A stretch of DNA of 32,008 bases from a virus. The DNA is taken from positions 1 through 32,008 of IMG/VR virus record IMGVR_UViG_3300018421_000107; one strand, given 5' to 3'. Below the pieces are notes generated by a model. It was not told the origin of the DNA and did not search any database. It saw nothing but the letters and a program-made list of their open reading frames with translations. Shown piece after piece: positions 1-32,008 of this stretch. Within the stretch, counting starts at the first letter, position 1; the number at the start of each line of letters is the position of its first letter. The position numbers and the translations under genes are program-made.

Positions 1-3000
1 AATAACCTCTGGAGCAGTAGTGAATCCTGATCCTCTCTTAGTAACTAGAACCTTTTCAAGTTCTCCTGTACCACTATTGATAACAGGAGTTAATTCGACC
101 CCATTTTGTGGATTTAGAGTAATAGTTGGAGCACTGCTATATCCTGATCCACTGTCAAGAATCTTAATTTCTTTCAGAGAAGAAGTAGAAACAGTCTTTG
201 GATTGAAATAATTCCAAGGCTGTTGATTCATTGACTTGTCAGAAGTGGTTGGTTTGATCTTATAGAGAACTTGGATATCTTTATTATCAAATAGATTAGC
301 AGTCAATCTAAGATCAATATTTGTTGCTGCATTTTCTAGTTTGATTGTCTTAGTTTGATACTTAGCAGCGAAAGACCCCATTTCACTTTCTGTTTCATCT
401 CTATAGAGATAACCCCCAAGATCAACTGTAGCAGTATGTAGATAATAATCTGTTGATGCTCCAGCAACTTGGAAGACGTATGAAGTCAATGCTGGATTTG
501 AAGGATCCTGTGGTTCAAATCTTTGACCTGCATTTAGAATTTTGATACCAGACTGAGCGTTGACATTTGCCGTTGGAACTTTCAAATAACGAATATCAAT
601 ATAATTTTCAGTAGTATTGATCCCAACAACTTCTGCTTGAATATGAACAGAAGATAATGATTCAACGCTTCCTGTTAGGAAGTTTCTATTACCATTAGAA
701 TCTACTTTGTAAATTTGCTGAATAATAGAACCTAATGCAAGACCTGTTGTAGTTGGTTCTCCACCACTATTAGGTGCGTTATTGAATGGATAAATTCTAT
801 AGACATGATATCCAAACCTAGACGCAGTTGGTTTTGGATTATCAATGAGATTCATCGTAACAAACATGTTGACTCTATCCAAGTCAATTACTGGAGACAC
901 TGCATCATTTGATGTACTTAGAGTTACTGAATACTTAAATGATTTGTCACCATTATTCTTTTTGACTTCATTAATTTCAGAAAGAATTTGATAGTTATCT
1001 GTCAAATAAGTATTTGATCCAGGACTTACTGAGAACTGCCCAATACTATATGCACTTGGGTTTGAATAGTCAATTGATGAAGATTTCAAAGCACTGACTG
1101 TATGACCAACAGAAGTTCCTGCAAATTGTAATAATCCAACTTGTGGTTGAATTACTTGGAACTGTTGATTTTGTGATGCAAAAGCAAAGTTACCACCAAC
1201 TCTACCACTTTCAGTTGCTTGATCAGCAGTTGATCCTGAATCCTTAGGAATAAGGATTTCATATGAATTATGACTTACGTTTTCAATTTGATGTAAGGTA
1301 TTAATTTTAGAAATACCAATACCATTTGCTACTGGATCGCCAGTACCAACACCAGTAATTCCATTTACAATTACATAATCGCCTTCGTTCATGCCATGAT
1401 TATAATGATGAACTCTTACAATTCTTGGGTTACCACCAAACACTGAATCTGAATATGTTGTTGGTGCGGAAGATGATGTAAAGATACTTTCACCAATTGC
1501 TTGTCCACCTCTGTAAGATAGTTTATTAGTCTCAAGAGGTCTATTTTCCAGAGACTTCATAGGAAGTGCTTTGTTGTTGAATTCAACAACAGCAGTAGAA
1601 TTGGTGTCAAACTTAGCTCTGTATAGTGTAAACTTAACATCTTCAAACTGATCTGCAGTCCAAACAGTAGAGTTCTGGGACTTGAATAAAGAACCAAGTA
1701 ATGGTTGCTGAGAAACTCTTTGAGTGGTTCCAATTTCAGTATCACCAAGTCTAGAAACATACATGTTGTAGTCAAGACTATTGGACAGAACAACAAAGGC
1801 ATATTCTTTATTGTTCTCTAAGAATACTGGTGCTGCAAACTTAAATTTAGTTGCTGCACTAGCATCTTCTGATGTAGAAACACCCATAGATACTGGGTTT
1901 TGAATCAATCTGATACTTGTTACTGCTGTAGCTCCAGCACCGTCACCTTGAATATTAATTGAAGGTTCGGAAATATATCCAGAACCAGGATTAGTGATTG
2001 TAATATGATTGATAGATCCATCAGTAGAAACTGATGCAGTTGCAGTTGCTTGAACACCACCAACTTGTTCTGGAGCTGAAATTGTAACACTGGCACTAGT
2101 GTATCCAGTACCACCAGTTCTCATGAAACCACCAGAAACTGCATGGGATTGTTCTGCAATATTAATAACTGAAGTGGGTTCTGGGAATCTTTGAATCTTG
2201 ATTTGCTCTCCAGGTAAGAACTCAATACCATTATGGTTATCCAAGACAAGAGTATATACAGTATTTGAGAAATTGATATTTGCAGTTACACCTGCAATAT
2301 CTAAATCACTCTTGACCGTTCCAGAAGCACCAGAGGTAATACCAACAACAGTTTCACCATCAATAAAACTAATAGAAGAATCACTAACAATTTTTAGTTT
2401 AGTGTCTGGTTGTACCTGAACATTACTGAATGGAATAATCTTCTTGCCAGGAGTACCAATTTTTGTCTCTGTCAGATAACATTCAGTAGGAGTAACATCA
2501 CTCTTAGTCTTGAAGAAGACATCGAGTTCTGTCATGAAGACACCTTCACCATATCCTTCAACTAGGAATGTCTGTGCAACTGGATCGAACCAGTTACCTG
2601 TTGCAGTCGCAGTGCTAGTTCCAGTATTTGTTCTTCTTGTATCAACGTTAGTTCTAACACCATCAACAAATTGTGCAGTATCCTGATCAGATACAGTTCT
2701 CTGTGCAATTGTTGGGACTCTAGTTGACATGATAGTATTTTCTTGAGTCTCCATGAGACCAATTGCAAAATACTCTTTCTCTGCGAAAGTATCAACTTCA
2801 TCTTCTCTTGCAGAATTCTTCGCGCTAGAAGTAAATCTAAGAACGCTTTCACCAACTCTGAATTGTCTGAAATCACCTTCAGAGTTGTAGATAATGTCAT
2901 CTACACTACCAGTAAACTTCTGCTTATTGAAATCTGCGGTAGAAGAACTTTGACTTACTCTTCTTCTGTTTAGATCATCACCAGAGATTCCTCTGGAAGC

Positions 3001-6000
3001 AAGTTCGGTTACAACGTTGTCATCAAAAACATTGATGGGTGGAAATCCATTAGGAACAATGAAGATACCACTAACACTACCTTCACCATCACTAATGATT
3101 GGTTGCCCAAATCCTTTAGGTGAACTTTCTGGTTCACCAGTATATGATGAATCTGGACATACCCAAGCATTAACATCAACAGAATCAAAGAATGCATAGA
3201 GTCTTGTATTTGGTTTTAGTCCAGTGACTCTCCATCCAACTGCTCTGGATCGCATAAATGGGATAAAGTTTACCCCAACAACTCTATTGCCAAATGCTTG
3301 ATTGACAGTATCAAAACCAGTTAGTTGATTTCTAGTTCCTGTTCTAGTTCTAGTTCTTGTGCGAGCAGTAATCGCAGTTGTCAAAACATCATCATCACGG
3401 AAGTTTTGGAAGTTAGTAGTTGTAACATTTCTAATTCCTTGCCCACCCCTTTGAACTGTAGTTGAAGATCCTGTTGCAAAACGACCAGTTCTGGAATCAA
3501 TAATTGCCTCATCAGAAGCAATTACTTCAGATCCACTCCAAGAAGTCTGCCACTCGTTCCAGATTGTGCCTAGAACACCTCTTTCATCTGCCATGCTAGA
3601 GATTGTATCAAAAAGTGTATTATTTTGAACAATCAAATCTGGTCTGGATTCTGTATCTTTCCATTCGTCCATTTCAGGTGAAATTTCCATTACACCTTTG
3701 TATTGGAATTGTAGAAATGGGTTTAGATTGATAGTCTTGGTAGCAAATTTGTTTGAGACAAACTCATCTGAAGTATAGTCAAGAGTAACAATACTACCAC
3801 TCTTTCTATATCCTAGAGATGCTCTAGATGCATCATCACTAACACTTTCTTCAAGTTCAATCTGATCAGTAAAGTGTCTTGGTCTCAATTGCTGAGATTG
3901 CATGTCAACTGCACAACGATAGTCGTTGGACAATGCATCACCAATATTGTGACCTGCAAAGTTATCTACAATGATACCACTCTTAAATCTATCTAAACCA
4001 GTTACGGCATCTTTGATTGATGTATTGAGGGTATCTTGCTCAAGCATACTCAATTGAGTATAATATTCAATCTTCTCAACTCTCTTCTCAAGAGTACGAA
4101 GATCTGACATGGTATAGCGTCTATAGTTATATGTCTGTACCTTTACATTCTTTGGACTAAAAGTATATGCAGGAATATCCAGATCAAACAATCTTAATGC
4201 ATCTTCAATTGGTTTTGGATATTGTGGATTTGTTGAAGGTTTTCCGCTGACAATTTCGAAAGCACCACTCTTCGACAGATAAACACTATCTCTCCTTGCT
4301 AGATAAAATTCACATTCATACTCAGCACTATCACCTGGTGTGGGGATTACATTATTGATCGATTGGAATGTAAGTGCTCCAATCTCTCTCTTGTCTTCTG
4401 CACCAGCAACCTTACCAACATTTGTACTTGAAAATCCAGTGTCTGCAGATAAGCGGAAGTCCAATGCATCTCTGAGTTCAATAATTCCATATTTTTCAGA
4501 ACGATATGCTGGAATATCACCATAAGACAGGCTTAGGTTATTTGGATTGATATACGAATCAACCGAGAAATAATCACCATCATTTGACGTGTGATCAAAA
4601 TAATCAAAGTCTACAAGAAGTTGTCCTGATGGTTCTTCAGTATTTTTACCTCTAATAATCCTTACAATATCATAAAGGTTGTCTCTTTGACCATTATCAA
4701 AGTAGAATCTATCTTTGATATCAATATCAGTTACTGTTGCTGCAGAATCTGGGTCTGCCGACATATAAACAGCATTCAATCTAAATCCATCAGTCTTTCC
4801 GAGACTGATGATATCTTTCTTATTATAAGTAGAAACCTGAACTTGGACATTTCTCAGAATCTTAGTTCTTGGTTTTGAATTATTCAAGATGACTGCAGCA
4901 GTCAACTTAATTTTTCCACCATAGAAAGTAGCAGGTAGACCCGAGAAAGAGATAGATGCATTGACACCAGCAGTTGCAGATACTCTCTGTACCTGATATC
5001 TTGCAAGATCAATAATATCACCTTGCTCTAGACCAGAAGCAGAACCAGGATCTGCTACAACTGCAGTAAAACGTTGCTCTGAGAAATCTTGGAAGTCTTG
5101 ATCAACACCACTGAGGTTGAAAGAAATTGTTCCATCATTACCAATAGTTGATACCAGTTGTTTCTGTGCCTTTAGACTAAACTTAGTCTTATTCTTATCT
5201 CTAGCAACAGTCTTGATAGTAGAATCTGGCATTGGAATGACCAGGCTATTCTGACCAAATCCACCAAATAATGATTCTACCTTATAAAGAAGTGCATTAG
5301 TACTAGAAGAAGTAATAGTTCCTGCAATGTAAATTCTTGATCTAGAGAGAATATCACTTTTCTCTACCCTGTAGACTAAATACCTTCTCTCCGCTCCACT
5401 ATCATCAACAACTTTGATTACATCATTGTTATTGAGAAGAATGCGAGGATCTTTATCTAAAGAAGTAACCTCAAAATAATCATTTCCAGTAGAAGCAGAA
5501 ACTTGACATACTTCAACTAGATTAGTAAAGGATACTGAATTTGATACTACATCTGCACTGAACTTATTTCCACCAGGAATTGTTACTGACTTAAAGTCGC
5601 TAACACCATTAGTTGTGATTGTTTCTCCCCAGAGTTCAACCTCAAGAGTTGCAGCAACATATCCAACATTAGCAAGAATTGACGCTGTTGGGGTCTTTGT
5701 ATATACAGTGGCATTAGGACTCTTGTAGCTCCACTTATTGGGGAATACAGAGGCAGTATTAGTGCCATCATCAATAGGTAATGAATAAACACCACCATTA
5801 GTATCAGCAGTCAATTGGAAAGCATATACATCATTGCCGAGAGTTCTTGTTACCTTTACCTGCTCACCATTAATTGATAATGCTACTGCTGCAGCAGGAT
5901 TTGACGTGGTTGAATATCCAGTACCAGGATCACTGATGTGGATTTTTCTAATGGTTCCACTTTTGATAATAGTCCCTTGTGCTCTCTTACCATCATTACC

Positions 6001-8034
6001 ATAATCAGGATCAGTTACAAGAACCTCACCTTCAATGAAAGTACCCTTGACATTTGATAAAAATACTTCATCATATCCATCACCAGTATATGAAGACTCA
6101 ACAATACCAGTTGCTCCACTAGAAGAACCAGTTAGTCTTGCTCCGAGAGTTTTGATACCATTAGTAAAGTTTCCAACAGGAGCAGTACCGAAACACTTGA
6201 TCGTTGTAAATGTTGAGGTATCAAATAGTCCTAGTCTAAATACTGAATCAATATTCTCATTACCTGCAATCTTACCATTTGCATCAACAACACCATTAGA
6301 AAGTCTCATATACTTTGGATGAGCACATCCAATAGGTCTACCAGGCAGTTCCCAAACTCTTCTGATAATTCCTCTTGGGATTCCACTTCCATTGAGGTTT
6401 ACATCGGCATCCTCAATGGTTTGACCTGAAATAGGAAGAAAAGCTCCCGAACCAAGAGTAACTAAAGCAAGATAGGTATCGCAATCTGCAGTGGATGCTG
6501 CACCATTTTGAATGGTCCCAGATACTGCAGTAAATCCTAATTTATCAACTTTATTAATAGTTGCACTAAAGGCGCCAGCTGGGTATGAAGAAGACTTCAT
6601 ACCAACAACACTATTAGTCCATTCATATGTTGCTTGTGCAGAAAGATTTTCAATCTGAACAAGATATCTAGTTTGAGGGGCATCACCTCTACCCAGTTTA
6701 GTATTTCCTAGATAACTGTCAGTGAATGCATTGTAAAAAAGTACCTGCTCACTAGTTTCTGTTGTAATTCCACTAGTAGAAACGTTTGATACATCTGTAG
6801 ATCCATAAACATTCTGTACGTTTAGATAAGACCCAGTAGGAACTGTTAGTGAAGATCTCTCTTTGACAAAGGTATCTCTAGCCTTTGAGAGTGTTTTGAA
6901 CTTAGTACCTACATTTTCAATTTCATATCCACGAACATATGCCTTACCAGGACTGATGGCAGCAACCATAGAATCATCAGACTCTTGAGATGTCAGTCCA
7001 TCATACAAATTATCTTCAGGATCTAAACTATAGAAACCATTGTTGGTTCCATTATTTTTATGTTCTTTTAGATCAACAGTATAGTTTTTTACAATGTAGT
7101 CTCCTGACTCATCGTAAGTTCTTCTAGCTAAAATCTCTTCTAGATCTGACCAAGTTTTTTTCTCGATCTTTCTCTCAATAACACCATTACGAATTCTGAG
7201 AAGCTCAATAAAATTACTCTCAACTACAGAATCAATATCCCTAGAAGCTAGAGTTAGAGTAATTTTTAGTCTATGACCACCAGGTGCAGCATAGTTACTG
7301 TAACCAGCAGCATTGTCATTCAATGACTCATCTTCTTCTGGAGTAACAACTTCTTCTTGTACAAGAAATCCAACCCTACAGGTTGGAGTAACTGAATACT
7401 TATCAATGATGAGAGTTTGAGTTGCATTACGAACATAATGCCCATTGGTAAAGTAAATTCCCTCCTGCACAAATACTGCAGACCCTTTACCTACAGCAGA
7501 ATTTTGAACAAGATCTGATGATGAACCAACTGGTCGGTATACCGTTGGTTTTGTGCTTCCTGTAATACCAACAACAGCTGTCGGAGATCCTACAATATCA
7601 GTTGATAAGATTTCACCTTCTTGGAAAACTCTATTTGTATTTGATGTTCCACTAGAAACATAATTTACATATAAAGTGACTGCATCTGATGAAGTTTCTT
7701 CAGATACATTAATTACCTTAGCAGTAACTCCAGTTGTTTCTCCAGTTAGAGTTGAACCCAAAAATTGAGATAAAGCAAATCCCTGGGAGAAACTTGAGAG
7801 TTTGATATAATTGTATGAGTTATTATATGAGACTTCACCAGGGACCACCATGGATCCCTCTTTTACAATATTTTTTCCAATACTCTCAACTTGATTTTGG
7901 AGAATAGATTGTAGAGTAGTTAATTCTCTAGACTGAATAGAATATCCAGGTCGGAATAATACTCTATAAAAATCTTTATTTACATCAAAATCATCATAAT
8001 AAGGAGATACGTTTAGATTAGTACTCTGTGGCAT
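1..8034 (-). CDS. DUF4815-type giant virion structural protein, truncated by window edge
   Basis: One uninterrupted minus-strand frame of 2678 codons runs from ATG at 8034 to base 1 with no stop, so the C-terminus lies outside the window. The N-terminus (MPQSTNLNVSPYYDDF, then PGYSIQSRELTTLQSILQNQ) is the signature I know from DUF4815 virion proteins of T4-like cyanophages. Around residues 1550-1600 there is an RTRTRTRTGTR run followed by MRSRAVGWRVTGLKPNTRLY, also typical of that family. The C-terminal third carries several GxGYxxxPxI beta repeats. No enzymatic motif was seen. A good ribosome site (AGGAAGA) lies about 9 nt upstream of the ATG, and gp8 ends 33 nt upstream, so the two are probably co-transcribed. 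It is a baseplate- or fibre-associated structural protein by family and position; its exact place in the virion is not known to me. Confidence 0.85.
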   Translation of the reverse strand, partial: MPQSTNLNVSPYYDDFDVNKDFYRVLFRPGYSIQSRELTTLQSILQNQVESIGKNIVKEGSMVVPGEVSYNNSYNYIKLSSFSQGFALSQFLGSTLTGETTGVTAKVINVSEETSSDAVTLYVNYVSSGTSNTNRVFQEGEILSTDIVGSPTAVVGITGSTKPTVYRPVGSSSDLVQNSAVGKGSAVFVQEGIYFTNGHYVRNATQTLIIDKYSVTPTCRVGFLVQEEVVTPEEDESLNDNAAGYSNYAAPGGHRLKITLTLASRDIDSVVESNFIELLRIRNGVIERKIEKKTWSDLEEILARRTYDESGDYIVKNYTVDLKEHKNNGTNNGFYSLDPEDNLYDGLTSQESDDSMVAAISPGKAYVRGYEIENVGTKFKTLSKARDTFVKERSSLTVPTGSYLNVQNVYGSTDVSNVSTSGITTETSEQVLFYNAFTDSYLGNTKLGRGDAPQTRYLVQIENLSAQATYEWTNSVVGMKSSSYPAGAFSATINKVDKLGFTAVSGTIQNGAASTADCDTYLALVTLGSGAFLPISGQTIEDADVNLNGSGIPRGIIRRVWELPGRPIGCAHPKYMRLSNGVVDANGKIAGNENIDSVFRLGLFDTSTFTTIKCFGTAPVGNFTNGIKTLGARLTGSSSGATGIVESSYTGDGYDEVFLSNVKGTFIEGEVLVTDPDYGNDGKRAQGTIIKSGTIRKIHISDPGTGYSTTSNPAAAVALSINGEQVKVTRTLGNDVYAFQLTADTNGGVYSLPIDDGTNTASVFPNKWSYKSPNATVYTKTPTASILANVGYVAATLEVELWGETITTNGVSDFKSVTIPGGNKFSADVVSNSVSFTNLVEVCQVSASTGNDYFEVTSLDKDPRILLNNNDVIKVVDDSGAERRYLVYRVEKSDILSRSRIYIAGTITSSSTNALLYKVESLFGGFGQNSLVIPMPDSTIKTVARDKNKTKFSLKAQKQLVSTIGNDGTISFNLSGVDQDFQDFSEQRFTAVVADPGSASGLEQGDIIDLARYQVQRVSATAGVNASISFSGLPATFYGGKIKLTAAVILNNSKPRTKILRNVQVQVSTYNKKDIISLGKTDGFRLNAVYMSADPDSAATVTDIDIKDRFYFDNGQRDNLYDIVRIIRGKNTEEPSGQLLVDFDYFDHTSNDGDYFSVDSYINPNNLSLSYGDIPAYRSEKYGIIELRDALDFRLSADTGFSSTNVGKVAGAEDKREIGALTFQSINNVIPTPGDSAEYECEFYLARRDSVYLSKSGAFEIVSGKPSTNPQYPKPIEDALRLFDLDIPAYTFSPKNVKVQTYNYRRYTMSDLRTLEKRVEKIEYYTQLSMLEQDTLNTSIKDAVTGLDRFKSGIIVDNFAGHNIGDALSNDYRCAVDMQSQQLRPRHFTDQIELEESVSDDASRASLGYRKSGSIVTLDYTSDEFVSNKFATKTINLNPFLQFQYKGVMEISPEMDEWKDTESRPDLIVQNNTLFDTISSMADERGVLGTIWNEWQTSWSGSEVIASDEAIIDSRTGRFATGSSTTVQRGGQGIRNVTTTNFQNFRDDDVLTTAITARTRTRTRTGTRNQLTGFDTVNQAFGNRVVGVNFIPFMRSRAVGWRVTGLKPNTRLYAFFDSVDVNAWVCPDSSYTGEPESSPKGFGQPIISDGEGSVSGIFIVPNGFPPINVFDDNVVTELASRGISGDDLNRRRVSQSSSTADFNKQKFTGSVDDIIYNSEGDFRQFRVGESVLRFTSSAKNSAREDEVDTFAEKEYFAIGLMETQENTIMSTRVPTIAQRTVSDQDTAQFVDGVRTNVDTRRTNTGTSTATATGNWFDPVAQTFLVEGYGEGVFMTELDVFFKTKSDVTPTECYLTETKIGTPGKKIIPFSNVQVQPDTKLKIVSDSSISFIDGETVVGITSGASGTVKSDLDIAGVTANINFSNTVYTLVLDNHNGIEFLPGEQIKIQRFPEPTSVINIAEQSHAVSGGFMRTGGTGYTSASVTISAPEQVGGVQATATASVSTDGSINHITITNPGSGYISEPSINIQGDGAGATAVTSIRLIQNPVSMGVSTSEDASAATKFKFAAPVFLENNKEYAFVVLSNSLDYNMYVSRLGDTEIGTTQRVSQQPLLGSLFKSQNSTVWTADQFEDVKFTLYRAKFDTNSTAVVEFNNKALPMKSLENRPLETNKLSYRGGQAIGESIFTSSSAPTTYSDSVFGGNPRIVRVHHYNHGMNEGDYVIVNGITGVGTGDPVANGIGISKINTLHQIENVSHNSYEILIPKDSGSTADQATESGRVGGNFAFASQNQQFQVIQPQVGLLQFAGTSVGHTVSALKSSSIDYSNPSAYSIGQFSVSPGSNTYLTDNYQILSEINEVKKNNGDKSFKYSVTLSTSNDAVSPVIDLDRVNMFVTMNLIDNPKPTASRFGYHVYRIYPFNNAPNSGGEPTTTGLALGSIIQQIYKVDSNGNRNFLTGSVESLSSVHIQAEVVGINTTENYIDIRYLKVPTANVNAQSGIKILNAGQRFEPQDPSNPALTSYVFQVAGASTDYYLHTATVDLGGYLYRDETESEMGSFAAKYQTKTIKLENAATNIDLRLTANLFDNKDIQVLYKIKPTTSDKSMNQQPWNYFNPKTVSTSSLKEIKILDSGSGYSSAPTITLNPQNGVELTPVINSGTGELEKVLVTKRGSGFTTAPEVI

Positions 8035-8067
8035 TGTCTATTCTTCCTGAAGTTAGTGTAATTGGAA

Positions 8068-9729
8068 TCAGAACTCAATAACGAGTTTTACGTCTTCGAT
8101 TTGGTCAGCAGCTCTTGTGATGACTCTTCTGTTCTCAACATAGATGACTTCACCACTATACTTCTCATATTCTGGAGGGCAAATGCCATTCACAAATACA
8201 CCTTGGTTTTCAATAACACCCTGACTGCTTCTGTTGATTGGTCTATCGGAACTTGAGTCAACACCGTTGATATTATTTACAGTTCCGCCACCAGTTGCTG
8301 CTGTAAAGAATGGCCAAATAGAACCATCAGAATCTCTTAGTTCAGCATCATTTGGTGCTTGGGTATAACGTAGAATTGCAAGATTGCTTGAAGTATCATA
8401 CTGATTGTAATCAACTACCCTGCCTTTTGCAGTAACAGTCAAACTTGCAGTACCTCTAGTGACCGTGTAAGTTTGGGTAATAACTTCGTCTCTAGAGAAA
8501 ATTCCACTACCACTGGAAGTGTCAATAATAATTGCATGAGTTCCGCTAGCAGTATCGGTGGTTAGGGCAGCAGCGGATGTATTCAGGGGATCCTTAATAA
8601 TTCCGATTCTTCTGAAATCTTGATCAACATAGAAATCAGATGTCTTATCTGCAGCGGTCGATCTGTTACCATATACAAGGCGAGTATTAAGCATAACTCG
8701 CTTAGCACCCATCTCTAGTGCTGTATTGGAACCATGTCCACCTTGAGGTGGAATTACGATTTCAACGGTAGGTGCAGTATATCCACTGCTTGGTAGAGTC
8801 AGTGGTGATGTACCTGCTCTGAGATCTGCCTCAGAAGCGTAGTAAGTTGCAGATGCAGTAAGATCAACAATACCATAAGTGTAGTTTCTACCTCTTGTGG
8901 TGATTTCTGCAGCAGTACAAGTACCACCAGCATCGGTAGTTAGTTTCAGTACAGCAAAACCATTAGTGGAATCATCACCATCACCATAAATACGGAAATA
9001 CAGATCTGTTCCAACTGGCATTCCAGACCCAGAACTCTTGAGAAGAGCGATGTCAATTGCTCCATCAACTACCGAACCAGCATAACTGGTATCCTTTACT
9101 GGAATAAAATCAGTAGTGGTGAAGAAAAGAACGTCGTTCGTCTCTAACTTATAGAGATATTGATAGACATAACCATCAGTTGACGTGAAGTCAACAATGT
9201 TATTTGAGTCAGCAACAGCAGCGGTTGGAGCAACTGAACCAGTCGAAGTTCCAGTAGGGTTAGAAGGACTTACACCATTGTTTAGAACTTTGAATACCTC
9301 ATAGGTATCTGGATTCATTACATAGAATTCGGAGTCAAACAGACTTGAAGTACCAGTTGCTGTCTGATTCTGTACACTATAGTTTGGGCGATACATGGTA
9401 AATTTCTTACCTTGCTGCCAATTGTACCTTCTAACAACTTTTCTTACGTTAGAAAATCCGATCTTTTTTAGAGAAAGGACATCATCGTAAACTTCGCTAT
9501 AGAAGTCGTTGTTGTCATATGGTACAGGAACGTTTCCTTCATCTAATGTAGGAGTAGTTGACGTTCCATAATTTGAATTGGTTGCGTAAGTTGAGTACCA
9601 TGCTCTATGTCTTCCGATAAAGAAGTACATATTGTTAGAGTTTGTGCCACTGTTGGTGACATCAAACGACTTAACAAATTTGTCGGCATTATGCACTCTA
9701 AACTGTTCAGTAATGATGCTGCTTGACAT
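8068..9729 (-). CDS. 8: Baseplate wedge protein gp8, enlarged
   Basis: This 553-residue protein matches T4 gp8 at both ends as I remember that sequence. The N-terminus FRVHNADKFVKSFD...MYFFIGRHRAWYS parallels gp8 FRTEKMLNFYNSIG...IFITFGRSEPWS. The C-terminus YSGEVIYVENRRVITRAADQ parallels HSGEMIYMENRPPIIMAMDQ, and both end in a short hydrophobic tail. DGYVYQYLYKL in the middle matches gp8 DGYVWEYLFEI. gp8 bridges gp7 and gp10 in the T4 wedge. T4 gp8 is 334 residues, so about 200 residues have been added, mostly as Gly/Ser/Thr-rich beta sequence in the second half. It follows the gp7-like gene, as in T4, and has its own late promoter upstream. The Shine-Dalgarno sequence before the ATG is weak. 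Confidence 0.88.
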   Translation of the reverse strand: MSSSIITEQFRVHNADKFVKSFDVTNSGTNSNNMYFFIGRHRAWYSTYATNSNYGTSTTPTLDEGNVPVPYDNNDFYSEVYDDVLSLKKIGFSNVRKVVRRYNWQQGKKFTMYRPNYSVQNQTATGTSSLFDSEFYVMNPDTYEVFKVLNNGVSPSNPTGTSTGSVAPTAAVADSNNIVDFTSTDGYVYQYLYKLETNDVLFFTTTDFIPVKDTSYAGSVVDGAIDIALLKSSGSGMPVGTDLYFRIYGDGDDSTNGFAVLKLTTDAGGTCTAAEITTRGRNYTYGIVDLTASATYYASEADLRAGTSPLTLPSSGYTAPTVEIVIPPQGGHGSNTALEMGAKRVMLNTRLVYGNRSTAADKTSDFYVDQDFRRIGIIKDPLNTSAAALTTDTASGTHAIIIDTSSGSGIFSRDEVITQTYTVTRGTASLTVTAKGRVVDYNQYDTSSNLAILRYTQAPNDAELRDSDGSIWPFFTAATGGGTVNNINGVDSSSDRPINRSSQGVIENQGVFVNGICPPEYEKYSGEVIYVENRRVITRAADQIEDVKLVIEF

Positions 9730-9772
9730 TGTTATATCTCTAGAGTAAGGGTCTAAGTCCTTCGATTATTTA

Positions 9773-9781
9773 TATTTATAG
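9773..9781 (-). promoter_or_regulatory. T4-type late promoter for gp8
   Basis: On the minus strand the bases read CTATAAATA, which contains the complete T4 late promoter core TATAAATA (recognised by the phage sigma factor gp55 with the sliding clamp). It sits 43 nt before the gp8 ATG, in the only sizeable gap of the late wedge cluster, and the surrounding 20 bases are almost pure A/T. The exact match and the position make this the clearest promoter in the structural region. Confidence 0.8.
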
Positions 9782-9797
9782 GGGATAACTGGAAGGG

Positions 9798-12700
9798 TCA
9801 GTGCTCGTATGCTGTCCTTATTTCCACGTTCGAGCTATGTGGATAGGAGTTATTTTCAACCTCGGTCAACTTATTGAATGTCCAATCAATACTTCCATAT
9901 CGTACTGTCTCAACTTTGCCTGCTTCAGCAAATTGAACGTACCCATATCTATCAGCAACTTCTGTCACCTTCACAGTATTCTTGGCATATGTCAATCCTT
10001 GACCAACGGTGAGTTGTTTTCCTCTTTCTAACTGAATTACCCAAGTATTTGAATCAATGATTCTTTCAACTCTACCAATTAGATCAGTAGAAACTTCATT
10101 ATAAATTTCTGCTCCAGGATAAATCCAGAATGTAGTTCCTTCAACATAAAGTCTATTGAATCCAGCAACACTGGAAATAGACATCTCAGAATCAACAACT
10201 TGATAATTTGCAGTTAGTGTTGCTACTGCCTCAACTGTCGATGTAATTGGCGACATATTATATCTAGTCACGCGGTTATTTAGATCCTTGTAGATTGAGG
10301 AATAATATCTATCACTTACCGTTCCAATAGTTAAGTCTTGGAATTGATCTAGACTACCAATCTCAAAGGAGGTTTCAAGAGCAAATCTATCTTCCTCAAG
10401 GAGACTAAACGTAGGTGTCAATCTCAAGAGACCAACAGAAGTAACTGTTGCTGGAACTGCATCTGCTAAATCTTCTTCAAATGGTGCTGCACCATTATAT
10501 GAGTAAGTTTTTCCTGGTGTGGTAATAAAATCATCAAGAATCTGTGGCTCAAGATTTATAGTGACTACTTGATCATTAAGTGGATCATCTACACCAATAT
10601 CAACATTCCTTAGAATTTGAACCTCAACTTCAGAGCGAGCATCAATAAATGTGCTAACAGAAATCTGAGTATCTTGAGAAGTCCAGAAGTTTAGATATCC
10701 TGCAGTCTTGACTGTTGGATATACTGGTGAAATGACATCATATTCTCTACTAACAAGTACATCAGGAACTTCATAGTATTCTTCACCTTCATTAGTTACA
10801 ACACAATTTTCGAGTTGATTATTTCTATTAATCTGAGAATATGCAGTTGCATATCTACCAGTATCATTTCTAGATGGTCTAATTACAATAATTGGAGCAG
10901 TTTCATAGTCTGATCCAATTGGGAACGCACCTTGAACTGGTTCAATGGCGACAACTCTACCATTTACTCTTCCAGTAACTGTTTGTGGATTGGATCCACC
11001 AAGATCAGTTGTAATCACCGAGTTTAGTGGGATTACTCTGTCAGGGAACATTTGAATTTCGACTTCCGTTGCCGAAATTACTTCAATCACTTTAGCGACA
11101 TTTTCCCCAGCAGAAAATAGTAATTGCTCTGGTGCATATGCTGCAGTGCTAGCAACAGTTGCAGTCCATCTAACTCTAGCAACCAGATCAGCACCCTGAC
11201 CTCTTGTGATGCCACCATAATCACTAGTTGTAATGTTTGCCTGTCTCAGACCATAAAGATCTGATGGAATAGTAATACTATGAACACCTGTACTGGTTCC
11301 AATCGCAATAGCATATGTTTCATCTGATGATAATGAAGATTGATAATCATTGTAGAACAGAACTGCTCTTTCAGGATAACGATATCCAACATAATATTGC
11401 TGACCACCAGTCAATCCAGGAATATCAGGATTTCCATTATTGTTGTAAGTTACTCTTGTACCAGGCTCAATAACATCAGAAGTTTGTGCTGTTCCAGTAT
11501 ATTCATCAAGATATACTTTACTGAATATGGTATTAATGTTTGTTGCATCAAACGAATATGTATTGCTCTCAGTATCATCTGTCTCCCACTGAATGATGTC
11601 CCTGTTAGAGACACTGAAAATAGTTCTTGGTTGTGCTTCCCCATCAATTTGAACTTTCTTGGAAGTATCCAAATATTCAAATACTGGAACATCCTCAGAC
11701 TTAATAGATCTAATCAGTTTATTTGTACTGAATCCACCTGGATCAGTATATGTAACTGCAGTGCCAGTGATAAGATTTCTCTTGATAAAGTTTGGTTCAT
11801 ATAATGGCATGTTATAACCCTGAAGAATCTTCTCAAGATCCTTACCATACCAGTAAAGTGCAACAACCTTAGATCCTTTTCTTACTGGTTCATAGAATTC
11901 AACTAATGCCTCATTCAAAACATATGATTTGCCAAATTCCTGAATAACACCATCAACCATCATAATAATTTGAAGAGAACTAGTTGGTACAATAAGGTCA
12001 CCAGATCTCTTCAGTAAGAACGTTGTGTTATCTTGGAGTGAAGTATCAAAAGAGTCGAGAACAGAATACTTACCATTAGCAAAAGCAAAGAACTTTTGTG
12101 GGAATCCTTCCTTCTCTACATATCCCTTACCTGATGTCCTATTGATAGAGGATAATGTTGTTGGATCTGAAATAGTATTGATTACAATATCAAATAACGT
12201 ATAAATTGCAGATTCAATATTTGCACATGATGCAGTGTAACTTGAACCATCAATAATAATTGAATTGTCAGTAATTACGTTAATTTGACCATTATATGTA
12301 ATTGGATATGCTTTAGGTGATGTTCTGGTAATACCATTCAGATATGTATTATCATTGATAGTACTTGTAATAATACTAATATATGTGGTAATTGCTGACT
12401 GAACATTTGCACACCCACCAGCATCAACAGTAATACTATTGTCAAATGTTTGGGTAAGACCATGTGATCCCTGAACTGTTACAGCAACGTTTTGGATTAC
12501 TTGAATTGCGATTCCTCTAGCATGGTTGAAGACCTCGATAGATTCATCTTCTTCGCCTTGAAGATTAGTTGTTGTAGCATAGAAGTTTGCAGAATCCCAA
12601 ACCTTACTATTTCCACCATATCTCATATTGAATGCCATAGAATCTAGAACATCCTTGACATCATCAACACAATTTACAGTTCCATTAGGAACTGAGAATC

Positions 12701-15700
12701 CAGAGTTTGCTGGATCTAGAAGCATTCTTTGAACTGCCTCATTTGCGATGAAATCTTTATTACTTGTAATCAAATTCGCCGCATCAACAAATCTATCTTC
12801 AACTGGGTTTGTTGGATATCCTGCACCATCAACAGGGTTATATCCTAGTCTGTTCTGCATTGCAAGAATACAGAGATCTTTTGCCCATCTGAATACTAAT
12901 TTAGATTGCTCTTCCTCACCTACAAGATGCTGAAGTGCTCCACCAGTTGCATATAGATTTGCAGCATCCCAAGTATAATCATTTCCACCAAATCTTAAGT
13001 TATTGACTACTGCACCGATAACATCCATAACATCATCAATACAGTTCTGATTTCCACCAGGAACGCTAAATGTTCCTCTATATGCAGAGTAATCCAACAT
13101 GATGTCAACTGCTTCTTCTGCAATCAACTGCTTATTAGCTTCAATCAAATTGGCAGCATCAAGGAATCTGTCTTGACCTGTGGTGATAGTACCCGTTAGT
13201 TTGATAGAACCTGTAGTATTTGACGTTTGACCAACAATAATTTCATCTACGAAGTCTCCACGGGTAACTTCAACTTTCATGATACCTTTACCTTCATATC
13301 CAGAAGTTGTTCTACTGAGAACTTTACCCTCTGCTTGTGAAGTCTGCCCAACAACGATTTCACTATCAGCAAACTGAGATAAGTTTGTAACCTCACTCAT
13401 ATTGATTACTTTACCAATTCTCTTTGGTGGATTAGTAAATGTAATCGTGTTTTGTGCATCATTGATAGTATATGCTTCACCATATACCTGAGGAATACCA
13501 TCAACACAAACAAAAGCATATTCATTTGCTTCTGTTGGATCTGTAGGTGAATATAATGCTTGTCCGTTTGTAAATTCTAAATTGAATGTAGTCTTATTGC
13601 CATCAAACTGGTCAGAGATATCTTTATATTTCTTGGCATATTGATTATTATTTGAATCATCAACAAAACTGAACAGTCTTCCCTGGAATTGTTGTACGTT
13701 TACTTGCCCATTGATTGGATCAGTATACTTGAGAGGAGGGTCATTAAAGATAATCTTATCTCTCAATTCAGATGCTCTGAGGCGGTTTTCCTCATAGAAT
13801 CTATGATACAGGTCAACACCAGCGATATATGGATACGCACCATTATTTGTTCCACCATATGTGGCAGTTGTTGATTCAATGGTACTAAAATAGCAATACC
13901 TTCCGTTAGGAAATTCTGGAGTTACACAGAATCTTCCATTATATTGATCAAGATGACCTGATCCATTAGTATAAACATAATCTTCAGCAAAATATCCAAG
14001 ATTATAACGAATAGGTGTGCTATTGATTTGTGCCCAACCAGTCTGAGACTTGATCCACATACCTTCAGCAAAAGTTCCAACTACATTTCTGAGAAGAACT
14101 TGTCTTGTAACAGGATCATAAGAAACAACAGTTCCTGAAACTCCTGCAATTACACCACTATCCGTTCCACTATTGACCTGAAGAATATTTTGGTCTTGTG
14201 CAAATTCTTCTGTAGATCCAGTAAAATCGACAAAAGAAGTTACTGTAAATTCTACAGAATTGACTGGTGGTCCAACTTCAGCATCAGGTAGGATGGTTCC
14301 ATCAGGGAGAACGTTTCTAGTAGTAATAGATCTCTTAGCGTAACTGCTGTTGATCTTTACGATGGAAGAAACTTCATTTGGATTGGAATAACCGTATGGA
14401 CCATAAATTGGTGTGCCATCATATGCCCAACCGAGGATTGGTGAGTGGGTTAGTGTAGTTGCCTCAACATATGCACCACTAGATGAAATATTGTCTGATA
14501 GTTGTCTTCTCAGTTCAATTGGGTTATTGTAATGAAAATAAGTTCCAGCAACATCAACTAAACCATTATAGGTGTCTTCATTACCCGACCAATTTCCGTG
14601 GTTAATATTCCAATCACCTCTATTCTTATAACTATCTCCTTGCAGAACGTTGTAAATTTGAACACCATTTACAAATGTACCAAAAGTTCCTAAAGGTTTT
14701 CTGGGTTTTTCAACAGGAGAGAATGGAACTTTAGGGAATCTTCTGATGAATCCTTGTGCAGAGGGTGCAGTATCATATCCACTGAAAGTTGTTGTGTATG
14801 AAGGTAAACTTTCTGCCTTGATATAAACAAAATCTACATCATTATATACTGTTCTTACATCAGCAATACCTGCATTAGTTGAGGTATTAGTAACTCTCCA
14901 AGAATCAAATTCAAGTTCTCCTGCACCAGTCGTTGTGATTTCTAATTCATCTAACTTTCTATCATTAATAATACTAAATGATTTTCCTGGTTCTTGGACA
15001 ACACCATCAAGAGTAATAAGTAATGTATTTTCGCTATAAGGAATAAAGTTAGTTCCAAGACTTCTCAAGTCATACATCTTAACTCCCTCAGCAAAGGTTG
15101 GAGTTAGATCATCAACTTGTTTGAGATCAACAGCAACAGATCCCTCAGATACAATAAGAGAACCAATACCACGCTTCCTATTGAATTGGAAGAACTTATT
15201 GATTTGAATAGTTTTGAGTGAAGGACCAAGTTGTGGTCTAGTATCTCTAATTTCAACAAATTTCTTCAGAACATTGATAGTAATCAATGTTTTTGGATTT
15301 TGGGTATCACATCTAAATTCGTGTTTGTATGAAATATCAGTTGGTACTAAATTATAAATGTAATTTTCTTTGTTATGATCAACATCAGCAAACTTGTCCT
15401 CTGGGTGATATTGACCAAATTTGATCCAAGTTCCATACTGATCAGTAGAAGTAATCTCTAATACATAGTAAATACGATCATGAACTAGTCTTCCAGTTAC
15501 CTGATCTCCTGCAAGATTTGTAGCATTCCAAGAAATAACCTCATCTTGACTTGTAGAACGATACTTCAGAGCATCCCCAACCTGAATACCAAACGCATTT
15601 CTAAGATATAGAGCACCAGCAGTGTCACCAGTAGTTGAGATCTCCGTTCTAGTATCAAATTTCCAAGAAGAAGTCGCAGCATTTGCTGGACATTTGACCT

Positions 15701-18700
15701 CACCTAGAACAGGTAGCATTGCCACGCTCTGAGAAGAGTCAATAATAACCTCACCAAATACAACAAAACCTGCAGGGTGGGTTGATGTCTTGATAGTTTG
15801 TCTCCAGTCAGAAACTGGAATTTGTGATCTAATTACATAAGAAAAATCTTGGTAGAAATAAGAATCCTGAATCTTTTGAGATGCAGTATTCAACTTACCA
15901 AATTCATCAGTAAATACTCCCTCAATAGAAGTTAGAGCACCTACAGTTGCAGAAATCTTAGATAGATTTACTTTACTTGCAGTGCTAGTTGCCGAAGAGG
16001 TATAACCTACAACTTGCACACCATCAACAAAACGACCTGTAACCGAAATTAGTTTAAGTACGTTAGTAGTAGAATTGAATGAATCAACAACACCTTGACC
16101 AGAAGGAGTATTTACATTTCCTTGATATACAGTTTCACCCTTTCTATATTCCCCATTGATATTGATGACCTGAATAGTGGTAGGAATTCTAACCTGAGGT
16201 GCCATTGTATAGTTGCTTGTCAGATCATATCCAGGATTTTTGATACTGAATGCTGAAATCTTACCAATAGACGTGGTTGCTGGAAGGATTCTTACATTTC
16301 TAGAATCTTCCTCAACTAAAACTAGTTTTGTGTTTTTGTCATACCCAAAACCTCCACTATTAATAGTGATTCTACGAATACTGTTGTCAAGAACATCAGC
16401 AGTCATTGATGCACCACTTCCATTACCAATAACATAAACTTTTGGTGAGACATATCTAGTTCCACCAAAATCAATATCTACTCTTTGAATCGTGCCATCA
16501 TCATCAGTAATAACGGTCCCTCTAAATGCATCTTCTTCTCTAAAGTAAACACCTTTGATTGTTGGTAATGACTGATACCCTCTGCCTGCATCTGTAATAG
16601 AAATTCTATGGATTTTACCAGAATATCTATGACTTTGTAATGCTAGTGTCTTAGTTCCTCTAGCATTGCCTTCTGGCTTAGTTCTAACAATATACTTGAA
16701 CGTTGTGTCGGTCAGATCAAATACGCCAGTCAAAGATACATTATATGGATCCTCAATAAAAGTGAGTTTACTGGTTAGTCCAGAAATAAGTGCATTAGGA
16801 TTATTATAATAGATATTGGTATAGTCTCTATTGTTGTTTTTGAGGATAACCTTTGAGTTCAAAGAACCTGGAACACCAATTCTTTCCACTGAAATTTCAT
16901 TATTAAAATCTCTATCAGAATAGAAACCAAGAGTAGTATTTGAATTAGTTGACTCTGAAACATCAAAGACATACTTATGCCCATAAACAAGAGTCAATGA
17001 TGGATTTTGTTGATAATTAGAGTCAGTGTGGACGCTACTAAATTCAAACTGACCATTTACAATTCTTACCGAAATACCAGTCTCTTGAATTGTTTCTAAT
17101 GAAGGATCTCCACTAATTTCAATTAGATCACTTTCAAGTAAATCATGATTGGTATTTGTAGTTACAACAGCATCATACTTACTAATGTTTTCTATGGAAG
17201 CATTGTGATTATGATCACTTGCTGTAGTTTGATTGAAACCTCTTGTAACAGTTAGCAAATTAGTTCTCTTACTATCAATTCTAAGTTGTTCTGTTCCAAT
17301 CTCAATTACATCGCCAAGAGAGAACTTTTCATAATTTTCTGCGTCAATATTTAAGGTAATATCTTCGTCTGAAATACTACCATCTACGACAGCATTTACT
17401 GTGATACTATCACCATTATTATCATCAAACGTACTAGTATTAGAGAATCTTTGTGCGTTCTCCAAAGAAACTGTTAGTTGATATGTGTCTCCTGCTGTTG
17501 TAGCACTATGATTTGAAATACTTACGCTAGCATTTACAGAATGCTCATCTGCCACTGTCCCACCTTGTGCTCTAGTCACTGTCAACTGACCCGATTTTTT
17601 ATCAGTGATTCTCATAATCTCTGTGCCAATATTGATATATCGATTGACATAGAATAGATCACTATTGACAACTTTCAAGATTGTATCATCTTCATCAATA
17701 TCTGCGATGAGCGTTGTTGTCACTCCTGCACCAATTTCATTGATAGTCTCTGGTCCAAAAGAACCATTGTTGTAAATACCAAATCTAGGAATATCACTAG
17801 CATTTGGACCTTCTTTTACATCTGTTAAGTACAAATATCCTGAAGTTGCAGAAATAGTTTCTACCAACTCAATACGAGCAGTAGTATCTGAGTTCTGACC
17901 CTGGATATAAACACCAGGAACAAATAGTGATGGATCGGCGCCAGTAAACTGAAGTCTTACTTTATAGTCATCAATATTTGCTGTAGGTACTTGAGTTGAG
18001 CACTCAACACCAAAAGGATGCCTGGATGCCTTAGATCCATCATATCCTCTAATAACTGTAACTTCTTTTACATATTCGATAGAACTAACATTCTGACTAT
18101 AACGAGGTTCTGTTTGGATTTGGTTTGAGATACCTGTTGCTAATGCTGGGATTGCATAGTAATTCTGAGTATCTGGATCAATATACATCTCAACCTTCAA
18201 TATATTTGAGACTGCATTAATTTCTAAGATTCTACCCACCTTAGTAGATTGATCTCCAGAATCAACATAAATCTCATCAAATAATTCTTTACCGTTTTCG
18301 TACTTATAGAAGAATCCTTGATCAGTTTGTGGAGAAACGGGATCCGATGATTGTATATTTGCTACACTAAGATATACATATCTGGAACTATTAGTAAATG
18401 CACTATTGATATATACACTTTCTGATTGAATGTCAATCGTATCTCCAATATTTACATTAGAAGTATTTGCAGTTCTAAATCTAAGTACAGTATCTGTAGC
18501 AGAACATGCAATTGCTGTTTCAATAGCATACTTGGTCTTAGATGTATCTACGATAGTGTCATTTTCAAAAATTTTGTTATACTGAAAATCAGTTCCATCA
18601 AATGTTGGTGGAGCAATGTTTAGAACCTGTTTTCTAACATCTAAGGATCCAGTGATTGTGGAATATGAAATTGAAGATACTCCAATATCATTTCCTGAGT

Positions 18701-21700
18701 TGTTTTTAGCAACAATAGAAGCAACTTTACCAGCAAATCCTACACCTTGAGTATTTGTATCGTCTACAAAAAGTTTATCTCCAGCAACAAATCTTGGAAC
18801 ATAATTATCAGTTCCAACTGAATAATTATTTCCTGGATTTTCAATAATTACCGAATCTACAGATCCAGAAGAAACTGCAGTAACAGATGCTTCTAAATTA
18901 GTTCCAAAATTAGGAACATTATCATTAACATCTCTAATTCTAATGGCATTAGATGGTAAAGATGAAAGAATCGATTCTTTTGTGAAATTGGAGGTCTCAG
19001 GATTGAATTTATAAGTTGGACCAATCATATAAGGATATCTTGGTCTAGCATCCTGTCTATTCCTTTGATTAATATCATCACTACTATGAATCGTCAAGAA
19101 ATAGCAATATCTACCTTCTGGAAAATCTGGAGTGACACAGAATCGACCATTATGCTTATCTAAGTCTTTATGTAGAGGATTACCCTCTGGTTTGTACTCA
19201 TAATCCTCTACGAAACTGCCCATAGTAAATTCAACAGCACTAGGACCATTTTCACCTCTATCATCTCTCAAGTAATATGAAGACTCAACTCTCTTTAGGG
19301 CAGAGTTAGAATCCGTCGGATCTGAATATCCAACTGGACCATAAATTGGAACACCATCATAAGACCAAGCAACAATTGGTGAGTGGGTTAGGTCGGATGG
19401 TAATTCGACTCCACCAGAAGTAATGTTGTCATTCTTAGTAATTCTATATCCCCTAGGATTTCCAACATAATAGTAAGCATCATTATATTCAGGAAATCTA
19501 CCTTGGAAAGGGTATCCATTAGCATCATCGGCAAACTGAGTATATGCCGCATAATTATCTCTATGCCAACTTCTTACTTCTGCTTCTGCAGTTGCCCCTG
19601 TTCCAGTAGATACTACATATATCTTGGTTTTAGTCTGATCATAATCAAATCCACCAGATACTTTCTTAATAGCAGTAATGTTACCATTTACTGGATCAAT
19701 AGACTGGACAATAAATTTAGCGCCTCTACCCCTCCCAGATTCGTCTACAACTTCGATATCTGGTGCTTGAGTATAGAAAGATCCACTATTTACAATATCC
19801 AGAGATTGAATATCACCTAATCTATTGTTAGATCCAAAATTAGCTTCCAAAACTGCACCAGAACCCGTAGAAATGGTAATTTCTGGTCTATAGGTGTAAC
19901 CTTGACCTGCAGCAGTAATTGTAATTGCAGTAACACTTCCATTTGTGACAACTGCAGTTCCTGTTGCACCACCTACACCACTAATCGATACTCTAGGTGC
20001 TTCAGAATACCCAGATCCTCCATTAGTAACGTTAATTTTAATAATCTCACCTTGAGTTACTAATTCTCTATTAGATAGAGATTCATTCGTTCCTGTAGGT
20101 GAAATAATAGGTACACCGTCAACAGAGACAGCAACTGTATTATCATCTGGAAGAGGATATAATGTTTGTGCAAAACTTAGATTCTTAGGAATCTTTTTTA
20201 GATGCCTTTGAGAAGCTGGATTCAATAATGCATTAGGACCACCATTAATATTACCAATAGATCCGACTACATCTGGAAATCCGTTAGAAGAAACATACAC
20301 ATAATCACCATCATCATATACCCCATTTACACTCTTGGTAACTTTATAATCATTTTGCAAATAAGTCGATCTCATCTGACCAGAAACACTCACCAAAGAC
20401 ACATTTGCTTCATTTCCTGGCGCATTTTGTGACCAAGAGGTTTGAATTGGTAAATTGCCTTCAATACCCGATTGTACAAAATCAAACTTGTCGCCCTCTG
20501 ATAATAATAATCCAGTATTAACAATATCAAAGTCACTAATAATTCCTGTTGGTCTAAACGTAGCAAATGGTGATGATACTGATGAAGTGATATCTTCTAC
20601 TACAGATACTACATTCCCACTATAAACTCTTGCATTTTTTCTTGCAGTAGTAAATCCTAGGGCATCACTTTCAATACCATAAAACTCAGTTCCAGTTTTT
20701 TCTGCATAAGTAAATGCAACAGACTCACCATTTGCATCCACTACTCCTTCAACGTAAAATACACCATTGATTTCTGGAAATCCTACTGTAGAATCTACAA
20801 CTAAAGATTTTTGTCCAAAAGAAAAGTTTACTCTACTAAGAGTTTGGTTGATTGGAGAAAAATTACCAGTAACGCTTTCGCTATTTACATAAATTCTATA
20901 TAATTGTCTTTCTCCACTCTTTAGAGAAATAACTCTTTCAATAGATGCAGATGCTTCCTCAATAGAAGTGTCATGTGCATATTTTACTTGTTTCAGAACC
21001 AATCCAGAAAGATCGTCTGTAGTATATCCATTAGAAAGATTTACTAAATCTGCTTGGATAATAGTATCTACAGACCAAGTAGACTCAGATGCTTTAATTA
21101 GTTGCTCATTTGGATATCTTATGAGAACTTTATCATCATTAAAGGAACTTCTGAATAAAAACTCTACAGCAGGACTTGTTCCTTTAGATCTATAGAAATC
21201 TTTAATATACTTCAGTACAGTTGGTACATTTACCCCTTCATTTAGCCTTTCTACGGGCAAACCAGAAAAATACTGAGTTTTTAGGTTCTTGAATAAAGAT
21301 GCTAAGAATAGATGAGTAATATTAATTACTTCAGTATCATTAGCAGCATGTTCAATAACCTCGGTGCTGGTATATGAATTAGATTCTAGTAGAAGATCGC
21401 CTAATTTGACGGTTCCAGCAGCCCCTCTCTTAATCTGACTGACAACACCAGTTTGTTTATTGATATTTTTATACTGAACAATTTCATTTCCGTTTGAAGA
21501 TTTTAGAAGAAGCAATCCTTCTTTTGGAAATCTCTCAAAAATTGGAATATTATTTTTATCTACAGCATCAGCATTATTTACATCACTAGATAGCACAATT
21601 TGGGTGTCTGTAACAGACACATCATTTGCTAACACTGTCTCAAGAATAATACCATCCTTATAAAAATCAGAACTTTGATATGTCTGAATTTTTTTCAGGA

Positions 21701-21827
21701 TTGAAGACGAAGAATTATCAATTTCAGTATACTTATAATACTGTTTGAAAAATTCAACAAATAGCGGATATTCCTGGACAAAAAAGTCTGGTAACTGGTT
21801 ATCGACTAATTGGGAAATGTTGATCAT
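9798..21827 (-). CDS. 7: Giant gp7-like baseplate wedge protein
   Basis: This 4009-residue protein lies between gp6 and gp8, the T4 gp7 slot. Its first ~300 residues resemble the C-terminal part of T4 gp7: YPLFVEFFKQYYKY near the start, then FYRSKGTSPAVEFLFRSSF around residue 210 (T4: FYSTKGIEASYKFLFKVLY). A second gp7-like segment, ISDWRQ-type followed by HPAGFVVFG, lies near residue 2010 (T4: SSRWKSD then HPVGFGFIA). Between and after these are beta repeats, a YHYH-type domain at about 760-920 and another at about 2400-2650, three copies of an IGxExxxI...LTVTRG module, and tandem domains at about 2886-3240. T4 gp7 has 1032 residues. ATG follows the gp6 TAA by 3 nt, with GGAG 11 nt upstream. 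gp7 initiates wedge assembly in T4; that role is inferred here. Confidence 0.75.
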   Translation of the reverse strand: MINISQLVDNQLPDFFVQEYPLFVEFFKQYYKYTEIDNSSSSILKKIQTYQSSDFYKDGIILETVLANDVSVTDTQIVLSSDVNNADAVDKNNIPIFERFPKEGLLLLKSSNGNEIVQYKNINKQTGVVSQIKRGAAGTVKLGDLLLESNSYTSTEVIEHAANDTEVINITHLFLASLFKNLKTQYFSGLPVERLNEGVNVPTVLKYIKDFYRSKGTSPAVEFLFRSSFNDDKVLIRYPNEQLIKASESTWSVDTIIQADLVNLSNGYTTDDLSGLVLKQVKYAHDTSIEEASASIERVISLKSGERQLYRIYVNSESVTGNFSPINQTLSRVNFSFGQKSLVVDSTVGFPEINGVFYVEGVVDANGESVAFTYAEKTGTEFYGIESDALGFTTARKNARVYSGNVVSVVEDITSSVSSPFATFRPTGIISDFDIVNTGLLLSEGDKFDFVQSGIEGNLPIQTSWSQNAPGNEANVSLVSVSGQMRSTYLQNDYKVTKSVNGVYDDGDYVYVSSNGFPDVVGSIGNINGGPNALLNPASQRHLKKIPKNLSFAQTLYPLPDDNTVAVSVDGVPIISPTGTNESLSNRELVTQGEIIKINVTNGGSGYSEAPRVSISGVGGATGTAVVTNGSVTAITITAAGQGYTYRPEITISTGSGAVLEANFGSNNRLGDIQSLDIVNSGSFYTQAPDIEVVDESGRGRGAKFIVQSIDPVNGNITAIKKVSGGFDYDQTKTKIYVVSTGTGATAEAEVRSWHRDNYAAYTQFADDANGYPFQGRFPEYNDAYYYVGNPRGYRITKNDNITSGGVELPSDLTHSPIVAWSYDGVPIYGPVGYSDPTDSNSALKRVESSYYLRDDRGENGPSAVEFTMGSFVEDYEYKPEGNPLHKDLDKHNGRFCVTPDFPEGRYCYFLTIHSSDDINQRNRQDARPRYPYMIGPTYKFNPETSNFTKESILSSLPSNAIRIRDVNDNVPNFGTNLEASVTAVSSGSVDSVIIENPGNNYSVGTDNYVPRFVAGDKLFVDDTNTQGVGFAGKVASIVAKNNSGNDIGVSSISYSTITGSLDVRKQVLNIAPPTFDGTDFQYNKIFENDTIVDTSKTKYAIETAIACSATDTVLRFRTANTSNVNIGDTIDIQSESVYINSAFTNSSRYVYLSVANIQSSDPVSPQTDQGFFYKYENGKELFDEIYVDSGDQSTKVGRILEINAVSNILKVEMYIDPDTQNYYAIPALATGISNQIQTEPRYSQNVSSIEYVKEVTVIRGYDGSKASRHPFGVECSTQVPTANIDDYKVRLQFTGADPSLFVPGVYIQGQNSDTTARIELVETISATSGYLYLTDVKEGPNASDIPRFGIYNNGSFGPETINEIGAGVTTTLIADIDEDDTILKVVNSDLFYVNRYINIGTEIMRITDKKSGQLTVTRAQGGTVADEHSVNASVSISNHSATTAGDTYQLTVSLENAQRFSNTSTFDDNNGDSITVNAVVDGSISDEDITLNIDAENYEKFSLGDVIEIGTEQLRIDSKRTNLLTVTRGFNQTTASDHNHNASIENISKYDAVVTTNTNHDLLESDLIEISGDPSLETIQETGISVRIVNGQFEFSSVHTDSNYQQNPSLTLVYGHKYVFDVSESTNSNTTLGFYSDRDFNNEISVERIGVPGSLNSKVILKNNNRDYTNIYYNNPNALISGLTSKLTFIEDPYNVSLTGVFDLTDTTFKYIVRTKPEGNARGTKTLALQSHRYSGKIHRISITDAGRGYQSLPTIKGVYFREEDAFRGTVITDDDGTIQRVDIDFGGTRYVSPKVYVIGNGSGASMTADVLDNSIRRITINSGGFGYDKNTKLVLVEEDSRNVRILPATTSIGKISAFSIKNPGYDLTSNYTMAPQVRIPTTIQVININGEYRKGETVYQGNVNTPSGQGVVDSFNSTTNVLKLISVTGRFVDGVQVVGYTSSATSTASKVNLSKISATVGALTSIEGVFTDEFGKLNTASQKIQDSYFYQDFSYVIRSQIPVSDWRQTIKTSTHPAGFVVFGEVIIDSSQSVAMLPVLGEVKCPANAATSSWKFDTRTEISTTGDTAGALYLRNAFGIQVGDALKYRSTSQDEVISWNATNLAGDQVTGRLVHDRIYYVLEITSTDQYGTWIKFGQYHPEDKFADVDHNKENYIYNLVPTDISYKHEFRCDTQNPKTLITINVLKKFVEIRDTRPQLGPSLKTIQINKFFQFNRKRGIGSLIVSEGSVAVDLKQVDDLTPTFAEGVKMYDLRSLGTNFIPYSENTLLITLDGVVQEPGKSFSIINDRKLDELEITTTGAGELEFDSWRVTNTSTNAGIADVRTVYNDVDFVYIKAESLPSYTTTFSGYDTAPSAQGFIRRFPKVPFSPVEKPRKPLGTFGTFVNGVQIYNVLQGDSYKNRGDWNINHGNWSGNEDTYNGLVDVAGTYFHYNNPIELRRQLSDNISSSGAYVEATTLTHSPILGWAYDGTPIYGPYGYSNPNEVSSIVKINSSYAKRSITTRNVLPDGTILPDAEVGPPVNSVEFTVTSFVDFTGSTEEFAQDQNILQVNSGTDSGVIAGVSGTVVSYDPVTRQVLLRNVVGTFAEGMWIKSQTGWAQINSTPIRYNLGYFAEDYVYTNGSGHLDQYNGRFCVTPEFPNGRYCYFSTIESTTATYGGTNNGAYPYIAGVDLYHRFYEENRLRASELRDKIIFNDPPLKYTDPINGQVNVQQFQGRLFSFVDDSNNNQYAKKYKDISDQFDGNKTTFNLEFTNGQALYSPTDPTEANEYAFVCVDGIPQVYGEAYTINDAQNTITFTNPPKRIGKVINMSEVTNLSQFADSEIVVGQTSQAEGKVLSRTTSGYEGKGIMKVEVTRGDFVDEIIVGQTSNTTGSIKLTGTITTGQDRFLDAANLIEANKQLIAEEAVDIMLDYSAYRGTFSVPGGNQNCIDDVMDVIGAVVNNLRFGGNDYTWDAANLYATGGALQHLVGEEEQSKLVFRWAKDLCILAMQNRLGYNPVDGAGYPTNPVEDRFVDAANLITSNKDFIANEAVQRMLLDPANSGFSVPNGTVNCVDDVKDVLDSMAFNMRYGGNSKVWDSANFYATTTNLQGEEDESIEVFNHARGIAIQVIQNVAVTVQGSHGLTQTFDNSITVDAGGCANVQSAITTYISIITSTINDNTYLNGITRTSPKAYPITYNGQINVITDNSIIIDGSSYTASCANIESAIYTLFDIVINTISDPTTLSSINRTSGKGYVEKEGFPQKFFAFANGKYSVLDSFDTSLQDNTTFLLKRSGDLIVPTSSLQIIMMVDGVIQEFGKSYVLNEALVEFYEPVRKGSKVVALYWYGKDLEKILQGYNMPLYEPNFIKRNLITGTAVTYTDPGGFSTNKLIRSIKSEDVPVFEYLDTSKKVQIDGEAQPRTIFSVSNRDIIQWETDDTESNTYSFDATNINTIFSKVYLDEYTGTAQTSDVIEPGTRVTYNNNGNPDIPGLTGGQQYYVGYRYPERAVLFYNDYQSSLSSDETYAIAIGTSTGVHSITIPSDLYGLRQANITTSDYGGITRGQGADLVARVRWTATVASTAAYAPEQLLFSAGENVAKVIEVISATEVEIQMFPDRVIPLNSVITTDLGGSNPQTVTGRVNGRVVAIEPVQGAFPIGSDYETAPIIVIRPSRNDTGRYATAYSQINRNNQLENCVVTNEGEEYYEVPDVLVSREYDVISPVYPTVKTAGYLNFWTSQDTQISVSTFIDARSEVEVQILRNVDIGVDDPLNDQVVTINLEPQILDDFITTPGKTYSYNGAAPFEEDLADAVPATVTSVGLLRLTPTFSLLEEDRFALETSFEIGSLDQFQDLTIGTVSDRYYSSIYKDLNNRVTRYNMSPITSTVEAVATLTANYQVVDSEMSISSVAGFNRLYVEGTTFWIYPGAEIYNEVSTDLIGRVERIIDSNTWVIQLERGKQLTVGQGLTYAKNTVKVTEVADRYGYVQFAEAGKVETVRYGSIDWTFNKLTEVENNSYPHSSNVEIRTAYEH
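12490..13172 (-). repeat. Tandem duplicated domain inside the gp7-like gene
   Basis: Two consecutive copies of a domain of about 105-125 residues (gp7-like residues ~2886-3112). Both begin with DRF(L/V)DAANLI followed by NK.(L/F)IA.EAV..ML. Both continue with FSVP.G..NC.DDV.DV, then N.R.GGN...WD.AN.YAT and GEE..S..VF..A. The copies have diverged at the protein level, so the duplication is old or under diversifying pressure. Directly after it a second, shorter pair occurs (GGCANVQSAITTY and ASCANIESAIYTL). Confidence 0.8.
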
Positions 21828-21830
21828 TCT

Positions 21831-23708
21831 TTATGACTCCGCTAAAACTTGAATGCTTCTCTTGACTAAGGATAAAAATACTTCTCTTCTTGCGAAGATA
21901 TCATAACTTCTAGGTTTCACCGTTACTTTTACAACTGATCCAGGTTCAGAAGTTCCAGTAATAACTAATGATGATTTTTGACCTAATAAAATCTCACCCG
22001 TTTCATAATTAATTGTCCCAATTGGTTCCCCAAGATATGTTTTGATGGAATTGTTGAGATAATATGCAAGAACATTCTTTGTAGTTCTATTACTATTTAC
22101 ATAGGATCCAGAGTAGTCATCTTCAAGAAATAGTGTATTGTCATATCCCTGAATATTGAATCCCGTAGAGGATAGAATAGGTGCATCAGTGTCAATCTGA
22201 AAAGCATTTACATAACACAGTTCATAAGATGCATTAGTATTCAAAACTGCCTGCAAATCTCTTCTGATAAACACCTTAGTGTCATTTCTGCTGATAGAAA
22301 TGTCAGCATCATCAATAACTGATACCAATTTACTATATTTTAGTTTACCGCCAAATTTACTCAATGCAGTTGATGCTTCATGTAAATCGATAGCAGTTTC
22401 TACTAAACTTTTGATTTCAGATGCAGTTGAAGTTGTTTCATCTGCATTGTAATATATGACAGAATCAATTACAGGGTAAACTACTGCTGGGTCAATAATA
22501 TCAACCGATAGAGATGCTACTTTATATTTCTGAAGTTTTTGCTTGATGAAGTTTTTAGAACTTGCTGATAATTTATCTCCAGACTTTGGTTTGATAACAA
22601 TTTTTACTCTTCCATATTCTGGTGGAGATGATTCCTCACCACCAAAGGCAAATAAGTCATCAACATTGGGATAAACAAGTCTAGTAATAGTTTCGTAGTC
22701 AGAAGCAGTCACTGCTCTATTCTGAGTAGAATAGAACCTAGGTGCTTGGAATTTAATTGAATCAATTGACTCAATTTCTGCACCACCTTCAGTTACTGGT
22801 GAATTTGCAATTGTAATAGTCTGCAAAGCAGGTACAGCACCAATATTATTGGTTACATTTCCAGAAAATACAAAGTTTTCATTACCTTGAATACCATTTG
22901 CATCACTTCCACTTGAAATGATGTATGTGACAGTAACTTGAGATCCATCGTCCAACTGCTGCCCAATTACTCCATCACCAAAAATGAGTTCATAACGCTC
23001 ATCTTCAATCTCCTGAATAAAATATACTTTTGATTCAGAATCGAGTTGAGTGATATTAGTGGATCTAGTATAGGTTACTTGCTCTGTACTGGATGCTGAT
23101 GGGGAAACATATACAACTAAAGTGTCAAGATCGATTCCAGAATTCTCTAATACAAATCTTTGATCTAGATCCTGACGATTTACATTGAAGGTAGATGTGA
23201 GGTATGTCCCTTCATACAGTGAGACCCCTGTAAAAGCCGCTGTAGCGCCTAAAGAAGGGGACTGGGGATCCACATACACCAAAGGTGTGGTAATGTCTGT
23301 TGGAGTCGAAAATGTATATGAATTATTATCTTTTATTGCAGTAAATACTGCTCCTGATCTGATAGTGATTGATGCTGGAGCACTACCAGTCAATCCATCA
23401 AATGTTGAAAAAATATTGAAAGTAAATGCTGCTTTAGATGACTTTGTGGATCTTGGCAAATACCCTAAATTTCTGGCATGTAAAATAATATTATCCCTAA
23501 GAACCGCTGAACTTAGGAATGATTCATTTGCCACCATATTAGACATAAATGCCTGATATGATGTGTTATATGCTAGAAGATCTACAATATTTGAAAGTGC
23601 AGATCCATCAAAGTCATAATCGCTAAAATCAGTATTATTCTTTAGATAGTCTTTTAATACTGCTTTTATCTGCTCAAAATCTAAATCTGTTAGTTTTGTA
23701 TTTGCCAT
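21831..23708 (-). CDS. 6: Baseplate wedge protein gp6 (baseplate J-like)
   Basis: This 625-residue protein is close in length to T4 gp6 (660). The N-terminal block LTDLDFEQIKAVLKDYLKN, then FDGSALSNIVDLLAYNTSYQ, and NESFLSSAVLRDNIILHARN is the standard gp6 start in T4-like phages. The middle has AVTASDYETITRLVYPNVDD and YGRVKIVIKPKSGD, typical of the baseplate J/gp6 family. gp6 forms the inner dimeric ring of the wedge and contacts gp25, gp53 and gp7. The ATG overlaps the gp25 stop by one base (TAATG), so translation is probably coupled. The gp7-like gene begins 3 nt after the stop. No truncation or frameshift was seen. Confidence 0.95.
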   Translation of the reverse strand: MANTKLTDLDFEQIKAVLKDYLKNNTDFSDYDFDGSALSNIVDLLAYNTSYQAFMSNMVANESFLSSAVLRDNIILHARNLGYLPRSTKSSKAAFTFNIFSTFDGLTGSAPASITIRSGAVFTAIKDNNSYTFSTPTDITTPLVYVDPQSPSLGATAAFTGVSLYEGTYLTSTFNVNRQDLDQRFVLENSGIDLDTLVVYVSPSASSTEQVTYTRSTNITQLDSESKVYFIQEIEDERYELIFGDGVIGQQLDDGSQVTVTYIISSGSDANGIQGNENFVFSGNVTNNIGAVPALQTITIANSPVTEGGAEIESIDSIKFQAPRFYSTQNRAVTASDYETITRLVYPNVDDLFAFGGEESSPPEYGRVKIVIKPKSGDKLSASSKNFIKQKLQKYKVASLSVDIIDPAVVYPVIDSVIYYNADETTSTASEIKSLVETAIDLHEASTALSKFGGKLKYSKLVSVIDDADISISRNDTKVFIRRDLQAVLNTNASYELCYVNAFQIDTDAPILSSTGFNIQGYDNTLFLEDDYSGSYVNSNRTTKNVLAYYLNNSIKTYLGEPIGTINYETGEILLGQKSSLVITGTSEPGSVVKVTVKPRSYDIFARREVFLSLVKRSIQVLAES

Positions 23709-24103
23709 TACCTAGTGCTCTCTAAAAACATGTCTACGGTCTGAAGATATGGTATACCAATGATGAAAAAGTTCAGTTGGGCAGAGAATCCGTTGTTTTC
23801 AAAATCTGGAGTTACCTCTACAGATTCCAATTCAACTCTCGGTTCATATGTCTTGATAAGACTCTCAATTTCTTGAGATAATGCTGCCGCAATACCAACG
23901 TCTATATTTTCAAATAGGAGACGATTTATGTTCGTACCCAAATTGGGTTGAAAAGGTCTTTCACCTTCATTCGTCAGAATCAAATGCTTTAATGCAGATG
24001 CAATAGCCTGCTCATTTCTTTTGATCAGAACATCCTTTGTTTTTGGATGCCGATCAAAAGAAAATGAAATATCTTTAAATGACCTAGATTTTTGTTGCGC
24101 CAT
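23708..24103 (-). CDS. 25: Baseplate wedge protein gp25
   Basis: This 131-residue protein matches T4 gp25 in length (132). It carries the family features: an N-terminal RSFKDISFSFDRHP, then NEQAIASALKHLILTNEGERPFQP in which the N-E-G-E-R-P-F-P core is diagnostic, LLFE, and the conserved E-P-R motif near residue 93 (TYEPRVELESV). gp25 sits at the inner baseplate and nucleates sheath assembly, and homologues occur in contractile tails and type VI secretion baseplates. Its TAA overlaps the gp6 ATG by one base. No clear Shine-Dalgarno sequence precedes the ATG. A late-promoter-like box lies 24 nt upstream. Confidence 0.95.
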   Translation of the reverse strand: MAQQKSRSFKDISFSFDRHPKTKDVLIKRNEQAIASALKHLILTNEGERPFQPNLGTNINRLLFENIDVGIAAALSQEIESLIKTYEPRVELESVEVTPDFENNGFSAQLNFFIIGIPYLQTVDMFLESTR

Positions 24104-24126
24104 AAGGCACTAATAACGTCGTCTTA

Positions 24127-24134
24127 TATTTATT
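24127..24134 (-). promoter_or_regulatory. Probable late promoter for gp25
   Basis: The minus strand reads AATAAATA, one base from the T4 late core TATAAATA. It lies between the stop of the 68-residue gene and the gp25 ATG, in an A/T-rich run. Position before the first wedge gene supports a late promoter, but the imperfect match makes it weaker than the one before gp8. Confidence 0.45.
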
Positions 24135-24140
24135 TAGACT

Positions 24141-24347
24141 CTATTGATGCCACCTTTCTACAAAATCATCAAATCCACCAGGACCTCCACAAGGTCTCGA
24201 AAGTCTGTCTGCTGGTGGTTTAGATGCTGCTCTTTTCTTATTTTCTTCATGCATTTTCAACCATTTTTCTGACTCCACCTCAGTAATTAGAGTCATACCC
24301 TCATTAATAAATTCTTCACTTTTGTCTACGTGATGATGATTTCCCAT
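24141..24347 (-). CDS. Small hypothetical protein, 68 aa
   Basis: The protein starts MGNHHHVDKSEEFINEG and ends GGPGGFDDFVERWHQ. It is charged, has no membrane segment, and has a natural His cluster (residues 4-6) near its start. I do not recognise a family. The start is well supported: AGGAGG lies 7 nt upstream of the ATG, the strongest Shine-Dalgarno site in the window. That site is embedded in a hairpin that may control expression (see the leader entry). It sits between the 49-residue basic protein gene and gp25, so it may be a small virion or assembly factor, but nothing in the sequence proves that. Confidence 0.75.
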   Translation of the reverse strand: MGNHHHVDKSEEFINEGMTLITEVESEKWLKMHEENKKRAASKPPADRLSRPCGGPGGFDDFVERWHQ

Positions 24348-24401
24348 GAAAAAACCTCCTAAAAGTCCATAAGAACTTTTTAGGAGGTTGCTATCTCCTA
24401 A
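24348..24401 (-). promoter_or_regulatory. Leader with two competing hairpins over terminator and SD
   Basis: Read 5' to 3' on the minus strand there are three complementary segments. Segment 1 is TTAGGAG (24401-24395), segment 2 CCTCCTAAAAAGT (24387-24375) and segment 3 ACTTTTAGGAGG (24366-24355), followed by TTTTTT and the ATG at 24347. Segments 2 and 3 form a 12-bp stem with one bulged base, followed by a U tract: an intrinsic terminator that also buries the AGGAGG ribosome site. Segments 1 and 2 can instead form a 7-bp stem that frees segment 3. The arrangement resembles an attenuator. Whether it switches, or is just a terminator reused as a ribosome site, cannot be told from sequence alone. 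Confidence 0.6.
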
Positions 24402-24417
24402 GGTATTTAGTCTCTAA

Positions 24418-24567
24418 TTACTTACCTTGACCTCGGTATGGTTTACGTGCATTATTACGACTAGTGGCAGCATACTTAGTATTGGCAGAACGTCCTTGAC
24501 GAGTCAATTTGGGTTTTCCTGGAACGTATCCAACACTCTTGTTCAAACCACCTTTTGCTTTTGCCAT
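24418..24567 (-). CDS. Small very basic protein, 49 aa
   Basis: This short reading frame encodes MAKAKGGLNKSVGYVPGKPK and continues with Arg/Lys/Gly-rich sequence to the end GQGK. About a quarter of residues are Lys or Arg and there are almost no acidic residues, so it should bind nucleic acid or an acidic protein surface. I recall similar ~50-residue basic proteins beside T4-like cyanophage structural genes, but have no named function. It begins 33 nt after the stop of the 994-residue gene and has its own extended -10 promoter (TGCTATACT) in that gap. The SD is poor (AAGAGAAC). The start is the only ATG giving this full basic protein. Confidence 0.75.
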   Translation of the reverse strand: MAKAKGGLNKSVGYVPGKPKLTRQGRSANTKYAATSRNNARKPYRGQGK

Positions 24568-24591
24568 TTGTAAAGTTCTCTTGAAAGGATC

Positions 24592-24600
24592 AGTATAGCA
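24592..24600 (-). promoter_or_regulatory. Extended -10 promoter for the 49-aa gene
   Basis: The minus strand reads TGCTATACT, an extended -10 element (TGn + TATACT), ending 24 nt before the ATG. No TTGACA-like -35 was found at the usual spacing, which extended -10 promoters can do without. It overlaps the end of the preceding 994-residue gene's downstream region. Confidence 0.5.
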
Positions 24601-27585
24601 TCAATACCTGATAACGTCAAATGAATTGCAGAAGTCCCCATTAGGACTTGACTGCTGACCACAAGAAGTTCCATCCGAAGCCCAACCATAAACTGATCCC
24701 CTATGGGTAGATGCTTCATAAGTCCACCCATCTTTAGTAATCGTACCATCAAATGGATTTATAGTGACAGAATCAGTTTGAGTGTTCACAACAACAACAC
24801 CATCAAAAATGATAACAATCTGTCTCCAACTACTAGGAGTAGTCTCACTACCACCAGTTCTTGTGTACCACCCATTTGAATATGTTGAAGGATTACATGC
24901 TGGGTTTTCATATACATCAGCTGTTGCAGTTCTACTACTTCCTGTAATTGGTGTTACCCCTGGTGGAATGATCCACATTGAGATTGTTCTTTCACTGTCG
25001 TATGAACCAGAAAATGTAGGTATTGATGAATTAACTGACTGTGCAAATGCACTAGTTCCTGGACTAGTATAATATTGAGGAGAACTATTATAATCCCCAT
25101 AAGATAATCCAGTGTAATCCAAACCATATCCCCAATAAGGACCAGCATAACTATCAAGAGCATCTTCATGCCAAGCAAAATATACCAAATTTCTATATGA
25201 ATCTGCTGTTGAAACATCTGCAAAACTACCCCAATCAGTAAGATCAGTTACCAATGGTAAGACATTTGCAGTTCTCATCTTGTAAAGATTATAATCAGTG
25301 GGATTTCCTGTTGCCCATGGTTTCTTAGATCCACCGATTGTAAATTGAATACGATAATTTGTAGCAGAGGTGTTACCAGCAGAACTACGAATACTCTGCC
25401 ATCTTGCATTATCAATACACTTAGTATCTCCTGGATATACAGTACCGAATGTCTTCTGCATCGATGATGGTGGAGTCATGTAAGTACAGTTGGAAAAGAT
25501 GAGGAATCTTCCATCGGGATCTGTATAATATTGACCTAAAACAGAAGACATGACAAGACGAGCGGATCCATTAGAATTATATCCTGCATTATTGCGGTTT
25601 GGATCCAGATCATCCCAAGTACCACCATTTGATAACAAATTATTTGTATTGACATTGGAGGTAAGACCATTAGTAACTAGTGATTGATTAATGTAACCAG
25701 ATCCTCCACCACCACCAGATGCATTACGAGTGGATGAACCATTGTCATTACCACCACCGCCGCCACCGCCGCCGTAATAACCTCCACCGCCACCGCCACC
25801 GCCTCCAGCGTTGGGGTAACCACCTCTATATCCATCACCACCTCTACCACCTTGTAAGGCGCTACCAGAGGATCCCCCTGCACCACCTCCTCCACCGCCA
25901 GAGGTTTGAGAACCACCTCCACCACCAGTGGATCCAATTTGAGTATCATTGGAGTTTGTACCTGCACTACCACTATTACCACCACCACGACCACCAGCAG
26001 ATGATCCATGACCATATCCTCTACCACCAGATCCACCAGCAATCATAATTGCTGATGATTGAGATGCACTTAGACCATCAAAAATTCCAGTATAACCACC
26101 ACCATTTTCATTTGATGGCCAACCATACCCAGTTCCATGTGATCCACCACCAACATTTGTATGAATTCTATAGTCATTTCCTTGTGTTAGGGTAACCCTA
26201 CCTTCACTATATCCAGCATACTCACTACTTGTACTCTTACCCCACATCTTAATATCAACATCCTGTGGTGACTGTGGAATTACGTTCCACGTAGTACCAA
26301 CACTACTATCACAAATCACTGGACCATCGATGTCAAATATCCAGTTTTGCGTTGTATTGTCTGGATAAACAAGAGTAAGATCGTATGGTTGTGCAAGTAG
26401 TTCAGCTTGTTCAGAAAATATAAAGATATCAGGTGCAACATCATTACTGACCTTGACACGATACTTGTCACCAAGATCATTTACAGAGTCAAGTGTTCCT
26501 GTTACATAAGTCACACTAGTTGCACCAGTAATGTCTACCCATTGGTCATCAACTGCTTCTTGTTTTTGCCACTGATATGTAAGATTTGCATTACCATTAA
26601 TCTCAGCAACCACGTCAAACGATGCGGTTCCACCCTGAACAAACGTAGAATCTCTTGGATTTCTGAGAATTGTGAGTGTAATTGGGATAACAGTCAGTGT
26701 TACTTCATTTGAAATCAGAACTTGACCATAAATTGATGTTGCTATAACACGATAAACACTCTGATCATCAGTTAGAGCAACATTTGATATGTTTAGATTC
26801 GTTCCTGTAGCTCCAGAAATGTCCTGAAACTGCCCTAAAGAGTTTCTAATTTGCCACTGGTAAGAAACTGTACTTGAATCTGACATTTGTGCCAGAACAG
26901 TAAGGATTCCAGACTGTGTAAGTGGAATAGAAATGTCTGTTGGTTGAGTAACAATCTCAATTGTTGCCCAAAGACCTTCATCAGAATCAAATCTGATCGC
27001 AGAACTCCATACACTTTGAAAAGTTTCATGCAAATCAAAGATAAAAGCTCCAGAAAATAAGCAGTTTTGCGACAATGTGAGCGTTTGATTAGTATAATCA
27101 ATGCTTTTGATGATAGAAACCGCAGAAAACATGTTTCCACCAACCAATCCCTTCAGATTACTCTTGTAATCTACTCTCATTGCATACTCAATTTCTTGAA
27201 TTGCTACAGAATCTGCGACAATAAGACCAGTTTCCGCATTTTGACGCCCTAAAATTTCTACAACATTGGACCCATTAGTACATTTCAGCACCAAAGGGTC
27301 CAAAGAACGACCAGATTTGAGGTCAGAATGGTATTTTGCGCGTAAATAATAGTCTTTAAACGGTTCTAATACGTCTTCTGCAAAAAACCGAAGGGTTTTT
27401 AACGCGGTTGTATCAACTAATGACTCATAAACAATAAAATCACGGTCACCTACACGCCCATCATCACCAAATTCAGGTTGATTTGACACCTGCCATGAGG
27501 TTGCAACGTGATTTACGTCCTCATTGAACCTGTCTGGTGTAAAAGTGCTACCAATTGCAAAGGTATATTCTGTCTTGAGTGCCAT
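24601..27585 (-). CDS. Adhesin-like structural protein with FN3/Ig-like domains and Gly-rich tract
   Basis: This is a 994-residue modular protein. Residues ~1-105 look like an FN3-like phage domain (HVATSWQVS, then IVYESLVDTTALK and YYLRAKYHSD). Residues ~210-300 and ~305-395 are two Ig-like repeats, each with the YQWQ core (VSYQWQIRN, LTYQWQKQE) and a late YRV strand. Residues ~515-632 are extremely Gly-rich, with long G runs broken by S, N and Y, as in phage adhesin tips. The last ~330 residues are rich in Trp, Tyr and Cys (NPACNPSTYSNGWYTR near 900). This plan suggests receptor binding. ATG lies one base after the PAAR stop (TGATATG), so translation is coupled to PAAR. The place between PAAR and gp25 suggests attachment near the hub or wedge. 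I cannot assign a T4 counterpart. Confidence 0.75.
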   Translation of the reverse strand: MALKTEYTFAIGSTFTPDRFNEDVNHVATSWQVSNQPEFGDDGRVGDRDFIVYESLVDTTALKTLRFFAEDVLEPFKDYYLRAKYHSDLKSGRSLDPLVLKCTNGSNVVEILGRQNAETGLIVADSVAIQEIEYAMRVDYKSNLKGLVGGNMFSAVSIIKSIDYTNQTLTLSQNCLFSGAFIFDLHETFQSVWSSAIRFDSDEGLWATIEIVTQPTDISIPLTQSGILTVLAQMSDSSTVSYQWQIRNSLGQFQDISGATGTNLNISNVALTDDQSVYRVIATSIYGQVLISNEVTLTVIPITLTILRNPRDSTFVQGGTASFDVVAEINGNANLTYQWQKQEAVDDQWVDITGATSVTYVTGTLDSVNDLGDKYRVKVSNDVAPDIFIFSEQAELLAQPYDLTLVYPDNTTQNWIFDIDGPVICDSSVGTTWNVIPQSPQDVDIKMWGKSTSSEYAGYSEGRVTLTQGNDYRIHTNVGGGSHGTGYGWPSNENGGGYTGIFDGLSASQSSAIMIAGGSGGRGYGHGSSAGGRGGGNSGSAGTNSNDTQIGSTGGGGGSQTSGGGGGGAGGSSGSALQGGRGGDGYRGGYPNAGGGGGGGGGYYGGGGGGGGNDNGSSTRNASGGGGGSGYINQSLVTNGLTSNVNTNNLLSNGGTWDDLDPNRNNAGYNSNGSARLVMSSVLGQYYTDPDGRFLIFSNCTYMTPPSSMQKTFGTVYPGDTKCIDNARWQSIRSSAGNTSATNYRIQFTIGGSKKPWATGNPTDYNLYKMRTANVLPLVTDLTDWGSFADVSTADSYRNLVYFAWHEDALDSYAGPYWGYGLDYTGLSYGDYNSSPQYYTSPGTSAFAQSVNSSIPTFSGSYDSERTISMWIIPPGVTPITGSSRTATADVYENPACNPSTYSNGWYTRTGGSETTPSSWRQIVIIFDGVVVVNTQTDSVTINPFDGTITKDGWTYEASTHRGSVYGWASDGTSCGQQSSPNGDFCNSFDVIRY

Positions 27586-27586
27586 A

Positions 27587-27931
27587 TCATGCGTTCACTT
27601 GTGCGGTTGTAAGTGTTACATTAGTTGGTGCATTGAGTGCAGCTGCAGCATCACCTGCGAAAACATTCCTAGATCCTTTTCCTACTGCGGTACACGTTGG
27701 ATCTCCAATTCTTCCGCAAGGAATATTATTAACAAATACCGTTTGATCGCCACGACTGATGGGTGCTGCATGTGTGGGGCAAGGATCACCAGGAAGTAAG
27801 TGTGCAGTATTGTTATGTGTCTGTAAACTCCATGAAATTCCGTTGACAAAAACATTCCTAGATCCCTTTGCTCTAACCATTCCAGAACAATGGACAAGAT
27901 CTGCATCACCAATTCGAGTCGCTGCTGGCAT
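27587..27931 (-). CDS. PAAR-motif spike tip protein
   Basis: This 114-residue protein begins MPAATRIGDADLVHCSG and contains repeated PAAR-type strands: AKGSRNVFVNGI, GDQTVFVNNIPCGRIGDP and GKGSRNVFAG. Candidate metal ligands are His/Cys in HCSG, HNNTAH, CPTHAAPI and GDPTC. PAAR proteins cap the central spike of contractile tails (T4 gp5.4, 97 residues) with a metal-bound point. I chose the ATG at 27931 because the PAAR fold starts there and because it falls 1 nt after the stop of the 271-residue gene. The ATG at 27988 would add 19 unrelated residues inside the upstream gene. The ribosome site is weak (GAAGAAT). Confidence 0.9.
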   Translation of the reverse strand: MPAATRIGDADLVHCSGMVRAKGSRNVFVNGISWSLQTHNNTAHLLPGDPCPTHAAPISRGDQTVFVNNIPCGRIGDPTCTAVGKGSRNVFAGDAAAALNAPTNVTLTTAQVNA

Positions 27932-27932
27932 T

Positions 27933-28748
27933 TTATTCTTCGTATAAACTATATGCTTTATATTTTGGATCCTCTTCACCCCAACCATACTTCTCTTGCT
28001 GTGCAGTTACACCAATTTCTTTACGTAGCAAGTAGTTAATAATTGGAACATTATCATCTGGATTATTTAGTACCTTCTGAGTAATTGTATGAATCTCATA
28101 CCCTGATGGAATCGTAATTGGAGCAATACCATTCGCAGGATCACCAGGAAAAAATCCACCCTGATATACAACATGAATATGATATGTTAATGTTACGTCA
28201 TGTGTTGGATCAGGTCTAAACTCGGTAAGATGATCATATGAACTTGGTAGTTTTTCAATATATAAACTTTTCGTACCTTCCTCATCCGCATAAGGATGAG
28301 CTTCAACTATATTTGCATCTGTAGTATTATCATCCAAATATTCAACCTTATCACATGGAAATAATACCTTAGTGTATTGACCAGAAAATGTCATTCCCCC
28401 TGGTGCAAAAATTATCGGATACGTAACTCCACTAATCACTTTCGTTGAATCATTATCGGGATCTAAAATCTTCATCTCTTTTGATAAAATATCAACTGAT
28501 CCCTCAGTCCATGCTTTACAATCCCCTGGTTGTCCACTACCAGGTGCTCGTATAACTGTCTTCGCAAAATTATCAAACTCTACCCTCGCTTCAATAATTG
28601 TAATTGGCCATGGTGTCCCTAATGGACTTGGTGCAATTGATACTACAATTACATCAGACCATGAATCATGAAGTCTGACAGTAGATAATAGATTCTTATC
28701 AACTAGTGTGTACCCCACTGTCAGGGGGTAGGCGGCGTGAAATGACAT
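27933..28748 (-). CDS. Unidentified protein, 271 aa, probable tail or baseplate component
   Basis: I do not recognise a family. The protein is soluble-looking, with alternating beta-type stretches (WPITIIEARVEFDNFAKTVI, HDVTLTYHIHVVYQGGFFPG), and is rich in Pro, Asp and aromatic residues. It ends in a charged tail (KYGWGEEDPKYKAYSLYEE). No signal peptide, membrane segment or catalytic motif was seen. Its stop lies 1 nt before the PAAR start, so the two are probably translated together, which suggests a spike or hub role. In T4 the lysozyme-hub protein gp5 occupies a similar neighbourhood, but I see no lysozyme motif here. The ATG at 28748 overlaps the preceding small ORF by 50 nt and has no clear SD; a start a few codons further in is possible. 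Confidence 0.7.
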   Translation of the reverse strand: MSFHAAYPLTVGYTLVDKNLLSTVRLHDSWSDVIVVSIAPSPLGTPWPITIIEARVEFDNFAKTVIRAPGSGQPGDCKAWTEGSVDILSKEMKILDPDNDSTKVISGVTYPIIFAPGGMTFSGQYTKVLFPCDKVEYLDDNTTDANIVEAHPYADEEGTKSLYIEKLPSSYDHLTEFRPDPTHDVTLTYHIHVVYQGGFFPGDPANGIAPITIPSGYEIHTITQKVLNNPDDNVPIINYLLRKEIGVTAQQEKYGWGEEDPKYKAYSLYEE

Positions 28749-28887
28749 CGAGATTTTTTTCTAATTTTTCTAATCTTCTGAAAAGTTCATCAAGTGCTTC
28801 TGAAAGTAATACATGATCTGTTCGCATCGGCACTCGATAATATAATTCAAACTGTGGGGGGTTTTGTGAGGTATCTTGCTTTTCCAT
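28699..28887 (-). CDS. Small protein with predicted coiled coil, 62 aa
   Basis: The protein reads MEKQDTSQNPPQFELYYRVP and then has a clear heptad helix, LSEALDELFRRLEKLEKNLD, at about residues 28-47. It would likely dimerise or oligomerise. I do not know a named family. It overlaps the end of the 64-residue gene by 41 nt and the start of the 271-residue gene by 50 nt. A second ATG at 28827 (MRTDHVLLSEALDELF) would remove the first overlap and keep the coiled coil; the sequence does not decide between them. The tight nesting argues for one shared transcript. Confidence 0.55.
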   Translation of the reverse strand: MEKQDTSQNPPQFELYYRVPMRTDHVLLSEALDELFRRLEKLEKNLDVISRRLPPDSGVHTS

Positions 28888-29041
28888 TGTTTTCTATCAA
28901 TTCTACAGCAATTTCGTCAGGATCAGGCTCGCCCGTACTATGAAAGTCTTCTGCGAATCCTGCGAGAATATCCAACATTTCGTCTTCGGAAACCTCGGAG
29001 TAAATACGGCGACCTCGGCAATAGATGTTGTAATTGTCCAT
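28847..29041 (-). CDS. Small acidic hypothetical protein, 64 aa
   Basis: The protein starts MDNYNIYCRGRRIYSEVSED and is acidic, with a DPDEIAVELIENN segment. The opening (short beta strand, RG, IY, then an acidic helix) recalls small conserved cyanophage proteins, but I cannot name one. It is preceded by a strong extended -10 promoter (TGGTATAAT) whose hexamer lies about 24 nt upstream of the ATG, leaving a leader of roughly 17-18 nt without a good SD. This is likely the first gene of the unit that continues into the 62-residue and 271-residue genes. Codon use is less G+C-rich than in the region to the right. Confidence 0.65.
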   Translation of the reverse strand: MDNYNIYCRGRRIYSEVSEDEMLDILAGFAEDFHSTGEPDPDEIAVELIENNGKARYLTKPPTV

Positions 29042-29064
29042 AATTTGAATGACCTATAGTATGT

Positions 29065-29073
29065 ATTATACCA
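29065..29073 (-). promoter_or_regulatory. Extended -10 promoter, perfect TATAAT
   Basis: The minus strand reads TGGTATAAT: a perfect sigma-70 -10 hexamer with the TGn extension. No good -35 was found at 16-18 nt; that place holds a run of A/T instead. It lies just upstream of the 64-residue gene and probably drives that gene and those after it early in infection, using host sigma factor. Confidence 0.65.
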
Positions 29074-29187
29074 CGGAAAATTTTTTTGATCACTAGGTTC
29101 CCCTTTTGCAAATTCGAAAACAGAATACTTATCGCTCGTTTTCAAAGTTTTGTAGGTTAGAGGGACCCATTAGATTAATATACGGGG

Positions 29188-29209
29188 CGGTCGCAATAAG
29201 ACGCGACCG
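29188..29209. other. Perfect 7-bp inverted repeat in the 29.04-29.28 kb gap
   Basis: CGGTCGC and GCGACCG flank an 8-base loop (AATAAGAC), followed on the plus strand by TTCTC. It lies in the 242-nt gap between the nuclease terminator and the promoter of the 64-residue gene. There is no U tract on either strand, so it is not a typical terminator. It could be a protein binding site or an RNA structural element. Apart from this hairpin, the promoter at 29065 and the terminator at 29249, I see nothing in the gap. Confidence 0.4.
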
Positions 29210-29248
29210 TTCTCAATAACACTGCCAAAACACCTTTTTTGTTTTTTC

Positions 29249-29273
29249 AAAAAAGGCGAGGCACCCGCCCCGC
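29249..29273 (-). terminator. Intrinsic terminator after the nuclease gene
   Basis: On the minus strand GCGGGGC-GGGT-GCCTCGC forms a 7-bp stem (one G-U pair) followed by C and TTTTTT. It begins about 10 nt after the TGA of the nuclease gene at 29284. A second A/T-rich hairpin (CCTTTTTT / AAAAAAGG) follows immediately, which may reinforce termination. It marks the boundary between the G+C-rich small-gene region and the AT-rich structural region. Confidence 0.8.
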
Positions 29274-29283
29274 CGTGGTAGGA

Positions 29284-29781
29284 TCAGAAGTCTGCCAGAT
29301 CACGAAACCAGGGGCGCTTGCCGCTGCCTTGGATCCAGTAAAGTTCCTGCCCGCCGTCCTTGCCAGCATGTTGGCGGTGGTCATCACGACCAAGCACGAA
29401 CTGGCGGAGGTCATCCTTCGTCGCCCACCAGATGCTCACGTCGTTGGGGTTGATGCCGACGAAGATGATCCGATCGTAATCCTGTTCCCTGATCTGCTGC
29501 CAGGTCCAATTGTCCAGCGTCTCATTCCAGGTGGTGCTCACCTTGATCTCAGTCTTAATGCCGTTGATGATCCGATCATGCTCCGACGAAGCGGGACGAT
29601 CGACACGATGCCCGAGCGCCTCCATCACCTGCTCAACCAGACGCTCGCCCTGGGCGCCCTTGGATTTGGGAGAGGGGATGTTTCGGAAGGACTGAAACTT
29701 GCTGCCTTCCCAGATGCTTTGCTTGCTGCTCTCCCACTTCTGATAGATGGGGAGGGATTCGATGAGAGCGGTGTGAGTCAT
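29284..29781 (-). CDS. Probable PD-(D/E)XK-fold endonuclease, 165 aa
   Basis: The protein starts MTHTALIESLPIYQKWESSK. Numbering from this Met, KGAQGERLVEQVMEALG (E46 in the first helix), D69 in SEHDRIING, and E78-I-K80 in KTEIKVSTTW form the order Glu...Asp...Glu-x-Lys of the PD-(D/E)XK nuclease core, in which Asp and Glu bind metal and Lys supports catalysis. QQIREQDYD at ~95-103 and IIFVGINPNDV match the helix and strand that follow in many restriction-type members. It may cut host or competing phage DNA, or act in recombination; the target is unknown. I chose ATG 29781 over 29871 because an extended -10 promoter at 29809 would give a ~21-nt leader to it. The terminator directly downstream makes it a single-gene unit. 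It is G+C-rich compared with the structural genes. Confidence 0.65.
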   Translation of the reverse strand: MTHTALIESLPIYQKWESSKQSIWEGSKFQSFRNIPSPKSKGAQGERLVEQVMEALGHRVDRPASSEHDRIINGIKTEIKVSTTWNETLDNWTWQQIREQDYDRIIFVGINPNDVSIWWATKDDLRQFVLGRDDHRQHAGKDGGQELYWIQGSGKRPWFRDLADF

Positions 29782-29808
29782 GGTCCGTTGGTTTGGATCG
29801 TTAGGGAT

Positions 29809-29817
29809 ATTGTAGCA
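29809..29817 (-). promoter_or_regulatory. Extended -10 promoter of the nuclease gene
   Basis: The minus strand reads TGCTACAAT, an extended -10 element, within a 16-base block (plus strand GATATTGTAGCAGATC) that occurs again at 30069. It abuts the stop codon of the upstream 75-residue gene. The hexamer ends 27 nt before the chosen ATG, and the leader has no SD. Confidence 0.6.
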
Positions 29818-29819
29818 GA

Positions 29820-30047
29820 TCACCAGACGAGGGAAGTCGTCGGATAATCGAAGGCGTAGCGGTTGACCCATTGCCCTGCCGATTGCTTAAGGTCAGCAAG
29901 CAGGCGGACCATATCACGACGGCGGACGGTGTGGGATGAGATGCTGCCGCTGTGCCAGAAAATCATGGCACGACGGCGAAGGGGGAACAATCGGATCTCA
30001 GCGGTGGCAGTGGAGTCGGTTTCCAGGATGATGGCGAAGTCGCGCAT
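29820..30047 (-). CDS. Small basic hypothetical protein, 75 aa
   Basis: The protein reads MRDFAIILETDSTATAEIRL, then an Arg-rich stretch FPLRRRAMIFWHSGSISSHT and VRRRDMVRLLADLKQSAG. I do not recognise a family. The pattern of strand, Arg-rich turn, strand and helix suggests a compact fold that could bind nucleic acid, but no specific motif proves it. The start is supported by the extended -10 promoter at 30070, which predicts a leader of about 16 nt ending in CACC before the ATG. The stop is followed within a few bases by the nuclease promoter, so it stands alone as a transcription unit. Confidence 0.6.
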   Translation of the reverse strand: MRDFAIILETDSTATAEIRLFPLRRRAMIFWHSGSISSHTVRRRDMVRLLADLKQSAGQWVNRYAFDYPTTSLVW

Positions 30048-30069
30048 GGTGTCGGTGTCGTTCTTTGAT

Positions 30070-30078
30070 ATTGTAGCA
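30070..30078 (-). promoter_or_regulatory. Extended -10 promoter of the 75-aa gene
   Basis: The minus strand reads TGCTACAAT, inside the same 16-base block seen at 29807. A short GGGG-TGAT-CCCC inverted repeat, overlapping the preceding gene's stop, sits just upstream where a -35 would be. No TTGACA-like -35 is present. Confidence 0.6.
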
Positions 30079-30089
30079 GATCGGGGGGA

Positions 30090-30416
30090 TCACCCCAGGC
30101 GCATGGAGGAGAAGAACGGAACGGTGGTCGGACCCTGAGCGGTTCCCATGGTCACGAACCAGGACCAATCCTTCTGAAAGACGCGATCACAGGGTTCGCC
30201 GTGCTCTGCCAGGATGGCATTCAGGCGCGACTTGGTGGTGTTGGTCTGATGCCCACCATCAAACAGACGGATGAAATTGTCACCGATCTCAGCGATCAGG
30301 TTGCCATGGAGTCGGACCTGGGCGACCTCATCAGTATGGGTCACGCTGGTGTTGGCGCTGCTCCAGTTCTTGCCGTTGGAGATGGCAGCGTTCATTTGGG
30401 ATTCGATCTTTCGCAT
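30090..30416 (-). CDS. Conserved small cyanophage-type protein, 108 aa
   Basis: The protein begins MRKIESQMNAAISNGKNWSS and continues ANTSVTHTDEVAQVRLHGNL; later TTKSRLNAILAEHGE and a C-terminal FFSSMRLG. I recall short cyanophage proteins with the same plan (xKIExQMxxAIxxGxNW, then xVxLHGNxIA, then TTKSRLNAxL), so conservation is likely, but no function is known to me. It appears soluble and mixed alpha/beta, without membrane segments. A weak TATCTT box at 30444-30449 lies 28 nt before the ATG; the A/C-rich leader ends in CCTAAC. The next promoter follows directly after its TGA. Confidence 0.75.
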   Translation of the reverse strand: MRKIESQMNAAISNGKNWSSANTSVTHTDEVAQVRLHGNLIAEIGDNFIRLFDGGHQTNTTKSRLNAILAEHGEPCDRVFQKDWSWFVTMGTAQGPTTVPFFSSMRLG

Positions 30417-30443
30417 GTTAGGTGCTGTGCGGTTGACTTCTTA

Positions 30444-30449
30444 AAGATA
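30444..30449 (-). promoter_or_regulatory. Possible -10 box of the 108-aa gene
   Basis: The minus strand reads TATCTT at the spacing seen for neighbouring genes (28 nt to the ATG), preceded directly by TG rather than TGn. It is listed because of its position; the match alone is weak. Confidence 0.3.
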
Positions 30450-30476
30450 CAGGAGATGGGGGCGCTGTGCCACAAA

Positions 30477-30489
30477 AGTGGACAGTTCA
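30477..30489 (-). repeat. 13-bp repeat at a gene 3' end, copy 1
   Basis: Plus strand AGTGGACAGTTCA, identical to the copy at 31987. The stop codon of the 67-residue gene (TGA, 30487-30489) lies within it. On the minus strand the following bases allow a stem CTGT.CCAC / GTGG.ACAG around a TTTT loop, so the repeat may mark a 3' hairpin. Confidence 0.55.
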
Positions 30490-30690
30490 GCAACCGAACA
30501 CCAGATCAGCGATGGCATTGGTGTTGGCATCGGTGCGACACCAGCGGATCGGTTGACCTGAGGTCAGGCGCCAGATCATGCAGGGCTCTCCCCACTGCTG
30601 CCCGATCCTATAGGCGCTGTGAATGCTGCAGGAGTACTGGGCGCCGTGCTCATCGAATTTTTTCCAGGCGATGGGTTGGACTGCAAACAT
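30487..30690 (-). CDS. Small hypothetical protein, 67 aa
   Basis: The protein reads MFAVQPIAWKKFDEHGAQYS followed by CSIHSAYRIGQQWGEPCMIW, and ends ADLVFGC. It has four Cys and four Trp in 67 residues, which is unusual for such a short protein; the cysteines are not spaced as a simple zinc finger. I do not recognise a family. The start is supported by the extended -10 promoter TGATACAAT at 30712, giving a leader of about 15 nt that ends in AACC before the ATG. It looks like a single-gene unit; its stop lies within a 13-bp repeat. Confidence 0.6.
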   Translation of the reverse strand: MFAVQPIAWKKFDEHGAQYSCSIHSAYRIGQQWGEPCMIWRLTSGQPIRWCRTDANTNAIADLVFGC

Positions 30691-30711
30691 GGTTCGGGTG
30701 TCGTTGGTGGT

Positions 30712-30720
30712 ATTGTATCA
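30712..30720 (-). promoter_or_regulatory. Extended -10 promoter of the 67-aa gene
   Basis: The minus strand reads TGATACAAT, with TACAAT as in the promoters at 29809 and 30070. It lies between the small hairpin at the end of the 83-residue gene and the ATG at 30690. No -35 is visible. Confidence 0.6.
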
Positions 30721-30725
30721 CGGGA

Positions 30726-30738
30726 AGGGGCGACCCCT
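30726..30738 (-). terminator. Short G+C hairpin at the stop of the 83-aa gene
   Basis: On the minus strand AGGGG-TCG-CCCCT forms a 5-bp stem whose first base is the last base of the TGA stop. It is followed by TCCCG, not a U tract, so it is a weak terminator or an RNA-end stabiliser rather than a classical intrinsic terminator. Confidence 0.35.
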
Positions 30739-30989
30739 CACAGTTCCCAGATCATCTCCTCCATCTCTTGGGCATCGATGGCAGGGTCATCCCAGCGCAC
30801 ACCGTCACCCGTGGTTTCCAGATGGCGACCGATCTCCCCGTCAGTCATGCAGCGCACGAACTTCTCCCAGGCAGTCTCAATGCCCACCTCACGGTAGGTC
30901 ACACATGCCTTAGCAGTGTTGTAGAGGAACTCATCGTTGCCGATCCAGAGGGCAGCGTTCCAGGTTTCGAAGTTGGCGTAACCGTTCAT
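30738..30989 (-). CDS. Conserved small protein of the NGY-TWN type, 83 aa
   Basis: The protein begins MNGYANFETWNAALWIGNDE and ends in an acidic helix, DAQEMEEMIWEL. The opening NGYxNxxTWNxALWIxND is a recognisable signature of a short protein family found in phages and some bacteria (I think labelled DUF7249, unverified); function unknown to me. It is acidic and soluble. ATG at 30989 matches the family start. A promoter-like TGCCATACT lies 26 nt upstream, and the leader is A/C-rich and ends in CACC. It would be transcribed alone, with a G+C hairpin at its stop. Confidence 0.75.
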   Translation of the reverse strand: MNGYANFETWNAALWIGNDEFLYNTAKACVTYREVGIETAWEKFVRCMTDGEIGRHLETTGDGVRWDDPAIDAQEMEEMIWEL

Positions 30990-31014
30990 GGTGGTTCGTT
31001 TGGTTGATGTGATT

Positions 31015-31023
31015 AGTATGGCA
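31015..31023 (-). promoter_or_regulatory. Probable extended -10 promoter of the 83-aa gene
   Basis: The minus strand reads TGCCATACT. The hexamer CATACT matches TATAAT at four of six positions and keeps the TGn extension and spacing of its neighbours. A CCCCC/GGGGG inverted repeat lies just upstream (31023-31043). Confidence 0.45.
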
Positions 31024-31048
31024 CCCCCTGGCAGGGTCTGGGGGATTT

Positions 31049-31095
31049 GGTGGACACTTGCCCAACTGGTCGGGCAGCCGCCCAGTTTGTGTTAA
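31049..31095 (-). repeat. Dispersed ~48-bp intergenic repeat, copy B
   Basis: An imperfect copy of the element at 31673. On the minus strand both start TTAACACAAACTGGGC, continue with a small GGGC-GCCC hairpin, and end GTGTCCACC; they differ in the middle. This copy begins at the TAA stop of the 53-residue gene and runs into the region upstream of the 83-residue gene. Confidence 0.75.
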
Positions 31096-31253
31096 TTAGT
31101 GCCGAACATTTCTTGATACAAATCAAGATCCTGGTTCTTATACCTTTGGTTGGTCAACCAGATCTCTTGTTCGATCCAGGCAACTTGTGCCCTTGCCTTA
31201 AGCAAACTCTCACGCAGTTCGTAGAGTTTCTGATTACGTTCTGTGATGGTCAT
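31092..31253 (-). CDS. Small helical hypothetical protein, 53 aa
   Basis: The protein reads MTITERNQKLYELRESLLKA and continues RAQVAWIEQEIWLTNQRYKN, ending QEMFGTN. It is almost entirely predicted helix with heptad-like hydrophobic spacing, so a helical hairpin or coiled coil is likely. I know no named family. It starts 5 nt after the stop of the 66-residue gene and is the last gene of a three-gene set that begins at 31632. Its TAA lies inside the intergenic repeat, whose small hairpin could protect or terminate the transcript. Confidence 0.65.
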   Translation of the reverse strand: MTITERNQKLYELRESLLKARAQVAWIEQEIWLTNQRYKNQDLDLYQEMFGTN

Positions 31254-31258
31254 TTGTA

Positions 31259-31459
31259 TCAGTAGCGAGAATCGTTGTTGAATTCTTTATACACTTGGGC
31301 AACTTCTTCCCAGTGATAATCTTTCAGAGGACCACACATATCCTCCATCCAATCATAAACCATGCCCCAATCGGCATCGTTTTGAGTGATGAATGAGGGA
31401 AGCGATTGCAGATAAAAGTTGAAGGAATTCATGGCAAAAGTGCAAGGATCAGTGTACAT
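31259..31459 (-). CDS. Small hypothetical protein, 66 aa
   Basis: The protein reads MYTDPCTFAMNSFNFYLQSL, then PSFITQNDADWGMVYDWMED and a C-terminus ending NNDSRY. It is acidic and aromatic-rich. I do not recognise a family. ATG at 31459 lies 2 nt after the stop of the preceding 56-residue gene, which fits coupled translation; an internal ATG (MNSFNFYLQSLP, 31432) is an alternative start and looks like the beginning of the folded part. Base composition is more balanced than in the 29.3-31.0 kb genes. Confidence 0.65.
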   Translation of the reverse strand: MYTDPCTFAMNSFNFYLQSLPSFITQNDADWGMVYDWMEDMCGPLKDYHWEEVAQVYKEFNNDSRY

Positions 31460-31461
31460 AA

Positions 31462-31632
31462 TCAGAGACCGTTGAGCATGTCAGCGATTGCCTCGCGATA
31501 CTCTTCTTCAGTCTCAAAGACGCGACCGTGAACGGTCTTGGGGAACTCACCCATCTTAGCAGGGGTGGGCACGTAGTCGCGACCCTTGGCGTAGATCTGA
31601 GCGATGTAGGGATTGGAAGTGGTTTTGTTCAT
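31462..31632 (-). CDS. Small hypothetical protein, 56 aa
   Basis: From ATG 31632 the protein reads MNKTTSNPYIAQIYAKGRDY and VPTPAKMGEFPKTVHGRVFE, ending in an acidic helix EEEYREAIADMLNGL. I do not recognise a family. The longer reading frame to 31689 would add a Cys/Pro-rich, low-complexity lead that lies in intergenic repeat-like sequence, so I prefer the shorter start. No SD is visible. TGCCATCAT 7 nt upstream resembles an extended -10 box; if used, the message would start at or near the ATG (leaderless). It heads a tight set with the 66- and 53-residue genes (gaps of 2 and 5 nt). Confidence 0.6.
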   Translation of the reverse strand: MNKTTSNPYIAQIYAKGRDYVPTPAKMGEFPKTVHGRVFETEEEYREAIADMLNGL

Positions 31633-31672
31633 ACAGGTATGATGGCACAGAATCGGGGGCAATGGGGCGAAT

Positions 31673-31721
31673 GGTGGACACTGTGCCAACCGTCCACGGG
31701 CGGCTGCCCAGTTTGTGTTAA
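31673..31721 (-). repeat. Dispersed ~48-bp intergenic repeat, copy A
   Basis: The partner of the copy at 31049. On the minus strand it reads TTAACACAAACTGGGC, a GGGC-AGCC-GCCC hairpin, then CGTGGAC ... GTCCACC, which can form an additional 6-bp GTGGAC/GTCCAC stem. It lies 4 nt after the stop of the 68-residue gene at 31726 and upstream of the 56-residue gene. Confidence 0.75.
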
Positions 31722-31725
31722 GAAC

Positions 31726-31932
31726 TCACTGAGAGTTTGCTTCACTTTCTACCAGAAGTTCAGGGTAATACTCTTCAACTTCTGCGATCAGTTCATTAAC
31801 ACTATACGACTCAAGATTTTGGTCCATGTAGTCATAAACTAACGCACACAGATCTTTAACATCCATTCCATCAATTATCTCATTGATATAAAGATCTTGC
31901 AACTTGTCACGATCGATGATACGATCTGCCAT
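31726..31932 (-). CDS. Small acidic conserved-type phage protein, 68 aa
   Basis: From ATG 31932 the protein begins MADRIIDRDKLQDLYINEII, followed by DGMDVKDLCALVYDYMDQNL and ELIAEVEEYYPELLVE. I recall short cyanophage proteins with the same layout (LxxLYIxEIxxGMxxKDLxxxV, then LxxEVxxYxPxLL), so it is likely conserved, function unknown. It is strongly acidic and helical. I prefer this start over 31965 because the extra residues (MGYYIINRKNS) come from the promoter-like A/T stretch and family members begin near here. A TATTAT box at about 31954-31959 would give a leader of about 15-20 nt. It is followed by intergenic repeat copy A. Confidence 0.7.
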   Translation of the reverse strand: MADRIIDRDKLQDLYINEIIDGMDVKDLCALVYDYMDQNLESYSVNELIAEVEEYYPELLVESEANSQ

Positions 31933-31959
31933 GGAATTCTTGCGATTGATAATATAATA

Positions 31960-31981
31960 CCCCATCCGAGCACGAATGGGG
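31960..31981 (-). terminator. Hairpin with A/T tail at the right end
   Basis: On the minus strand CCCCAT and ATGGGG form a 6-bp stem around a 10-base loop, followed by TATTATATTAT. It may end the transcript of a gene beyond the right edge while its A/T tail supplies the -10 box of the 68-residue gene. The tail is mixed A/T rather than a U run, so termination is uncertain. Confidence 0.4.
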
Positions 31982-31986
31982 CAATT

Positions 31987-32008
31987 AGTGGACAGTTCAG
32001 AAACTGTC
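31987..32008 (-). repeat. 13-bp repeat, copy 2, with inverted repeat at window edge
   Basis: Plus strand AGTGGACAGTTCA (31987-31999) is identical to the copy at 30477. Here GACAGTT and AACTGTC also form a 7-bp inverted repeat (31991-32008) cut by the window end. It probably marks the 3' end of a minus-strand gene lying outside the window; TGA at 31997-31999 is placed as in copy 1, where it is the stop codon. Confidence 0.5.

Follow-up and report, generated by a model that had tools for sequence, protein, structure and literature searches.

What governs the start of a small phage gene whose ribosome-binding site lies inside one of two mutually exclusive hairpins? The question is raised by a minus-strand leader in IMGVR_UViG_3300018421_000107, of which the whole stretch of 32,008 nt analyzed is here called the window. 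From 24401 to 24345 the minus strand reads TTAGGAG-ATAGCAAC-CTCCTAAAAAGTTCTTATGGACTTTTAGGAGG-TTTTTTC-ATG, and the features of this leader and its neighbors are as follows, in the order of transcription.

24418-24567, minus strand: 49-residue gene of phrog_516, upstream of the element
24404..24410, minus strand: CTAAATA, a site resembling a T4-type late promoter, from the sequence
24395..24401, minus strand: segment 1, TTAGGAG, the 5' strand of stem P1, from the P1 pairing and its covariation
24387..24394, minus strand: invariant loop ATAGCAAC (AUAGYAAC), found also in leaders located by protein similarity
24389-24387, minus strand: the last AAC of the loop, a proposed pseudoknot strand
24387-24375, minus strand: segment 2, CCTCCTAAAAAGT, from the sequence
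24380..24386, minus strand: segment 2 core CTCCTAA, both the 3' strand of P1 and the 5' strand of the hairpin that hides the Shine-Dalgarno (SD) sequence, from folding and compensatory changes
24373..24380, minus strand: invariant linker AAAAGTTC, invariant in the A1/A2 leaders
24376-24374, minus strand: GUU of the linker, able to pair with the loop AAC or to sit in the SD hairpin
24355..24366, minus strand: segment 3, the 3' arm ACTTTTAGGAGG, from compensatory changes with segment 2
24360-24355, minus strand: SD sequence AGGAGG inside segment 3, from the sequence
24349..24354, minus strand: T6 tract, a terminator-like U run and the spacer between SD and ATG, from the sequence
24141..24347, minus strand: small gene of 68 aa with its ATG at 24347 (phrog_12480/1414/1336)
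23708..24103, minus strand (read from 24103 to 23708): gp25 baseplate wedge gene, next in the cassette (PF04965, phrog_261)

The first-pass annotation had proposed that segment 2 pairs with either segment 1 or segment 3, and every position it gave was correct. Segments 1 and 2 form 7 bp closing the loop ATAGCAAC (24394-24387), and segments 2 and 3 form about 14 bp with one bulged A, which excludes the 1-2 pairing. As had also been recognized, the 2-3 pairing in the window hides AGGAGG and yields a GC-rich stem followed by T6 (24387-24349), the configuration of an intrinsic terminator. RNA folding, which the same source had recommended, gave -24.1 kcal/mol for a 91-nt leader (z = -3.5, a stability matched by 0 of 200 shuffles). 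Within the 32 kb the exact inverted repeat is found once, as is the motif GATAGYAACC..AAAGTTC, and none is expected by chance in either case. In the computed fold the 2-3 structure is favored energetically and pairs the window SD with a probability of about 1.0, and forcing stem 1-2 costs about 4.6 kcal/mol, a value in which the energy of a pseudoknot is not counted.

Protein searches with the 68-residue and 49-residue neighbors led to 160 viral loci, and the leaders of these protein-found loci share a stem-AUAGYAAC-stem, a linker with AAAAGUUC, and then an SD-bearing hairpin; the sequences in this and all other counts given here are related, with shuffle and correlation statistics inflated and independence overstated. 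A motif scan found at least 120 stretches, and among the matches listed 199 of 201 distinct copies precede one small-protein family, while the other two look like chance matches. In the same listed matches, gp25 comes next in 186 of the 187 copies with enough DNA, followed by gp6, and the 49-residue phrog_516 gene, which is very widespread in these phages, lies upstream in 175 of 199 loci. In motif-found leaders part of the loop is dictated by the search pattern (G...CC), and conservation is therefore claimed from the protein-found loci instead. Run on 90 protein-found loci, a covariance model scored 83 matches at 38.7 bits or more, and everything below them was noise of at most 18.3 bits; such bimodal scores on leaders found without the motif argue that the conservation of loop and linker is not an artefact of the pattern. 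Of 18 complete cyanophage genomes, 13 each contain exactly one strong match to the model (S-H38, S-BM3, S-CAM3, ACG-2014d, S-H9-1, S-WAM2, S-RIM4, DSL-LC03, S-SRM01, DSL-LC02, S-SKS1, S-SCSM1, and S-RSM4), and the element is not found in the other five (S-PM2, S-WAM1, S-RIM2, S-SM1, and ACG-2014i). As judged from sequence, the element is carried by hundreds of viruses of photosynthetic bacteria, ahead of a small gene that heads tail-baseplate genes.

Cellular copies were considered and rejected: among the 80 scored genome-collection loci listed, the only strong match is a misbinned cyanophage contig and the second-best lies inside a mannosidase-like gene. A contig filed under a Lokiarchaeota MAG (L361, 1-6096) is a piece of a T4-like cyanophage with the element, the small gene, gp25, and gp6. 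In S-SKS1 (L421, about 750-950) and S-SCSM1 (L422, about 748-869) the element is present with a small ORF, the gene being unannotated.

The most conserved parts of the window are the 1-2 loop and the AAAAGTTC linker, both absent from the first-pass annotation, which had allowed that relatives might keep only the 2-3 stem and leave segment 1 unconserved. Compensatory changes preserve both stems in window-type leaders, and across all leaders, contrary to that condition, stem 1-2 together with its loop occurs much more widely than stem 2-3. Across leaders P1 is a stem of 3-8 bp in which the precise sequence is free and the pairing is kept; its pair 2 covaries (GC in 20, AU in 12, CG in 1, and UA in 1, paired in 34/34), and P1 cells are paired in 98.5% of cases in window-type leaders. 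The loop AUAGYAAC varies only at Y, which is C, T or, in phage DSL-LC03, A, and the A-rich linker after P1 carries an invariant AAAAGUUC. The element thus has the covarying stem and the invariant unpaired bases of an aptamer-like core. This core probably folds as an H-type pseudoknot, with the loop AAC paired to GUU. The distance from P1 to GUU, and with it linker length, increases with P1 length (Spearman 0.65, a value inflated by kinship), as expected of a pseudoknot that would have to cross the longer stem. The AAC and GUU strands never vary, and two variant-pattern scans for pseudoknot covariation gave no matches. Another contact, in which loop UAGC may pair with GCUA after the SD, is listed among the readings tried and rejected, and the sequence counts are suggestive: GCTA follows the SD in 63 of 143 leaders with loop AUAGCAAC vs. 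1 of 17 with loop AUAGUAAC, and ACTA in 2 of 17 T-loop leaders, kinship being uncontrolled in both comparisons.

The hairpin that hides the SD takes more than one form, as assigned by our own rule on 164 distinct leaders. In type A (129/164) the arrangement is CUG...CAG-GAG, where UUCUG beside the linker pairs with CAGGA of the SD, and a few of these leaders place the SD in the loop and not in the stem. In type B (about 20/164, the window included) the pairing of the 3' arm extends back through the linker as far as the P1 3' strand, and about 13/164 leaders have neither hairpin. The second base of the P1 3' strand in type B is U or C and is matched by A or G in both partners, a compensatory pattern, and the segment 2-3 duplex averages -15.8 kcal/mol vs. 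-14.0 kcal/mol when the 3' arms are swapped between leaders (0 of 5000 permutations as good). In the default fold, mean SD pairing is 0.97 for type B and 0.79 for type A, compared with 0.46-0.54 at gp25 and gp6 starts, a control of few sites (10 gp25 and 31 gp6). Window-type leaders combine mutual exclusion of the core and the SD/terminator hairpin with conservation of both; in type A, competition between core and SD would run only through GUU.

That a U-tract terminator is the core device, as first proposed, is not supported: only some window-type leaders have a U tract, others read GGAGG-AAAA, and most leaders form a different SD hairpin. Because the U tract is found in only part of type B, termination appears optional and SD sequestration the common feature. 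A plain intrinsic terminator that happens to overlap a strong ribosome site would explain the GC-rich stem and U6 of the window and of some of its relatives, but most relatives lack the U tract and the long stem yet keep P1, loop, and linker, and both window-type stems covary, so that this explanation is highly unlikely. Elsewhere in the window, the clearest plain terminator in the scanned part is a GC-rich stem, GGCGGGGCGGGTGCCTCGCC, followed by T6 at 29255-29274 on the minus strand, near a change in composition. From 29000 to 32008 G+C rises from about 0.38 to 0.46-0.57 and gene content differs, with a 195-aa minus-strand ORF at 29284-29871 within the high-G+C part; this end of the window could be cargo, host DNA, or an assembly join.

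Many of the leaders also carry a putative late promoter at a fixed distance from the loop. In 98 of the 186 leaders among the matches listed, NTAAATA has its end 8-12 nt ahead of the loop (shuffled mean 1.2), and it is almost absent elsewhere in the leader stretch; the remaining 88 of these 186 have no such promoter. The T4 late promoter is TATAAATA at -13 to -6, with a first T that is poorly conserved in S-PM2 and with CTAAATA in Aeh1 (PMC1524935), and g33 and g55 are retained by cyanomyoviruses (PMC2984593). By analogy, a late mRNA would start 3-7 nt before the loop, i.e., with P1. The predicted start in the window, from a CTAAATA site that the first-pass annotation had not noted, is 24398/24399, inside segment 1, and late transcripts would consequently carry only (A)GGAG of that segment. 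A start inside P1, together with a stem whose sequence is free and whose pairing is kept, also suits a stability element that shields the 5' end of late mRNA from RNases without any switch. We regard this as improbable, since it leaves the invariant loop, AAAAGUUC, and SD sequestration unexplained and since 88 of the 186 listed leaders lack the promoter altogether.

The promoter also bears on the suggestion that the leader senses translation of the 49-residue gene. The gene upstream differs between phages (the 49-residue gene, purM, an adenosylmethionine decarboxylase gene, or a 2OG oxygenase), and about half of the leaders have the late promoter downstream of that gene and ahead of the stem. 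The earlier idea of an attenuator or translation switch thus survives in its alternative structures over the SD, and is not supported in its terminator core or its sensing of upstream translation. In a broader form of the idea, ribosomes ending any upstream gene would disrupt P1 and thereby set the SD hairpin; upstream frames do end near or within the element, and about 24 leaders have the stop codon inside the loop (AUAG). Given upstream genes that differ, a promoter whose transcript would exclude them in about half of the leaders, and an invariant loop that stays unexplained, such translation attenuation is very improbable. Neither a terminator core nor upstream-translation sensing accounts for the invariant loop and linker. 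On the sequences compared, the hairpin pair of the window is one form of a wider element, made of a stem with the AUAGYAAC loop, a linker ending in AAAAGUUC, and an SD-hiding hairpin.

The small protein itself offers few clues. Its 68 aa have no Pfam match, its PHROGs are without function, and no PDB match and no RNA-binding family or fold was found, the structural model not being confident (pLDDT 66). The family is modular, with a shared N-terminus (VDRDxxYMxxMWGT), which is lost in three loci (L116, L120, and L230), and with one of two unrelated C-termini (RPCGGxGGFDDFVERWHE or IRNDxDYDDWEYGTEP); the protein varies greatly while the RNA core is nearly invariant. Autogenous repression, in which the small protein would bind its own leader as some T4 proteins do, fits an element that is single-copy and tied one-to-one to the small-gene family among the matches listed. 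It is nevertheless unlikely, as the RNA core is almost identical across two unrelated C-termini and a losable N-terminus, and the protein shows no RNA-binding family or fold. Since the core is nearly invariant and the protein swaps or loses parts, the ligand is less likely to be the small protein than something shared by all of these phages or by their hosts.

We consider it likely, on comparative sequence evidence, that the element is a cis-regulatory RNA switch heading the small gene-gp25-gp6 baseplate cassette of T4-like cyanophages, and for its ligand, polarity, and pseudoknot we infer the following scheme. In the predicted default nested fold a hairpin pairs the SD and would hide the small gene from ribosomes, and in type B this hairpin takes the P1 3' strand, making P1 and SD hiding exclusive. 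One ligand shared across all these phages, possibly a small molecule or a conserved protein of phage or host, would stabilize the core pseudoknot (AAC with GUU). Core formation would pull the P1 3' strand and GUUC off the SD hairpin, the formed core being the ON state, with translation of the small gene and probably also of downstream gp25. Without the core, the SD would stay hidden and, where a U tract is present, transcription may also stop. Many leaders have a putative late promoter, and late mRNA begun there would carry the stem at its 5' end. Against such a switch counts the small gene kept without the element in S-PM2, S-RIM32, S-H9-2, and ACG-2014i; in S-PM2, S-RIM32, and S-H9-2 the small gene overlaps the preceding gene.

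Known RNAs provide partial parallels for such a switch. Leaders of the preQ1-I type have a short stem, a conserved loop, an A-rich linker, and a downstream strand that pairs with the loop, forming a platform over the SD or terminator, and the element shares this small H-type pseudoknot layout insofar as its proposed pseudoknot forms. It is conceivable but doubtful that the element is a new riboswitch class, in which late mRNA would open with a minimal pseudoknot aptamer that responds to a metabolite in infected cells and sets the timing of baseplate translation; unlike known riboswitches, the element matches no Rfam riboswitch and is tied to one phage gene cassette. No Rfam family matches over its gathering score across the 32 kb. 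GP20-b (RF03003), of the Rfam type cis-regulatory, is similar in having a hairpin, an 8-nt loop with GCAAC, and then CCUAAAAA, but its tail is AGC where the element has GUUC, and its extra 5' stem is absent here. It was rejected as an identity: the window reaches 21.2 bits where the gathering score is 36.2, searches of 12 relatives up to E 1 gave no match, and a scan with a 25-nt GP20-b core pattern gave no matches. Among T4 operators, that of gene 43 is a hairpin with an 8-nt loop and that of gene 32 a 5' pseudoknot, both near the SD and bound by a phage protein, and the element resembles them as a phage mRNA leader structure near the SD. The window also holds AGCAACCU, which we take to resemble a selected gp43-binding loop. 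A gp43 operator was rejected, the element being single-copy upstream of the small gene, a different gene from 43, and of 12 gene 43 leaders from element-bearing phages the seven that could be read and were counted lack a GCAAC hairpin. The manA, wcaG, glnA, and PhotoRC-II RNAs are structured RNAs of T4-like cyanophages, some of them riboswitch candidates (PMC2864571), and differ from the element in sequence and in associated genes. S-CREM1 carries the element at about 95.1 kb, and a paper that catalogued the Rfam RNAs of that phage reported only abiF, wcaG, manA, and glnA, at other positions, and not the element (PMC9964418). No description of the element was found in the literature searched.

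T4-like cyanophages are very abundant in natural waters, and to our knowledge little is known of the timing of their late gene expression. The element is a candidate new class of cis-regulatory RNA, absent from Rfam, and as a small (about 60 nt), single-copy, and nearly invariant structure it may offer a target for the study of late-gene timing in these phages.
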